Shown here one piece after another: positions 1 to 64,000 of a DNA stretch of 64,000 bases. The first letter of the stretch is position 1. The number at the start of each line of letters is the position of its first letter. A program made the position numbers and the translations under genes. The stretch is from positions 1,512,502 to 1,576,501 of the forward strand of contig NZ_JARUQS010000001.1 in the NCBI RefSeq assembly GCF_029767755.1, read 5' to 3'. This DNA comes from Thiomicrorhabdus sp. zzn3 (GTDB lineage: Bacteria > Pseudomonadota > Gammaproteobacteria > Thiomicrospirales > Thiomicrospiraceae). Under the pieces are notes generated by a model. It had not been told where the DNA came from and ran no database searches. It was given only the letters and a program-made list of their open reading frames with translations.

Positions 1-456
1 GATATGATTGGTTTCCACCATCCACACCAAGCCTGCCAATAACGCTGCCGCAGCGGGACTCGGCAATCCCTGAAAATAACGTTTATCCGCAATTCCGACC
101 TGAGTATTAAAACGTGCCAAACGCAACGCGGCGGCGGCGGTATAAATAAAGGCAACCAACCAACCAAACTTGGCAAAATCTTGCAATGCCCACTGATAAA
201 TCAGTAACGCTGGCGCCAATCCAAAAGAGATCATATCGGCCAGGCTGTCGTATTCCGCTCCAAAAGCACTGCACGAATTGGTCATACGCGCCACTCGACC
301 ATCCAATCCGTCAAAGATCATTGCTACAAAAATCGCAATGGCCCCCGCCTCATAATGTCCTTGCATACCGGCAATGACCGCGTAAAACCCGGCAAACAAT
401 GCAGCCGTAGTCATTAAATTAGGCAGCAGATAAATGCCTCGTTCGAAAGGTTTCAT
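1..456 (-). CDS. pssA: CDP-diacylglycerol--serine O-phosphatidyltransferase, N-terminal part (gene runs off the window)
   Basis: Translating the minus strand from the ATG at 456 gives an open frame of 152 codons that reaches the window edge, so the C-terminus is missing. The protein begins MKPFERGIYLLPNLMT, followed by a hydrophobic segment. It contains the CDP-alcohol phosphotransferase signature DG-x2-AR-x8-G-x3-D-x3-D, seen as DGRVAR, then GAEYDSLAD. The family makes phosphatidylserine from CDP-diacylglycerol and serine in the inner membrane, feeding phosphatidylethanolamine synthesis. The SFGLAP stretch after the motif fits the integral-membrane PssA (type II) subclass rather than the E. 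coli enzyme. It lies downstream of ugd in the same direction but is separated by 170 bp containing a palindrome, so it may be transcribed separately. Confidence 0.9.
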   Translation of the reverse strand, partial: MKPFERGIYLLPNLMTTAALFAGFYAVIAGMQGHYEAGAIAIFVAMIFDGLDGRVARMTNSCSAFGAEYDSLADMISFGLAPALLIYQWALQDFAKFGWLVAFIYTAAAALRLARFNTQVGIADKRYFQGLPSPAAAALLAGLVWMVETNHI

Positions 457-510
457 AAAATCAGGTATCCCTTAAAACAACCGGATTCAAACACCCAAGT
501 GCACAAAAAC

Positions 511-526
511 TGAACAGGCCTGTTCA
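511..526. repeat. Intergenic copy of the CAGGCCTG palindrome (16-bp perfect inverted repeat)
   Basis: TGAACAGGCCTGTTCA is a perfect palindrome centred on the window-wide iterated octamer (octamer at 515-522). It lies between the ugd stop and the pssA start, both on the minus strand. No T-run follows, so it is not a standard intrinsic terminator. Confidence 0.8.
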
Positions 527-626
527 AACAAACCTATCTCTGCAAAGGGTCTTTTTACATTAAGAGCGCTATTCTAACAACATTTAGTTTGTTGCGGTTA
601 TGAGGTTTCTATTTAGACACCTTAAA

Positions 627-1937
627 TTAGACAACTTCTCCTCGGCCCACGCCAAAGTAGCGGAAACCTTGCTCCATAATAACATCCGGCTCATAAATAT
701 TACGCCCATCAAAAATGACTGGGCGCTTCATGCGTTGTCTCATCAAATCATAGTCCGGACTCCAGAACATTTTCCATTCGGTCAGGATAACGAGCGCGTC
801 GGCCCCATCAAGCGCATCATACATATCCGCCACCAACTCTACTCGGTCATCACCCTGCCAATGCTTCTGAAAATCCGTCATGGCCTTAGGGTCATAAGCC
901 TTAACGGTCGCTCCCTGAGCAACAAAAGCCTGAATCGTCTTCAAACTGGGTGCATTTTCAACCGTTGACGTATTCGGCTTGAAAGACAGCCCCCATACGG
1001 CAATCTTTTTACCTTTTAGCTCGGTATTAAAAAAACGCCAAGCTTTACGGAACAGCACCTCTTTTTGCACTTCGTTGTTACTCAACACGGTTTTTAACAG
1101 ATCTGCGTCATATCCCTTGCTCTGCAATGTATTCACCAGGCTTTTCACATCAGCGGCAAAACTGGGGCCACCGAATCCGCAGCCGGGATAGAGATAGTTA
1201 AACCCAATCCGGTGATCCGAGCCTAAACCTTGACGAACCTCTTCCATGTCAATATCGAAATGCTCCGCATTGTTTGCCAATTCATTAATCAGGCTGATAC
1301 GCGTCGCCAACAGTGCATTCACGGCGTATTTGGTGTATTCTGCGGCGCGGGTACTCATCACCTTCAACTGATCGGTAACTCGATTAAAAGGGCGCATTAG
1401 GTCGCGAATCTGTTTAATCGCTTGAGGATCTTGACTACCAAGAACAATCCTATCCGGCTTCACAAAATCATTAATGGCTGACCCCTCACTGATAAACTCA
1501 GGCATCGCCACCACGGCCACCTTGGCCACCAAACCGCGTTTGGCGAACGCCAATTTGATCTGAGCCTCAAAACGGTCCGCGGTTCCAACCGGAAAAGAAC
1601 TTTGGTTGACCACCAGCACGTCTCCTTCTGCACAGTCCCCAATCACCTGAATCACTTCCTCAGCACGATCCAGACGCCATGAAGGCATGCTTAAAAACAG
1701 TACCTCACCATGGGCGACCCCTTTTTTCCAATCTTCTTCAAAATGTAAACCGCCTTCTTTTACCTGGGTTTGAATCAAATGCTCCAAACCCGGCTCTTCG
1801 CGCGGTAATTCGGCTTTTCTCAGATGTTCAACTCTCCCCGTTCCTATCGGTAAAGCGAATACCTGATTGCCTGTCTGGGCCAAGGCGCCTGCAGTGACCA
1901 AACCACCTAACTCACAACCGAAAACCGACACTCTCAT
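627..1937 (-). CDS. ugd: UDP-glucose 6-dehydrogenase family protein with degenerate active site
   Basis: This 436-residue protein is a full-length UDP-glucose/GDP-mannose dehydrogenase homologue; the family oxidises UDP-glucose to UDP-glucuronate in two NAD-dependent steps. The order of domains is intact: N-terminal Rossmann fold, the MPEF(x3)EG segment (E147, E151), the central helix with K203 and N207, and a C-terminal UDP-binding domain starting KIAVWGLSFKPNTS. Key positions are changed, however. The nucleotide-binding GxGYVG becomes G-C-E-L-G-G (residues 7-12). The catalytic GGSCFPKD becomes G-G-P-S-F-A-A-D (256-263), so the catalytic Cys is Ser259 and the Lys is Ala262. It overlaps the pgi stop by ATGA with a good GGAGG upstream, so it is translated with pgi and galU. 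It may be inactive, a scaffold, or have altered chemistry; family membership is certain, activity is not. Confidence 0.85.
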   Translation of the reverse strand: MRVSVFGCELGGLVTAGALAQTGNQVFALPIGTGRVEHLRKAELPREEPGLEHLIQTQVKEGGLHFEEDWKKGVAHGEVLFLSMPSWRLDRAEEVIQVIGDCAEGDVLVVNQSSFPVGTADRFEAQIKLAFAKRGLVAKVAVVAMPEFISEGSAINDFVKPDRIVLGSQDPQAIKQIRDLMRPFNRVTDQLKVMSTRAAEYTKYAVNALLATRISLINELANNAEHFDIDMEEVRQGLGSDHRIGFNYLYPGCGFGGPSFAADVKSLVNTLQSKGYDADLLKTVLSNNEVQKEVLFRKAWRFFNTELKGKKIAVWGLSFKPNTSTVENAPSLKTIQAFVAQGATVKAYDPKAMTDFQKHWQGDDRVELVADMYDALDGADALVILTEWKMFWSPDYDLMRQRMKRPVIFDGRNIYEPDVIMEQGFRYFGVGRGEVV

Positions 1938-3565
1938 TTTGCAATCCTCCTAATCAAGTTCGCAGTCGAAGCATCAAAGCTTTCGGCTAACGATGGGGTT
2001 TTAATGGCGGCATGGGTCTCTTTGGCAATTAATTTACCGAGCTCAACCCCCCATTGATCGAAAGGGTTGATTTCCCAAATGACTGATTCCACAAAGGTCT
2101 TATGCTCATAAAGTGCCACCAACATACCCAGAGTCTTAGGAGAAATGGTTTTTAATAAAATGGTATTTGACGGCTGATTCCCCGGATAATGTTTAAACGG
2201 CGAGTCAAACTGAGACTTAATGGAATCCGGAATCGCAGCATCTCCAAGCATCAAAACCCGTGATTGTGCAAAGCAGTTTGCCATCGCCAGCTCATGCTGA
2301 TAACGTAAACTCTCATCTTTTTCCGAATGAGAATTCCGATCAAAATCATCTCTTTCAACCGGAGCGATAAAGTCACACATCACCGCCTGAGTCCCCTGAT
2401 GTAATAGCTGATAGAATGCATGCTGGGCATTGGGCCCCACCTCACCCCAAAGGATTGGACAGGTTTTGTAGTTAACCGATTCACCATTACGATTAACCGA
2501 TTTTCCATTACTTTCCATCACCAGCTGCTCAAAATAGGATGGCAAGTACTTTAAACGCGCATCGTAAGGCAAAATCGCTTTCGCCTGGATATTAAGAAAG
2601 TTGATATTCCAAACATCAATCATTCCCATTAATACAGGCATATTCTGCTCAAGCTCTGCGGTCGCAAAATGGTTGTCCATAATATGGGCCCCTTGCAACA
2701 TTTCCCGAAAACCAGACATCCCCACCTTCAGCGCAATTGGCAACCCAATGGCCGACCACATGGAATAACGTCCGCCAATCCAGTCCCAAAAAAGCAGTTG
2801 ATTCTCTTCAGGAATCCCCCACTCACTCATCATATCTGGCTTGGTCGAAACACCGAGGAAGTGTTGAGACAACAGGGTCTTAGAATCCTTAATCTTTTCT
2901 TTAAGCCAATCCTTGGCCGTCTCTGCATTGGAAAGCGTATCAATGGTCGTAAAGGATTTTGAAGCAAGAACAAATAGAGTCGTTTCTTGATTAAGGCTTT
3001 TTAAAAGATTGGAGGTTTGGGTTCCATCGATTGAAGAAATAAAGTGCAAATTGACTGGAGAACTAATGGTTTGTAGCGCATGTGTGACCATTAAAGGCCC
3101 TAAATCAGACCCGCCGACACCAATATTCACCACATCGGTGATCGGCTTACCACTGTATCCACGCCAGCTTCCTGAACGGATTTGTTCAACAATCGTCGCC
3201 ATCTTATCGAACTGCTGTTCGATTTGTGGCTGCACTTCCAGCGCATAGCCCGATACATCACGGCCTTCAGAACGAATCGCGGAGTGCATCGCCGGTCGGC
3301 CTTCGGTATCATTCACCTCATCCCCGCAGATTAAACGCTTAATCCATTCAGGCAATGACTGCTGGCGGGCCAGCTTCATCAGCAATTGAATCGTTTCTTC
3401 ACTGACACGATTCTTTGAAAAATCCAAAAACAGATCATCTAACTCTATAGAAAAGCGTTGTGCCCGATCTTCTTCAGAAAACAGTGTCTTTAGGTGAACA
3501 CTTCCTGCTCCCTGTTCACAGTGCGCATTTAAAGCCTGCCAAGCATTAGAACTTTCCACACCCAT
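1934..3565 (-). CDS. pgi: Glucose-6-phosphate isomerase
   Basis: The 543-residue protein is a full-length phosphoglucose isomerase, interconverting glucose-6-phosphate and fructose-6-phosphate in the cytoplasm. Recognisable elements are the VNIGVGGSDLGPLM phosphate-binding segment, the ASKSFTT motif (SIS fold), DWIGGRYSMWS, the catalytic-Glu segment QLVMESNGKS, and GEVGPNAQHAFYQLLHQG near the C-terminal active-site region. Length matches the E. coli enzyme (549). Downstream ugd overlaps its stop by 4 nt and galU lies 62 nt upstream, giving a sugar-nucleotide unit: fructose-6-P to glucose-6-P, then UDP-glucose through GalU. In an autotroph this probably serves polysaccharide synthesis from Calvin-cycle hexose; that last point is inference. 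Confidence 0.97.
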   Translation of the reverse strand: MGVESSNAWQALNAHCEQGAGSVHLKTLFSEEDRAQRFSIELDDLFLDFSKNRVSEETIQLLMKLARQQSLPEWIKRLICGDEVNDTEGRPAMHSAIRSEGRDVSGYALEVQPQIEQQFDKMATIVEQIRSGSWRGYSGKPITDVVNIGVGGSDLGPLMVTHALQTISSPVNLHFISSIDGTQTSNLLKSLNQETTLFVLASKSFTTIDTLSNAETAKDWLKEKIKDSKTLLSQHFLGVSTKPDMMSEWGIPEENQLLFWDWIGGRYSMWSAIGLPIALKVGMSGFREMLQGAHIMDNHFATAELEQNMPVLMGMIDVWNINFLNIQAKAILPYDARLKYLPSYFEQLVMESNGKSVNRNGESVNYKTCPILWGEVGPNAQHAFYQLLHQGTQAVMCDFIAPVERDDFDRNSHSEKDESLRYQHELAMANCFAQSRVLMLGDAAIPDSIKSQFDSPFKHYPGNQPSNTILLKTISPKTLGMLVALYEHKTFVESVIWEINPFDQWGVELGKLIAKETHAAIKTPSLAESFDASTANLIRRIAK

Positions 3566-3627
3566 ATTGGCCTCTCTGTTTGCTTTGCATAATATTTTCA
3601 GTCGGATAGATTTCCTAATGCAGAAAA

Positions 3628-4509
3628 TTACTCTGACAACTCTAATTCTTTCAGATAGTTCTTAAAGCCTTCACCCACCTTGGCGTCACGCAAAGCATAT
3701 TCCACATTGGCCTGCAAATAACCTAGCTTATCGCCACAGTCATAACTCTTACCGTCCTTAAATTCAAAACCAAACATCACCTCTTCTTCAAGCAGCTTAT
3801 CCATGGCATCTGTCAATTGAATCTCGCCGCCAGCGCCTGGACGGGTCTGTTTCAATAACTGCATTAATCTTGGGGTAAAAATATAGCGACCTACAACAGA
3901 CAGGTTAGATGGCGCTTCTTCTTGCGAAGGCTTCTCGACCAGCTCGGAAATCCGCAAATCAGGACCTTTAACAGCAGCAATACCATACTTCTCGACCTGA
4001 TCGTCCGGTACCTCTTCTAGAGCCACCACACTGGTGTGCACTTTTTTGTAGGTATCCACCATCTGAGCCAAACACCCTTTTTTAGAGTGATACATCAAAA
4101 CATCAGGCAACAACACGGCAAACGGCTCATTCTCTGCAATAACCGGTTCAGCACACAAAATCGCATGCCCCAACCCAAGCGCCTCAGGCTGACGTACACT
4201 GACAAGTCTCACCCCTTCTGGCGTAATCTCTTGCAGAGGCTCTAAACGCTCCTGCTTTCCTCTCAGCTCCAACTCGGTTTCCAACTCGTAATGTTTGTCA
4301 AAGTGGTTTTCAATCGCCCCTTTACTGGAGTGTGTCACCAAAATGATATCGGTGATCCCGGCCTCGGCCGCCTCATGCACTATATATTGAATCAACGGCT
4401 TATCAACAACGGTAAGCATTTCTTTAGGAATGGCCTTAGTGGCAGGTAAGAAACGGGTTCCTAAGCCCGCAACAGGAAGAATCGCTTTGGTAAGTGGTTT
4501 ATAAGACAT
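3628..4509 (-). CDS. galU: UTP--glucose-1-phosphate uridylyltransferase
   Basis: This 293-residue protein makes UDP-glucose from UTP and glucose-1-phosphate. It opens with the nucleotidyltransferase signature AILPVAGLGTRFLPATKAIPKEML, with K near residue 26 in the KE(M/L) position, followed by VDKPLIQYIVHEA. LPDVLM carries the metal-binding Asp position, and the VEKP and RPGAGGEIQLTDA motifs of GalU are present. Length and ends match E. coli GalU (302). The ATG at 4509 is 26 nt downstream of dsrE2, so it may be co-transcribed with the sulfur-carrier genes, but a separate promoter cannot be excluded. With pgi and ugd it forms the hexose-to-UDP-sugar branch. Confidence 0.97.
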   Translation of the reverse strand: MSYKPLTKAILPVAGLGTRFLPATKAIPKEMLTVVDKPLIQYIVHEAAEAGITDIILVTHSSKGAIENHFDKHYELETELELRGKQERLEPLQEITPEGVRLVSVRQPEALGLGHAILCAEPVIAENEPFAVLLPDVLMYHSKKGCLAQMVDTYKKVHTSVVALEEVPDDQVEKYGIAAVKGPDLRISELVEKPSQEEAPSNLSVVGRYIFTPRLMQLLKQTRPGAGGEIQLTDAMDKLLEEEVMFGFEFKDGKSYDCGDKLGYLQANVEYALRDAKVGEGFKNYLKELELSE

Positions 4510-4535
4510 CTTTACTCACTTGATGATTTATTAAA

Positions 4536-5066
4536 TTAAACAAAAAGACTCTGTGTGGAGGGGGTATGCGCAAAATAGCTTGGGGCACCGGCGAATTCAA
4601 TGCCGTCTATCAGCTCGGATTCGCCAATACCCATTGCCTCGAGCGTCATCTGACAGGCCGTCATCTTAACCCCTAACTCTAAACATAATGCCCGCAGCTC
4701 TTCAATGGGAAGCTGCCCTTGCGCCTTCATTTGCTTCTTAAACGCCGTTGTCGCCAAAGCACTCATACCTGGCAGAGTCCAAACCAGGCCTGGTAAATTT
4801 TGGTTCCAGTCGATTTTTCGGAACCACTGAGGACCTACCGGACTTCTTATCAACATATCCGGCCTTCCAAGCGGGGATATTTTCAAACCACTGGTATCTT
4901 TAAATAAACACTTTAAACCGTAAAAACTGAAAAAAAGCTCAACCTTTTTATCCATCGCAGCGGCTGTACTCGCAAGAATAAAAGAGGCATAGGCCCAGTC
5001 CAGCGTCCCTTTTGACTGAATCAAACTAAATTCATCAGGCAACACTTCAGGAGATTGCTGACTCAT
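4536..5066 (-). CDS. dsrE2: DsrE2-like sulfur carrier (DsrE/DsrF/DrsH-like family)
   Basis: The 176-residue protein belongs to the DsrE/DsrF-like (peroxiredoxin-like) superfamily. It shows the family beginning with a short strand and small-residue helix (YASFILASTAAAMDKKVELFFSFYGL) and the conserved cysteine in the segment VKMTACQMTLEAMGI, about residue 137, which in this family carries persulfide sulfur. The N-terminal 12 residues are variable. Its ATG overlaps the tusA stop by 4 nt, so the two are translationally coupled. The TusA/DsrE2 pairing is known in sulfur oxidisers, where the proteins relay sulfane sulfur in the cytoplasm. Rhodanese and hdr genes that often accompany them are absent from this window, so the downstream acceptor is not visible here. 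Confidence 0.88.
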   Translation of the reverse strand: MSQQSPEVLPDEFSLIQSKGTLDWAYASFILASTAAAMDKKVELFFSFYGLKCLFKDTSGLKISPLGRPDMLIRSPVGPQWFRKIDWNQNLPGLVWTLPGMSALATTAFKKQMKAQGQLPIEELRALCLELGVKMTACQMTLEAMGIGESELIDGIEFAGAPSYFAHTPSTQSLFV

Positions 5067-5290
5067 ATAGTCTGCCTTTGAATTTCAAAGCGGATGACCG
5101 ACCCTGCCTGCTCTTTAAGCACGCAATGCAGGTTTTGCTGAGCACAAAAAGCCGGGATGTCTCTCAAAGCCCCCTGGTCGGATACACTCATCTCAAAAGC
5201 ATCGATCAAATCAGGGTTTTGCGCTAAAAACTTTTTCAGCTTAATGACAGGCATTGGGCAGGCAAGACCTGAAAAATCTAATTTTTGCAT
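5063..5290 (-). CDS. tusA: TusA family sulfur-carrier protein
   Basis: This 75-residue protein has the TusA/SirA fold signature: L-D-F-S-G-L-A-C-P-M-P-V near the start, with the CPxP motif (Cys11) that holds persulfide sulfur, and a C-terminal strand GSVIRFEIQR. Length is typical (75-81). It begins the minus-strand unit that continues through dsrE2 and possibly galU-pgi-ugd. In E. coli TusA feeds tRNA thiolation; in sulfur oxidisers TusA homologues next to DsrE2 hand over sulfur during dissimilation. The adjacent dsrE2 and nearby sox genes favour the second role, by inference. Confidence 0.93.
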   Translation of the reverse strand: MQKLDFSGLACPMPVIKLKKFLAQNPDLIDAFEMSVSDQGALRDIPAFCAQQNLHCVLKEQAGSVIRFEIQRQTI

Positions 5291-5476
5291 GAACTACCCA
5301 TTTTAAACATGTTCAGACATTCAAAGATAAGCCACAATAATGAAATCGACTTAGATCAAATATTACAACACCCTGACTCTAAGCGCCAACGAGATTGATT
5401 TGAATTCATACAACTATAATATAAGCCTATTTTTAAATATCAAATGCCGCCTACCGAATTGGAGTCCATTAAGCGC

Positions 5477-6952
5477 ATGAACCATTCAGCCATCGCCTCC
5501 CCCCCCCACCTCTTTGTAGTAGTGCCTATTCTGCTCATTATTGCACTGTGCACTCCAAACAAGGCCAACGCAACAGATAGCTTGCCTGATCTAGGCTCAT
5601 CTGATCTCGTTGAATATACGCCCGAAAAAGAACAAGCCTTAGGCCGAGCTTTTAAAGCAGAACTCCACACGCATTACAACATAGTATCCGATCCTGACAT
5701 CACCGGTTACGTCAGACGGATAGGCCATAAAATAGCGCAATACTCAAACGATGACCGCCACTTTAGTTTTTATGTCATTGATCATCCGGAAATCAATGCT
5801 TTTGCAGGACCGGATGGTGTCATCGGAATACACACAGGCCTGCTGCAAGCGGTAAAGTCTGAGGACGAATTGGCTTCTGTCATCGCACATGAGATTGCCC
5901 ACGTGACTCAAAACCACCTCTCAAGGCGTTATGAATTACAATCCGGAACCAATCTAACCCATTTAGCTTCGTTTATAGCCGCCATCCTTATCGGCATGCA
6001 TGACACTTCTGCTGGAATGGCCACCTTAATGGGAAGCATGGGGGCAGATTTACAACAACAACTCAAACATTCGCGCATCCATGAAGCGGAAGCAGATTAT
6101 GCAGGAATTGATTATCTTTACCAGAGTGGATACAACCCCTACGCAATGGGGGACTTCTTCGGGCGACTTGCTATGGAATACCAGAACAATGAATTTAAAC
6201 CACTGGAAATCTTGATGACCCACCCGGTCACAGAACACCGTTTAGCAGAAGCGAAAAATCGTGCAGAAACCTACCCGCCTTTGATCTTTGAACACGATAC
6301 AGAAACCCTCACTCTAATAAAATTACGCTTACAGGCAAAAACAGGCGTTCGCGACGCAACACTTCAAGAAAAGCCCTTAAACGACGCACAGCAATGTTAC
6401 CAAAACACAGTCAATACCCTCTTCAACTATTCTGACAAGCTATCACACCAGAACAAACCAACAGACTGTTTAACGCGCATCATCAGAAACCATCCCCTGC
6501 AACCTCTGTATCGCACCCTGCAACTTGAAACTTTTAATCAGGCCAAAAAAACAAAAAAGAAAGACGCTCTCAAGTTAGCTGAAATAGCAAACGACTTATT
6601 TCCTCAAAATGCTTCAGTACTGATTCAATATGCCAAACTGCTAGAAAAATACAATAAACCTAAAAAAGCCATTGATCTCTTGGAAGGACAGGTTGATAAA
6701 CTGCTTTACAAGCAGAAAGTGTACAAACAACTCAGCCGACTGTACGCCGACATGGACGACCTAGCCTATGCCTATTTCTACGAAGCACTCGGCCAATTTG
6801 AAATTGGAAACCTTAAAAAGACAGAAATCTTCCTAGAAAAAGCGGAGGAAATAAGTAATTCAGACCACAAAGATTTAAACAATAAAATCCTAATATTCAG
6901 AACGGAATATAGCAACTTATTGAAACAAAAGAGCAAACTTAAGACGTCATAA
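5477..6952 (+). CDS. bepA: M48-family periplasmic metalloprotease with TPR repeats (BepA/YfgC-like)
   Basis: From the ATG at 5477 the protein is 491 residues, close to E. coli BepA (487). A hydrophobic export signal (LFVVVPILLIIALC) ends near NKANA. The zinc protease core has H-E-I-A-H at residues 138-142 and the third-ligand segment EAEADYAG about 60 residues later. The C-terminal half is rich in TPR-like helices (ALKLAEIANDLFPQNASVLIQYAKLLEKY). BepA degrades or assists misassembled outer-membrane proteins such as LptD. An earlier ATG at 5444 in the same frame would add 11 residues before the signal and has no ribosome-binding site. Codons 8-10 contain a run of nine C, described separately. 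The sox operon follows 180 bp later. Confidence 0.85.
   Translation: MNHSAIASPPHLFVVVPILLIIALCTPNKANATDSLPDLGSSDLVEYTPEKEQALGRAFKAELHTHYNIVSDPDITGYVRRIGHKIAQYSNDDRHFSFYVIDHPEINAFAGPDGVIGIHTGLLQAVKSEDELASVIAHEIAHVTQNHLSRRYELQSGTNLTHLASFIAAILIGMHDTSAGMATLMGSMGADLQQQLKHSRIHEAEADYAGIDYLYQSGYNPYAMGDFFGRLAMEYQNNEFKPLEILMTHPVTEHRLAEAKNRAETYPPLIFEHDTETLTLIKLRLQAKTGVRDATLQEKPLNDAQQCYQNTVNTLFNYSDKLSHQNKPTDCLTRIIRNHPLQPLYRTLQLETFNQAKKTKKKDALKLAEIANDLFPQNASVLIQYAKLLEKYNKPKKAIDLLEGQVDKLLYKQKVYKQLSRLYADMDDLAYAYFYEALGQFEIGNLKKTEIFLEKAEEISNSDHKDLNNKILIFRTEYSNLLKQKSKLKTS
5499..5507 (+). repeat. C9 homopolymer tract inside the signal-peptide region of the M48 protease gene
   Basis: Nine consecutive C residues span the Ser8-Pro9-Pro10 codons of the protease. 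Length change by one base would shift the frame after about ten codons. Confidence 0.75.
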
Positions 6953-7120
6953 AAATGTCATAAGATTTTATTAACGACCAATTAAATAAAACTATACAAA
7001 ATCGCCGCAAAAAACTTGCGTTTGAGATTTTAGTGGGTAAGCTTACTCTCCAAGAGCAAATTTTGTTCAAATAATAAAACCCGGACAGATAGAGAAACGG
7101 GAAAGTTAATAAGACTCTTT

Positions 7121-7128
7121 AGGAGGAG
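7121..7128 (+). promoter_or_regulatory. Strong ribosome-binding site of soxX
   Basis: The sequence TTAGGAGGAGAAG directly precedes the ATG at 7133, a near-perfect Shine-Dalgarno at ideal spacing. It fixes the soxX start over the in-frame ATG at 7148. The 180-bp region upstream (6953-7132) should hold the sox promoter; I do not see a convincing -35/-10 pair there. Confidence 0.75.
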
Positions 7129-7132
7129 AAGA

Positions 7133-7510
7133 ATGTTTAATTCTAACATGAAGAAGTTGTTGACTGCTTTAGCAATCTCATCAGCTGTAATTGCTGCCCC
7201 TGTAACCTCTATGGCTGCAGAAAAAGGTGCTTCTACAGTTGAAGAAGGCAAAAAGCTTGCTTTTAGCCGCTCTAAAGGTAACTGTCTTGCATGCCACATG
7301 ACTGGCGACGGTGCAATGCCTGGAAACATCGGACCTGCACTAATTGCAATGAAGCTACGTTACCCTGATAAGCAAAAGTTGTACGACAAAGTTTGGGGCA
7401 AGCCTGAAACTCAGACCGTTCCAAACAGCATGATGCCTCCATTTGGACAACATGGAATTCTTACAGATGAAGAAATCAGCAAAATTGTTGATTACATCTA
7501 CACTCTGTAA
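7133..7510 (+). CDS. soxX: Sulfur-oxidation c-type cytochrome SoxX
   Basis: This 125-residue precursor has a Sec signal peptide (MKKLLTALAISSAVIAAPVTSMAA) and one haem-binding CxxCH, seen as NCLACHMTGDG, followed by the SoxX-type GNIGPAL segment. The methionine-rich NSMMPPFG stretch supplies the likely axial Met ligand. SoxX pairs with SoxA to form the SoxAX cytochrome, which oxidatively joins thiosulfate to the SoxY cysteine in the periplasm. It is first in the soxXYZA operon. Like soxY and soxZ its codons lean to GCT, GGT and GTT, unlike the neighbouring genes, which fits high expression. Confidence 0.95.
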   Translation: MFNSNMKKLLTALAISSAVIAAPVTSMAAEKGASTVEEGKKLAFSRSKGNCLACHMTGDGAMPGNIGPALIAMKLRYPDKQKLYDKVWGKPETQTVPNSMMPPFGQHGILTDEEISKIVDYIYTL

Positions 7511-7552
7511 TTTTTTATTTATAAATAACCTTAACCGGGAGTTTAAAACCTT

Positions 7553-8020
7553 ATGAAACGTAGATCTTTCCTTAAAGGTACCCTTGCAACTGGCGCAGCG
7601 GCAGTAGCTGTAAACGCTGGTCTTCTAACCCCTAGCACAGTATTGGCTGAGTGGAACAAAAATGCTTTTTCAGCTAAAAGCACTGATGATGCTCTAAACA
7701 GCGTTTTCGGTTCAACTTCAGCTGCAGCTTCTGGTGACATCAAATTGAAAGCACCAGCAATCGCTGAAAACGGTGCGGTAACTCCTGTTACTGTTGACGC
7801 TTCTGCTATGAGCGGTGTTGAATCGATCGCTATCCTAGCTAGCAAAAACCCAATGCCTTTAGTTTGTACTTACAACTTCGCAAGCGCTGCAGAAGGTTAT
7901 GTTTCTACTCGTATCAAAATGGGTGAAACTATGAACGTGATTGCCGTTGTTAAAGCTGGTGGAAAACTATTCAAAGCCGAGCAAGAAGTTAAAGTAACAA
8001 TCGGTGGATGTGGTGGTTAA
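7553..8020 (+). CDS. soxY: Thiosulfate-oxidation carrier protein SoxY
   Basis: The 155-residue precursor carries a twin-arginine signal (MKRRSFLKGTLATGAAAVAVNAG), as expected because SoxYZ is exported folded. It ends in GGCGG, the swinging arm whose cysteine holds the sulfur substrate through the Sox cycle. The body is the SoxY beta-sandwich. The ATG follows GGGAG about ten bases upstream. It sits 42 nt after soxX and 71 nt before its heterodimer partner soxZ. Confidence 0.97.
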   Translation: MKRRSFLKGTLATGAAAVAVNAGLLTPSTVLAEWNKNAFSAKSTDDALNSVFGSTSAAASGDIKLKAPAIAENGAVTPVTVDASAMSGVESIAILASKNPMPLVCTYNFASAAEGYVSTRIKMGETMNVIAVVKAGGKLFKAEQEVKVTIGGCGG

Positions 8021-8091
8021 TCCCCACTCATAGACTTATTTTCAAGTTTATTGAATTCCGAATTTACTGAATATATTTAAAAGGAAATAAC

Positions 8092-8403
8092 ATGGCTATC
8101 AAAATCAGAATGCGTGGTAAATCAAAAGGTGGCGTTGCAGAAGTTAAGGCGCTAATCAAGCACCCAATGGAATCTGGTGTACGTATGAACAAAAAAACTG
8201 GTAAACCATATCCAGCTAAGTACATCGATACCGTAAAAGTAACTGTAAACGGTGCTGATGCAGTTGATGCTCAATGGTCTGGTGCGGTTTCAGCAAACCC
8301 ATACATGGCTGTTAAAGTAAAAGCCAACGCTGGTGATGAAGTTAAACTTTCTTTGACTGACAACACTGGTGAAACTGGTGAAGAAACTCTTAAATTGAAA
8401 TAA
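8092..8403 (+). CDS. soxZ: Thiosulfate-oxidation carrier complex protein SoxZ
   Basis: This 103-residue protein lacks a signal peptide and matches SoxZ in length and motifs: the IKIRMRGKSKGGVAEVKALIKHPMESG start with the HPMETG-like segment, and the SANPYMAVKVKA strand. SoxZ dimerises with SoxY and is thought to be carried through the Tat pathway by the SoxY signal. AAAAGGAAATAAC precedes the ATG. An 89-nt gap with a strong hairpin separates it from soxA. Confidence 0.97.
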   Translation: MAIKIRMRGKSKGGVAEVKALIKHPMESGVRMNKKTGKPYPAKYIDTVKVTVNGADAVDAQWSGAVSANPYMAVKVKANAGDEVKLSLTDNTGETGEETLKLK

Positions 8404-8412
8404 TTTAAAGAG

Positions 8413-8437
8413 TGTGTGCTCGCGTAGCGGGCACACA
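8413..8437 (+). other. Hairpin between soxZ and soxA, without a T-run
   Basis: TGTGTGCTCGC, loop GTA, then GCGGGCACACA form an 11-bp RNA stem with one U-G pair. It starts ten bases after the soxZ stop and has no following T-run, so it is more likely an mRNA-stabilising or processing element than a terminator. Confidence 0.6.
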
Positions 8438-8492
8438 ACCAAATAAAAAACATAATAAAAGAAATAACAGAGCTCTCGGACGGAGGATTGGA

Positions 8493-9323
8493 ATGAAAAA
8501 AACACTACTAATCGCCTTATCACTAGGTGTTTCGGTAGGTGCCACCTCAGCAATGGCAAATACTGTGGACCCTGAAACTGATCGCCAGCAACTGGTTGAT
8601 TTTTTCAAAGCAAAAAGTCCTAAGATTGACATCGCTGACTATAAAAATGGTGCTTACATCTATTCAGCAGACAAACTCGCTCAATGGGAAGCGGCTGAAG
8701 AATTCCCTCCATATTTAGATGCGATCGATGCCGGTGAAGCAGCATGGAACAAAGACAAAGCGGTCTTTGAAAAATGTTTCGGTTCTGATGTGTCAAAAAT
8801 TCGTGTTAAATACCCTTACTTCGATGAAGGCACACAACAAGTTGTGACCCTTGAAGGTGCAATCAACAAATGTCGTACTGACAACGGCCTTGAAGCCTAC
8901 AAGTGGAAAAAAGGCACGCTGGCTCAAGTAAGTGCTTATTTAGCTTACAATGCTCGTGGTCAAAAAATCGACGTTAAGATTGACAGCGAAGGCGCCAAGA
9001 AAGCCTTTAATGCTGGTCGTGAACTGTACCTCATGCCTCGCGGACAACTGAACCTGTCATGTGCCAAATGTCACACTTACAATGCAGGCCGCCTAGCACG
9101 TTCAAACATTCTTTCTCCGAATGTTGGTCATACAACTCACTTCCCTGTATTCCGTGCGAAGTGGCAAGCTCTAGGTACTCTGCATCGCCGTTATGACGGG
9201 TGTCACAAAAATATGCGTGCAACCCCGTTTAAGGCTCAGAGTGAAGAATATCGTAACCTTGAGTTCTATGAAGCCTATATTTCAAACGGCCTAGAAATCA
9301 ATGGTCCTGGTTACCGCGAGTAA
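8493..9323 (+). CDS. soxA: Sulfur-oxidation c-type cytochrome SoxA (mono-haem form)
   Basis: Starting at the ATG at 8493, which has GGAGG seven bases upstream, the precursor is 276 residues with a signal peptide MKKTLLIALSLGVSVGATSAMA. The C-terminal domain has CxxCH (LSCAKCHTYNAG) and, further on, RRYDGCHKNMRATPF, holding the conserved cysteine that in SoxA is the haem-ligating persulfide. The N-terminal domain has only single cysteines (EKCFGS and INKCR) where di-haem SoxA proteins have CxxCH, so this is a mono-haem SoxA with a probable disulfide there. It forms SoxAX with SoxX and starts thiosulfate oxidation. The gene closes the operon before a strong terminator. An upstream in-frame start would read through the hairpin and is rejected. 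Confidence 0.95.
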   Translation: MKKTLLIALSLGVSVGATSAMANTVDPETDRQQLVDFFKAKSPKIDIADYKNGAYIYSADKLAQWEAAEEFPPYLDAIDAGEAAWNKDKAVFEKCFGSDVSKIRVKYPYFDEGTQQVVTLEGAINKCRTDNGLEAYKWKKGTLAQVSAYLAYNARGQKIDVKIDSEGAKKAFNAGRELYLMPRGQLNLSCAKCHTYNAGRLARSNILSPNVGHTTHFPVFRAKWQALGTLHRRYDGCHKNMRATPFKAQSEEYRNLEFYEAYISNGLEINGPGYRE

Positions 9324-9338
9324 TCTGATTCTTTGCTT

Positions 9339-9373
9339 CAATAAAAAACCCGGCATAGCCGGGTTTTTTATTG
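9339..9373. terminator. Rho-independent terminator of soxXYZA (perfect 35-bp palindrome, bidirectional)
   Basis: CAATAAAAAACCCGGC, loop ATA, then its exact complement ending in TTTTTTATTG. The GC stem followed by a T-run on either strand makes it a bidirectional terminator 16 nt after the soxA stop. Confidence 0.93.
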
Positions 9374-9536
9374 TCTGCGATTATTACACTCCAATCTGGC
9401 CAGCGATTTTCACTCACATTTAACCCCCTTCAAACCCTTCCAAAATACTTTACTTGGAACAACTCAACCAAAACATTTTTACTGTCGAGTTTCTGCACCT
9501 CTGCCGCCTGCCAACCTTACTACATTCCAGCGAAAT

Positions 9537-9564
9537 AAAAAAACCGGCAAAAGCCGGTTTTTTT
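9537..9564. terminator. Bidirectional rho-independent terminator downstream of the terB-like gene
   Basis: A-run, AAACCGGC, loop AAAA, GCCGGTTT, T-run. It ends transcription of the minus-strand terB-like gene and also blocks read-through from the sox side. The 170 bp between it and the sox terminator show no gene. Confidence 0.9.
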
Positions 9565-9585
9565 CAGCTAAAACTCTGACTTGAA

Positions 9586-9981
9586 TTACTCCAACATCTG
9601 CTCGCCTTCATAAATCCAGTCAAACCCTTGTCGCACCCATTTCTCAATGCGCATTAACAGCTCAGGATCATTCAGACCCATTTTTTGAGCGATGAGAAAG
9701 ACTTTATCCTGTTCTTCCTTACCAAAATGCCCATCTTTATAGGAAATTTTAATAATTTCCTGCAACGCAATAATCCGCGATTTCTTTGTATCCAATGCCT
9801 TAATATGCCCTTGGATATCTATGTCAGATTTATCCAAGTCATACTCAATGCCATAAGCACTACTGAAATCCTTTAGATACTGAACTTCTTCTTCAGAAAC
9901 GTCATTATCTGCTGCGGCGATATGAGCAGCCAGATCAAACACGACTTGGCGCTGCTCCTGCGTTAATCTATCTGAAAACAT
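9586..9981 (-). CDS. TerB-like (tellurite-resistance TerB family) protein
   Basis: The 131-residue all-helical protein resembles the TerB/DUF533-type helical domain: LAAHIAAADNDVSEEEVQYLKDF near the start, with the acidic pattern A-A-D-x-D-x-S-x-x-E, and a second similar element YKDGHFGKEEQDKVFLIAQKMGL. This internal duplication with putative metal-binding acidic residues is typical of the family. No signal or membrane segment is visible. The function of lone TerB-like proteins is not established; nothing in the neighbourhood (ilvD upstream, convergent sox) indicates tellurite resistance. Confidence 0.75.
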   Translation of the reverse strand: MFSDRLTQEQRQVVFDLAAHIAAADNDVSEEEVQYLKDFSSAYGIEYDLDKSDIDIQGHIKALDTKKSRIIALQEIIKISYKDGHFGKEEQDKVFLIAQKMGLNDPELLMRIEKWVRQGFDWIYEGEQMLE

Positions 9982-9999
9982 CTATTTTCCCCCTAATTA

Positions 10000-11856
10000 T
10001 TAACGATGTTCAATCTGGTCCACATCACGTACGGCACCAAATGCAGCACTGGTTGTCATAGCCGCATAGGCACGTAGTGCCGCACTCACCTTGCGAGGTC
10101 TTTCAACAGCAGGTTTCCAGGCATCACGCCCTTTTGCCACCATCGCTTGGCGTCTCTCGGCCAACTCCTCATCAGTCAGAAGCACATTAATCGTACGATT
10201 TGGAATATCGATTTCTATGGTATCGCCATTTTCTACCAGACCAATATTACCGCCCTCAGCCGCTTCCGGTGAGGCATGACCTATTGAAAGTCCAGAGGTA
10301 CCGCCAGAAAAACGTCCATCTGTTAACAAGGCACAAGCTTTCCCCAAACCTTTCGATTTTAGGTAGCTGGTCGGATAAAGCATTTCCTGCATACCCGGAC
10401 CACCTTTAGGCCCCTCATAACGGATAATGACCACCTCACCTGCTTTAACTTCATCCCCTAAAATCCCCGCAACGGCTGCATCTTGGCTCTCATAAATGCG
10501 CGCTTTACCTGTAAACTTGAAAATCTCCTCGTCTACACCCGCTGTTTTCACCACACAGCCATCCAAGGCAATATTTCCGTAAAGCACCGCTAAGCCGCCA
10601 TCTTTTGTATAAGCATTCTCAACACTACGGATACAGCCTGATTTTTCATCCTTGTCTAAAGTTTTCCAACGCTTGTCTTGGCTAAATGCAACGGTGGTGC
10701 GCACATTTCCAGGTGCAGCCTTAAAGAACTTTTCAACCGCAGGATCCTCTGTTCGACGAATGTCCCACAACTCCAATGCCGCCGCCATAGTCGAAGCATG
10801 AACGGTTGAGACATCCGTATGAAGGAGACCGGCCCTTTCCAGCTCACCCAAAATACGCATGATCCCACCTGCTCTATGAACATCTTCCATATGATAAATT
10901 TTCGAGTTCGGCGCCACCTTGGACAAACAAGGCACACGTCGCGAAATATGATCGATGTCCGCCATGGTAAATTTCACTTCGGCTTCACGTGCAATCGCCA
11001 ATAGATGCAGAATCGTATTCGTTGACCCCCCCATAGCCACATCCAAAGACATCGCATTTTCAAAGGCTTCAAAGGTTGCAATTGAACGTGGCAAAACCGA
11101 GTCATCATCTTGCTCATAATACTGCTTGGTAATCTCCACAATACGACGACCAGCCTCTTCAAACAGGTGCTTACGATCAGCATGCGTTGCCAAAGTCGTT
11201 CCATTTCCTGGCAGCGCAATCCCCAATGCTTCTGCCAAACAGTTCATTGAGTTTGCCGTAAACATCCCTGAACACGACCCGCACGTTGGGCAGGCTGAAC
11301 GTTCAACTTCCTCTACATCAGAATCCGAGCAGTGGTCGTCTGCCGCCATCACCATCGCATCAACCAGATCGAGCTTAATACCTTCGCCACCAAGAACGGT
11401 TTTACCGGATTCCATCGGTCCACCCGTTACGAAAATGGTTGGAATATTCAAGCGCATCGCGGCCATCATCATACCCGGAGTGATCTTGTCACAGTTTGAA
11501 ATACACACTAGTGCATCGGCACAATGGGCATTGCACATGTATTCGACCGAATCGGCAATCAAGTCACGCGATGGCAAGGAGTACAACATACCGTCATGGC
11601 CCATCGCGATCCCATCGTCCACAGCAATGGTATTGAATTCTTTGGCCACCCCGCCGTGTTCTTCAATCACTCTCGCTACCAGCTGCCCCATATCCTTCAA
11701 GTGAACATGGCCCGGCACAAACTGGGTAAATGAGTTGGCAATCGCAATAATCGGTTTACCGAAATCTTGGGTCTCCATTCCAGTGGCACGCCATAGTGCG
11801 CGTGCACCCGCCATATTGCGACCATGCGTACTGGTTCTAGAACGATACTGTGGCAT
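10000..11856 (-). CDS. ilvD: Dihydroxy-acid dehydratase
   Basis: The enzyme dehydrates dihydroxyisovalerate and dihydroxymethylvalerate to the keto acids of valine and isoleucine synthesis, using an Fe-S cluster. From the ATG at 11856 the protein is 618 residues (E. coli 616) and begins [19 protein letters not shown], aligning exactly with the E. coli start; AAGGAG lies seven bases upstream. A start 24 bases earlier is open but unsupported. Cluster cysteines appear in [10 protein letters not shown] and [16 protein letters not shown]. The C-terminal [21 protein letters not shown] segment is diagnostic. It is monocistronic, with an inverted repeat just upstream. Confidence 0.98.
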
Positions 11857-11886
11857 CTGAAACTCCTTAATACTGGGCATTATTTC

Positions 11887-11903
11887 GCCAATAGCATATT
11901 GGC
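11887..11903. promoter_or_regulatory. Inverted repeat upstream of ilvD (possible operator)
   Basis: GCCAATA, GCA, TATTGGC is a perfect 7-bp inverted repeat centred 39 bp before the ilvD ATG. It could be a protein-binding site or a small 5'-leader hairpin. No leader peptide with branched-chain codons is seen. Confidence 0.4.
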
Positions 11904-12089
11904 TGTTATACTAATCTAAATTTTTGACTATTTTCTCATATCTGTGCGGCAGATAGGACAAAACGGGCGGTTTTTTTGGCTATAGCATAGAGCAAGAAAA
12001 TCGACAGATGACGTAACCACACCAACTCATCCAGGTTGAACATCAAACCGGAAATAGAGACGGAATTTGCGAGTAAAGCGAACCAAGGT

Positions 12090-13376
12090 ATGCAACCTTC
12101 TGAACTGGAATTCATTAACAGCTTAAGACAATCTTCGCGCTACATTGAGCAGCACCGAGGCAAGACCTGCGTCATTTACCTTCCCGGCGAGCTGTTACTG
12201 GAAACCGCCAGCCGCCATCAGCTTGCACAAGACATAGGACTCCTGCACAATCTGGGCTTAAAAATTGTGCTCGTAATGGGAGCCACCCCACAAATTGATT
12301 CCGCATTAGCCGCGCATGGCATTGAATGGCAAAATCACCGACAGTTCCGCATCACCCTCGGCGAGATGCTTCCGGTTTTTCAACATGCGGTTTATGACGT
12401 TAAAACCCAGCTCGAAGCCAGCTTCAGTCAATCCACTTGTCAGCAACGCAGTCCATTAACCATCACCAGCGGGAATTGGGTCATCGCTCAGCCTAAAGGA
12501 ATTATCGAAGGCATTGATTTCCAACATACTGGAAAGTTACGCAAGATTAATCACCACGCCATTGCGTCAAACCTGGAAAATGGGCATATCGTCCTGCTCA
12601 CGCCTCTCGCTTATTCCTTGACCGGTGAAGTTTTCAACTTAAACACCCTGGAACAAGCTTGTGAAGTGGCTGCGGCACTGAAAGCGGATAAGCTAATGCT
12701 TTTCACCCAACCCGAAATCTTAGCAGGCCTGCCCAAACACCTGAGTCTACCTAAACTGGAAACGGCGTGTAAACAACCGCAAAACAATCAACAAGCCAGC
12801 CTCTTAAACCAAGTGCGTCAAGCCAGTGCCAATGTAAAACGAATTCACCTGATCGATAAACAGGACCCGAGCGCCATTCTCGTTGAACTGTTCACACGTG
12901 ATGGCTGCGGAACCTTGATTTTCAGCGACCGCTATCACCAGGTACGCCAAGCACAAATAGAAGATGTTGGCGGCATTCTTGAATTGATTGAACCGCTTGA
13001 ACAAGAAGGCATTCTGGTCAAGCGTTCTCGGGAACGTTTGGAACTGGAAATCAACAACTTCACGGTGTTAGAACGCGATGGCGACATTATCGGTTGTAGC
13101 GCCCTTTATCTTCATGATGCCAACATGGGCGAACTTGCGTGCTTGGCTGTCCACCCTAACTATCAGGGACAGGAACTGGGAACAGAACTGCTCTCAGCGA
13201 TTGAAGCACAAGCGCAACAAGCCGGCTTACACTCGCTTTTTTTACTTACCACTCATACCCACCATTGGTTTATTGAACACGGTTTCGAACTTGGTGAGTT
13301 AGGCAAACTGCCCGAAAGCAAACAAGCGCTGTACAATTTCCAACGCAACTCAAAAGTATTAATTAAACCCCTTTAA
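12090..13376 (+). CDS. argA: Amino-acid N-acetyltransferase (N-acetylglutamate synthase)
   Basis: A 428-residue classical ArgA: an N-terminal amino-acid-kinase-like domain (GKTCVIYLPGELL, VLVMGATPQIDSAL) joined to a C-terminal GNAT acetyltransferase domain (LACLAVHPNYQGQELGTELL, LPESKQALYNFQRNSKVL). It acetylates glutamate with acetyl-CoA, the first step of arginine synthesis, and the kinase-like domain normally binds arginine for feedback inhibition. The ATG at 12090 aligns with the E. coli start; an upstream TTG at 12036 would add 18 residues. argJ at 22.8-24.0 kb encodes ornithine acetyltransferase, which recycles the acetyl group and in many bacteria also makes N-acetylglutamate, so the two may be partly redundant. 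Confidence 0.95.
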   Translation: MQPSELEFINSLRQSSRYIEQHRGKTCVIYLPGELLLETASRHQLAQDIGLLHNLGLKIVLVMGATPQIDSALAAHGIEWQNHRQFRITLGEMLPVFQHAVYDVKTQLEASFSQSTCQQRSPLTITSGNWVIAQPKGIIEGIDFQHTGKLRKINHHAIASNLENGHIVLLTPLAYSLTGEVFNLNTLEQACEVAAALKADKLMLFTQPEILAGLPKHLSLPKLETACKQPQNNQQASLLNQVRQASANVKRIHLIDKQDPSAILVELFTRDGCGTLIFSDRYHQVRQAQIEDVGGILELIEPLEQEGILVKRSRERLELEINNFTVLERDGDIIGCSALYLHDANMGELACLAVHPNYQGQELGTELLSAIEAQAQQAGLHSLFLLTTHTHHWFIEHGFELGELGKLPESKQALYNFQRNSKVLIKPL

Positions 13377-13444
13377 GAGTTCCATGACTAGGAACACCCA
13401 AACTCATTTGAACCGCTGAAGTTATCTCAGCTAAAGTATGCAAC

Positions 13445-14053
13445 ATGCCCCGAATCACTCAAATCAAAGATCGTTTCCGCGGATTTCTTCCTGTAGTGGT
13501 GGATGTAGAAACCGCCGGTTTTAATGCAGATACCGACGCCTTAATCGAAATGGCGGTCGTCACACTAAAGATGAATTCCGAAGGCTTACTGGAGCGGGAT
13601 GAGACATTTGCTCGCAACATCCTGCCGTTTGAAGGAGCCAATTTGGATCCGTCCGCTCTGAAATTCATTGGCGTGGAAGATCCTTATCACCCTTTCAGAC
13701 AGGCTTTGCCAGAAAAGGAAGCTCTTAAAGAGTTATTTGAACCCATTCATCAACAGATCAAACAAGAAGCATGCAGCCGGGCGATTTTAGTGGGACATAA
13801 CGCTTTTTTTGACCTTGGCTTTGTAAAACAGGCTGCTGAACGCTGCAAATTAAAATCGCCGTTTCACGAATTCAGCACCTTTGATACGGTCTCATTGGCA
13901 GGTTTAGCTTATGGACAAACGGTGTTGGCCAAAGCCGCTGAAAAAGCGGGAATGGACTGGGACAACAGTCAGGCACATTCCGCCATTTACGACACCGAAA
14001 AAACGGCTGACCTGTTCTGCCAAATCGTCAATCAGTGGCCACTACACCAATAA
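13445..14053 (+). CDS. rnt: Ribonuclease T
   Basis: The 202-residue DEDDh exonuclease trims 3' ends of tRNA and other stable RNAs. Exo I is [11 protein letters not shown] with the catalytic D and E, Exo II is [11 protein letters not shown], and Exo III is [14 protein letters not shown] with the H and D. Length and the start [26 protein letters not shown] fit RNase T. It follows argA by 68 nt and is followed by a palindrome and a terminator. In many gammaproteobacteria rnt lies next to the monothiol glutaredoxin gene, as here. Confidence 0.95.
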
Positions 14054-14062
14054 TCCAAAACA

Positions 14063-14090
14063 AGCAGGCCTGCTCAGTTTACAAAACTGA
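14063..14090. repeat. Intergenic CAGGCCTG element with adjoining inverted repeat
   Basis: AGCAGGCCTGCT is a palindrome with the iterated octamer at 14065-14072. It runs directly into TCAGTTT, ACA, AAACTGA, a second perfect inverted repeat (14074-14090). Located between rnt and the shared terminator. Confidence 0.7.
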
Positions 14091-14130
14091 AGTCTGATAC
14101 TTGCGAACAAAATGCGCCTGTCGACAAAAT

Positions 14131-14170
14131 AAAAAAGCCCCTTATGCTACTAAGCATAAGGGGCTTTTTT
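14131..14170. terminator. Bidirectional rho-independent terminator between rnt and grxD
   Basis: AAAAAAGCCCCTTATGCT, loop ACTA, then the complementary arm ending GGGGCTTTTTT. It serves the convergent genes rnt (plus) and grxD (minus). Confidence 0.95.
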
Positions 14171-14193
14171 ACGGCAAACACAAACTTTAAGGT

Positions 14194-14547
14194 TTAGCCC
14201 GCATTCGCCTCACTTTTCGCATTCGCCTCGGCCATCATCTTTTTCAATTCGCCGGATTCAGCCAGTTCCAGTGTGATATCGCACCCGCCCTGCAACTCGC
14301 CGTCAATGTACAGTTGAGGGAAAGTAGGCCAATCCTGGTATTTCGGCAGATGTTCAAAAATAGCCGCATCGGCAAGAATATTTACAAATGCAAACTTTTC
14401 TCCAGTCTCTACCAAAGCTTGTGCAGCACGGCTGGAAAAACCACAAGAAGGCATTTGCGGTGTACCTTTCATATACAGAACCACCGGATTATTCTTAACC
14501 TGCTGGTCAATACGCTCTAAAGTCTCTTTTTCCAAACTATCTGACAT
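14194..14547 (-). CDS. grxD: Monothiol glutaredoxin, Grx4 family
   Basis: The 117-residue protein has the monothiol CGFS active site within GTPQMPSCGFSSRAAQAL, the TVP-region equivalent DWPTFPQLYIDGELQGGCDI, and the LELAESGELKKM end. CGFS glutaredoxins bind a shared 2Fe-2S cluster with glutathione and deliver it to client proteins or to regulators, working with BolA partners. The C-terminal tail AEANAKSEANAG is a low-complexity extension. It is monocistronic and convergent with rnt. The suf cluster-assembly operon lies in the same window at 33.7-38.6 kb. Confidence 0.96.
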   Translation of the reverse strand: MSDSLEKETLERIDQQVKNNPVVLYMKGTPQMPSCGFSSRAAQALVETGEKFAFVNILADAAIFEHLPKYQDWPTFPQLYIDGELQGGCDITLELAESGELKKMMAEANAKSEANAG

Positions 14548-14660
14548 TACATTGCCCTTTGTTAAACTTTTAAAATTCCAGAGTATTTTACTAGGTTATA
14601 GACTTTATGTATAGAGTCACCTTATTAATGATCAAATACATTTATCATTAAGTAATTTTA

Positions 14661-16475
14661 TCAGAGTGTTTTATCCACATGCTTTTGCAGCCAGAACTCC
14701 AATAAAGCCGCATGCCACAGCTTGCTGCCTTGAATCGCAGTAAACTGTTCTGGCGCCTCAGGATCGTCCAATAATTTCTGCAAGGCCGACTCATTAAAAA
14801 TGCCACGTTCTTTCGCTTGAGGAGAGGTCAAAATAGACTTCATAAATTCATAAAACTCACCCCGAACATATTTGAGTGCCGGCATTGGAAACGCCACCTT
14901 GGGACGATCAATCACCGAGTCCGGAATCAATCCTCGGGCAATACGTTTCAACAGATATTTGCCATCGTCTCTCAGCTTCAGTTCCGGCGGTGCCGACATC
15001 GCCAGCTCAACCAGCTTATGGTCAAGAAACGGCACGCGGGCCTCCAGCCCCCATGCCATGGTCATGTTATCTACACGTTTGACCGGATCGTCGACAATCA
15101 AAGTCGTCACATCCAGGCGCAATACCTGATCCAGAAACGTATCCGCATCCGGCTCAGTTAAACGGTGCCCGACATATTCGGAAGTGACATCATGTACATG
15201 GTATTGTGAATTAATAACCTCCAGCCACTCCTGGTGCGAGCGGTCGAAATAATAAGGACGAAACGCATTCAGTGCCGCTTCGGGATCGGTCAAATCAATT
15301 CCATCCCCCGCTTGCGCCATTTTCGGATACCAGAAATACCCGCCGAACACCTCATCCGCTCCTTGTCCCGACATGACCACCTTGACATCCCGAGCGACCT
15401 GTTCGGAGAGCAGATAAAACGCCACCGCATCCTGCCCAACCATCGGTTCAGCCATCGCTTCAACGGCTTCATGCAGCCGTGGTAAAACATCCCTGTTGGA
15501 AATCAGATACTTTTTGTGGTCGGTTTGGAAACGCTCCGCCACCTGATCGGAATATTCAAACTCACTGCCTTTTTCTTCAGGCGCATCCTCAAAGCCGATC
15601 GAGAACGTCTTGATGTTTTCCACCCCCGCTTCGTGCAGCAATCCGACGATTAAACTCGAATCCAAACCACCTGAAAGCAGAACCCCCACCGGGACATCCG
15701 CAGCCGTCAGGCGTTTGTGCACGGCCTCTTTCAAAGAGGCATGAATAGCATCAACCCAGGCCTGCTCGGTTTTTGGCGCCGCTTCGCCTTGCGGCCGCTT
15801 GGCTTCCAGGAACCAGTAACGTTTTTTATAAATCTGCCCATCCGGATTGACTATCAACCAGTGGCCGGGCTCCAATTTGCGTACCCCTTTTAAAATGGTA
15901 TGCGGCGCAGGAATCACCGCATGCAAAGTCAACTGATGGTGTAAACCTACCGGATCAATCGAGGTGTCGATATCCTCTGCCGTCAACAACGCTTGCATGT
16001 TAGATGCAAAACGCACACCGCCTTTGACCGGTGCATAATACAAGGGCTTGATTCCCAAGCGATCGCGTGCCATCAGCAACTGATGGGTATCATCGTCCCA
16101 AAGTGCAAAAGCAAACATGCCTTCAAAGCGGGTTACACAATCCATTCCCCATTGACGATAGGCCTTCAGAATCACTTCGGTGTCAGAATGCGAAACAAAA
16201 GTTTGACCTAGATTTTCAAGCTCCGCTTTCAATGCCTGATAATTATAAATACACCCATTAAACACCAGAGTGAGCTCAGCATCACGCATTGGCTGGTGTC
16301 CGCCCTCGGTCAGATCAATAATAGACAGACGGCGGTGCCCCAACCCCACATGATCTTGCACCCAGGTTCCGCCATCATCCGGACCTCGACGCTCCAATTC
16401 ACATAGCATTGGCTTCAAGCGACTTTCAGTCGCAAGCTGCCCATCCCAATAAATTTCACCGCAAATTCCACACAT
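14661..16475 (-). CDS. Asparagine-synthase-type amidotransferase, probably N-acetylglutaminylglutamine amidotransferase
   Basis: This 604-residue protein has an N-terminal Ntn glutamine amidotransferase domain (catalytic Cys2 in MCGICGE, RGPDDGG, LGHRRLSIIDL) and a C-terminal ATP-pyrophosphatase synthetase domain (LLSGGLDSSLIVGLL, SGQGADEVFGGY). Several features favour the N-acetylglutaminylglutamine amide (NAGGN) branch over asparagine synthetase B: NGCIYNY instead of NGEIYNY, the MAEPMVGQDAVAFYLL segment, and the total length. NAGGN is a dipeptide osmolyte in halotolerant bacteria. Its usual partner, the acetyltransferase-ligase gene, is not next to it. An ordinary asparagine synthetase is the alternative. 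Flanking genes grxD and an alpha/beta hydrolase give no functional link. Confidence 0.75.
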   Translation of the reverse strand: MCGICGEIYWDGQLATESRLKPMLCELERRGPDDGGTWVQDHVGLGHRRLSIIDLTEGGHQPMRDAELTLVFNGCIYNYQALKAELENLGQTFVSHSDTEVILKAYRQWGMDCVTRFEGMFAFALWDDDTHQLLMARDRLGIKPLYYAPVKGGVRFASNMQALLTAEDIDTSIDPVGLHHQLTLHAVIPAPHTILKGVRKLEPGHWLIVNPDGQIYKKRYWFLEAKRPQGEAAPKTEQAWVDAIHASLKEAVHKRLTAADVPVGVLLSGGLDSSLIVGLLHEAGVENIKTFSIGFEDAPEEKGSEFEYSDQVAERFQTDHKKYLISNRDVLPRLHEAVEAMAEPMVGQDAVAFYLLSEQVARDVKVVMSGQGADEVFGGYFWYPKMAQAGDGIDLTDPEAALNAFRPYYFDRSHQEWLEVINSQYHVHDVTSEYVGHRLTEPDADTFLDQVLRLDVTTLIVDDPVKRVDNMTMAWGLEARVPFLDHKLVELAMSAPPELKLRDDGKYLLKRIARGLIPDSVIDRPKVAFPMPALKYVRGEFYEFMKSILTSPQAKERGIFNESALQKLLDDPEAPEQFTAIQGSKLWHAALLEFWLQKHVDKTL

Positions 16476-16720
16476 AATTGCCAGCCATTTAATTCGAATT
16501 TTTCTATTGTACCAATTTCAATCACGATAAAAGGCAGTGAAACAACGCTGCTGTTTTATGAGCATGATCTTTAACAACCGAAAATTGACCTCATATTATC
16601 AATTAATTAAACGTCTTATTCGTCATTTACCGTAGTAGTAATTTTTGATAATCTATCTTGCATAGGTACGACTGATCCTCTTTAATTAGCCTCCTAAGTG
16701 AGACTGGGTTATTTACAACG

Positions 16721-17620
16721 ATGTATAAATATCAAAAAAAGATCTTAACGGTCCTGACACTCATCGCAACGTTCATCTTTTCTGCTCACGTTCAGGCCAA
16801 AGTAGTAACCCATACCATTACCCCTCAAAATGTGACCGCAGAGGCCGAATACTTACCTGGAGATATCAACAAACCAGCGGTATTGATCCTGCATGGTTTT
16901 TTGACTACCAACCAGTTTCATACCGTGAAATCCATGTCCCAAGGGTTTCACGATGCCGGCTATAGCACCCTGTCGCCGACCCTAACTCTGAATATTAACC
17001 ATAGAAAGCAATCTCTTAAATGCAACTCCATCCATACACATACTCTACAGGGCGACATTGAAGAAGTGATTGCTTGGATCAACTGGCTTGAGCAGCAGGG
17101 ATACAAGGAAGTTGTCCTTGTGGGGCACTCTAGCGGCAGTCAAGAGCTTTTAGCCCTTCTGGAAAATTATCACGACCCTCGCATCAAACTGGCGATCTTT
17201 ACCAGCCTGTTTTATCTAAACGGTGAAGAACTTGGAACACGCCCGCAAGAAATTGAATTTGCCAAACAGGCTGTCTTGACAGGCAACAAACGCCCGCATA
17301 AATTCAACTTTTTATTCTGCAAAGACAATTACTACGCCACGCCAGAGAGTTTTTACTCTTACCAAAAAATTGACCGAGCCTATATCCTCCAACAGCTAGA
17401 ACAACTGAAAATACCACATTACACCATCATGGGCAGTGCAGATAAGCGTTACAAAAGCACCGGAGAAAACTGGTTAGACGAATTGAGACAGAGTGGCACC
17501 CATCTGATTGTAGTGGATGGCGCGAATCACTTTTTCTCAAGTGAATATGAATTTGACCTTCAAGATCATTGTGTCAAAATTTTGGACTCCCACTTTAATA
17601 GCAGGCCAACTGTTCAGTGA
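16721..17620 (+). CDS. Exported alpha/beta-hydrolase of unknown substrate
   Basis: The 299-residue protein has a signal peptide (KKILTVLTLIATFIFSAHVQA) and an alpha/beta-hydrolase fold: oxyanion-hole segment LILHGFLTTN, nucleophile elbow VGHSSGS (Ser as nucleophile), and the C-terminal catalytic His in DGANHFFSS. A plausible acid is in MGSADKRY. Several cysteines (KCNS, FCKDN, DHCV) are spread through the mature protein and could form disulfides in the periplasm. The GGDEF-EAL gene starts by GTGA overlap at its stop, so the two are translated together. Substrate is not predictable from sequence. Confidence 0.75.
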   Translation: MYKYQKKILTVLTLIATFIFSAHVQAKVVTHTITPQNVTAEAEYLPGDINKPAVLILHGFLTTNQFHTVKSMSQGFHDAGYSTLSPTLTLNINHRKQSLKCNSIHTHTLQGDIEEVIAWINWLEQQGYKEVVLVGHSSGSQELLALLENYHDPRIKLAIFTSLFYLNGEELGTRPQEIEFAKQAVLTGNKRPHKFNFLFCKDNYYATPESFYSYQKIDRAYILQQLEQLKIPHYTIMGSADKRYKSTGENWLDELRQSGTHLIVVDGANHFFSSEYEFDLQDHCVKILDSHFNSRPTVQ

Positions 17621-19881
17621 AGCTTCAATCTACTTTCAGTCGCCCCCTTCGTTTCTATTTCGCACTGTTCTTAAGTGCCGGCTTCATACTGCTGGCCGTG
17701 CTTATCGGCTCTCTTTATTTGGAAAGCCACTCTTTACAAAAAAATGTTCTGGAACAAGCTCACAAAGAAGCTCAACAGGAACTGTTTAGTGCGGTTGAAA
17801 ACACCTTAAAAGTCACTGACGACCAACTGAGTGCATTAACCGAATGGGATGAAGTTCATCAACAGTTTCATGATCCCAGCTATTACTTCTATTGGCACGA
17901 TGACCGCCTACAAGAGAGTGGATTTTATTACCCATATTATGAAGCACTGGAACTCTACACCCCTCATGGACAGCTTTTAGCGCCTGCTTCTCCAGGCCAA
18001 CAATACACCAAACACTTGCCGACCTCTTTTACTGAGCCTCAGGCAAAAATCGTGGGCCAAGAAGATGGTTCTGCTTATTTACTTCAATTCCATCCTATTT
18101 ACAATCGAGACTCTGGGACGCTACTGGGCTATGTCGGGGTCTCCATTAATTTCTTCCAGGCCCTCTATCAGCTTAACCAGTTCTACTATTTGGATACCCT
18201 GACACCCAGAGTCAAGACGGCAACTCCTTTTGAGGTTTCACAACTGCCGGAGAACATAACATTCGCAGCGGTTTCCAATCCGGTCAACAGCTATTTGTGG
18301 ACGCTAATGGAAAAATTCATCGGCGAATTAGTTGTAACCTTACTGTTAGCGGCACTCCTGCTACTGTTCTTTTTTAACAAGGTCATTCGCTCCCCTTTGT
18401 TAGTGCTTTCGGATTACCTGCACCAACTTAAGGCCTCACCCGATACCGAACAAAAACCGCCTAAAGCGCATTTCTGGATTCAGGAATTTGAAGAATTCAA
18501 GCAAACACTTTATGAATTTCATCACAATCTGCGTCAAGCGCAGCAAAAGCTCGATAAACAAAATGAGCTGGTTTGGGAACAAGCCCGCCGAGATGCGCTC
18601 ACCAATATCTTTAACCGCCGTGCTTTTGACGAAGCCTGGGGGGAAGTCGTTGCCGATTTTCAGGCGCAACCGATTCCGACCGCCTTTATGCTCTTCGATT
18701 GCGATTTCTTTAAAGCACTAAACGACACCTATGGACATGAAATCGGCGATGAAGTCATCCGCATTTCGGCTAAAATCATTCAAAGCAGTCTGCCTCTAGA
18801 ATGTCCTGCTTACCGAATTGGTGGCGATGAGTTTGCAGTCATCGTCCAACATCGTGACCAGGAAGAAATCGAAAAGATCGCACAAAAATGTCTAGATGAA
18901 CTTAAGGCCTACCCTTTTAATTCGATTGGAATCGTAGAAAAACTGAGCTTCAGTGTAGGCATCAGCAGCCTCGCCAAGTATCGCAACGACGTACTGACCA
19001 ATCTGCCAAGACAGGCTGATTTGGCAATGTATAAGGCCAAACAGTCCCATCAGACGAAAATTCAGTTTTACAGTGAAATGCTTGAAGAAGAGGCCAGCGC
19101 ACTGGTATCAAACCGGGTTACAAACCGCGTGGTCGAAGCGATCCATACCGGGGAGCATATTGAAATGCATTTTCAACCGATCATCTCAGTCGATCAATCC
19201 AGTTGTTACTACGAAACCTTAGTGCGTATTCGAGGAGAAGAAGGACTCATTTATCCCAATGAACTGTTCACGGTAGTTGAACGTCGTCGTCTCGAGGTTG
19301 AGTTAGACCAGCGAGTGATCGAACACACTCTGAAGTTCATGGAACAGAATCAACTTCCCGATCAATGCGGCCTGTCGATTAACCTTTCGGGAAAAACACT
19401 GCTGCAACCGAATGTTATCGAACTATTCAAACCGTTTAAAAAATGGCTAAAAGAACACAAGCTGGTGATCGAAGTCACGGAAAACTTCCTGATCACCCAC
19501 ATTGATCATGCTAAACAAGTACTCAATGAACTCAGGGAACTTGGATTTGAAATCGCTCTCGATGACTTTGGCAGCGGCTATTCTTCCATTCGCTACCTAG
19601 CCCATATGCCGGTAGACATCATTAAATTTGACCGTTCCATGACCCTGGCCCTTACCAGCGATACACGCACCCAACAGATCATTCAAGCCACGGCAGACAT
19701 GATTCGTCAAAGTGGCTACGACCTGGTGATGGAAGGAATTGAAGACCAGGTGATGCTTGAGGCCGCAAATCAAGCCGGGGCGACGCATGTACAAGGCTAC
19801 TTGATCGGCCGTCCCGAAAACCACTTCAGCACAGAATGTCACTCAGGGTGCTGCGACAACAGCGGTTGCTGTGCCTCATGA
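17617..19881 (+). CDS. Membrane-bound GGDEF-EAL cyclic-di-GMP enzyme
   Basis: This 754-residue protein starts with GTG overlapping the hydrolase stop. It has a transmembrane segment at about 9-29, a periplasmic sensor region (about 30-225, CHASE4-like in appearance, with TEWDEVHQQFHD), and a second membrane segment at about 228-250. A diguanylate cyclase domain follows with intact GGDEF in YRIGGDEFAV, then a phosphodiesterase domain. In the EAL domain the signature is ETL, but the metal and catalytic positions look present: NLSG, EVTEN, DDFGSGYSS, IKFD, EGIED, QGYLIG. Both activities are therefore possible. The tail ends CHSGCCDNSGCCAS, an unusual five-cysteine cluster. coaE begins by ATGA overlap at its stop. 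Confidence 0.9.
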   Translation: MKLQSTFSRPLRFYFALFLSAGFILLAVLIGSLYLESHSLQKNVLEQAHKEAQQELFSAVENTLKVTDDQLSALTEWDEVHQQFHDPSYYFYWHDDRLQESGFYYPYYEALELYTPHGQLLAPASPGQQYTKHLPTSFTEPQAKIVGQEDGSAYLLQFHPIYNRDSGTLLGYVGVSINFFQALYQLNQFYYLDTLTPRVKTATPFEVSQLPENITFAAVSNPVNSYLWTLMEKFIGELVVTLLLAALLLLFFFNKVIRSPLLVLSDYLHQLKASPDTEQKPPKAHFWIQEFEEFKQTLYEFHHNLRQAQQKLDKQNELVWEQARRDALTNIFNRRAFDEAWGEVVADFQAQPIPTAFMLFDCDFFKALNDTYGHEIGDEVIRISAKIIQSSLPLECPAYRIGGDEFAVIVQHRDQEEIEKIAQKCLDELKAYPFNSIGIVEKLSFSVGISSLAKYRNDVLTNLPRQADLAMYKAKQSHQTKIQFYSEMLEEEASALVSNRVTNRVVEAIHTGEHIEMHFQPIISVDQSSCYYETLVRIRGEEGLIYPNELFTVVERRRLEVELDQRVIEHTLKFMEQNQLPDQCGLSINLSGKTLLQPNVIELFKPFKKWLKEHKLVIEVTENFLITHIDHAKQVLNELRELGFEIALDDFGSGYSSIRYLAHMPVDIIKFDRSMTLALTSDTRTQQIIQATADMIRQSGYDLVMEGIEDQVMLEAANQAGATHVQGYLIGRPENHFSTECHSGCCDNSGCCAS

Positions 19882-20498
19882 AGCGACCTCTGATCGTTGG
19901 ACTGACTGGAGGCATTGGCTGCGGCAAAAGTACCGTATGCGATTATTTCTCGCGCAACGGCATTCCGATTATTGATGCCGATCTGATCGCCCGTGAACAG
20001 GTCCAGCCCGGCACGCTAGGACTGCAACGCATTATTGAAGTCTTCGGTAAAGAATATTTGACCGAAGACGGTCATTTAGACCGCAACAAAATGCGTAATC
20101 TGGTTTTCCACTCGTCGGAAAAAAAGCAACTGCTTGAAACGATTCTGCACCCATTAATTCAAAAGCGCATCATGACTCAAATCGAAGAGGCGCAATCTAA
20201 AAATCAAGCACAGCCCCCCTTCATCATCGTGGCAATTCCGCTATTGATTGAAAAAATCCACGAGTACGAGAACCAAAATTATCTCAATGAAATCTGGGTG
20301 ATTGATTGTCCGGAAACCATGCAGTTAGCGAGAGCCTCTGCTCGAGACCAGCAAAGCCAAGAACAGATTCAAAAGATCATCAATCACCAAGCCTCCCGCA
20401 AAGAACGTCTCAAGTGGGCCACTCGCGTCATCCGTAATGACAAAGATCTTTCATATCTTTATCAGCAACTGCACGACATCTTAAACGAACTTAAGTGA
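19878..20498 (+). CDS. coaE: Dephospho-CoA kinase
   Basis: The 206-residue kinase phosphorylates dephospho-CoA at the ribose 3' position, the last step of coenzyme A synthesis. It starts MKRPLIVGLTGGIGCGKSTV with the P-loop GGIGCGKS, followed by DADLIAREQVQPG and the HPLIQKRI segment diagnostic of CoaE. The ATG at 19878 overlaps the stop of the GGDEF-EAL gene (ATGA). An open frame extends upstream to 19836 but would overlap that gene further. In many gammaproteobacteria coaE sits beside pilD/pilC; here the partner is a c-di-GMP gene. Confidence 0.96.
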   Translation: MKRPLIVGLTGGIGCGKSTVCDYFSRNGIPIIDADLIAREQVQPGTLGLQRIIEVFGKEYLTEDGHLDRNKMRNLVFHSSEKKQLLETILHPLIQKRIMTQIEEAQSKNQAQPPFIIVAIPLLIEKIHEYENQNYLNEIWVIDCPETMQLARASARDQQSQEQIQKIINHQASRKERLKWATRVIRNDKDLSYLYQQLHDILNELK

Positions 20499-20521
20499 GC
20501 GTTCCCCCGAGATTATCGGCA

Positions 20522-21478
20522 TCAATCCGGCCAAATGCCTCGCGTTAAGGCGACGCCTTGGGCGCCTTGAGCCTTGGCCGATTCAACATCTTGCAACGTC
20601 ATACCGCCAAGGGCATAAACCGGAATCGGCACCTCATCGATCCAGGCTTTAAGCTGCTCCCATCCAATCGCTCCTAAGTCTGGATGCGCTGAAGTCGCTT
20701 TAACCGGAGAAAGCTGTAAAAAATCTGCCTCCAAATCCAGAGCCGCTTGCATCTCGTCAATATTATGTGTGGATACGCAGAGCCATTTCTCTGCCGGTAA
20801 CGGTCGGCTTTGATAATGTTTTGCCTGTTTGGAGGAGAGCTGAATGCCATCGGCCTGAGAGACCTTTCGAACCATCTCAAGCGGCGCATTCAATAACAGC
20901 TTGGCTTCATATTGATGGGCCAAATCACACAGATCAGACGCCAGAACCAGCCACTCCGCTTCGGGTTGCTCCTTGTATTTAAACTGTGCCAAACGAACCC
21001 CCTGTTCCAATGCTTGGCGAAAACGCTCCAGACAATCGTCGGCATCACGATAACCACCAATTGAAAGATAAATATCCGGCAAACGCAACGCCGTCAAAAT
21101 GCCCCGGTTGGCCGGCGGAAAGGCTTTTTGATCCAGCTCGGCCAACGGACACCACTCAATTTTCTGCCCCTCTTTGCCGTGTGCCTCCCCGCCAAATTGA
21201 TCGCTGGTAAACACATGCAAACGCACAGAAACCGTGTTGTAATGCCACGGTACGGTCATTAAAAACCGCCAATTCTCTGTCTGCACCCCCAGTTCTTCGG
21301 CAAATTCACGCTGCAAAGCCTGTTCCAGTGTTTCATTCGCTTCAATTTTGCCACCCGGAAATTCCCAATGGCCACTCAAATGCTGATGCGACTGACGCTG
21401 ACTCAGACAAACCGCTCCGTTTTTTTTCAACAGGCCTATGGCTACTTCTACCCAGTGTGCAGGTGATTGCATTGTCAT
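20522..21478 (-). CDS. Nudix hydrolase fused to a thiamine-phosphate-synthase-like (ThiE/TenI) domain
   Basis: From the ATG at 21478 (AAGAGA six bases upstream) the protein is 318 residues. Residues about 1-135 are a MutT-type Nudix domain with a complete Nudix box, GGKIEANETLEQALQREFAEELGV. Residues about 145-318 resemble a ThiE/TenI TIM barrel: LAQFKYKE, LLLNAPLEM, GIQLSS, STHN, LQLSPVKATSAHPDLGAIGWEQL, VYALGGM. This MutT-ThiE architecture is known in gammaproteobacteria; the N-domain presumably sanitises 8-oxo-dGTP and the C-domain role is unproven. A TTG at 21493 is a less likely start. It is convergent with coaE, with only 23 nt between stops. Confidence 0.88.
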   Translation of the reverse strand: MTMQSPAHWVEVAIGLLKKNGAVCLSQRQSHQHLSGHWEFPGGKIEANETLEQALQREFAEELGVQTENWRFLMTVPWHYNTVSVRLHVFTSDQFGGEAHGKEGQKIEWCPLAELDQKAFPPANRGILTALRLPDIYLSIGGYRDADDCLERFRQALEQGVRLAQFKYKEQPEAEWLVLASDLCDLAHQYEAKLLLNAPLEMVRKVSQADGIQLSSKQAKHYQSRPLPAEKWLCVSTHNIDEMQAALDLEADFLQLSPVKATSAHPDLGAIGWEQLKAWIDEVPIPVYALGGMTLQDVESAKAQGAQGVALTRGIWPD

Positions 21479-21607
21479 ATACGGTCTCTTCAATTCGTTT
21501 AAACAATTGCACCTTATTTTAGCTTCTCATACAGAGCTTAAGGTAAAATAACGCACAATTGATAAAACCTTGTAACCCCTTTTTAATTTTATTAGCGGAC
21601 CGTCTTT

Positions 21608-22675
21608 ATGAGCCAGTTCTGGAGCGATATTGTTCACACTCTGACCCCTTACGTACCCGGGGAACAGCCAAAGGTGACCAACCTGATTAAACTGAACACA
21701 AATGAGAACCCTTACCCACCTTCACCGAAGGTGCTCGAAGCGATTCGTGAACACACCAATGAATCGCTCCGTCTCTATCCGGATCCGAATGCCGATCAAC
21801 TTAAGCAAGTGATTGCTGATTACCACAACTTGCGCGCCGATCAGGTCTTTGTCGGTAACGGTTCCGATGAAGTATTGGCCCATACCTTTCAGGCTTTGCT
21901 GAAGAAACAGCAGCCGCTGCTCTTTCCAGACATTACTTACAGCTTCTACCCGGTCTATTGCGGCCTTTACCAAATCGACGCGGTTCAAGTACCGCTTAAT
22001 GATCGCTTTGAGATCGACGTTACAGATTATCAGCAGGCCTGTGGCGGGATTATTTTCCCGAACCCGAATGCTCCGACCGGCTGCTTGTTACCCCTGGAAG
22101 CAATTGAAACTCTATTGCGACAACACCCGGATGTCGTCGTCGTTGTGGACGAAGCCTATATTGATTTTGGCGGTAACAGCGCTGCGGAACTCGTACCAAA
22201 CTACCCGAATCTGCTGGTGATCCAAACACTGTCCAAATCCCGCTCCTTGGCCGGGATGCGTGTCGGTTTCGCATTGGGACAAGCACATCTGATTGAAGCG
22301 CTGGAACGCGTTAAAAACAGTTTCAATTCCTATCCTTTAGATCGCTTGGCCCTGCATGCCGCAATCGCGTCCTTTGAAGATCAGTCATACTTTGAACAGG
22401 CATGTCAGAAAATCATCGCTACCCGTGAGCATTTAGTCGACCACCTGCAAACGTTAGGCTTTGAGGTGCTGCCATCGGCCGCCAATTTCGTCTTTGCACG
22501 CCATCCGGATTACGAGGCCGAACAGATTGCACAACAGCTGCGCGAACAATCGATTATCGTGCGCTATTTTAAACAGCCAAAAATCGATCAGTTTTTACGC
22601 ATTACCATTGGCACGGATAATGAAAACCAACGCCTTTGCGACGTGTTAAGTGAAATTATTACGGCCGGGCAATAA
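21608..22675 (+). CDS. hisC: Histidinol-phosphate aminotransferase
   Basis: The 355-residue PLP enzyme converts imidazole-acetol phosphate to histidinol phosphate using glutamate. It shows [15 protein letters not shown] at the N-terminus, [11 protein letters not shown], the [14 protein letters not shown] segment, [10 protein letters not shown], and the PLP-lysine motif [18 protein letters not shown]. Length agrees with HisC family members. It stands alone between the Nudix-ThiE gene (divergent) and argJ (convergent), away from a his operon. A weak ribosome-binding region precedes the ATG. Confidence 0.96.
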
Positions 22676-22736
22676 GGCTAAGATTTTTGAAGATAAGCGG
22701 CGGCGTTGAAGAAGAGAGAAACGCGGTGCATTTAAC

Positions 22737-22766
22737 CAGGCCTGCTTAGAGTTTAACAGGCCTGTT
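22737..22766. repeat. Tandem pair of CAGGCCTG elements between hisC and argJ
   Basis: Two copies of the octamer lie exactly 20 bp apart (22737-22744 and 22757-22764). The second is within AACAGGCCTGTT and continues TCAGTTTTAAC. They lie in the gap between two convergent genes, where a terminator would be expected. Confidence 0.8.
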
Positions 22767-22808
22767 CAGTTTTAACGGGATCAAGCGCTCGTTATCCGCT
22801 CTTTGGCA

Positions 22809-24017
22809 TTAAGTGCGGTACTCGGCATTGATTTTGACGTAATCATAAGAGAAATCGGTGGTCCACACCGTTTCTTTGACATTGCCACGATGCAACTTAA
22901 TAATAATGCGAATGTCGCTCTGATCCATGACCTTTTGCCCGGCTTCCTCCGTATAAGAAGCGGCGCGTCCGCCCTTTTCAACAATGCAGACATCATCCAG
23001 ATAGATCTCGATCGCATTGATATCCAGCGCATCCACCCCAGCGCGCCCAACCGCAGCCAAGATCCGTCCCCAGTTAGGATCGGAGGCAAACAGCGCAGTT
23101 TTGACCAATGGGGATAGAGCAACGGCATGCGCCACCTTAAGCGCTTCCTGAGAATCACGCCCGCCTTCGACTTCGACACTGACAAACTTAGTCGCTCCTT
23201 CCCCATCGCGCACAATCATCTGCGCCAGTTCGATCATCACCTCATTGATGACGGCTGAAAACTGCTGGTAAGCCGCTGAATCCAGCGAATCGATCACCGG
23301 CATATCGGCTTGCTGAGTGGCCGTCAAGGTACAGGCATCATTGGTAGAGGTATCGCCGTCCACCGTAATCCGGTTAAAGGAAAGGTTGGTCGCCTCTATT
23401 AAACAATGCTGGAGACAGGCCTGCGTGATTTTAGCGTCCGTGGCCACAAAACCCAGCATCGTCGCCATATTCGGATGAATCATCCCTGATCCTTTGGACA
23501 TCCCGGTAATAGTGACACGGTGACCCTCAATGTCCACCACCCGGCTGACTTGTTTGGGTACCGTATCGGTGGTCATGATTCCGGCGCACGCTTCTGCCCA
23601 TCCGGTAATGCTTAAGTTGGCGCTGGCCTGGGCAATTCCCAGATGGATTTTGTCCATCGGCAGGTTTTCACCAATCACGCCCGTTGAAAATGGCAGAACC
23701 TCTTCTGTTTTACATCCCAGTTCATTCGCAAGCCATTCACAGCTCTGCAAGGCGTCTTTGAGTCCCTGTTCACCCGTACCGGCATTGGCATTCCCACTAT
23801 TAATCAACAGTGCGCGAGGCGCATGTTGTTGCAAGTGCTGCTTGGCTACCGTGACCGGTGCCGCACAAAATGCATTTTGGGTAAATACCGCAGCGGTAAT
23901 CGCTTCAGGAGCCAACTCAATCACGACCAAATCGGTTTTGCCATTCTTTTTGATCTTGGCTTGAGTCGCTCCTAAATAGAAGCCGCTTACCGGATGAATA
24001 GAAGAATCTGTCATCAT
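22809..24017 (-). CDS. argJ: Glutamate N-acetyltransferase / amino-acid acetyltransferase (ArgJ)
   Basis: The 402-residue protein is an Ntn-type enzyme that transfers the acetyl group from N-acetylornithine to glutamate; some ArgJ proteins also use acetyl-CoA. The self-cleavage site is visible as NMATMLGF, where the Thr of ATM-L becomes the N-terminal nucleophile of the beta chain. Other motifs are LLINSGNANAGTGEQG, STGVIGENLP, DGDTSTNDACTLTA, GEGATKFV and SDPNWGRILAAVGRAG. The start could be either of two adjacent ATGs. With argA in the same window both acetyl-glutamate routes are encoded. Confidence 0.96.
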   Translation of the reverse strand: MMTDSSIHPVSGFYLGATQAKIKKNGKTDLVVIELAPEAITAAVFTQNAFCAAPVTVAKQHLQQHAPRALLINSGNANAGTGEQGLKDALQSCEWLANELGCKTEEVLPFSTGVIGENLPMDKIHLGIAQASANLSITGWAEACAGIMTTDTVPKQVSRVVDIEGHRVTITGMSKGSGMIHPNMATMLGFVATDAKITQACLQHCLIEATNLSFNRITVDGDTSTNDACTLTATQQADMPVIDSLDSAAYQQFSAVINEVMIELAQMIVRDGEGATKFVSVEVEGGRDSQEALKVAHAVALSPLVKTALFASDPNWGRILAAVGRAGVDALDINAIEIYLDDVCIVEKGGRAASYTEEAGQKVMDQSDIRIIIKLHRGNVKETVWTTDFSYDYVKINAEYRT

Positions 24018-24177
24018 CTGTTCCTATAATCAAATGTCTGTTTATCAAATATCTTTGAAAATATTGTTAGCACCTTAAATACGTCACCATCGGCCCCTTC
24101 AAATTCCGAGGGTTAGGCACGGACTTCAAGGCACCGTTTTATGCGCATCATAGCGCGAAACGCTCAAGGCGCAAAAT

Positions 24178-24212
24178 AAAAAACCCGCGTTTCGGAGAAA
24201 ACGCGGGTTCTT
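24178..24212 (-). terminator. Rho-independent terminator downstream of secA
   Basis: On the minus strand AACCCGCGTTT, a short loop and AAACGCGGGTT are followed by a run of T and ATTTTG. It lies about 30 bases after the secA stop. The rest of the argJ-secA gap (24018-24177) shows no gene. Confidence 0.9.
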
Positions 24213-24239
24213 AAACAGAATGGCCTCTAATTCAAACGC

Positions 24240-26975
24240 TTAACTGAGTTTACCGCAACACTGCTTGTATTTTTTACCGGAACCGCAAGGACATGGATCA
24301 TTGCGCCCCACCTTAGGCATTTCACGCCGGTAAGTGCCCTCGGTTTCTTCTTCTGCTTGCGCTTGCTGCGTTTCAGAAGAGACGGCATCGGCAATCCCTG
24401 CGGCTGCGGGGTGCGTTGCCTGCAAGTGCTGAGGACGTTCGGCGACCTGCTGATTTTCGAATTCGTCCACATCCTGGCTGCCTTCAATCTGTACCAGGGA
24501 CAGAATCTTGATGGTTTCTGTCATCACCGCATCCAAGAAACCGCGGAACAGTTCACCCGATTCACGACGGTATTCTTGGAATGGATCTTTTTGTGCATAG
24601 CCGCGGAGATGGATACCTCGGCGCAGATAATCCATCTCGGCCAAATGCTCACGCCACTGTTTATCAATGGTACGCAACAAGACTTCTTTTTCAAAGTGAT
24701 GACGGGTTTGCGAGTCCAATACCTGCATTTTCTCGAGATACTGGGCGGAAATCGTTTCCACCAACTTTTCACGCAATTTCTCTTCGTAGAGGTTTTTATC
24801 CTCATCCAGCCACTGCTGGATCGGCAGCTCTGCACCCAACTCTTCATGAAGCGCCTTTTCCAAACCAGCCACATCCCACTGTTCCTCCAATGAGCCCGGC
24901 GGGATATACATATTGACGATATTGTTCACCACCTCTTCACGAAGCGAATCGATGGTTTCCGAAACATCGTCCGACTCCATCAACTCATTGCGCTGTGCAT
25001 AGACGACCTTACGCTGTTCGTTAGCGATATCATCAAATTTCAACAGGTTGGCACGTTCATCCTGATGCATGCGCTCTACCTGCTTCTGTGCGCGCTCGAT
25101 CGACTTGGTCACCATCTTGTGTTCGATCGCCTCGTCGGATTTCATCCCTAAGCGCTTCATCATCGCTTTGACCTTATCGGATGCAAAACGGCGCATCAGG
25201 TCGTCATCCAAAGAGAGGTAGAAGCGCGTCACCCCAACGTCTCCTTGACGACCCGAACGGCCGCGCAACTGGTTATCGATACGACGAGATTCGTGACGCT
25301 CTGAACCGATCACCTTCAAGCCGCCGACACTTAATACAAAATTATGCCGCTCCTGCCAGTCGGCTTTGACCTTTTCAATCTGCTCGGGTGTCGGATCCTG
25401 AAGGGCTTCCAGCTCCATCTCCAAATTACCACCCAAGACAATGTCCGTACCCCGTCCGGCCATATTCGTCGCGATAGTCACCGCGCCCGGCATCCCCGCT
25501 TGGGCAATAATCATGGCCTCTTTCTCGTGTTGTTTGGCGTTCAGAACATTATGTTTGATGCCGGATTTTTGCAGAAGACGTGACAGCAGTTCAGACATCT
25601 CGATGGACGCGGTTCCCACCAATACCGGTTGCTGCGTTTTTTGGGTTTCACGAATGTCTTCCACAATCGCGGCAAACTTACCTTCCATATCCAAAAACAC
25701 CAAATCCGGTAAATCCTGACGCTGAGGTGTTTTATTCGGGGGAATGACCACCACTTCCAGCTTATAGGTCGACAGAAATTCGCCCGCTTCGGTATCGGCC
25801 GTCCCGGTCATACCGGAGAGTTTTTCATACTGACGGAAATAATTTTGAAACGTAATCGAGGCGAATGTCTGACTTTCCAGCTGGATTTGCACATTTTCTT
25901 TGGCTTCTACAGCCTGATGCAAGCCGTCACCCCAGCGTCGCCCTTCCATCTTACGCCCAGTAAATTCATCAATGATGACAACCTGACCGTCTTGAACGAT
26001 GTAATCTCGGTCCTTTTCAAACAGCAGGTTAGCGCGCAGTGCAGCGTTGACATGAATCATCAAACCGATATGCGCCGCATCGTACAGACTTTCGTCTTCA
26101 CCGATCATGCCGATTTCAGCCAGCATCTGCTCAACTTTTTCATGCCCCTGATCGGTCAGGTACACCTGCTTGGCCTTTTCGTCAATGGTAAAGTCACCGG
26201 TTGAGATCTTGGTTTCAGGGTCTTCTTCACCCTGTTCCAGATTGGCAATCAATGGATTGATCTGGCGGTAAATTTCCGATTTATCCTCTGACGGACCGGA
26301 AATGATCAACGGAGTACGCGCCTCATCGATCAGGATCGAATCCACCTCATCGACCACCGCAAAGTGCTGGCCACGCATCACCTTCTCCGCCGAGAAAATC
26401 GCCATATTGTCACGCAGGTAATCGAAACCGAATTCATTATTGGTTCCGTAGGTAATGTCCATGGCATAAGCCAGCTGTTTTTCCTGCTGGCTTTGCCCAC
26501 TCAAAATCACACCGGTGGACAATCCAAGATATTCAAACAGCTGTCCCATCCACTCCGCATCACGCTTCGCCAGATAATCATTGACGGTAATAACATGCAC
26601 ACCCTTGCCGGTCAACGCATTCAAATAAACCGGCAGGGTCGCAACCAGGGTCTTCCCTTCACCGGTACGCATCTCTGGAATTTTGCCCTCATGCAGCGCT
26701 ATCCCCCCCATCAACTGCACATCGTAATGGCGCATGCCAAAAACACGTTTACCGGCTTCACGCACCGTTGCAAACGCATCCGGAAGCAGATCGTCCAAGC
26801 TTTTTCCGTTGGCTAATTCCGCTTTAAACTCTTCTGTCTTTAACTTAAGTTGCTCCTCGCTCAACTGCTCATAAGCGTCTTCCAGGGCATTGATTTGTTG
26901 TACTACTTTTTGATATCGCTTAAGGATTCGGTCGTTACGACTGCCAAATATTTTTTTGAAGATGTTTAAGGCCAT
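24240..26975 (-). CDS. secA: Preprotein translocase ATPase SecA
   Basis: The motor ATPase drives proteins through SecYEG. From the ATG at 26975 it is 911 residues, starting [22 protein letters not shown] as in E. coli SecA (901); an open frame 60 bases further upstream has no support. Visible elements are Walker A in [42 protein letters not shown], the second nucleotide-binding fold [14 protein letters not shown] and [10 protein letters not shown], and the C-terminal zinc-binding SEC-C tail with [13 protein letters not shown], which binds SecB and lipids. It is monocistronic, divergent from dciA. Confidence 0.98.
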
Positions 26976-27138
26976 TGAGCGTGATTTCCAATTTAAGTTA
27001 GGCTGAATGATACTAAGTAGTTGAATCAACTGCATCTAAACCCTTGCGAGCTGAAAAAGCCCACAGTAAAGGCTCAGAAAACAGCCAAAGATACTGTAAA
27101 ATGGCAATTATTCTATCATAACTGCCAGCGATAACATT

Positions 27139-27588
27139 ATGAAACCCTTATTAAATAAACAAAGCGCTCAGTTAGAAAATTTAATCCGCGAAGCCCAGCT
27201 ATTTCAGGCGCTTCTGGAAGTGGGGCAGGATGCGTTGCCAAGCGAACTTAAGCCGCATCTGGTCGGGGTGAGTTTTGAAAAAAACACCCTGATTTTACAG
27301 CTCGACGACAACCTGTGGGCGACGCAACTCCGCTTCCACGAACCGAACTTGCTCGGAGTGTACCAGAGCCATTTTCCCCATCTGCAGCTGAGAAAAACCA
27401 AAATTAAGATTATTCCGATCAGCGTTTCGCCTCAGCCTAAACGCCCGGTATCAAGCTCACCCTCCGAGCAAGACGCCAAGGAGATGTTGGAAATAGGTGA
27501 AAAAGTGCAATCAAAAGGCTTACGCGATGCCCTGCATAGGTTGAGTCTCAGGGCTCAGGAAAAACGAGATTCGTCAGAGAAGGAATAA
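27139..27588 (+). CDS. dciA: DciA-type (DUF721) DNA helicase-loader homologue
   Basis: The 149-residue protein has the DUF721 domain in its first 100 residues (LIREAQLFQALLEVGQDALPSELKPHLVGVSFEKNTLILQLDDNLWATQLRF), where the Trp-Ala-x-x-L-R pattern is characteristic. The C-terminus is polar and probably disordered. DciA proteins load the DnaB replicative helicase in bacteria lacking DnaC-type loaders. Its place between secA and lpxC is typical for gammaproteobacteria with this system. It is read opposite to both neighbours and convergent with lpxC. Confidence 0.85.
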   Translation: MKPLLNKQSAQLENLIREAQLFQALLEVGQDALPSELKPHLVGVSFEKNTLILQLDDNLWATQLRFHEPNLLGVYQSHFPHLQLRKTKIKIIPISVSPQPKRPVSSSPSEQDAKEMLEIGEKVQSKGLRDALHRLSLRAQEKRDSSEKE

Positions 27589-27600
27589 GGTGAAAACCAC

Positions 27601-27630
27601 GGTAAACTGAACAGGCCTGTTCAGTTTACC
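27601..27630. repeat. Thirty-base perfect palindrome centred on CAGGCCTG
   Basis: GGTAAACTGAACAGG is followed immediately by its exact reverse complement, with no loop. The octamer is at 27612-27619. It lies 13 bases after the dciA stop and 46 bases from the lpxC stop, between convergent genes. The lack of a T-run and of a loop make it a poor intrinsic terminator, though an RNA hairpin would form in either direction. Confidence 0.9.
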
Positions 27631-27675
27631 CTTAGCCAGGAAATTGAGAGCCTGATGAGCCCAGAACCGGTGTCG

Positions 27676-28596
27676 TTATACCAGAATTTTACTGCTACCA
27701 AAATGAACCGGTGCCGGTCCCTCTTCAAAACTGACGATTTCGTAAGCATCCGGTTGCGCTTTTAACGAACGTAGCAGCTGGTTATTAAGAGCGTGGCCCG
27801 ACTTATGCGCAGTAAACTCACCAATAATCGGATGGCCGATCATATACAAGTCGCCCACCGCATCAAGAATTTTATGACGAACAAACTCATCTTTGTTGCG
27901 CAGACCTTCAACATTCATGACGCCCTTGTCATCGAGCCCGATGGCGTTATCCAAACTGGCACCGAGAGCCAAATTTTTCTGACGCAGCATCTCCATGTCC
28001 TTCATAAAACCAAAGGTGCGCGCACGACTGACCTCTTTAAAATAGGAAGTAGATGAGAACTCCAAAGTCATCTTCTCAGCCGTCGCACTGAAGGCCGGAT
28101 GATCGAAGTCGATCGAAAAGTTCAGACGGAAGCCATCATACGGACTGAATTCGGCCGAACCGCCTTTATCATTTTCAACCCGAATCGGTTTCAAAATACG
28201 AATAAAACGTTTGGGCGCATCCTGGATGTTAATTCCTGCCGATTGCAGCAAGAAGATGAAGTGCGATGAACTACCATCCATAATTGGCACTTCGTCAGAG
28301 TCAATATCAATATAAACGTTATCAATTCCAACTCCTGCCAACGCTGACATCAAATGCTCAATCGTGGCAATTTTAATTCGCCCTTGAGGCTGGTCGCTGA
28401 CAATCGTCGTACACAACATAGTCTCACCGACAATTTCGGGAGAAACTTTAAATTCAACAGCAGGATCTTGATCGATGCGGCGGAATACAATTCCGGTATC
28501 CACCGGGGCCGGTCTCAACGTCATAATCGATTCATGACCGGTATGCAGACCAATGCCTTTGGCCTTAATTTGATTGGCAAGAGTTCTTTGATTCAC
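27676..28596 (-). CDS. lpxC: UDP-3-O-acyl-N-acetylglucosamine deacetylase
   Basis: LpxC catalyses the committed step of lipid A synthesis, a zinc-dependent deacetylation. The 306-residue protein aligns along its length with E. coli LpxC (305): TLANQIKAKGIGLHTG, the zinc motif IEHLMSALAGVGIDN, MDGSSSHFIFLL, RARTFGFMKDME, and HKILDAVGDLYMIGHPI with the catalytic His and Asp. The start codon is GTG at 28596, directly after a four-codon micro-ORF (MKEL, stop TAA) at 28611-28597. In most relatives ftsZ lies just upstream of lpxC; here that place is empty. Confidence 0.97.
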   Translation of the reverse strand: MNQRTLANQIKAKGIGLHTGHESIMTLRPAPVDTGIVFRRIDQDPAVEFKVSPEIVGETMLCTTIVSDQPQGRIKIATIEHLMSALAGVGIDNVYIDIDSDEVPIMDGSSSHFIFLLQSAGINIQDAPKRFIRILKPIRVENDKGGSAEFSPYDGFRLNFSIDFDHPAFSATAEKMTLEFSSTSYFKEVSRARTFGFMKDMEMLRQKNLALGASLDNAIGLDDKGVMNVEGLRNKDEFVRHKILDAVGDLYMIGHPIIGEFTAHKSGHALNNQLLRSLKAQPDAYEIVSFEEGPAPVHFGSSKILV

Positions 28597-28636
28597 TTAC
28601 AGCTCTTTCATTACTGTTCCGAAAAACAGGTTTCAA

Positions 28637-28644
28637 CAGGCCTG
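28637..28644. repeat. Intergenic CAGGCCTG copy between ftsA and lpxC
   Basis: CAACAGGCCTGGTCGG carries the iterated octamer 41 bases upstream of the lpxC start. The 222-bp gap (28597-28818), where ftsZ normally lies, contains no ftsZ remnant that I can read. Confidence 0.7.
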
Positions 28645-28818
28645 GTCGGCAGCCCGTAATCAGATTAAAAAATTAGGACAATTTTAGCACAACTGTCTTG
28701 TTAACCAAGGTGATTTTTATTCTCAATTAGAAGAGAATATACGACAAATCCAGCGCTGGATTAGATACAGACCCGAAGAATAAACGGGCCTGTCAAAAAG
28801 AAGTGAACCGGGAAAGTT

Positions 28819-30066
28819 TTAAAAACTTTTCTTAAACCAGTTCTTCATACGGTTAAAGAGGTCTTCGGCGCCAATGCCGGATTTGCGGGTTTCTTCGTCA
28901 AACACGGTTTCACCAATATGCTCTTTGGCATACATCAGCAGACCAACCGTAGTGGCATAAGAAGGGTTATTAACCTCTTCCGTCAACCCGCTTACCCCCT
29001 GCGGATACCCTAGACGTACAGGCATATGAAACACCTCTTCCGCCAATTCAACCGCGCCTTCAACTAAAGAGCTACCACCGGTCAACACCACACCCGCGGC
29101 CAGCATGTCTTCAAATCCAGAACGACGCAGTTCCGCCTGAATCAATTGAAACAGCTCTTCATAACGGGGCTCTATCACTTCCACCAGGGTGCGGCGCGAC
29201 AAACATCTGGATGGGCGATCTCCAACGCTGGCCACTTCAATCTCTTCGTCTTGATCGATGAGTTGCGGCAAGGCACAGGCATATTTACGTTTAATGTTCT
29301 CGGCCGCTTGGGTTGGCGTTCTCAGGGCAACAGCAATATCATTGGTTACCTGATCACCGGCCACTGAAATGACCGCTGTATGGCGAATCGCACCGCTATG
29401 GAAGACCGCAATATCCGTGGTACCCCCACCGATATCGACCAAACAAACCCCCAATTCTTTTTCGTCTTCAGAAAGCACCGATTCACTGGATGCCAGCTGC
29501 TCAAGAATGATATCGGACACGCCCAGATTGCAGCGTTCGACGCACTTGATAATATTTTGCGCAGCACTGACAGACGCCGTTACCATATGCACCTTAGCCT
29601 CAAGGCGGACACCGGACATACCGATCGGTTCGCGAATCCCACCCTGCCCATCAATTTTGTATTCCTGGGAGAGAATATGCAGCACACGCTGGTCGCCTGG
29701 AATCGCAATGGTTTGTGCGGCATCCATCACCCGCTCTATATCTTCAGGCTGCACATCCTGATTGCGAATCGCCACCATTCCATCCGAATTAAAACTCTTA
29801 ATATGACTGCCGGCAATACCCACATAAACCGATTCAGCCGTAAAGCCAGACATACGCTCGGCTTCATCAATGGCTCGCTGAATGGACTCGACTGTCGCGT
29901 CAATATTAACGACGACCCCTTTCTTCAAACCTCTTGAAGGATAGGTTCCCATTCCCACGACTTCAATTTCGCCGTCCGCCTTGATTTTCCCAATAATCGC
30001 AGCAATTTTTGAGGTCCCGATATCCAAACCCACAACCGTGTTCGAAGCTTGCTGTTTACGAGCCAT
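28819..30066 (-). CDS. ftsA: Cell division protein FtsA
   Basis: FtsA is an actin-like ATPase that tethers FtsZ to the membrane. From the ATG at 30066 it is 415 residues (E. coli 420), beginning MARKQQASNTVVGLDIGTSK with the phosphate-1 motif. VCLVDIGGGTTDIAVF is the phosphate-2 motif and VVLTGGSSLVEG the adenosine motif. The end GIGAEDLFNRMKNWFKKSF is the amphipathic membrane-targeting helix. An upstream GTG at 30087 adds seven residues. It follows ftsQ by 29 nt, the usual order, but ftsZ does not follow. Confidence 0.97.
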   Translation of the reverse strand: MARKQQASNTVVGLDIGTSKIAAIIGKIKADGEIEVVGMGTYPSRGLKKGVVVNIDATVESIQRAIDEAERMSGFTAESVYVGIAGSHIKSFNSDGMVAIRNQDVQPEDIERVMDAAQTIAIPGDQRVLHILSQEYKIDGQGGIREPIGMSGVRLEAKVHMVTASVSAAQNIIKCVERCNLGVSDIILEQLASSESVLSEDEKELGVCLVDIGGGTTDIAVFHSGAIRHTAVISVAGDQVTNDIAVALRTPTQAAENIKRKYACALPQLIDQDEEIEVASVGDRPSRCLSRRTLVEVIEPRYEELFQLIQAELRRSGFEDMLAAGVVLTGGSSLVEGAVELAEEVFHMPVRLGYPQGVSGLTEEVNNPSYATTVGLLMYAKEHIGETVFDEETRKSGIGAEDLFNRMKNWFKKSF

Positions 30067-30095
30067 GTTGTCTTTTACCCTTCCCACTTAGACTA

Positions 30096-30818
30096 TTAAC
30101 TTTGATTGGTGTCGTCCGACTTGTCCGTTTGATTTAGCTTAATCGCAAAACCATTACTATAGCGTAAATCATACACCCGTGCCGATTTTCTATAACGCTT
30201 CTGCAACAGCGGATAGGCCGTTACAAAGCGTTCCAGTTTATGCGCTTCATCTCCCCGGTCAAGAATCATGATCGCACCATTGAGCAGTTTCAATTCCCAT
30301 ACGCCGCTGGCGCGCTCTTTAAGCATAGAGATCTTCCATTCCAGCTTGTTCAAATGTTCCTGAAATGAGGCAAGCTTGAGCAACAGTTCGCGGACATTCT
30401 CAATACGCCCATCCAATTTAACAAACTTTTCAAATCCGTCTAGGGTGCGAGGAAAAAAAACTTCTCCCTTGTGGTTTACCAAACCATTTTCGCCCCAGCG
30501 TGCCACCGGAACTTGCTCTTCAATATGAACCGTTAATTGATCTGGCCAACTCCGCCTGACCACGGCCTGGCTGACCCAATCCAGACGCACCAGATCGGAC
30601 TGAATCTTATTCAGCTCCACTCCCCAAAACGAATTCCCCAAATAAGGCGCCAAGACCCGATCAACCTCCTCTGGTGTGAGCTGCTTCAACTCAGAAGTCA
30701 ATTTATAGGAATCCACCGGCCGGTCGCTGTTCATTTCCTGATAGGAGACAACCCAAATCACAACCGCCAAAAAAACAAAGGAAAGGGCCAGTACGCCGGC
30801 TTTTCTTGCTTTAGTCAT
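30096..30818 (-). CDS. ftsQ: Cell division protein FtsQ
   Basis: This 240-residue protein has one N-terminal membrane segment (AGVLALSFVFLAVVIWVVSY) and a periplasmic POTRA domain (YKLTSELKQLTPEEVDRVLAPYLGNSFWGVELNKIQSDL) followed by the FtsQ beta domain (VVRRSWPDQLTVHIEEQVPVARWGENGLVNHKGEVF). FtsQ links early and late divisome proteins together with FtsL and FtsB. It lies between ddlB (37 nt) and ftsA (29 nt), the standard order. Confidence 0.96.
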   Translation of the reverse strand: MTKARKAGVLALSFVFLAVVIWVVSYQEMNSDRPVDSYKLTSELKQLTPEEVDRVLAPYLGNSFWGVELNKIQSDLVRLDWVSQAVVRRSWPDQLTVHIEEQVPVARWGENGLVNHKGEVFFPRTLDGFEKFVKLDGRIENVRELLLKLASFQEHLNKLEWKISMLKERASGVWELKLLNGAIMILDRGDEAHKLERFVTAYPLLQKRYRKSARVYDLRYSNGFAIKLNQTDKSDDTNQS

Positions 30819-30855
30819 AACACCTTTCCCTAGAAACCTGTCTCAAACTTAACTC

Positions 30856-31761
30856 TCAAAGTGTACTTTTAAGAATCTCTACGACCAGTTTTTCAAACGA
30901 ACGCCCTGATGCCCTGGCCGCCATAGGAACCAGACTGTGATCGGTCATCCCCGGTACCGAATTCAGCTCAATGAGCCAGGGTTGATCCTGTGCATCCAGC
31001 ATGACATCAATACGCCCCCAGACACGTGCTCCCACGACATCAAAGGCGCGTAACGCCATCTGTTGAATTTGCATTTCAATTTCTTCAGGCAAACCGCACG
31101 GACAGTGATACTGGGTATCATTAGACTGATATTTGGCATCAAAATCATAAAAATCATGAGTGGTTTGCAGACGGATCAACGGCAATGCCTCACCATACAG
31201 GATACCCGCAGTGAACTCTTGCCCATCAATCCATTGTTCAATCAATACTTCGGCGTCGTACTGCTGAGCGAATTCAACCGCCTCTTGCAACACCTCTAGC
31301 GAATCGACTTTGCGCATACCAATGCTGGAACCCTCATGCGACGGCTTTACGATCACCGGGAAAGGAATGGAAAAGCTATCAGCATCAAAGGGTTGATTGG
31401 GGGACACATGAACAAATTCAGGGGTTGGCAGCCCAGCCCCCCGCCAAAGCCATTTGGTACGAAGCTTATCCATGGCGATGGAAGAGGCCGCCATGCCGCT
31501 GCCGGTGTATGGCAGACCCAAATCATCCAAAACCGCTTGAACCGTGCCGTCTTCCCCCCAACGACCGTGCAACGCAATGAATGCACGATCATAGGTATCT
31601 GCCACCTGCTGCAAGTCGATAATCGAGCTGACATCACATGCCACGGCATCCACACCTTGGCTTTGCAACGCTGCGGTAACCGCTTGACCACTTTTTAATG
31701 AGATTTCACGTTCAGCGGCCTTCCCGCCCATTAAAACCGCGACTTTTCCAAACTCGGTCAC
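30856..31761 (-). CDS. ddlB: D-alanine--D-alanine ligase
   Basis: A 301-residue ATP-grasp enzyme that joins two D-alanines for the peptidoglycan stem peptide. It shows VAVLMGGKAAEREISLKSG at the N-terminus, ALHGRWGEDGTVQAVLDDLGLPYTGSG, the VKPSHEGSSIGM ATP-binding segment, and the metal-binding C-terminal WLIELNSVPGMTDHSLVPMAA. Length is typical (about 305). It is six nt after murC and part of the murC-ddlB-ftsQ-ftsA run. Confidence 0.97.
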   Translation of the reverse strand: MTEFGKVAVLMGGKAAEREISLKSGQAVTAALQSQGVDAVACDVSSIIDLQQVADTYDRAFIALHGRWGEDGTVQAVLDDLGLPYTGSGMAASSIAMDKLRTKWLWRGAGLPTPEFVHVSPNQPFDADSFSIPFPVIVKPSHEGSSIGMRKVDSLEVLQEAVEFAQQYDAEVLIEQWIDGQEFTAGILYGEALPLIRLQTTHDFYDFDAKYQSNDTQYHCPCGLPEEIEMQIQQMALRAFDVVGARVWGRIDVMLDAQDQPWLIELNSVPGMTDHSLVPMAARASGRSFEKLVVEILKSTL

Positions 31762-31767
31762 TGACTT

Positions 31768-33168
31768 TTACTCCTTACACGCACTCTTGCCATGACTTTG
31801 CCACTCTTTGGCAAGCTGACCAATATTGCCGGCTCCCATCACCAGGACCACATCGCCGTCTTGCAACACATCATCCGCCAAGGATTCTAACTGTTCAAAA
31901 TCATCGGCATAAATGCCTTGCTGACCGCCACGCAAGCGCATAGCCTGCAATAATGACTTGGAATCAAAGGTTGGAATCACCGCCTCCCCGGCGGCATAAA
32001 CTTCAGTCAAAATAACCACATCGGGTTCCAGCAAAGCTTGCACAAAATCGTCAAAAAGATCACGTGTTCTCGAATAACGGTGCGGTTGAAACACCAGTAC
32101 CAAGCGCTGTCCGGGAAACGCTTCCCGTGCGGTTTGAATAGTAGCAGCCAACTCTGTGGGGTGGTGTCCATAATCATCCACCAACGTCACAGTACGGTTG
32201 CCGATACAGCGTTCCGGGTAAACTTCAAAGCGACGACCCACACCGCCAAACTGACTCAATGCTTGTTGAATCGCTTCAATACTGACATTTAACTCAAGCC
32301 CCACCGCAATGGCCGCCAACGCATTCTGCACATTGTGCAGGCCCGGGATATTGAGTGTGACATCAAAACTCTGTTCGCGTCTGACCAGCACCTGAAAAGT
32401 CATCTGCAACCCTTGCGAACGAACATTAATCGCACGGATATCCGCTTCTTCGTCAAATCCATAAGTCAGGGTCTTACGCGTCAATTTGGGAATCAAAGCG
32501 CGCACATTTTCACTGTCCAGGCAGATGATTGCCAGACCGTAAAAAGGCAACTGCTGGATAAATTCGATAAAGGTATTTTCCAGGTTGTGATAATCACCTT
32601 GGTAGGTTTCCATATGATCTTCATCGATATTGGTCACCACCGACATCATTGGAGAAAGGTGCAAAAATGAAGCATCCGATTCATCGGCTTCTGCAACCAG
32701 GTATTGACTGGAACCTAAACGGGCATTGGTCCCTACCTGATTCAATTTACCACCAATCACAAAGGTCGGATCCAGTCCGCCTTGAGTCAATACCGCCGCA
32801 GTTAGACTGGTCGTGGTGGTCTTTCCATGGGTTCCGGCAATGGCAATACCAAAACGCATACGCATCAGTTCCGCCAACATTTCGGCACGCGGAATCACCG
32901 GAATACGCGCCTCCTTGGCCCAGGAGACTTCAGCATTGTCTTGAGGAATCGCCGTTGAAACCACGACCACATCGGCATGTTTAACGTGCCCGGCGTCATG
33001 CCCCAACTGAATATGCGCCCCCAATGATTCCAGATGAGCCACAGTTGAATTATGTTTTAAATCGGATCCACTGACGGTATATCCCAAGTTTAAACAGACT
33101 TCCGCAATTCCGGCCATACCCACACCGCCAATGCCTACAAAATGTATCTGTCTAACCTTGTCTCTCAT
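31768..33168 (-). CDS. murC: UDP-N-acetylmuramate--L-alanine ligase
   Basis: MurC adds L-alanine to UDP-MurNAc in the cytoplasm. The 466-residue protein starts MRDKVRQIHFVGIGGVGMAGIAEVC, has the Mur ligase P-loop AGTHGKTTTTSLTA, and later EADESDASFL, NIDEDHMETY and LVDDYGHHPTELAATI, all typical of MurC. It begins the downstream part of the split dcw cluster: murG, normally its upstream neighbour, is 17 kb away at 50.2-51.4 kb. A 147-nt gap upstream must contain its promoter unless suf transcripts read through. Confidence 0.97.
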   Translation of the reverse strand: MRDKVRQIHFVGIGGVGMAGIAEVCLNLGYTVSGSDLKHNSTVAHLESLGAHIQLGHDAGHVKHADVVVVSTAIPQDNAEVSWAKEARIPVIPRAEMLAELMRMRFGIAIAGTHGKTTTTSLTAAVLTQGGLDPTFVIGGKLNQVGTNARLGSSQYLVAEADESDASFLHLSPMMSVVTNIDEDHMETYQGDYHNLENTFIEFIQQLPFYGLAIICLDSENVRALIPKLTRKTLTYGFDEEADIRAINVRSQGLQMTFQVLVRREQSFDVTLNIPGLHNVQNALAAIAVGLELNVSIEAIQQALSQFGGVGRRFEVYPERCIGNRTVTLVDDYGHHPTELAATIQTAREAFPGQRLVLVFQPHRYSRTRDLFDDFVQALLEPDVVILTEVYAAGEAVIPTFDSKSLLQAMRLRGGQQGIYADDFEQLESLADDVLQDGDVVLVMGAGNIGQLAKEWQSHGKSACKE

Positions 33169-33315
33169 AACCGCCCGTCTTGTTCATTTGTACTTGGAAT
33201 AGGCCACCGCCTGACAATATGATACCGTGCTTTTTGCATGGAAAAGAGAGATTCTTGAGGAGAATTACGAGAAAAAACAGAGCACGGAAAATGACGTGAT
33301 TAAGTTATTGAAAAT

Positions 33316-33696
33316 TCAATGTAACGCTTTATCTGGAAAAACGTCTTCTTCACATTCAGACAGGCCTGGTGAAGCGACTGGTTCAGGAATTACCCAAAAA
33401 TATTGGGCAAGAATAGCGGCTAACTCGGATGGTTTATGTAACGGATCGGTCAATTCGAAATGGTTGAGATAAGCACCATGCAGCACTCCAGCTTCAAGTG
33501 CTTCTTCAACCAAAGCCAAAACAACATTCGCTCCTTCACCCACCAGCTTGCGCTCTTCGGGATGCCACCACAGCACATACTCTTTATCGCGGTCTTGAAC
33601 CGCCGGACCGATTGAGGGCAGAGGAATCAGCTCTAAACGGATCCATGGCAGAGAAACTGAAGCGGGGGGATTTGCATACTCTTTTGGCGTTTTCAT
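33316..33696 (-). CDS. Small protein of unknown function at the end of the suf operon
   Basis: Starting at the ATG at 33696, which is preceded by GGGGGAATT, the protein is 126 residues, soluble and acidic (MKTPKEYANPPASVSLPW). The middle is hydrophobic-helical (VVLALVEEALEAGVLHGAYLNHFEL), followed by PSELAAILAQYFWVIPEP, and the C-terminus is polar with one Cys (SECEEDVFP). I do not recognise the family; it is not SufA, SufE, SufU or SufT by length and cysteine pattern. The 20-nt spacing after sufS suggests co-transcription, so a role linked to Fe-S assembly or cysteine desulfuration is possible but only by context. A CAGGCCTG copy lies inside the gene at 33361-33368. Confidence 0.65.
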   Translation of the reverse strand: MKTPKEYANPPASVSLPWIRLELIPLPSIGPAVQDRDKEYVLWWHPEERKLVGEGANVVLALVEEALEAGVLHGAYLNHFELTDPLHKPSELAAILAQYFWVIPEPVASPGLSECEEDVFPDKALH

Positions 33697-33716
33697 AATT
33701 CCCCCTATCCTCAACA

Positions 33717-34946
33717 CTATACAAGCATTTCTTTGGCTTCTTCAATTGCCGCCACCAGCCGATCAATGTCTTCGCGATTATTGTACACCCCCAAAGAGGC
33801 GCGTACCGTCGCCGGCACATTAAAGTGCTGCATCACCGGCATGGCGCAATGGTGACTTGCACGCACCGCAATCCCGTCCTGATCCATCAGCGTCGCCAGA
33901 TCATGTGGATGCGCGCCATCAAGCACAAAGGAAACCACGCCGCCTTTATGCTCTGCTGTTCCAATAATACGCAGCCCCTCAATTTCCTGTAAGCGCTCGG
34001 TTGCATAATCAAGCAGATCGGCCTCATACGCGGCAATCCGCTCCAGTCCGATCGACTGCATAAACTGCATGGCCGCGCCCAATCCGATCGCTCCGGCAAT
34101 ATTCGGTGTTCCGGCCTCAAACTTGTACGGCAGGACATTGTATTCGGTTTTTTCAAACGTCACCGAATAGATCATGTCCCCCCCACCCTGATAAGGCGGC
34201 ATAGCCTCAAGCAATGCTGCTTTGGCGTACAACACACCAATACCGGTTGGGCCATACATTTTATGCCCTGACAGAGCATAAAAATCACAGTCAATATCAC
34301 GCACATCAACTTGCATATGGGGGGTCGCCTGCGCGCCATCGATCAAAACCTTTGCGCCGACAGAGTGGGCAATCTCCACCATTTCTTTGACCGGGTTAAT
34401 GCTCCCCAAAGCATTTGACATATGGGTCACAGCCAACAATTTGGTTTTGTCTGAAACCAGACCTTTCAGCGCATTCAGACAAATCTCGCCGGCATTATTG
34501 ATGCGCAACACCGTCAGGCGAATACCTAGCTGATCCCGTAATAACTGCCAGGGAACGATATTAGAGTGATGCTCCATCTCGGTCACGATGACTTCATCAC
34601 CGGCTTTCAGATTGGCCCGACCCCAACTGTGGGCAACCAGGTTAATGGCTTCGGTGGTGCCGCGCACAAAGACAATCTCTTTGGTAGAGTGGGCGTTGAG
34701 GAATTGACGACTGATCTCTCTTGCGCCCTCATAGAGCTCAGTCGCACGTTCGCTCAAACCGTAAACACCGCGATGAACATTAGCATTTTGTTCACGATAG
34801 TAGCGATCAATCGCTTCAATGACCTGCAGAGGTTTTTGGGAAGTCGCCCCATTATCCAAATAGACCAAAGGCTGGCCGTTTTCACTCTGTTGCAGAATCG
34901 GAAACTGTGCACGCACTGCGGCAAAGTCAAACTCAGACTGGCTCAT
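33717..34946 (-). CDS. sufS: SufS-type cysteine desulfurase
   Basis: The 409-residue PLP enzyme removes sulfur from cysteine as an enzyme persulfide for Fe-S assembly. It has YLDNGATSQKP, the HHSNIVPW segment, the PLP-lysine motif ALSGHKMYGPTGIGVLY, and the active-site cysteine in ASHHCAMPVM, in the SufS (type II) pattern. It follows sufD by four nt. No sufE or sufU partner, which usually accepts the persulfide, is encoded nearby. Confidence 0.96.
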   Translation of the reverse strand: MSQSEFDFAAVRAQFPILQQSENGQPLVYLDNGATSQKPLQVIEAIDRYYREQNANVHRGVYGLSERATELYEGAREISRQFLNAHSTKEIVFVRGTTEAINLVAHSWGRANLKAGDEVIVTEMEHHSNIVPWQLLRDQLGIRLTVLRINNAGEICLNALKGLVSDKTKLLAVTHMSNALGSINPVKEMVEIAHSVGAKVLIDGAQATPHMQVDVRDIDCDFYALSGHKMYGPTGIGVLYAKAALLEAMPPYQGGGDMIYSVTFEKTEYNVLPYKFEAGTPNIAGAIGLGAAMQFMQSIGLERIAAYEADLLDYATERLQEIEGLRIIGTAEHKGGVVSFVLDGAHPHDLATLMDQDGIAVRASHHCAMPVMQHFNVPATVRASLGVYNNREDIDRLVAAIEEAKEMLV

Positions 34947-34950
34947 GCAT

Positions 34951-36273
34951 TTACCCGTTTAACGCATTAGATAGGGCGTTAGCGACCCATTGACGAATCT
35001 CATTATTGCTGACATCCTCTAACGGCTCCAACAAAAATGCTTCGGTAATCATACGTATCGCTTGAGACTTTGGAATCCCGCGAGCTTGTAGATAGAACAC
35101 CTGGTCTTCGTTGATTTGCCCGGTGGCCGAACCGTGCGAACACTTCACATCATCCGCATAAATTTCAAGCTGGGGCTTGGTATCCATTTGCGCCTGATCA
35201 GACAGCAACAGGTTTTTATTATCCATTTGGCCGTCAGTTTTTTGCGCCGCCTGCGCCACTTTGATCATGCCATTAAACACGCCGACCGCTTCGCCATCCA
35301 ACACGTATTTGTGCAGCTGCTGACTGAACCCGGCTACCTGATTATGTTCGGTATAGGTACGCGAATCCACCGTTTGTTTACCGGTTGCATAACAAGCGCT
35401 ATTTTGGATCGATTCAATGTGTTCGCCGTCCATCTGCAAATGGTTCTGATGACGCGAAGTCATGCTTCCCGTACTGGCATAAAGCGTATTAAAGGTGCTT
35501 TGCTCGCCCTGATACACAAACTGGTTGTTAAAGTAATAACTCGATGGAGCCTGCTGCTGCAAAATCACCTGTTTGACGCGTGCATGCGCAGCAATATCAA
35601 TTTCGGTAACCACGTTGGTAAAGCCACTGAAAGCCTCTGCACTTCCTGTTAGGGTCACATACGACTCTACCAAAGTGATTTCAGCATTTTCTTCAACCTC
35701 AATACGGTTTCTTAGGTTAGAAAGATGCCCATCTTCCGTTTGGATATGCAGCACAAATACCGGCAACTCTAACGCACAGTTTCGGCTTACTTGCATGTAA
35801 TAACCATCAGACAGCAGCATCGTATTCAGTACCGCAAAAGGCTCTTTCTCTATCTCGCCTTGATGTTGATTAAGCACCTGATGAATCGAAGGAATTTCTG
35901 CCATATCCTTCAAGGCTTCAATGGACACCCCTGCCGGCAGCTCAGAAAGATCATCCGACAGACTTTCACTAAACCAACCATCAATCATCACAATACGCAA
36001 TGCCGGATACTTAGGCAAAAACGGCTGAATATCACTCAATTCGAGGTGGGTCACCCCTTCAAGCCGGTAATGCGTTTGTACAAAATCCGTCAGCTTGGTA
36101 TAGCCCCAATCTTCATCACGACGCCCCGGAAACCCCTGCTCCAAAAACCGGGTTTTCGCAGCTTGACGCAACTCGACAAAATTCGCATTATCACACGCCT
36201 TATTGAGGTCGTCTGATAGCTGCGCGTAATGGTCCATAGCGGCCCTAACCGCCGGAGAGAACTTCTTAACCAA
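34951..36273 (-). CDS. sufD: Fe-S cluster scaffold complex subunit SufD
   Basis: With the TTG start at 36273, five bases after the sufC stop and preceded by GGGAGAG, the protein is 440 residues. An ATG at 36237 (12 codons later) is the alternative; longer upstream readings overlap sufC and do not resemble SufD. It has the N-terminal GFPGRRDEDWGYTKL pattern, the beta-helix core with LYASTGSMTSRHQNHLQMDGEHIESIQ, and the C-terminal KCSHGSATGQINEDQVFYLQARGIPKSQA shared with SufB. It forms SufBC2D, the scaffold on which Fe-S clusters are built. Confidence 0.94.
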   Translation of the reverse strand: MVKKFSPAVRAAMDHYAQLSDDLNKACDNANFVELRQAAKTRFLEQGFPGRRDEDWGYTKLTDFVQTHYRLEGVTHLELSDIQPFLPKYPALRIVMIDGWFSESLSDDLSELPAGVSIEALKDMAEIPSIHQVLNQHQGEIEKEPFAVLNTMLLSDGYYMQVSRNCALELPVFVLHIQTEDGHLSNLRNRIEVEENAEITLVESYVTLTGSAEAFSGFTNVVTEIDIAAHARVKQVILQQQAPSSYYFNNQFVYQGEQSTFNTLYASTGSMTSRHQNHLQMDGEHIESIQNSACYATGKQTVDSRTYTEHNQVAGFSQQLHKYVLDGEAVGVFNGMIKVAQAAQKTDGQMDNKNLLLSDQAQMDTKPQLEIYADDVKCSHGSATGQINEDQVFYLQARGIPKSQAIRMITEAFLLEPLEDVSNNEIRQWVANALSNALNG

Positions 36274-36277
36274 TGGT

Positions 36278-37036
36278 CTACTCTCCCTGGTATTGCTGAA
36301 TAATGTCGTCGTAACCGTTTTGCTCCAGCTCATTGGCCAATTCAAAACCGCCCGACTTGATGATCTTGCCGTTATACAGCACATGGACGTGATCCGGTTT
36401 AATGTAATCCAATAGGCGCTGATAGTGGGTGACCACAATGAAGCTGCGCTCTTCGGAGCGCAGAGCGTTCACCCCGTTCGCGACCACACGCAGGGCATCG
36501 ATATCCAGGCCGGAATCGGTCTCATCCAGAATGCACAGTTTAGGCTCCAACAGCGCCATCTGGAAAATATCGTTACGCTTTTTCTCACCACCCGAGAAAC
36601 CGACGTTCACCGAACGCTCCAGCAGATCGGCACGCATGTCCAGCAATTCAATTTTCTCTCTGGCGTATTCGTCGAAGTCGAACATATCCAAAGCGGGCAG
36701 TCCTTTTTCTTCACGCACCGCATTCACCGCGGTCTGCATAAACAACTTGTTGCTGACTCCAGGAATCTCGACCGGATACTGGAACGCCAGGAACAGTCCT
36801 TTACGGGCACGCTCCTCCGGATCCATTTCCAACAGATCTTCGCCGTCAAATTCAACCGACCCCTCGGTCACTTCATAATCTTCTCGACCGGCCAATACAC
36901 TGGCAAAGGTACTTTTACCGGAACCGTTCGGCCCCATAATGGCATGCACTTCTCCTGGATTGACCTCAATATTCAATCCTTTAAGGATCTGCTTTTCATC
37001 AATTTGCGCTTGAAGGTTTTCGACTTTTAATAACAT
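36278..37036 (-). CDS. sufC: Fe-S assembly ATPase SufC
   Basis: This 252-residue ABC-type ATPase drives conformational change of the SufBC2D scaffold. Walker A is GPNGSGKSTFASVLAG, the signature motif appears as FSGGEKKRNDIFQ, Walker B as CILDETDSGLDIDAL, and the switch His is in VVTHYQRLL. No membrane partner is encoded, consistent with the cytoplasmic Suf role. It lies between sufB (51 nt) and sufD. Confidence 0.98.
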   Translation of the reverse strand: MLLKVENLQAQIDEKQILKGLNIEVNPGEVHAIMGPNGSGKSTFASVLAGREDYEVTEGSVEFDGEDLLEMDPEERARKGLFLAFQYPVEIPGVSNKLFMQTAVNAVREEKGLPALDMFDFDEYAREKIELLDMRADLLERSVNVGFSGGEKKRNDIFQMALLEPKLCILDETDSGLDIDALRVVANGVNALRSEERSFIVVTHYQRLLDYIKPDHVHVLYNGKIIKSGGFELANELEQNGYDDIIQQYQGE

Positions 37037-37087
37037 GTGCTTAATTCTTTGCGTTAAATGAATATCATTGAGTTGGATTCAGCGGGT

Positions 37088-38572
37088 TTAACCCACCGAA
37101 CCCTCCAGGCTAATCGCCAACAGTTCTTCGGCTTCTTGTGCGAACTCCAGCGGCAATTCGCTGAAGACCTCTTTACAGAACCCATTGACGATCATCGAAA
37201 TCGCATCCTGTTCGCTGATGCCGCGTTGTTGACAGTAAAACAGCTGATCTTCGCCGATACGTGACGTGGTCGCTTCATGCTCTACCTGGGCCGTGGCATT
37301 TTCCACCTCAATATACGGGAAGGTATGCGCTCCGCACTGATCGCCGATCAGCATGGAATCACACTGGGTGAAGTTACGCGCGCCTTCCGCAGTCGGGGCA
37401 ATTTTCACCAGGCCTCGGTAAGTGTTATCACTCTTCCCGGCAGACAACCCTTTGGAGATAATCGTGCTGCGAGTGTTTCTGCCAAGGTGAATCATCTTGG
37501 TTCCAGTATCGGCCTGCTGGCGACGGTTGGTCAGGGCCACCGAATAAAACTCGCCAATCGAGTTATCCCCTTTCAAGACACAGCTCGGGTACTTCCAGGT
37601 AATCGCCGAACCGGTTTCCGCCTGCGTCCACGACAGTTTGGAATTTTTGCCTTCACAGATGCCGCGCTTGGTCACGAAGTTCAAAATACCGCCTTCGCAA
37701 TCCTCATCTCCTGGATACCAGTTCTGCACCGTAGAGTATTTCACTTCGGCGTCTTCATGCACAATAACCTCCACCACGGCGGCATGCAGCTGATAGGTGT
37801 CGCGTACCGGAGCCGAACAGCCTTCCAGGTAGCTTACATAGCTGCCCTTCTCGGCAATCAGAATGGTGCGTTCGAACTGGCCGGTTTTAGCTTCATTGAT
37901 CCGGAAATAGGTCGACAGATCAATCGGACAGCGCACCCCTTCCGGCACATACACAAAAGTACCGTCCGATGCCACCGCCGAGTTCAACGCGGCAAAATAG
38001 TTATCGTGATAGGGCACCACCGTACCGATGTACTTCTGAACCAACTCCGGGTAATCCTGCACCGCTTCAGAAAACGAACAGAAAATAATACCCAGTTTAG
38101 CCAGTTCCTCACGCTTGGTGGTTGAAACTGAAATGGAATCGAAGATCGCATCTACGGCCACATTGGCATCACTGTCATCAATCGGCACCCCCAGAGCGGC
38201 AAACGCTTTGGCGACTTCCGGATCAATGACTTGCTCCTGATCCGTCTCACAGCTCCCAGCGCAAGAACCGCACTCAGGAGCCGAATAATAGCTGTAATCC
38301 TGATAATCCAGCGGGGTATATTCTGCTTTCGCCCAATGAGGTTCTTCCATATTCTTCCAATGGTTAAACGCTTTTAGACGAAATTCCAGCATCCACTCCG
38401 GTTCATTCTTTTTCGCCGAAATCGCACGCACTACGGCTTCATTAATCCCTTTTTCAAAGGTTTCAACTGCAGTCGTTGTAACAAAGCCTTCTTTGTAGTG
38501 CTTGCTTTTGCTCAGCAGATCGTTGATCTCCTGATATTGTGTCTCTTGTGTTGTAACTTGTGTCTCAGACAT
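37088..38572 (-). CDS. sufB: Fe-S cluster scaffold protein SufB
   Basis: A 494-residue SufB that closely follows the E. coli protein (495). It has the N-terminal cysteine group [26 protein letters not shown], and [23 protein letters not shown], holding the Cys and His thought to be involved in cluster assembly. The end is [23 protein letters not shown]. It is first in the sufBCDS operon. Neither sufA nor an iscR/sufR regulator precedes it; the 131-bp gap upstream (38573-38703) separates it from a P-loop protein gene. Confidence 0.97.
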
Positions 38573-38703
38573 GGAATCGTTTCACTTAAAACTTAATTCA
38601 TACTATTTTAGTCAGTTATTCCATAAATGTCCATATCAAGGCCATTAATGATTTAAATAACCGCCACGTTTTGAATCCGCTTTTAACCAAAATTTTCAGC
38701 TAT

Positions 38704-39423
38704 TTACGGACGCAGCAGACTGGCCTGAATGATTTCGTTCAGCCACCGCTTGTCAAGATCAATTCCTTCAATACGGATCTTGCCAGGCGCCTGATCCAAT
38801 CCAGCCGCATAACAGTCCCAACGAAAAGGCGTCGCTTCAACGGCAACCGTATTCTCGTACTCAAAGGTATCAATCACCGCCTGAACACGCCAAATATCGA
38901 CGCCAAGATTTTGCCGTGAATTATCCAGCCCCATCATCAGATGATCGAGATGAACCCTGCCAACCTCAAATTCAAAACATTGCAGAGTCAGCGGCGGCAA
39001 TGGCTCCCCTGACTTCTCTTTTTCCGTTTCATCAATCTCAAAGCCTGACCAAGATTCAGGGAAACGCCGATTCAGCAGCCGTACAATCGGCACATTGGAT
39101 TCCTGCTGGCGTACCCACTGCGTCCAGAAAGCCTGCGCTTCCAGATCGGCCGCCTCGACAAAACTGAAAATCACGCCATCGGCATAGGCCAGCAAACTCT
39201 GTAAATGCTTTTCAACCGCACCGCCAAGCGCGATGCCAACCAGCGGACGCACGTCAATCACACACCAGGCCTGCCCGGTTTTTGCAGACGGAATCATCAC
39301 CGACGTAACAATGCGCTGCGGATCATAACCAAACTGTTCAACCAAAGCCCGCTTTACCCGGTCTTTACCCGAACCAGGCAACCCCAATAGGGTAACCGAC
39401 GCTGCCAACTCGTTTGAAGACAC
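38704..39423 (-). CDS. P-loop protein linked to znu, possibly a degenerate COG0523/G3E (CobW-like) protein
   Basis: From the GTG at 39423 (AAGGAG ten bases upstream, four nt after the znuA stop) the protein is 239 residues. It begins with a P-loop GLPGSGKDRV in which the usual Ser/Thr after Lys is Asp, and has VIDVRPL and IVRLLNRRFPESW in places comparable to GTPase switch and NKxD elements. The C-terminal third, ending GKIRIEGIDLDKRWLNEIIQASL, resembles the CobW C-terminal domain. The metal-binding CxCC motif of the family is missing. Zinc-linked COG0523 metallochaperones are known near znu genes; this may be a diverged member. The assignment is tentative. Confidence 0.5.
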   Translation of the reverse strand: MSSNELAASVTLLGLPGSGKDRVKRALVEQFGYDPQRIVTSVMIPSAKTGQAWCVIDVRPLVGIALGGAVEKHLQSLLAYADGVIFSFVEAADLEAQAFWTQWVRQQESNVPIVRLLNRRFPESWSGFEIDETEKEKSGEPLPPLTLQCFEFEVGRVHLDHLMMGLDNSRQNLGVDIWRVQAVIDTFEYENTVAVEATPFRWDCYAAGLDQAPGKIRIEGIDLDKRWLNEIIQASLLRP

Positions 39424-39427
39424 TTGC

Positions 39428-40453
39428 TTACCGCTCCTTTGAAGACTTAGCGGCCAGACATTGGTAAAACGCATGCGCCAGATTCAACAACAATTGATCA
39501 TACGGGACAAACCCCTGACTTCCTTTGGCGTCTTGAATATTGATTCCAATAGGGTCCAGGCTGCCCATACGGACCTGCAATCCGGATACAACCGCAGAAA
39601 CGCGTTTTTCGGGGAACTGCGGTTCCTTGAACACACATTTGACCTTCTGCTCCTGCATTCTGTGACGGATTGCCTGGATACGCTTAATGCTTGGCGCAAT
39701 CTCCGGATTCAGGCGAATCGACCCAACGCCATTAAGCTGGTAACGCTTTTCAAAATATTGGTAAGCATCATGCAGCACAATAAACGGCTGTTCTTTCACC
39801 GGCGTCAACTGCGTTTGAATGTCTGCATCCACTTGGCTAAGACGGTTTAACCAGGCCTGGGTTCGCTGTTGAATGTGCTGCGCCTTGTTTGGTTGCAGGG
39901 CTTGCAACTGCAGACTCAAGGCCTTTACCAGCACTTGGGCATTATGCATCGACAGCCAAATATGCCCATCCGGACGGTGCAGAGACCTCGAATCCGTTTC
40001 ATGCACATGCGCGTCGCCGTCCAATTCATGTTGCATCTCACCATGTTCTACATGTTCTTCATGATGAGCATCGGCATGAGTCTCCGCCGCAGCGTGCGGG
40101 GCATGCTTCTCCCACACACCACCCTGCCGCATCGGCAAAAACGCTATACCCGCCAACTGGCTCATCTGCAGGTGGGGCATGGCATGGTGCTGCATAGGCT
40201 TCTCGATCCACGCATCCACCGGCGTACCGACCGAGACAACCAAATCTGTTTTTTGTAGCAGCCATAAATGGGACGGTTTGATTTGAAACCCGTGCGGGGA
40301 AGCGCCAGGCTGCAATAAAACGGTTAGCTGATCGTCCTCGTCCAGCAAGGGGGCAACCAAGCCGGCCAAAGGCGGAATCGTGACCGTCACTTGCATCGCC
40401 TGCAACGGTAAAGCCCATAACAAAACACTCAAACCGATTAATTTTCGTAACAT
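39428..40453 (-). CDS. znuA: Zinc ABC transporter periplasmic binding protein
   Basis: The 341-residue precursor has a signal peptide (LIGLSVLLWALPLQAMQ) and a cluster A-1/ZnuA fold: VTIPPLAGLVAPLL, the first metal-His region GASPHGFQIKPSH, and the HIWLSMHNAQVLVKAL segment. A long charged loop at about residues 118-155 is rich in His, Asp and Glu (HADAHHEEHVEHGEMQHE), the hallmark of zinc rather than manganese binding proteins. LHDAYQYFEKRYQL and CVFKEPQFPEK follow. It is divergent from znuCB across a 92-bp control region. Confidence 0.95.
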   Translation of the reverse strand: MLRKLIGLSVLLWALPLQAMQVTVTIPPLAGLVAPLLDEDDQLTVLLQPGASPHGFQIKPSHLWLLQKTDLVVSVGTPVDAWIEKPMQHHAMPHLQMSQLAGIAFLPMRQGGVWEKHAPHAAAETHADAHHEEHVEHGEMQHELDGDAHVHETDSRSLHRPDGHIWLSMHNAQVLVKALSLQLQALQPNKAQHIQQRTQAWLNRLSQVDADIQTQLTPVKEQPFIVLHDAYQYFEKRYQLNGVGSIRLNPEIAPSIKRIQAIRHRMQEQKVKCVFKEPQFPEKRVSAVVSGLQVRMGSLDPIGINIQDAKGSQGFVPYDQLLLNLAHAFYQCLAAKSSKER

Positions 40454-40545
40454 CTGCTCACTCTTAATAGTGTGTTATACGATTGAAAATGCCCATCACT
40501 GGGTAATTTAACTATAAAATAGACAAAATCTATCTATGATCCTCG

Positions 40546-41400
40546 ATGATCATTTTATTGAGTCGGTCACCCACTCAGTCACCACAACTCTATGACCCAT
40601 ATAAGATGACGTTATTAATTGAAGCCAACCATATTTTCCATCGCTTTGAAGACCATGAAGTGCTTCATGACATTTCATTTCGAATTCATGCCGGCGAAAT
40701 CGTTACGATCATCGGTCCTAATGGTGCCGGTAAGTCAACCCTGCTTAAAATCCTATTAGGCCTTATCGAACCGACTGCAGGACAGGTTGGTCAAAAACCG
40801 CGCCTGCGAATCGGATTTATGCCGCAAAAAATTCAAGTGGACCCCACCTTTCCTTTAACGGTAAGACGGTTTTTAAGCCTGGCGCTCGATCCTTCCTACA
40901 AGAATGTAAAAAAATGGGCAGGCCTGTTCGGTTTCAGCGCGAATCATACCACAGCCCTGGATCAAGTAGTGGATGAACTCAATATCCGCCACCTCCTTCA
41001 CCAACCGATTCAAAAAGTGTCCGGTGGAGAAATGCAGCGCATTCTGCTCGCCAGGGCGCTCCTGAGAAATCCGGACCTTCTAGTATTGGATGAACCCGCC
41101 CAGGGAGTGGATGTTCATGGGCAGGCGGAACTCTATCACTTCATTAACGAATTGCGTAAACGTTTTAATTTAGGCATATTAATGGTCAGCCACGACCTGC
41201 ATATTGTGATGAAAAGCACCGATCAGGTACTCTGTCTCAACCAGCACTTATGCTGTTCCGGCACCCCGCAAAGCGTCAGTCAGACTCCCGAATTTGCCGC
41301 AATTTTCGGTGACAGCGCCAAGGAACTCGCACTGTATGAACATCATCATGACAATCATGAATGCGAGTTGGCACACGGCCACATTCACATTAAAGAATAA
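40546..41400 (+). CDS. znuC: Zinc ABC transporter ATP-binding protein
   Basis: The ATPase for zinc import: Walker A GPNGAGKSTLLKILLG, signature KVSGGEMQRILLARALL, Walker B LLVLDEPAQGVD, and switch His in MVSHDLHIVM. The C-terminus is His-rich (YEHHHDNHECELAHGHIHIKE), typical of ZnuC. The start could be the ATG at 40546 or the one at 40606 (MTLLIEANHIFHRF), which agrees better with other ZnuC proteins; neither has a strong ribosome-binding site. znuB follows 11 nt later. Confidence 0.95.
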   Translation: MIILLSRSPTQSPQLYDPYKMTLLIEANHIFHRFEDHEVLHDISFRIHAGEIVTIIGPNGAGKSTLLKILLGLIEPTAGQVGQKPRLRIGFMPQKIQVDPTFPLTVRRFLSLALDPSYKNVKKWAGLFGFSANHTTALDQVVDELNIRHLLHQPIQKVSGGEMQRILLARALLRNPDLLVLDEPAQGVDVHGQAELYHFINELRKRFNLGILMVSHDLHIVMKSTDQVLCLNQHLCCSGTPQSVSQTPEFAAIFGDSAKELALYEHHHDNHECELAHGHIHIKE

Positions 41401-41411
41401 GAGACACTCCA

Positions 41412-42206
41412 ATGTACGGAATTCCTGATTTTCTGCTTTTTGCTCTATTAGGTGGATTGGGCATTGCCTTAATTGCTGCGCCACTCGGCGTGTTTATGGT
41501 CTGGCAGCGCCAGTCCTATTTTGGCGCCACCTTAGCCCACTCGGCACTTCTGGGTGTCAGCTTCGGTCTATTCCTGCAAATGGATCTGACCCTAAGCGTT
41601 ATTTTAGTGTCACTGTTAATCGCGCTAGGCATACATCAGATGCAACAAAGAACGCAGCTCTCCTCAGACACTCTGCTAGGCATTCTCGCCCACAGTAGTC
41701 TAGCACTGGGGTTAGCTCTGCTAAGCCTACAAAATGCGGTCCAAATCGACATTATGGGGTACCTTTTCGGTGACATTCTCAGCGTCACCGGTTCGGATCT
41801 CATTCTGATTGCCATTGTCGGTTTATTGACCCTACTCTTTTACCTAAAACACTGGCAAGACCTGCTTAACATTACCCTCAATCCCGAACTGGCACAGATT
41901 GAAGGGATTCGCGTAAAATCGGTTCAACTCAATTATGTGCTGCTCTTGGCTCTGATGATCGCACTCTCCATGAAAATTGTTGGTGTTTTACTGGTTACCT
42001 CATTGCTGATTATCCCCGCCGCGACGGCTCGACGTTTGGCGCACAGTCCGGAAGGCATGCTGGGGTTTAGTTTACTGCTGGGAGGTCTTTCTGTAATCAG
42101 TGGATTAGCCGCCTCAATGGCATGGGACATTCCAACCGGGCCAGCCATTGTTTTAATGGCCACGGCGATCTTTCTCATTCTATTAATGAAAAAAGCCCCG
42201 AATTAA
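41412..42206 (+). CDS. znuB: Zinc ABC transporter permease
   Basis: A 264-residue integral membrane protein with about eight hydrophobic segments, belonging to the ABC-3 permease family. It has the early MVWQRQSYFGATLAHSALLGV motif and the later TSLLIIPAATARRLAHSPEGM segment. It forms the channel with ZnuC. The stop codon lies in the loop of the terminator hairpin. Confidence 0.95.
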   Translation: MYGIPDFLLFALLGGLGIALIAAPLGVFMVWQRQSYFGATLAHSALLGVSFGLFLQMDLTLSVILVSLLIALGIHQMQQRTQLSSDTLLGILAHSSLALGLALLSLQNAVQIDIMGYLFGDILSVTGSDLILIAIVGLLTLLFYLKHWQDLLNITLNPELAQIEGIRVKSVQLNYVLLLALMIALSMKIVGVLLVTSLLIIPAATARRLAHSPEGMLGFSLLLGGLSVISGLAASMAWDIPTGPAIVLMATAIFLILLMKKAPN

Positions 42207-42217
42207 CGGGGCTTTTT
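42190..42217. terminator. Terminator overlapping the znuB stop codon
   Basis: AAAAAGCCCCG, loop AATTAA, CGGGGCTTTTT. The znuB stop TAA is within the loop. Runs on both sides allow it to serve the convergent chemoreceptor gene as well. Confidence 0.9.
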
Positions 42218-42240
42218 AAACATGAGATCAGAGTTCAACT

Positions 42241-44715
42241 CTATGCTTGCGAGCCCAACTCCTCGATAATTTGATAGAGAATCTCGACGACCTTTTCACT
42301 GTATTGATCTACCATTCTCAATCCCGCCTCAACGGCCTCCTGATCACCAAGCTCTTTCGCATCCATCACTTTTTTGATGCCTTGATGCATCTGCATATGT
42401 TCGTCTCCCAGGGTTTTCATCAACGGCAAATGCATAAATTTCTGCCCTTCACCGTAATACCATTTACCTAAGGCACAAGCGGTATGATCCGTAGCTGTTT
42501 CGTAGTTCACCCCGATATCAATACCTTCTACGAAACCACGAATTTTTGATTTCCACGCCAAATGGGCTTCAATCATTTTTTCAAACAGGCCACCATCATC
42601 ACTGCTAATCAACAGCTGCATTCGCCGCTCGGTTAGGTTTTCCAACTTGAAACGTTGCACCTGTTCTTTAAGCATCTCGGAGTCTTTTAACAGATCCTGG
42701 CTTCCAGCCGCCGTTTGTTCAATCACCGCGGCACTTTCCTGTGTCATATGATCCATAGAGGCAACAGAACTGTTGACCTGCTCAATTCCCTGCGCCTGCT
42801 CATGGCTGGCTTCAGAAATGCCGGCAATCATGTCGCCCACGGTTTGGATAGAGCTGCTGATCTGTTCCATGACATCACTGGTTTGACGCACATATCGCCC
42901 GGTGGTCTCACTGATTTCAACGCTGTTTTCAATCAACGATTTAATTTCACCCGCGGCTTCTGCCGATTTTCCAGCCAAACTTCTCACCTCACTGGCGACC
43001 ACTGCAAAGCCGCGGCCATGCTCGCCAGCTCGCGCGGCTTCAACCGCCGCATTCAGTGCCAACAGGTTGGTTTGGAAGGCAATGCCGTCAATCAAGGTAA
43101 TGATTTCGCTGATTTTCTGGCTCGCTTCAACCATTTGTTCCATTGAGGTTAAGGCGTTTTGCATGGTTTTCAAGCCACCGGAGAGCTGCTGCTGAGCTTC
43201 ACTGGACATTTGATTAGCTTGTTGAGCATGCTCGGCGTTTTTACGCACCGTTGCCGTCATCTCTTCCATGGTCGCCGCGGTCTCTTCCAAGGCTGCGGCT
43301 TGCTGCTGAATGCGCTGTGACACATTTTGACTGCCTTTGGCCATTTCACCCGCTTCAACTGTGACGCGACCCGCTACCGCGCCGACTTTACCAACCATAA
43401 CCGAGATATTCGCCACGGAGCTGTTAAGCGAATCTTTCAGCACCGCCATCTTACCTTGGTAACCCCCTTCAACTTTGTGCGTTAGATCGCCTTCACTGAT
43501 CCCCGCCTGTACACGCGCCACTTCATCCACGAAGCGTTCAAGATCGTTCAATGAAGCATTCAACGAATCTTTTAGAGACTTAAAATCCCCGTCAACTTCA
43601 ATTTCTGAACGGACAGAGAAATTACCTTGCGACAAGGCCTCCAACGTCTTGGCAATCGATTGTACACTGGCTTTCATGGTGTCAGCAGACTGCCTCAAGT
43701 TCAGCACTACTTCCGAAAAACTGCCTTTTAACTCCACGCTTTCATCATGGGCTACTGTCAGGCGGCACTCACTGAAATTCTCAGCCGTGTGGCACAGCAT
43801 CTTCATAACGCCATCAAGTTGATCCAAAGAAGCGTTGACACCTTGCTTCAACTGCAAGAACTGACCACGCTTACCAACTTCAACCCGTCGATCAAAACGT
43901 CCTTCAGCCACTTCATTCATCACTGACACCACATCCGTAATGGCACGATCCATGCGGTTAAACAACGTATTAATTTGCTCCGAGACTTGCGCTAATTCAT
44001 CTTTGCCACGCACTTGAATTCGGTGGCTGAGATCCCCTGTACTGCCAATACTTTCCACCGCGGAGCACATCGCTTTAATGGGCTTCAAGAAGCTACGCGC
44101 AACAATCCAGCCGATCAAACTGAAAAGCACGACACTGATGGCTAACCATGACCAGATTAAGAGCTCACCCTGCTTCTGCCCCTTATAGAGAGACTCTACC
44201 GCTTGATTGGTCTGCTCTACCTCATAATTACGAAAACGCTCAACGATTTCGAGGAAGTTTTCATACTTAGATTTGAATTCCGTCGTCAAAATCACCACGG
44301 CTTCTTCCGCAAACCCTTCTTCGATCGCCATCATAAAACTGGAAAAAGAGGTATTTGCACTCGCCACATTGGTCATTAGCGCCTCTTTAAGCTCAGTTTC
44401 CTGTTCATCTAATGACAATTCATCCAAACGTTGAAAAATGGCGCTAATTTCTTCACGCGTTCGATTAAGCTCCTGTTTGATCTCAGCTTGTTTCTCCTCT
44501 TCTTCAAACAGAACCATATCACGCTGCAGAATGGCGCGCTCTTCGGAAAGGCTTTTCAAGTTATTCAGTAGTGAGGTTTTAACACCATTGACCTTGATAA
44601 TTTGGTCCATAGTGCGGTTGGTTTCATTGATGAGATATTGGGTGACAAGATTACTGGCAAGTAAAAAGAAAATGGCACCGGCGATTCCGATAATCATCCG
44701 AGCTTTAATGGTCAT
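42241..44715 (-). CDS. Methyl-accepting chemotaxis protein with C-terminal zinc-binding (CZB) domain
   Basis: The 824-residue receptor has a transmembrane helix at about 7-27, a periplasmic four-helix sensor, a second helix at about 186-208 ([19 protein letters not shown]), HAMP units, and a signalling domain with the hairpin tip [37 protein letters not shown]. The last 120 residues form a CZB domain: [26 protein letters not shown] and [11 protein letters not shown] supply the His, Cys and His ligands of the family. CZB domains bind zinc and can sense zinc or hypochlorous acid. Its position against the znu locus supports metal sensing. It is transcribed alone, convergent with znuB. Confidence 0.93.
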
Positions 44716-44814
44716 AGGTATCCTCTGTATTTCTATTTTTTATTTTTATGAAAATTAGCGCCTGAATGGGCATTCTAGTGAAAACAGAGGCTAAGGATAA
44801 TCAATTTTTTTTAG

Positions 44815-45303
44815 TCAGGCTTTATCTAAGGTTATGAACTCGAAAGGGTAAGCATGACGATCATCCGAATCGTGCTGTTCTCGTTCTGACACCACCCAGT
44901 TAAACTGGGTCCAATCCGGGAAAAACGTATCGCCTTCAAGGTCTGTGTCAATCACTGTCAAATAAAGGCGATCGGCTTTAGAGAGCATCTCGGAATACAG
45001 TTGGCCGCCCCCCATAATAATGACTTCTTCGAACGCATCCAACATCGCTAATGCCTGGTCAACAGAAGGGAAAACCTGAACGCCGTCTGGCTGGTAATCG
45101 CTGTTTCGGCTAATCACAATATTGGGGCGCCCCGGCAAGGGTTTCGAACCAATCGATTCAAAGGTCTTGCGCCCCATAATGACCGGTTTACCAAGGGTTT
45201 TCGCTTTAAAAAACTTTAAATCATCTGGCAGATGCCAAGGCATTTGGTTATCTCGTCCGATCACTCGGTTTTTGGTGGTCGCCGCAATCATCGAGATTCT
45301 CAT
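44815..45303 (-). CDS. folA: Dihydrofolate reductase
   Basis: A 162-residue DHFR that regenerates tetrahydrofolate: [51 protein letters not shown], and the [10 protein letters not shown] segment are all standard. Its ATG overlaps the thyA stop by four nt, so the dihydrofolate produced by ThyA and its reductase are co-expressed. Confidence 0.97.
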
Positions 45304-46133
45304 ACCGAGACCTCAGCTTTGATATGCGGATGCGCTTCATAATCCACAATTTCAAAATCTTCAAAACGATAATCAAAAATAGAATCTGGCTTACGTTTAA
45401 TCACCAGTTTCGGCAGCGGATAGGGTTCACGCTGCAACTGGATTTTCGCTTGTTCCATGGTGTTGTTATACAGATGGACATCCCCTCCCGTCCATACAAA
45501 GTCACCCACTTCATAGCCGGTCTGTTGCGCCACCATATGCAACAGCAAGGCATAGCTGGCAATATTGAACGGAACCCCCAGGAAGGTATCGGCGCTGCGC
45601 TGATAAAGCTGGCAAGAAACCCGGCCATTGGCGACATAAAACTGGAAAAAGGCGTGGCAAGCGGCCAAGGCCATTTTGCCATTATGCACATTCTCTTGCG
45701 GGGAAACCGATTCGTCGGGCAAATCAGCGGGATTCCATGCCGATACAATCATACGTCGACTGTCAGGATTGGTTTTTAAGGTTTCAACCACCTCAGCAAT
45801 CTGATTGATTGTCTCACCTTGCGGAGTTTGCCAAGCGACCCACTGTTTCCCATACAGAGGCCCTAAATCACCCTCTTCTGTCGCCCATTCATCCCAGATT
45901 CGCACACCGTTTTCTTTCAGATAGCGAATATTGGTGTCTCCGGACAAAAACCACAACAGCTCATGAATGATCGAGCGCAAATGCAATTTTTTAGTGGTCA
46001 CCAGAGGAAAGCCGTCTTGCAGATTGAAGCGCATTTGATAACCAAACACCGACCTGGTGCCGGTTCCGGTGCGATCTCCTTTATCGGTTCCCTGTTCGAT
46101 AATATGCTCAAGAAGTTCTAAATACTGTTTCAT
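45300..46133 (-). CDS. thyA: Thymidylate synthase
   Basis: The enzyme methylates dUMP to dTMP with methylene-tetrahydrofolate. The 277-residue protein has [18 protein letters not shown], the catalytic Cys in [14 protein letters not shown] with the downstream [22 protein letters not shown], and HLYNNTMEQ. It is 13 residues longer than E. coli ThyA because of an insertion around [21 protein letters not shown], an arrangement seen in other bacteria. It lies between lgt (30 nt) and folA. Confidence 0.97.
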
Positions 46134-46163
46134 ACATTCACACTTTATTGGTCTTTATCATGA

Positions 46164-46979
46164 TTAAGCTTTATGCGGTGCGACTGAAGCCGTCGCGGCA
46201 CGGCGATAAGACCAAATAACCAGGCCTGCTCCAATTAGAATCATCGGCGCAGAAAGCACTTGTCCCATCGTTAACCAACCCCATGCAAGATACCCCAGCT
46301 GCACATCCGGCATCCGATAAAATTCAACGATAAAACGGAAAACACCATAACCGATTAAGAACACACCGGCAACCGAACCAGCGGGCCGCGCTTTACGGCT
46401 GAAAAGCGCCAAAATAATAAATAAGACCAGCCCCTCCAACAGGGCTTCCAGCAATTGCGTCGGATATTTTGTCACCACCTGTTGTAACTCCGGATCATAC
46501 ACCGCCATCCCCAGCGGAGAATCGGTGACTTTCCCCCACAATTCGCTATTAATGAAATTACCAATGCGCCCGGTCAACAGGCCTATTGGAATAAGCGGCG
46601 CAACGAAGTCACTGACTTGCAACAACGAAAGACCAATTTTTCGACCGTACAGCCACATGGCGATCGTCACGCCAATTAAGCCGCCGTGAAATGACATGCC
46701 GCCATGCCAGACTTGAAAAATCGCCATCGGATCTTGTAGATAAACGGCCAAATCATAAAACAGGACATAACCAAGTCTTCCGCCAAGAATGACCCCTAAC
46801 GCGATATAGAATAGCAAATCACCAACGCGCTCGGAATTCCAAGGCGGGCGACTACGGGCACGATAAACCCCATATGCCCAGCCTAATAAAAAGGCAAAGA
46901 GATACATCAACCCATACCAGTGAATTTTAAAAAAACCCAAATCTAGGGCAACAGGGTCAATTTGAGGGTAGTGCCACAT
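46164..46979 (-). CDS. lgt: Prolipoprotein diacylglyceryl transferase
   Basis: Lgt transfers diacylglycerol from phosphatidylglycerol to the lipobox cysteine of prolipoproteins in the inner membrane. The 271-residue protein has seven hydrophobic segments and the family signature GRIGNFINSELWGKVT. The N-terminal MWHYPQIDPVALDLGFFKIHWYGLMYLFAF and the segment HGGMSFHGGLIG are typical. It heads an lgt-thyA-folA unit, an order common in gammaproteobacteria. Confidence 0.97.
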   Translation of the reverse strand: MWHYPQIDPVALDLGFFKIHWYGLMYLFAFLLGWAYGVYRARSRPPWNSERVGDLLFYIALGVILGGRLGYVLFYDLAVYLQDPMAIFQVWHGGMSFHGGLIGVTIAMWLYGRKIGLSLLQVSDFVAPLIPIGLLTGRIGNFINSELWGKVTDSPLGMAVYDPELQQVVTKYPTQLLEALLEGLVLFIILALFSRKARPAGSVAGVFLIGYGVFRFIVEFYRMPDVQLGYLAWGWLTMGQVLSAPMILIGAGLVIWSYRRAATASVAPHKA

Positions 46980-47014
46980 AAGAACCTCGGTTTAAGAAAG
47001 TCAGAGAATCATAA

Positions 47015-47042
47015 CAAAAAAAAGGCCTGCAAAGGCAGGCCT
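47015..47042 (-). terminator. Intrinsic terminator built from a CAGGCCTG element
   Basis: On the minus strand AGGCCTGC, loop CTTT, GCAGGCCT is followed by a run of eight T. It lies about 70 bases after the stop of the chemoreceptor gene. The iterated octamer at 47036-47043 provides one arm, and the other arm is its near copy. Confidence 0.88.
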
Positions 47043-47113
47043 GTTGAAAACTTCATGATACTTTTCTTCACATGGCGACTACCGGCTCTAGGCGCAAGTC
47101 TTGAAAATCATGG

Positions 47114-49162
47114 TTAAATTTTGAATTGTTTCAGCAGACTTTCGAGCTTATCAGCCAAGTCTTGCATTCTATGCCCCGCCGATTCAGTATTCTCAGCGCC
47201 TTTAGCCGCTTTTTCTGTGACCTCGTAAATCTGCTTGATATTACGGTTTATTTCTTGAGCCAGTTCACTTTGTGAATGCGCCGCATTGAACATCTGTTCA
47301 CTCATTTTGTTAATGTCGTCCATCAACACCATGACAGGACTCAAGGCGCGCTCTGAGGTATAAACTGCATCGCAACTGGCTTTGGTTGCTTCTTGGCTCT
47401 GCTCAACCATATCCACGGTTGAAAGCGTCGCTTGACGAATTTTGTCGATGATGCGCTCAATCTGCAAGGTCGATTCTTGAGTGCGTTGAGCCAAGCCTCG
47501 GACCTCATCCGCCACCACAGCAAAACCGCGTCCATGCTCACCGGCGCGCGCCGCTTCGATGGCCGCATTTAAAGAAAGCAGATTGGTCTGTTCGGCAATC
47601 TCGCGAATGACATTGACCACCGTCCCTATTTGCTCGCTGTCATCACGCAGCTGAGACACCGCCTCAGTCATGGCCTGCATACCATCCGAGAGTTTTTGAA
47701 TCTCTTTGGCTGTACCGGTGACCAAGTCCCCGCCCTCTTTCACTCTGGATGACGCCTGCTGTGTGGCTCTCGAAGTATTATGCGAATGATCTTCTACACT
47801 CTTCGCTTTCGTAGTCATATCCACCATGGCATCCGAAAGTTGACGGGAAGAAGCGAGTTGCTGTTGAGTTCCCGACTTGGTTTCATGAGTAATTTCCAAC
47901 AAGCCTTTTGAGGAGACCTCCAACTGTTCAACCGTTTGCGACACCTCTTTCAGCATAATTTGAATGGTTTCAATAAACTGGTTGAAGTAGCGTGACAGAT
48001 CCGCCAACTCATCTTTTCCCTTAACCGGCAGTCGCAACGTTAAATCGCCATCCTCTTCGGCAATCGCTTTCATCGCGCCGCTGGCTTGTTGGATCGGTTC
48101 AACCACAGCACGCGTCACACTGCGTGATACCAGCATCCCCATAATCTGACCGACAATGGAAACCGACAGCACAAAGATAATATTGTAGATGCTCGATTCC
48201 ATCACCGACTCACTGACTTGCACCATCTCATTGTTTGCGGCTTTGGAAATGGAGATCAACTCTCTGTCCAGTTTTTTGAATAAAGGCTCGATCTCATTTT
48301 TCATCAGCCACGTATCCATACGCCACTTTTCACTTTGATGGATACTCTTTAACTGCATGAAATGTTCGCGATAGGATTGATAGATATTCCAAACTTTGCT
48401 TAAACCTTCCTCTTCTTCCAAGGTCAGTTCCACTTTGTCCTGCTGCATCATTTGCTGAATGAGCTGTTCAACCTGATCAAGATAGGCTTCGGTGGTCTCA
48501 GCCATGTTGTCCGTACGGAAAGCCACATAACCGCGCACATTGGAAATCACATTCAACCAGTTTTTCTGCAAATTCAACAGACTGGTCACCATGCCTTTTC
48601 GCTCAGACTCCAAAGAAGAAATTTCGGAGTCGATCATCAGATTAATTTCATGCTGCATATTACTCGCAGGACCGGCCAGATGGTCGTCTACATATTGGAA
48701 AGCCGGGAAATTCTTACTGCGGTGCTCTTGCAGATCGACCAATTGCTCAACCAGGTTCGGCAACAACTCCAAATTACCCTGAACCGAACGGTATTGAATT
48801 AACAGTTCTGATTGCGCTTCCCCATTTCCAGACATCAATTCAATGCTTTTTTTCACACGCTCACCGACATTGGCGTAACCTTGCTGATAGGCTTCCAACA
48901 GAGCCGCATCATGCGTAGAAAGGTAAACGCTTAGGGCGTTCATACTCTTTTCGAGTTCCAACGCCAGCTCGGACGCTTCAATCGCTACCGGTTGTTTTTC
49001 ATTCACCACCTCAGAAACACTCTGGCGAACCAGATAAAGATTCACCACGGCTTGCAGAGTGATAATCGCGAGAACCGTCCAGATAACGCCAAATCCAAAG
49101 CGCATTTTCTGTTTGATGGTCAATTTTTCTAGAAAGGCTTGCATAGTTACTTCACTTGACAT
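47114..49162 (-). CDS. Methyl-accepting chemotaxis protein
   Basis: A 682-residue receptor with a membrane helix at about 20-42, a long periplasmic helical sensor (about 43-325), a second helix at about 327-347, a HAMP domain ([42 protein letters not shown]), and a signalling domain with the tip [44 protein letters not shown]. No CheR-binding pentapeptide is seen at the end. A second ATG at 49144 (six residues later) has a GAAG upstream and could be the start. Ligand unknown. It shares only the signalling domain with the CZB receptor and has no zinc-binding tail. Confidence 0.92.
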
Positions 49163-49337
49163 TTATTTGACAATAGACATTTACCTAACCCGGATAAAGC
49201 AAAGTAAATGCCAACCTGTCATACGACTTGCACTCAAAAACACAATCTAAGGAAAATCAAAGGCGCGCTCCCCTTTAGACAACAGGGTTAACGGACAAAA
49301 AAGTGGGGCTTGAAATCGCTGGCCACATTGATTAAAC

Positions 49338-49367
49338 ATAAAAAGCGGCAAAAAAAACCGCTTTTTT
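49338..49367 (-). terminator. Terminator downstream of the SDR gene
   Basis: On the minus strand AAAAGCGG, an eight- to nine-base T-rich loop, and CCGCTTTTT. It overlaps the stop of the SDR gene and ends the minus-strand unit containing murG. The region between it and the chemoreceptor start (49163-49337) has no gene. Confidence 0.8.
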
Positions 49368-50175
49368 ACTCACGTCCAGGATAATTGCCGCGTGCAATTA
49401 ACCCTCCATCCATCGTTAAGATTGATCCGGTCATCCAGTTACAGGCATCAGACAGCAGAAACGCCGTCGCCTCCCCCATCTCTTCGGTGGTGCCATAGCG
49501 TCCTAAGGGCATTTGATCGTGCCATTTTTGCTGCATTTTCGCTTCGGACAAAATGGTTTGTGTCCGTTCAACCGGGACGACTCCGGGCGCTAATCCGTTG
49601 ACTCTGATACCATGACGTCCCCACTCCACCGCTTGAACTTTTGTCATCGCATCCAAGCCGGCTTTAGAGGCCGCATAAGCGGAAAACCACTCACAAGTTG
49701 CCTGCCCGTGAATGCTGGTATTATTGACGATCGCACCGCTCTGCCCAGCGGAGATACAGGCCTGGGCAAAGGCCGTGCTCAACTGATATGGGGCCTGCAA
49801 ATTCACTTTCAAGGTGTCAGAAAACTGTTCACCGAAAGGATCGTTAAGAGCGGTGGTTTTGGTGACAATACCGGCATTATTGACTAAAGCGTCCAAGCCT
49901 TCATAAATCGACCAGGCCTGTTTAAAAAAGGATTCCAGTCGATCGAGTTGTCGGAAGTCACACCGCAGCATTTGTGCTTGGCCATCATAGTCGCGCAAAC
50001 TCTGCATCGTCCGCTCAATCCCTTCGGCATTGCGATTATAGTGCAACACCAAACGCGCGCCCTCTCGAGCCAAGACACGAGCCATGCCGGCACCGATCCC
50101 GCTGGAAGCACCGGTAATTAAAACTCGCTTGCCTTTAAGCCCTTTATAACCATTTTCACCGATAAGTGTCTGCAT
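49366..50175 (-). CDS. Short-chain dehydrogenase/reductase
   Basis: A 269-residue classical SDR: NAD(P)-binding TGASSGIGAGMARVL, NNAGIV, the catalytic Ser region NNTSIHG and the YAASK catalytic Tyr-Lys, and the C-terminal MTGSILTMDGG. The residues after the second strand (HYNRN) have an Arg, suggesting NADP. A 32-nt gap after murG suggests co-transcription with the cell-wall genes. The family includes FabG-like and glucose-dehydrogenase-like enzymes; the substrate cannot be told. Two copies of CAGGCCTG fall inside it (49757, 49913). Confidence 0.88.
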   Translation of the reverse strand: MQTLIGENGYKGLKGKRVLITGASSGIGAGMARVLAREGARLVLHYNRNAEGIERTMQSLRDYDGQAQMLRCDFRQLDRLESFFKQAWSIYEGLDALVNNAGIVTKTTALNDPFGEQFSDTLKVNLQAPYQLSTAFAQACISAGQSGAIVNNTSIHGQATCEWFSAYAASKAGLDAMTKVQAVEWGRHGIRVNGLAPGVVPVERTQTILSEAKMQQKWHDQMPLGRYGTTEEMGEATAFLLSDACNWMTGSILTMDGGLIARGNYPGRE

Positions 50176-50207
50176 AAGGTCCTCTTACTATGGCTTAAAT
50201 GACGCGC

Positions 50208-51353
50208 TTAACGCATCAATTTCAGTAACAGCGCCACAATTTTTTCCGTTGCCTGTTTGGGAGCGCCCGCACGGATCTTCCGAGAAGCTTCGGCACGTCT
50301 ATGGGAATCACTACACCAGGCGATCAGCGCCTCCGATAAGCGTTCTGGAGTCAATTCTGACTGCTGAATGACTTCGCCCCCCTGCAAAACGACCAGGGCC
50401 TGCGCATTGGCAGTCTGATGATCATCTACCGCATGCGGATAAGGCACCATGATTGCCGGGCGTGCCGTAGCCATCAGTTCACTGACCGTCAGAGCTCCTG
50501 AGCGGCATAGCAGCATGTCCGCCCAACCATACGCCTGCTGCATATCTTCAATAAAGGGAACCACCCTGATCCGACTCTGTTCCAAACCGGCCTGCTGAGA
50601 ATAGGCTTGCTGCGCCGTTTCCAAGGTTTTAACGCCGGTTTGGTGCCAAACATCAGGGCGTATTTCCGGCGGCATTAGAGCCAAAGCTTTCGGCAAGGTT
50701 TCATTCAAAGCCAGAGCGCCGCGACTCCCCCCCAGAACCAAAAGACGACACGGTTGCGAGGCTTCATTTTCATTAGCCGTGATAACGTCGAGGGTTTCCA
50801 ACCCGCTGCGTACCGGATTCCCTAATGTCTCCACCTTAGCGTCTGACCAAACCTGCTGTGGAAAAGCGGTAATGACTTTGGTGGCCAAAGGCGCCAACCA
50901 CTTATTGGTCATCCCCGGAATCGCATTCTGTTCGTGGATCACCAAGGTAATCCCCAGTGATTTCGCGGCCAAACCGCCTGGACCGCAGACAAAACCGCCC
51001 ATCCCTAAAACCAGATTCGGACGTTGCCCTCGCAGGATTTTAAACGCTTGCCACCAGGCTCGGGTGACATTAAACGGTGCTTTGAACCAGCCTAACAATC
51101 CATTGCCGCGTAAGCCCTTAATCGAAATCGCGTTAAACGCCAAGCCCGCTTTCTCAACCCAATCGGCCTCCATGCCGCCAGCGGTACCCAGCCAGCTGAC
51201 ATCGACACCTTGATCCTGCAAGGCATGAGCAATGGCAATCCCCGGAAAGACATGCCCACCGGTCCCACCGGCCATAATCACCACTTTTAAGGGTTTCTGC
51301 GACGCTTGTTGTGACATGTTTTGCAGGGATGCTTGCTGCAAATCGACCTCCAT
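50208..51353 (-). CDS. murG: UDP-N-acetylglucosamine--N-acetylmuramyl-(pentapeptide) pyrophosphoryl-undecaprenol N-acetylglucosamine transferase
   Basis: MurG makes lipid II from lipid I at the inner face of the membrane. The protein contains VVIMAGGTGGHVFPGIAIAH (G-loop 1), LGMGGFVCGPGGLAAKSLG, HEQNAIPG, LVLGGSRGALALNE (G-loop 3), and LLCRSGALTVSELMATARPAIMVPYPHAVDDHQTANA. From 51353 it is 381 residues with about 19 extra residues ahead of the usual start; an ATG at 51317 begins closer to it but lacks a ribosome-binding site. It lies two nt from ftsW. The expected next gene, murC, is absent here. Confidence 0.97.
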   Translation of the reverse strand: MEVDLQQASLQNMSQQASQKPLKVVIMAGGTGGHVFPGIAIAHALQDQGVDVSWLGTAGGMEADWVEKAGLAFNAISIKGLRGNGLLGWFKAPFNVTRAWWQAFKILRGQRPNLVLGMGGFVCGPGGLAAKSLGITLVIHEQNAIPGMTNKWLAPLATKVITAFPQQVWSDAKVETLGNPVRSGLETLDVITANENEASQPCRLLVLGGSRGALALNETLPKALALMPPEIRPDVWHQTGVKTLETAQQAYSQQAGLEQSRIRVVPFIEDMQQAYGWADMLLCRSGALTVSELMATARPAIMVPYPHAVDDHQTANAQALVVLQGGEVIQQSELTPERLSEALIAWCSDSHRRAEASRKIRAGAPKQATEKIVALLLKLMR

Positions 51354-51355
51354 CT

Positions 51356-52549
51356 TTATTCTGCACGGGGTTCTGAACGGGGTTGCTTATCGGCCACCTT
51401 GCCACTGCCTTCGGGAATCCCGCTACGTGTTTCAAAATCCACCCGAAATACCAATGTAATCGCAATGATCAATAACAGCATACTGCTGCCACCATAACTC
51501 ATAAACGGCAGGGTCAAGCCCTTAGTCGGAAAGGCCCCCAAATTGACGCCCATATTAATCATCGCCTGCAAAATAATCCAGATACCGATCCCGTAAGCGA
51601 CCATGCCCCCAAAGAACTTATCGCTCTCCAGCGCTTTACGCCCAATACGAAACAACCGTTGCAGCAACAACAAATACAACACGACCAACAGCAAAATGCC
51701 GATAAATCCGAACTCTTCACCGTATATCGAAAACAGGAAGTCGGTGTGTGCATCCGGCAAATACAGCAGTTTTTGCACGCTGCCGCCCAGCCCCACCCCG
51801 GCCCACTCGCCTCGCCCTAAAGCGATCAAAGCCTGAGTCAACTGGTAGCCGCTTCCAAAAGGGTCCTGCCATGGATCCAGGAAACTGCTCACCCGTGCCA
51901 TACGGTAAGGTGAGATCACCACTAACACCGCTAACAGGGAAGCCATCGGCAAAACCGTCAAGACAAAATAACGCCACGGAGCACCGGCAATCAGCAACAT
52001 ACCGGTAATCACCACCGCAATCACAAAGGTACTGCCGTAGTCCGGTTCCATTAACAGTAGAACCGCCATTACCCCAAAGGGTAACGCCAAACGGATCACA
52101 GCCTCAAAACTCTCTTTTACCGCAGAGGCATGACGATTGAGATACCCGGCCATAAACACCACTATGACCAGTTTCATAAATTCAGAAGGTTGGAAATTCA
52201 TGACGAGCAACGGTAGCCAGCGTTTACTGCCGTTGATTTCGCGACCGAAAATCAGCACTAACACCAGTAAAAACAGGGCCAACAGAAACAGCTTACCGCG
52301 GTTTTTTTCCCAAAAGGAGAGCGGAATTTGAAAGACAATATAAGCGGCCACCAGTCCCAGTCCCAAAGAAATGAACTGCCGCAAAACATAATGGGTACTG
52401 TCGTCAAAGCGTTTTTCGCTGATGGCAATCGAGCTGGAAGCGACCATCATCAATCCTATCATGACCAGGGTAACTACCAGCCCCAATAACCAGTAATCTA
52501 CCGGCCACTGCTGACTGCGTTCACGCCAATATGCCCATTGGCTCAGCAT
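51356..52549 (-). CDS. ftsW: Lipid II polymerase FtsW
   Basis: The 397-residue SEDS protein polymerises septal glycan with FtsI. It has about ten membrane segments and the SEDS patterns PSEFMKLVIVVFMAGYL, LLMEPDYGSTFVIAVV, LPDAHTDFLFSIYGEEFGFIG and PTKGLTLPFMSYGGSSML. The start overlaps the murD stop by seven nt, and the C-terminus is charged and cytoplasmic. Confidence 0.97.
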   Translation of the reverse strand: MLSQWAYWRERSQQWPVDYWLLGLVVTLVMIGLMMVASSSIAISEKRFDDSTHYVLRQFISLGLGLVAAYIVFQIPLSFWEKNRGKLFLLALFLLVLVLIFGREINGSKRWLPLLVMNFQPSEFMKLVIVVFMAGYLNRHASAVKESFEAVIRLALPFGVMAVLLLMEPDYGSTFVIAVVITGMLLIAGAPWRYFVLTVLPMASLLAVLVVISPYRMARVSSFLDPWQDPFGSGYQLTQALIALGRGEWAGVGLGGSVQKLLYLPDAHTDFLFSIYGEEFGFIGILLLVVLYLLLLQRLFRIGRKALESDKFFGGMVAYGIGIWIILQAMINMGVNLGAFPTKGLTLPFMSYGGSSMLLLIIAITLVFRVDFETRSGIPEGSGKVADKQPRSEPRAE

Positions 52550-53904
52550 GCGGTTCCCTGCTCCTGATCACAAATCCAATCGCCTACATAACGTTCGAAC
52601 GCCTCCCCGCGTTCCACATAGTTGGCAAACTGGTCAAAACTGGCACACGCCGGTGAAAACAACACGATGTCACCACTCTGCGCCTTCCGCCCGGCGAGCT
52701 TAACCGCTTCACAGAGCGTTTCCACCTTCTCCAGAGCCTCGTGCGGCAGTACCGCAGCAATTTTATCCTGATCGCGACCGAACAGAATGACGTCACGGCA
52801 GTACTGGTGTACCGCCGGTTGCAGAGGACTGAAATCGGCATCTTTCCCCACACCACCGGCAATCAGAATCACTTTGCCGCCTTGATGCTTGGCCTGCTCC
52901 CCCGTGCTTTCGATCGCTGTCAGGGTAGCGCCGACATTCGTCCCTTTAGAATCGTTAATCCACTCGACGTGATTAAAACGCACCACCAGTTGGGTGCGGT
53001 GCGGCAGGCCTGTAAACTCAGCCAGTATTTTTTGAAAGCAGGTCTCAGGCACCTTAAACGGTTGGCACAACGCCATCATCGCCAAAGCATTTAACAGGTG
53101 GTGCTTGCCCTGCAGTGCCATATCGGATACTTTCACCAACTTGCGTTGCCCCTGAACCAACCAGGCCTGCCCGTTGAGGTTTTCCAGAACATAATCATTC
53201 TCAGTATGATTGAAACTCGGATTGATTCCAAAATGGACAACCGGACAGTGATGAATCATTCCGACCTCACTGAAACTCTCCGGCAATACCGCTAACTCGG
53301 TATTTTCAAAAACTTTGGTCTTGGCCTGAATATAATCTTCCAGCCCGTCATAACGATCCATATGGTCTTCGGAAATATTTAACACGGCCGAGGAAATGGT
53401 TTGCAGCGAATAGGTGGTTTCCAACTGAAAGCTCGACAGTTCCAATACATACACATCGTAATCGTTTTCGTCCATCAACAGATCCAGTGCCGGTTCGCCC
53501 AAATTGCCGCCCATGGCGACTTGATAACCTGCTTCCTGCAAAGCCAAGCCCGTCATAGTCGTAACCGAACTCTTGCCGTTGGAGCCGGTAATACCGATCA
53601 CCGGCACACTGACGGAACGGGCAAACAATTCGATATCGCCAATCACCTGTTTGCCGATTTTTAGCAAATTCGCTACCCAAGGCTCGGACTGGGCAATCCC
53701 GGGACTCAATACAACCGTATCAAACTGACTGATCCAGGAAGTAGGCAGGTGCCCGGTAGCAAACTCCACCTGAGGAAATTGTGCAGCTAACGCCGAAACA
53801 TCCAGCTCTTCACGGGTATCGTATGCAAAGCAAGACTCTCCATGAGCCTTAAAATATCTTAAAACCGATTGACCGGTAATGCCTAAGCCTGCCACTAAAT
53901 ACAT
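52543..53904 (-). CDS. murD: UDP-N-acetylmuramoyl-L-alanine--D-glutamate ligase
   Basis: The 453-residue Mur ligase adds D-glutamate. It has VAGLGITGQSVLRYFKAHG at the N-terminus, the P-loop GITGSNGKSSVTTM, the central YVLELSSFQLETTYSL and NISEDHMDRYDGLEDYIQAK, and the C-terminal NDSKGTNVGATLTAIES and LFSPACASFDQFANYVERGEAF, all typical of MurD. It is placed between mraY (58 nt) and ftsW. Two CAGGCCTG copies lie within it. Confidence 0.97.
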   Translation of the reverse strand: MYLVAGLGITGQSVLRYFKAHGESCFAYDTREELDVSALAAQFPQVEFATGHLPTSWISQFDTVVLSPGIAQSEPWVANLLKIGKQVIGDIELFARSVSVPVIGITGSNGKSSVTTMTGLALQEAGYQVAMGGNLGEPALDLLMDENDYDVYVLELSSFQLETTYSLQTISSAVLNISEDHMDRYDGLEDYIQAKTKVFENTELAVLPESFSEVGMIHHCPVVHFGINPSFNHTENDYVLENLNGQAWLVQGQRKLVKVSDMALQGKHHLLNALAMMALCQPFKVPETCFQKILAEFTGLPHRTQLVVRFNHVEWINDSKGTNVGATLTAIESTGEQAKHQGGKVILIAGGVGKDADFSPLQPAVHQYCRDVILFGRDQDKIAAVLPHEALEKVETLCEAVKLAGRKAQSGDIVLFSPACASFDQFANYVERGEAFERYVGDWICDQEQGTAC

Positions 53905-53962
53905 TTTGTTCTATGTTCCTGTTCCAACAGCCTACTGTTAATATACTTGTTTTATTTTTTGC

Positions 53963-55045
53963 CTAGCGAATCTTCAGACTCGCTAAGCCAATCAATACCA
54001 AAATAATCGTAATAATCCAGAAGCGCACAATCACCTGGGATTCATGCCACCCCTTCTGCTCAAAATGATGATGTAGCGGTGCCATTAAAAAGATACGTTT
54101 GCCACGTAGCTTAAAAGAGCCCACCTGCAGGATCACAGAAAGGGTTTCTGCAACAAAGATTCCGCCCATTACAAACAGCACCAACTCCTGCTTAACGGCA
54201 ATGGCCATACCGCCCAGTGCCGCACCGATGGCCAGCGAACCCACATCCCCCATAAACACTTGAGCCGGATGGGCATTAAACCACAGAAAACCGAGCCCGG
54301 CGCCGACCAGTGCCGAAGCCAGAATGGTCATTTCCCCCACCCCGGGAATGTACGGAATATTCAAATAGTCGGCAAAATAGACGTGACCGGAAAGATAGGC
54401 AAACACTCCCAAGGCCGCAGAGATCATCACCGTGGGCATAATCGCCAGACCGTCCAAACCGTCGGTCAAATTCACGGCATTAGAGGTCCCGACAATCACC
54501 AGATAACTCAAAAGCAAGGTCCAAGCCCCTAGTTCAATCACCGTATCTTTCATATACGGGATCAGCAACTGGGTTTCTGCCGGCACGCTTGCCAGGGAAA
54601 AAAGCGCGTAAGCGGTCGCAAAACCGATGATCGACTGCCATAAATACTTGGTGCGCGCACGCATACCGTTTGGATCTTTGTACACGACCTTCTTATAATC
54701 ATCGATAAAGCCAATAACACCAAATCCGAGCATGGACAAGGTCACCACCGCTAAATAATGGTTGGTGAGATCGCCCCATAGAATCACCGATAGAGAAATC
54801 GAAAACAGAATCAGGGTTCCGCCCATGGTGGGAGTTCCTGATTTCACTAAATGCGTCTGTGGACCGTCCAGGCGAATGCTTTGCCCGACCTTTAAACGCG
54901 TCAACCAGCGGATCATGGCCGGACCGACCAGGAACGAGATCACCAATGCGGTGAGGACACTCATAATTGCACGCATGGTGATGTAACTGAAGACACCAAA
55001 ACCGGAAATATATTGCTGTAGGTATTCGGTTAAATAAATTAACAT
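53963..55045 (-). CDS. mraY: Phospho-N-acetylmuramoyl-pentapeptide transferase
   Basis: MraY transfers phospho-MurNAc-pentapeptide to undecaprenyl phosphate, giving lipid I. The 360-residue protein has ten hydrophobic segments, the GTPTMGG motif, FIDDYKKV with the active-site Asp pair, [14 protein letters not shown], and the C-terminal [25 protein letters not shown]. Length equals the E. coli enzyme (360). Gap to murF is 56 nt. Confidence 0.98.
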
Positions 55046-55101
55046 GCGTTCAATGTTCCCTTTTAGTGTCCACTTAGTGTTGTTTCATTTACTCTAAAAA
55101 T

Positions 55102-56661
55102 TCAACAGGCCTGGTTGAACTCACCCTTCGTCAGCCGTTCAACCACCTTTTCCATATGTGCGCTGCGCGATCCTTTGACCAACACGTGGTCGATTTGGGC
55201 CAGCGCTAAAGCGCGCTGTACCGCGTCTGCCAAGGCGTCGTGATCATCAAACCATTGTCCCATTTCGCCGAAGACACTCGGCATGGTTTGCGCCGCCTCT
55301 CCGTAAACATAAAGGCGATCGACGCCTCTCTCACGGGCATAGGCTGCAATCTCCTCATGCGCGTCAGTCACCGAATCCCCTAATTCCGCCATCGCCCCAA
55401 GACAAAGTGCGGTTTTCCCCGGCAGAGCAGATAAGGCCTCAATCGCAGCACGCACCGACTGCGGATTGGCGTTATAGCTGTCATCAATCAGCCACCCCCC
55501 ATTTGCCAAACGGGTGCGTTGCAGGCGTCCGCCGACGCCACTGAAATTCACCAGACCCGGCATAATCTCCGCCCAGCTCAACCCGGCCGCCAAGGCCGCC
55601 GCGGTACACCCAGCGGCATTGACGGCATTATGTCTGCCCAGCATCGGCATTGTAACGGTTTGCCGCTCACCTTTCACCGACAAATCGAATTCAATCTGTT
55701 CACCGTTGCTGGAAAAACCTTGCACCTGAATATCAGCAGGATTTTGCTCGCCAAACGTCAGGTAGTTTTCCACGCCCAAATCACTTAAGGAGGCCTGCCA
55801 CTGTTCAAACCCCACCGAATCGGCGTTTAAAATGGCCCAACCGTTGCCGTGGTATCGATTCAGGCCGATAAACAGCTCACCCTTGGTGTCAATCACCCCC
55901 TGCAAGGAACCAAACCCTTCCAAATGCGCACCCGAAGCGTTGGTCAGAAGCGCCACATCCGGCTCCACCAGCTGGGTCAAATAAGCGATCTCACCGCAAT
56001 GGTTGGCGCCCATTTCAATCACGGCAAACTGATGTTGCGGCCGCAACTCCAGCAATGTTCGCGGCACACCGTAATCGTTATTTAAATTGCCTTGCGTGGC
56101 CAACGTAAGGCCGACGTTCGAAAAAATGGATTGCAGCAGGGCCTTGCAGGTCGTTTTACCATTACTGCCGGTAATTCCCACGACGGTGTTAACCGGCATC
56201 TGCCGTCGGTGCCAACGGGCAAAGACCCCCAGTGCTAATCGCGTATCTTCAACCAGCACCCCGGGAACAATGGTCTCGACCGGTTGCGACACCAATACCG
56301 CCGCCGCACCTTGACGGATCGCCTCTTCGATAAATTCATGTCCGTCAAAACGTTCGCCTACCAAAGCGACATATAACGCGCCGGGTTCAAGCGTTCGAGT
56401 ATCGGTACTGACGCTGGTAAAGGGCGTTGACGACTCCGAGAGCGGTCCTATGAGATCGCCATCCACCGCTTGGGCCAGCTCCTCCAACAGCCAAAAAAAA
56501 GGATCGTGACGTTCATTAATGGGATTTTGAAGCTGCTGTTCCAATTCTGCTATTCCTTGTATGGGCCACAATGAAGATTTCACCAGTTGCTGCTGTAAGC
56601 AATCTACTAATTCCTGCGGGGCTAACTCACTGTCCGCTTGAGTCTTGTTCGAACCGCTCAT
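55102..56661 (-). CDS. murF: UDP-N-acetylmuramoyl-tripeptide--D-alanyl-D-alanine ligase with N-terminal extension
   Basis: MurF adds D-Ala-D-Ala to the UDP-MurNAc tripeptide. The ATG at 56661 overlaps the murE stop (ATGA), giving 519 residues against about 450 in E. coli. Roughly the first 60 residues (SNKTQADSELAPQELVDCL and following, Gln- and Glu-rich) precede the normal family start, which I place near WLLEELAQAVDGDLIG. Core motifs are STDTRTLEPGALYVALVGERFDGHEF, GITGSNGKTTCKALL, EMGANHCGEIAYL and DDSYNANPQSVRAAIEAL. The extension is unusual but is in the same frame and has no better internal start that I can see. Confidence 0.95.
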   Translation of the reverse strand: MSGSNKTQADSELAPQELVDCLQQQLVKSSLWPIQGIAELEQQLQNPINERHDPFFWLLEELAQAVDGDLIGPLSESSTPFTSVSTDTRTLEPGALYVALVGERFDGHEFIEEAIRQGAAAVLVSQPVETIVPGVLVEDTRLALGVFARWHRRQMPVNTVVGITGSNGKTTCKALLQSIFSNVGLTLATQGNLNNDYGVPRTLLELRPQHQFAVIEMGANHCGEIAYLTQLVEPDVALLTNASGAHLEGFGSLQGVIDTKGELFIGLNRYHGNGWAILNADSVGFEQWQASLSDLGVENYLTFGEQNPADIQVQGFSSNGEQIEFDLSVKGERQTVTMPMLGRHNAVNAAGCTAAALAAGLSWAEIMPGLVNFSGVGGRLQRTRLANGGWLIDDSYNANPQSVRAAIEALSALPGKTALCLGAMAELGDSVTDAHEEIAAYARERGVDRLYVYGEAAQTMPSVFGEMGQWFDDHDALADAVQRALALAQIDHVLVKGSRSAHMEKVVERLTKGEFNQAC

Positions 56662-58262
56662 ACACGCTCTTTCTGAGCCGCAAACCAATTCAGCACCGTT
56701 TGTTGGTCACTGAATGGATATTTCTGATCACCGATTTGCTGATAGGCCTCATGGCCCTTTCCAGCGACAACAACCAAGTCCTTGGGCTTGGCCTGCTGCA
56801 ACACCCACTCAATCGCCACTTTGCGGTCTTCAATCACCTTTACCTTATGCGGTGCTTTAAAGCCTGCCAGCGTATCGGTAAAAATCTGCTGAGGGTCTTC
56901 GTGTCTAGGATTGTCGCTCGTGAGCACCACCCGGTCAGCCATGGCTTCGGCACTTTGAGCCATAAGCGGACGTTTACCGCGATCCCGGTCGCCACCACAG
57001 CCAAACACGACCCATAGCGCTCCCCCTCCAGGGGAGGCCTGCTCAGTTGAATGAACTTGCGTCTCTACGGTGTGCGTTTTTACCGACTGCAACACCTTAT
57101 ACAGCGCATCGGCCGTATGGGCAAAGTCCACAATCACGGTTGGCTGAGCATGCACCACCTCCATACGGCCATTGACCGCCTTCAGGTTAGGCAAGCTATG
57201 GCAGCAAGCCGCCCAATCAAATCCGCATGCGAGCAAAATGCTACTTGCACACAGGACATTCTCTAAGGAAAATCGGCCCATCAGATAAATTTGGGTATCG
57301 CATTCAGCCTGCGCATAATGCAAAGCCAATCGAATGCCTGACGCAACCAAGTCATATTGGGTACACAGAAGCTCACCTGGCCGGCACTCTATGCCGGCTG
57401 ACGAATGGGTATCTATACCGTACACCAATGCATTTACGGATGTCTTCGCCAACTCACGACCCAGTGCATCGTCACGATTCAGCACCTGAACCCGGCTGCT
57501 GTAATCCGTAAACAGCTTTGCTTTTGCTAGACGATAGTGGGTTTCGCTGGGGTGAAAATCCAAATGATCTCGAGTGACTTGAGTCAAAGCGACGCATTCG
57601 AAGCGCACCTGCTCGATTCGTCCCAACTCTAAGGCATGCGAGGAGACTTCCATCACCACCCAGTTGGCTCCCATGTCAGCGAATTGATGCAGCAAGCGGT
57701 GCACACTGACCACATCGGGCGTCGTATTCGCACTTGGCTCCAAGCCCCCATATTTGTCTGATTGAAGCAGCCCGTTTCCCAAAGTACCTATGAGCGCCGG
57801 CCTTTGCCCCAAGGCCAACAGCAGTTGCGCCACATAATGTGCAGTCGAGGTTTTGCCGTTGGTTCCGGTAATACCGATGACCTTAATCCGCTGACTGGGG
57901 CTGTCGTAAAACCAATCTGCCAGCGAGGCCAATTGAGTGGATAATTCTGAGGTTACATGCAATTCGGGAGGCGATTCGGCAGAAGCCAACCAGGCCTGTT
58001 CGGTTTGAGTTAAAGCACGATCACTGATGACGAGTTTAGCGCCGGCTTGAAGCGCCTGAGGCAAATAATCGAGGCCATGCCCTTGTGCGCCCTGTATCGC
58101 CAAAAAGGCACTCTGCTGCGTCAGCTGCCGGGAATCCAAGGCCAGATCGGATATCCCGTCCTCATCGGACACCTCGCCAGAGATCTCCAGTACTTCACCT
58201 TCCAAAAAGGCAATGATCTGGCAAATGCTCTTTAGCGCGCTTTTCGCATTTAGTTCGGTCAT
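56658..58262 (-). CDS. murE: UDP-N-acetylmuramoyl-L-alanyl-D-glutamate--2,6-diaminopimelate ligase
   Basis: MurE adds meso-diaminopimelate, the third stem residue. The 534-residue protein has DSRQLTQQSAFLAIQGAQGHG, the P-loop GITGTNGKTSTAHYV, NWVVMEVSSHAL, TRDHLDFH, and the DNPR signature in LTSDNPRHEDPQ, which marks diaminopimelate rather than lysine specificity. GKGHEAYQQIG follows. Its start overlaps the ftsI stop by one base (TAATG) and its end overlaps murF. Confidence 0.97.
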   Translation of the reverse strand: MTELNAKSALKSICQIIAFLEGEVLEISGEVSDEDGISDLALDSRQLTQQSAFLAIQGAQGHGLDYLPQALQAGAKLVISDRALTQTEQAWLASAESPPELHVTSELSTQLASLADWFYDSPSQRIKVIGITGTNGKTSTAHYVAQLLLALGQRPALIGTLGNGLLQSDKYGGLEPSANTTPDVVSVHRLLHQFADMGANWVVMEVSSHALELGRIEQVRFECVALTQVTRDHLDFHPSETHYRLAKAKLFTDYSSRVQVLNRDDALGRELAKTSVNALVYGIDTHSSAGIECRPGELLCTQYDLVASGIRLALHYAQAECDTQIYLMGRFSLENVLCASSILLACGFDWAACCHSLPNLKAVNGRMEVVHAQPTVIVDFAHTADALYKVLQSVKTHTVETQVHSTEQASPGGGALWVVFGCGGDRDRGKRPLMAQSAEAMADRVVLTSDNPRHEDPQQIFTDTLAGFKAPHKVKVIEDRKVAIEWVLQQAKPKDLVVVAGKGHEAYQQIGDQKYPFSDQQTVLNWFAAQKERV

Positions 58263-60202
58263 TAACGCTCTTCCATATTCTGATCATGAGGGACATTCCT
58301 CAGACGCAAAGCATGCTGCATGACTTCTTTAAACACCGGCGCGGCCACCGACCCACCGTAATAGACTCCGCGACTGGGTTCGTTAATGGCCACCACCATC
58401 ACCATATCAGGGTCGGAGACCGGGACCACGCCGGCAAACAGCGAAACATATTCATTCTGCTCATACCCGCCCTGCTTGGTTTTGTGCACCGTTCCCGTTT
58501 TGCCGGCCACGCGATAGCCTGGAATCTGCGCTTTAGGCGCCGTCCCGCCCGGTGCGACCACTTTCTCCATCATTCTCAATGTGGCTTCCGTGGCTTGCGC
58601 ACCCACTACCCGGGTTTTCTCAGGCGGTTGATCCAGTTTAAACAGGCTCAGTGGCATCATTTCGCCTTGGTTGGCAAACAATAGATAAGCGTGTGCCAGA
58701 TTCAGCAGATTAATATTAAACCCGTAACCGTAGGACGCGGACACCTGATCCAATGGCTGCCATTGGGCGACGGGTTTTAAATAACCACTCGCCTCCCCTG
58801 GTAGATAGAGTCCGCTGTCACGGCTGAATCCCACCGCTTTCCAAAGCTCCCATTCCTGCTCTGCCGACATCTTCAATGCAATTTTTGACGCACCAACGTT
58901 GCTCGACTTTTGAATCACCTCTTCCGGAGTTAACACGCCATGGTTATGCGTATCGGTAATCCGGTATCCTTGCACGCGGATCGCACCTGGAGACGTATCG
59001 ATCTTTTCATCTAAGGTAATCGCCCCCACATCCAGTGCCTTGGCGACAATAAACGGTTTCACGGTTGAACCCGGCTCGATCAGATCGGTAATGACCCGAT
59101 TGCGGATGGCGCGGCCCTTCAGCTGTGTTCGATCATTCGGGTTATATCCCGGCAGACTCACCATCGCCAGAACCTCACCGGTTTTCGCATCGAGCACTAC
59201 GGCACTTGCGGATTCTGCCTGATGTTCGATCATCACTGATTTGAGTGCGCGGTAAGCAAAAAACTGAATCTGTTTATCAATACTCAGGGTAATATCCGAC
59301 CCCGGCTTGGCGGGTCTGACATCCTTGACAAAATCAATCACCCGTCCGGCCCGGTCTTTAATCACCTGTTTCTGTCCGGCCTTGCCCTTCAGCCAGTCAT
59401 TATAAGCCAACTCCAGTCCCTCTTGCCCCTGATCGTCGATATTGGTAAAACCAATCAGATGGCCAGCAATCTCACCCGCAGGATAGTAGCGTTTATACTC
59501 ATCCTGGATATACACCCCATACAAATCCAACGCTTCTATCTGCTGGGCAACATAAGGCTCCAAGGATCGCTGCAAATAAACAAAACGGCGTTCTGACGCA
59601 CGCTCGATTTTACGTTTAACCTTATCCCGGGAGGTATTCAACAACTTTGCCAGTTTCGCATAAGCCTGCTGAACCCCATTGAGCTGCTCCATATCCACCC
59701 AGATGGATGGCGACTGTGAGTTGACCGTTATGGTTTGCGCACTGCGTCCGTCTTCTCGCTTGGGGTGGAAGCTTAAATCAACTTTTTTAAGGTAAATACC
59801 CGGCAATTCAAGCTCTTCAATCGCCTTAACGACCTGCGGATCAGGCTCCTGGCGGATAAAACTTAAACGTTTATGCTGCTGGGCGTGCGCCAAGGTCATT
59901 AACTCAGTTTCACTGATACCTAGCACCCGAAGAAATTGCGCATAGTTTTGCTGGTAACCGTAAAACACCTTGGCATCAACCCAGACAGAGGCCATGGGGG
60001 TGCTCAAAGCAAGCAGATCGCCGTTGCGGTCATAAATCACCCCCCTAGGAGCCGGAATATCCAGAGTACGTACTTGGCGCTTGCTCCCCTCCTCCTGCAA
60101 AAAAGAGGATTGCAACACCTGAACATAAAAGGCCCTGGACAATACCGCCACAAACCCGACAATAATGAGTGCAAATACGACTCTATCCCGGCGAAATTTC
60201 AT
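58262..60202 (-). CDS. ftsI: Septal peptidoglycan transpeptidase FtsI (PBP3)
   Basis: The 646-residue class B PBP has a short cytoplasmic start, one membrane helix (VVFALIIVGFVAVLSRAFYVQVL), the dimerisation domain with RGVIYDRNGDLLALSTP, and the transpeptidase domain: EPGSTVKPF (SxxK), KSSNVGASK (SxN) and VAGKTGTVHK (KTG). It cross-links septal peptidoglycan together with FtsW. It starts one base into the ftsL stop (TAATG). It is about 55 residues longer than E. coli FtsI, mostly within the N-terminal domain. Confidence 0.97.
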   Translation of the reverse strand: MKFRRDRVVFALIIVGFVAVLSRAFYVQVLQSSFLQEEGSKRQVRTLDIPAPRGVIYDRNGDLLALSTPMASVWVDAKVFYGYQQNYAQFLRVLGISETELMTLAHAQQHKRLSFIRQEPDPQVVKAIEELELPGIYLKKVDLSFHPKREDGRSAQTITVNSQSPSIWVDMEQLNGVQQAYAKLAKLLNTSRDKVKRKIERASERRFVYLQRSLEPYVAQQIEALDLYGVYIQDEYKRYYPAGEIAGHLIGFTNIDDQGQEGLELAYNDWLKGKAGQKQVIKDRAGRVIDFVKDVRPAKPGSDITLSIDKQIQFFAYRALKSVMIEHQAESASAVVLDAKTGEVLAMVSLPGYNPNDRTQLKGRAIRNRVITDLIEPGSTVKPFIVAKALDVGAITLDEKIDTSPGAIRVQGYRITDTHNHGVLTPEEVIQKSSNVGASKIALKMSAEQEWELWKAVGFSRDSGLYLPGEASGYLKPVAQWQPLDQVSASYGYGFNINLLNLAHAYLLFANQGEMMPLSLFKLDQPPEKTRVVGAQATEATLRMMEKVVAPGGTAPKAQIPGYRVAGKTGTVHKTKQGGYEQNEYVSLFAGVVPVSDPDMVMVVAINEPSRGVYYGGSVAAPVFKEVMQHALRLRNVPHDQNMEER

Positions 60203-60546
60203 TAAGGTTCCGCTTGCTCCAATGGTTTTGGAATATACAGAGTTTGTAAATTACCGTTATCCTGACTCATATTCAGTGTCATTTTCAGCTTGCTATGGGC
60301 AATATGCTCAATCCTTGCCGGTGCACTCAGATGGGTTTTTTCGAGCATCAAGCGTCCCCACTCCTCTTTGGCTTTAATCGTCTCTTGCAAAGCCAAATAG
60401 TAGCGTGTTTCGGTATGACGAATCTGGTGCTGAACCTGAATAATGGCCAATAGAGTCAACATCAACATGACCACTAAGACCAAAAGAAAAAACCCACGCC
60501 ACTTAAAGGAGAATAAGTGGGTGGGTCTAGGGAATCTTCTTAACAT
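60202..60546 (-). CDS. ftsL: Cell division protein FtsL
   Basis: A 114-residue bitopic protein: cytoplasmic basic start (MLRRFPRPTHLFSFKWR), membrane helix GFFLLVLVVMLMLTLLAIIQV, then a periplasmic coiled coil (HQIRHTETRYYLALQETIKAKEEWGRLMLEKTHL) with the FtsL-type RIEHIAHSKLKM motif. Its position immediately before ftsI confirms the assignment, as FtsL diverges strongly in sequence. FtsL forms the FtsQLB complex. Confidence 0.93.
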   Translation of the reverse strand: MLRRFPRPTHLFSFKWRGFFLLVLVVMLMLTLLAIIQVQHQIRHTETRYYLALQETIKAKEEWGRLMLEKTHLSAPARIEHIAHSKLKMTLNMSQDNGNLQTLYIPKPLEQAEP

Positions 60547-60570
60547 CAGTGACTACACTGTCATTGACCG

Positions 60571-60603
60571 CCTGTTAAACTCGGACAAGTTTAAACAGGC
60601 CTG
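60571..60603. repeat. Hairpin with CAGGCCTG element between ftsZ and ftsL
   Basis: CCTGTTAAAC, an eight-base loop, and GTTTAAACAGG form an imperfect hairpin (one bulged base) whose right arm runs into the octamer at 60596-60603. It lies just past the ftsZ stop in the minus direction. No T-run follows, so partial termination, RNA processing or a non-transcriptional role are all possible. Confidence 0.6.
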
Positions 60604-60609
60604 GTCAGT

Positions 60610-61845
60610 TTAGTCGGCCTGACGACGCAAAAAAGCCGGGATATCCAAGTAGTTTGAATTCGGCAAACCACCTGTGACTCCGCCGTTTGCAACCATCTTA
60701 GGACGTTCAACCTCAGGCTCTTTTGGCGCCTCTACAGCCGCTTCCATTTTAACCGTGTGTTTCAAGGGCTGAGATTCCGCTACCGGCGTTTTCTGCTCAG
60801 CTTGAACTGTCGTTTCAGCACTCTCTTTGTTCGCTTGAACCGCGGTCAAGTTCGGCTTGACCATTTCCGGTTTTTTCGCCACTTCGCCTGCTTCTTCCAA
60901 CCCGGTCGCCACAACAGTCACACGGATCTCATCCTGCATGGTTTCGTCAATGGACGTCCCGATGATCACTTTCGCATCACTGGCCGCAACCTGATCGATG
61001 ACATCACCAACCTCATTGAATTCACCCAGAGTAAAGTCCAAACCACTGGTAATATTGACCAACAATCCACGGGCACCTGAAACCGAAATATCTTCCAACA
61101 GCGGGTTTGCAATCGCTTTTTCTGCTGCTTTGACTGCACGGTCTTCACCGGTTGCGTGGCCGACCCCCATCATGGCCATGCCGCGCTCAGTCATCACGGT
61201 ACGCAAATCTTCAAAGTCAACGTTGATCATACCTGGACGCGTGACCAGCTCGGAAATCCCCTGAACAGCACCGTGCAGCACTTCATTGGCATAATCGAAG
61301 GCTTTGGCCAATACAAAATCACGCCCCAATACTTTTAATAGTTTGTCATTAGGGACAGTAATCAGAGAATCAACATGCTCAGCCAACGCCTCAATGCCTG
61401 AGTCCGCAATTTTTTGACGACGTTCAAAGCTGAATGGACGGCTGACCACGCCCACTGTCAAAATCCCCATTTCACGCGCGGCTTGCGCCACAATCGGAGC
61501 GGAACCGGTACCGGTACCACCGCCCATCCCTGCGGTAATGAAAACCATGTCAGCATCTCGAAGCTGCTCTTTCACCTGATCGATATCTTCGCGTGCGGCT
61601 TCTGCACCACGTTCTGGATCTGCACCGGCTCCCAACCCTCCGGCACCCAGTTGAATTCGGGTGGAAACGGAAGAGTTTGCCAAAGCTTGCGCATCCGTGT
61701 TAGCACACATAAACTCAACGCCTTCGACATTTGAGCGCACCATATAATCGACAGCGTTACCGCCGCCGCCTCCGAGGCCGATGACTTTAATCACAGGCAT
61801 GCCAGGTGTCCGGACTGGCGTAGTTTCTTTACCAACAAATTTCAT
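60610..61845 (-). CDS. ftsZ: Cell division protein FtsZ
   Basis: The tubulin-like GTPase that forms the division ring. The 411-residue protein has [18 protein letters not shown], the tubulin signature [28 protein letters not shown] and the T7-loop region [11 protein letters not shown], a variable acidic linker (about 320-395), and the conserved C-terminal tail [14 protein letters not shown] that binds FtsA and ZipA. It is intact, so it is presumably the functional gene. Its location is unusual: it lies between rsmH (79 nt) and ftsL, not after ftsA. Confidence 0.98.
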
Positions 61846-61924
61846 GACGACGATTCCCCTTAATCAGCATGATAAGTACAACTCGTTTCTTGCACCGAAT
61901 AAACGACACAAACCTTTTAAATTC

Positions 61925-62860
61925 TTATTTCAATCGCTCGGCAATCCGCAAGACCGCGCTGCGCGAGCGACTGTTTAACCGACACTCCTCCTCCGTTGGA
62001 AAGATCGGCTTACCAATTTTTTTCAAAACCGGTTCAATTACCTCCAACTGTATCGGTGAATCCGGAAACAGGTCGCGAATCGTCGACTGATCCCGGATAA
62101 ATTGTTTGACGATGCGATCCTCCAACGAGTGAAAGCTGATCACCGCCAAACGTCCTTCCGGCGCCAGAATTTCCACGGCGGCCTGAAGCACATTCTTCAA
62201 TACATCCAGCTCGCGATTCACCGCAATTCGAATCGCCTGAAACGTTCGCGTAGCCGGGTGTTTATTTTTTTCGGTTTTGGGAGCGACCTTTTTGACCACC
62301 TCTGCCAGGTCCAAAGTAGTGTGTAGCTGATCTTTTTCACTGGCCTCTTTAATGACTCGGGCAATACGTCCGGCGAATCGCTCTTCACCATACTGTTTCA
62401 ACACCTTGGCGAGGGTTTTCTCATCCACCTGTTTCAACCACTCTTTGGCGCTTACCCCCTCTTCGGGGTTCATGCGCATATCCAATGGTCCCGAGCGCAT
62501 AAAACTGAATCCGCGTTCCGCCTCATCCAATTGCGGAGAGGAGACGCCCAAATCGAGCAACAGGCCGTCAACCTTTCCAAGCAGGCCGCGCGCTTCGCAG
62601 TATTCCTGAACTTTTTCGAAGCTGCCGTGCTGAATTTCAAATCTCGGATCGTCAAAATGCGTTTTAGCGTACTCCACTGCCTGCGGATCTTGATCAATTC
62701 CGATCAAACGTCCTTGAGGGCCAAGCTTTTGCAAAATAACGCGACTGTGTCCGCCTCGTCCGAAAGTGCCATCTATATAAATGCCATCCGGCTTAATGTT
62801 GAGCGCCTCAATCGATTCATTGAGCAACACCGAATAGTGAATCGACTGACTCTCTTCCAT
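61925..62860 (-). CDS. rsmH: 16S rRNA (cytosine-1402-N4)-methyltransferase
   Basis: The 311-residue methyltransferase (formerly MraW) modifies C1402 in the ribosomal decoding centre. It starts [20 protein letters not shown], with the SAM-binding [13 protein letters not shown] and [13 protein letters not shown], then [22 protein letters not shown], and the C-terminal [19 protein letters not shown]. It is second in the cluster, 19 nt after mraZ, as in nearly all bacteria. Confidence 0.97.
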
Positions 62861-62879
62861 AAGCTATCCGTTTTCCAGA

Positions 62880-63338
62880 TTACAAACTCAAATTCGCCAG
62901 TGACTCGGACACTTCGCCTGACAGTGCGCTATCCAACATCTCTGGTCGACTGGCATCCCAGGCCTCCTGCGACCAGAGTTCAAACTTATTCCCCTGCCCG
63001 AGTAAAATTGCCGACTTCTCTAACTGGGCATGCTCTCGCAGCAGGCTTGGCAGCAAAACTCGACCCTGCGCATCCATCTCCATCTCAGAAGCGTGCCCCA
63101 ACAGCAAACGCTGATAAAGTCGTGCCTGAGGATCGACATTGGGGAGTGACATCAATTTACGCTCAATCACTTCCCACTCATCCAGGGTATAAATCAACAA
63201 ACAGGGGCTATGCAGATCAATGGTGGCAACCAGTTGATTGTCGCTGGCTTCTGAAATCGACTCACGATAACGCTTAGGGACCGCCAAACGCCCCTTAGCG
63301 TCAATATTGATTGAGTTGATTCCACGAAAGAACAGCAT
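62880..63338 (-). CDS. mraZ: Transcriptional regulator MraZ
   Basis: From the ATG at 63338 the protein is 152 residues, as in E. coli, and starts MLFFRGINSINIDAKGRLAVPKRYR with the first AbrB-like DxKGRxxxPxxxR motif. The second copy is EMDAQGRVLLPSLLREHA. MraZ forms rings and represses the dcw operon by binding repeated GTGG boxes upstream of its own gene; four such boxes are present here. A longer reading from 63371 would run through those boxes and is rejected. Confidence 0.96.
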   Translation of the reverse strand: MLFFRGINSINIDAKGRLAVPKRYRESISEASDNQLVATIDLHSPCLLIYTLDEWEVIERKLMSLPNVDPQARLYQRLLLGHASEMEMDAQGRVLLPSLLREHAQLEKSAILLGQGNKFELWSQEAWDASRPEMLDSALSGEVSESLANLSL

Positions 63339-63345
63339 TTTAAAA

Positions 63346-63381
63346 ACCCACTTTTCACCACCTTTCCCCACTTAACGCCAC
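63346..63381 (-). promoter_or_regulatory. MraZ operator: four GTGG boxes at 10-bp spacing
   Basis: On the minus strand GTGGCG, GTGGGG, GTGGTG and GTGGGT each start exactly 10 bp after the previous one (63381, 63371, 63361, 63351), with four-base A/T-rich spacers. The array starts 2 bp inside the -10 element and ends 8 bp before the mraZ ATG. Direct GTGG repeats at one helical turn match the known MraZ binding mode. Confidence 0.9.
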
Positions 63382-63408
63382 TATATTGATCTTGCTCACC
63401 ACTGTCAA
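63380..63408 (-). promoter_or_regulatory. Sigma-70 promoter of the mraZ/dcw operon
   Basis: Minus-strand TTGACA (63408-63403), a 17-bp spacer, and TATAGT (63385-63380). The -35 is perfect and the -10 differs from TATAAT by one base. It reads into the MraZ boxes. Confidence 0.85.
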
Positions 63409-63420
63409 CCCCTTGCAAGC

Positions 63421-63825
63421 GTAGCTTTTAAGAAATTTCCATTACAGGACAACAACTTAGCGACACACCCAGATAACCAAATACGCATATTAGCAACTGG
63501 TAATAACACCTATATTTCAACTGGTTACAACACTAAAACAAAGTTATTTTTTAACTAAATGCCACAAGAACTTGTATAAAAAACAAAAGAAAAGCACAAA
63601 ACCAGAAGAAAGAATGCAGTACCACATATAGTGTAATTAAAAAAATAAAGCACAATATAGATGCAAAAAAATGCGGAGAAACACTTATCAAACGAAAATG
63701 TGGGGCAAAATCCCTAAAATTTTAAAAAAATGAATTTTTGAGCAACATTTTGGCAAAAAAGAAAAAAACACTCAGGGAAATTTAAAATAAAAACGAAGAG
63801 AAAAAGTCGGGAGAAAAAAGCAAAA
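63421..63825. other. A-rich spacer of about 400 bp with no recognisable gene
   Basis: On the plus strand this stretch is strongly purine- and A-rich, with runs such as AAAAAAATGAATTTTTGAG and AAAAACGAAGAGAAAAAG, and no coding frame of credible length or composition. It lies downstream of rnpB and upstream of the mraZ promoter. No tRNA or clear hairpin was found. Nothing can be assigned. Confidence 0.6.
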
Positions 63826-64000
63826 GCGGATCTATAAGCCGGGTTCTGTACTTCCTGAAGTTCAGAAAGTGACAATCATTCATCTGGGAAAAGCATCACT
63901 GCCCTCCTCAAGCGATCTACCCGAAAACCTGCGCGAGCCACGCAGCGCACTGGCGAACCAGCGACCTGTTTTCCTATTTGATCTTGCACCGGATGGGGTT
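63826..64000 (-). ncRNA. rnpB: RNase P RNA, bacterial type A, 3' part (runs off the window)
   Basis: The minus strand carries the conserved 3' portion of RNase P RNA: GGGTAGATCGCTTGAG, then GATGAATGATTGTC, and ACAGAACCCGGCTTATAG near the 3' end, matching the E. coli molecule block by block. The plus-strand edge (GGATGGGGTT) corresponds to the AACCC-CATCCGGTGCAAG segment upstream. RNase P RNA cleaves 5' leaders from tRNA precursors. The exact 3' end is approximate. rnpB next to mraZ is a known arrangement in gammaproteobacteria such as pseudomonads. Confidence 0.95.

Follow-up and report, generated by a model that had tools for sequence, protein, structure and literature searches.

A putative UDP-glucose dehydrogenase pseudoenzyme encoded with pgi and galU in Thiomicrorhabdus and its order

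A homologue of UDP-glucose dehydrogenase (UGD), here called psUGD, is encoded directly after the genes for glucose-6-phosphate isomerase and UTP-glucose-1-phosphate uridylyltransferase in the window (the whole stretch of 64,000 nucleotides analysed, from the 2.37 Mb, 6-contig genome of the sulfur bacterium Thiomicrorhabdus sp. zzn3). Judged from its residues and their conservation, this protein has almost certainly lost normal UGD activity and is as good as certain to have a function maintained by selection. It probably binds a UDP-sugar, and the chances that it is a pseudoenzyme which both binds a UDP-sugar and regulates the galU-pgi branch are considered evenly balanced. The features discussed are:

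627..1937, minus strand: psUGD, UDP-glucose dehydrogenase homologue without catalytic Cys/Lys, NAD motif and VGTP loop (436 aa)
1149..1172, minus strand: codons of G256-D263 (GGPSFAAD), site of the lost catalytic Cys/Lys (counted from the ORF start at 1937)
1902..1919, minus strand: codons of G7-G12 (GCELGG), site of the lost GxGYVG NAD motif (counted from the ORF start at 1937)
1934..3565, minus strand: pgi, glucose-6-phosphate isomerase (NF001211, 720.1 bits, cut-off 492); its stop overlaps the psUGD start by 4 nt
3628..4509, minus strand: galU, UTP-glucose-1-phosphate uridylyltransferase (TIGR01099, 347.8 bits, cut-off 326.8)
4536..5066, minus strand: DsrE/DsrF-like gene, directly upstream of galU and probably outside the core unit

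The psUGD frame starts with ATG, is open over its 436 codons and contains the three Pfam domains of the family (PF03721, PF00984 and PF03720: 106.9, 101 and 105.1 bits vs. gathering scores of 27, 25.4 and 30 respectively). It exceeded the subfamily cut-off of NCBIfam TIGR03026, nucleotide sugar dehydrogenase (311 vs. 189.8 bits), and a match at this family level could make annotation pipelines or metabolic models credit UDP-glucuronate synthesis to the gene. The scores against the equivalog models were 314.4 bits for TuaD (NF047673, cut-off 700) and 65.8 bits for PRK15057 (NF011631, cut-off 757), cut-offs which canonical UGDs also failed to reach (L030, 510.4 of 700; the canonical UGD of the zzn3 genome itself, 673.1 of 757). 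A 122-aa open reading frame antisense to the 3' part of psUGD (window 600-968, plus strand) had no sign of being a gene.

Translation and alignment bore out the residue changes reported in the initial annotation, and the intact gene coupled to pgi that it had described. The catalytic GGSCFPKD site reads G256-G257-P258-S259-F260-A261-A262-D263, with Ser259 in place of Cys and Ala262 in place of Lys, and the N-terminal GxGYVG motif reads G7-C8-E9-L10-G11-G12. On top of these, the V-G-T-P loop residues are absent, the Asp of the second β-strand is Pro30 and the canonical R327 is Glu; E147, E151, K203, N207 and D263 are retained, also as annotated. According to an analysis of 229 nucleotide-sugar dehydrogenases with 18 invariant residues (PMC4794789), the VGTP loop of UGD holds the nicotinamide ribose, Thr83, Arg327 and Asp29 are NAD residues, and R244 extends to the partner subunit's glucose. 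The initial annotation had named Cys253 as a possible relocated catalytic cysteine; this candidate was rejected, as the Cys of PGCGYGG occurs alongside the catalytic Cys in most of the canonical UGDs shown, and elsewhere in the clade the position is V, I, A, L or T.

Ninety-three homologues were aligned. The Cys was lacking in 61 of them, to which 57 genomes of the order contributed 58 and a second order 3, and was present in 32; one of the latter, the E. coli-type sequence L002, was left out of the residue counts, giving 31 canonical rows. Residue roles were taken from PMC4794789, and its Streptococcus numbering, used from here on, was mapped onto the alignment by motif. As the Cys column served to define the two groups, the count for C260 (0/61) is circular; the other counts are independent of it. 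The residues for NAD contact and chemistry were largely missing from the psUGDs: G9 and T83 were present in 0/61 (the latter deleted), D29 in at most 1/61 (none among the 60 rows shown), R327 in 3/61, Y10 in 4/61 and K263 in 5/61, and all of these, together with C260, were present in 31/31 canonical rows. The Cys column was occupied by S, N, H, Y, D or G, and the Lys column by A, R, E, K, I and S among others. In the opposite direction, K204, N208, R244, N219, G257, G258, N287, K320 and the C-terminal DGRN were found in 61/61 psUGDs, as were G7 and P140; K204, N208, R244 and K320 stay invariant in members with as little as 39% identity to the zzn3 protein. Other positions were partly (D264 60/61, E201 53/61, S117 51/61) or weakly retained (G12 28/61, T118 27/61, E141 21/61), and the pocket differs at E141 (Asp in 39/61), E145 (Asp in 10/61) and Asp/Asn 325 (mostly Thr or Ser). 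The 18 invariant residues of PMC4794789 comprise G7, G9, G12, T83, S117, T118, P140, E141, E201, K204, N208, N219, G257, G258, C260, D264, N287 and K320; R244, D29, Y10 and R327 are functional residues outside this set. Three residues were enriched in the clade: W300 (61/61), R297 (57/61) and Q341 (61/61, and also in 4/31 canonical rows). At the level of sequence, the pattern is one in which NAD-contact and chemistry residues are mostly gone and those predicted to contact the UDP-sugar or shape its loops are mostly kept.

The prediction of the initial annotation, that normal dehydrogenase activity would be absent, is thus supported on a wider basis: across the 61 sequences, the losses comprise the Cys and also the second Rossmann Gly, the Asp for the NAD ribose, the VGTP loop and the Arg for the NAD pyrophosphate. 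An AlphaFold2 model of psUGD, built on a 33-sequence alignment, had a pLDDT of 93.0 and a pTM of 0.86, and that of a divergent member a pLDDT of 88.8. The closest solved sequences were UGDs, first of all BceC (2y0e/2y0c/2y0d), to which the model was similar over most of its length (Foldseek TM 0.95; VIA Z 50.4, rmsd 1.6 over 433 residues, 42% identity). For a predicted model, this match is evidence on fold, not on function.

In the maximum-likelihood tree, a branch with 100/100 support separated the 61 psUGDs from the other sequences, and the same split was obtained after removing the motif regions and L002 (SH-aLRT 100, quick method). The best reading of the sequences is that psUGD arose once from a canonical bacterial UGD and is an ancient pseudoenzyme. 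Twenty-one pairs were compared for selection; dS was saturated in 6, including the pair of the zzn3 gene itself, and dN/dS was between 0.009 and 0.060 in 14 of the 15 estimable pairs, some of these values being rough as dS was above 2. The remaining, distant pair gave 0.221 for psUGD and 0.173 for pgi. Where estimable, dN/dS of pgi was in the same range as that of psUGD, and likewise that of galU in the few pairs having it. The combination of lost activity and purifying selection is well supported by these sequence comparisons, and the selection for another role proposed in the initial annotation is supported by purifying selection, by conservation as one clade through the order and by the close association of the gene with pgi and galU. 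Conservation is highest in the central domain in both psUGDs and canonical UGDs and does not distinguish them. When pairs were grouped into three bands of overall identity, the NAD domain was somewhat less conserved in psUGDs than in canonical UGDs (0.49 vs. 0.58, 0.66 vs. 0.69 and 0.82 vs. 0.89; the third band had 5 canonical pairs, and gaps were scored as differences).

The sampled order consists of a single family (62 genomes), 58 of which have homologues of the UGD family. A profile built from 33 members separated psUGDs (at least 566 bits) from Cys-bearing UGDs (at most 496 bits) within the order, and by this measure psUGD was present in 57/62 genomes, which rules out a quirk of one genome. 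All five assemblies in which it was missing also lacked a complete pgi: four had no match to pgi, and in the fifth pgi was cut by a contig end. The nearest named homologues were those of Thiomicrorhabdus cannonii (82% identity) and T. chilensis (81%), and that of an unclassified Thiotrichales metagenome-assembled genome was also at 82%. One genome (G004) carries psUGD on two separate contigs, in one case at a distance of 1.6 kb from pgi; its 4% contamination may explain this. In a class sample of 369 genomes, one further family (G162, G278), belonging to a second order, scored in the psUGD range, and 3 of the 6 genomes of that order have psUGD; the score gap was narrower in this sample, between a motif-checked canonical UGD (L110, up to 515.5 bits) and the lowest-scoring psUGD from that order (560.9 bits). 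In a phylum sample of 398 genomes, no match besides zzn3 was found at E <= 1e-151, a thin sample from which lower-scoring inactivated UGDs would escape. A tblastn search of plasmids retrieved 765 records, irrespective of catalytic motif, all below 60% identity.

Upstream of psUGD and on the same strand, pgi was found at 61/61 distinct junctions. At 58 of these junctions the two genes overlapped, abutted or were fused (33 overlapping by exactly 4 nt, 20 by more, 4 abutting within 1 nt and 1 fused), and the other three had gaps of more than 30 nt (196, 1632 and 75 nt, the second at one of the two G004 loci, L049). The fused case (L068:1757-4585, from draft genome G035) is a single 943-aa open frame of pgi and psUGD, which overlap in different frames in its near relative L055; the fusion was set aside as evidence of interaction, being probably the product of a 1-nt indel. 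Among the distinct psUGD loci, 44 were read over enough DNA to look for galU, and 43 of these have it upstream of pgi (the exception was L052, from G021); 3 further loci end at a contig edge, and the other 14 were read over a shorter distance. The DsrE/DsrF-like gene upstream of galU was detected at L032, L033, L037, L041, L140 and L141, and not at some other related loci.

All 3 psUGD-bearing genomes of the second order have galU-pgi-psUGD, and in the 3 without psUGD, pgi is of another type, with 43-47% identity to that of the operon, and adjoins glycogen-type genes as read by eye. The linkage differs for Cys-bearing relatives: four such homologues from within the family (L044, L048, L070, L145) had no pgi nearby, and neither pgi nor galU was found in about 1.5 kb around 24 canonical UGDs of the class (L110-L133), so these loci gave no trace of an ancestral operon of galU, pgi and an active ugd. 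A gene similar to phosphomannomutase/phosphoglucomutase follows psUGD at the two loci examined (L052, by eye; L055, by Pfam) and would supply the step needed to lead from F6P to UDP-glucose. Genus g1 contains two highly divergent forms of galU-pgi-psUGD (L052-L069 and L072-L076 vs. zzn3 and L003-L027): the zzn3 pgi has 77 and 75% identity to those of genera g3 and g6 and 52% to those of two same-genus genomes of the other group, and galU and psUGD have the same two-version pattern; the three genes may have been exchanged together.

A second, canonical ugd, which the initial annotation had suggested looking for, is indeed present in zzn3: an E. coli-type UGD on contig 3 (G000:C3:10601-11764) with GTGYVG and GYCLPKD, adjacent to an ORF which by eye resembles a UDP-glucuronate 4-epimerase. 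Matches to its model, NF011631, at E <= 1e-60 were obtained in 39/60 genomes of the order, none above the curated cut-off and some partial, the catalytic residues having been checked in the zzn3 genome only. At L077:3554-5771, a canonical E. coli-type UGD has a probable UDP-glucuronate 4-epimerase next to it and ORFs resembling glycosyltransferases in its vicinity, as judged by eye. Four genomes have a second, Cys-bearing homologue (L030, L031, L048, L070). These two sets of genomes are what would favour psUGD as an accessory subunit which tunes a canonical UGD by forming hetero-oligomers; four single-contig genomes (G026, G030, G032, G061), however, carry psUGD and have no other homologue at E <= 1e-3 nor any match to NF011631 at 1e-60, and psUGD is therefore not merely the helper of a canonical UGD, a role regarded as very improbable.

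The mechanism proposed is that psUGD would be a dimer binding UDP-glucose (or UDP) without converting it, whose bound or unbound state would modulate its operon partners, Pgi and/or GalU, making psUGD a putative feedback sensor of the branch F6P to G6P to G1P to UDP-glucose. Regulation of Pgi or GalU is what we infer from gene linkage, and the overlap of the pgi stop with the psUGD start suggests synthesis matched to that of Pgi, which would be the likelier partner. These bacteria are Calvin-cycle autotrophs. In its most specific form, which is held to be unlikely, psUGD would be a UDP-glucose-sensing allosteric subunit of Pgi, gating the drain of F6P from the Calvin cycle towards hexose phosphate and UDP-glucose by the level of the latter.

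A structural role was weighed against this sensor, in which psUGD would be a non-catalytic subunit holding Pgi and GalU (or other enzymes) and the pocket would be kept mainly for folding or dimerisation. Operon linkage and overlapping genes agree with it, and the clade-enriched W300, R297 and Q341 could form a partner surface, but a scaffold would hardly need K204, N208, R244 and K320, the contacts to sugar and diphosphate, to be invariant among such distant members, and this role is judged rather unlikely. The almost complete retention of K204, N208 and D264 would also suit an enzyme changed to an NAD-independent reaction on a nucleotide sugar by way of the kept Lys, Asn and Asp; the Cys and Lys columns are variable, however, and hold no shared new catalytic group, which leaves this alternative clearly improbable. 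That psUGD might still be an active UGD through an unrecognised arrangement (another Cys or another NAD site) would fit the intact predicted fold and the active-site residues retained, but an alignment of 33 members contained no Cys position with full or almost full conservation, and G9, T83, D29 and R327 have been lost in all or nearly all, so hardly any likelihood is given to it. A decaying pseudogene or a sequencing artefact would account for the substitutions themselves and for nothing more; decay was refuted by 61 distinct open frames (L049 runs off its contig end), the single clade and the low dN/dS, and both can practically be dismissed.

If the regulatory reading is true, an enzyme of the pathway has come to sense the substrate which it used to convert, and psUGD offers a handle on how the exit of central carbon to sugars is set; as a subunit of Pgi it would exert nucleotide-sugar feedback on phosphoglucose isomerase, built from a dead dehydrogenase. 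Searches of open-access papers, a collection without most of the subscription literature, turned up nothing on a UGD or nucleotide-sugar-dehydrogenase pseudoenzyme or on a galU-pgi-psUGD operon, and nothing relevant on Thiomicrospira/Hydrogenovibrio with UDP-glucose or Pgi. As far as these papers go, psUGD is a pseudoenzyme new to a familiar enzyme family and spread across an order.

The nearest known system is the canonical UGD itself (EC 1.1.1.22; TuaD-like; BceC, PDB 2y0c/2y0d/2y0e), with which psUGD has in common the fold, the three Pfam domains, the length and the UDP-sugar contacts Lys204, Asn208, Arg244, Gly257 and Lys320 (61/61 each), but from which it differs in lacking Cys260/Lys263, GxGYVG with Asp29, the VGTP loop with Thr83, and Arg327, the NAD-pyrophosphate Arg. 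Loss of catalytic residues together with conservation under purifying selection would class it, by sequence, as a pseudoenzyme. The closest functional parallel may be GalF of enterobacteria, described in PMC4643126 as an inactivated, nearly inactive homologue of GalU, for which contact with GalU and control of the UDP-glucose level have been proposed, with a functional role not clearly established. By analogy, both would be inactivated homologues of enzymes of the UDP-glucose pathway; GalF, however, belongs to another enzyme family and has kept residual activity, and psUGD is not a member of the GalF family. The cell-size regulators OpgH and UgtP are also proteins of UDP-glucose metabolism which report the nutrient state, as described in PMC3723540 and PMC5889556, but these are glucosyltransferases acting on cell division, a role of which psUGD shows no sign.
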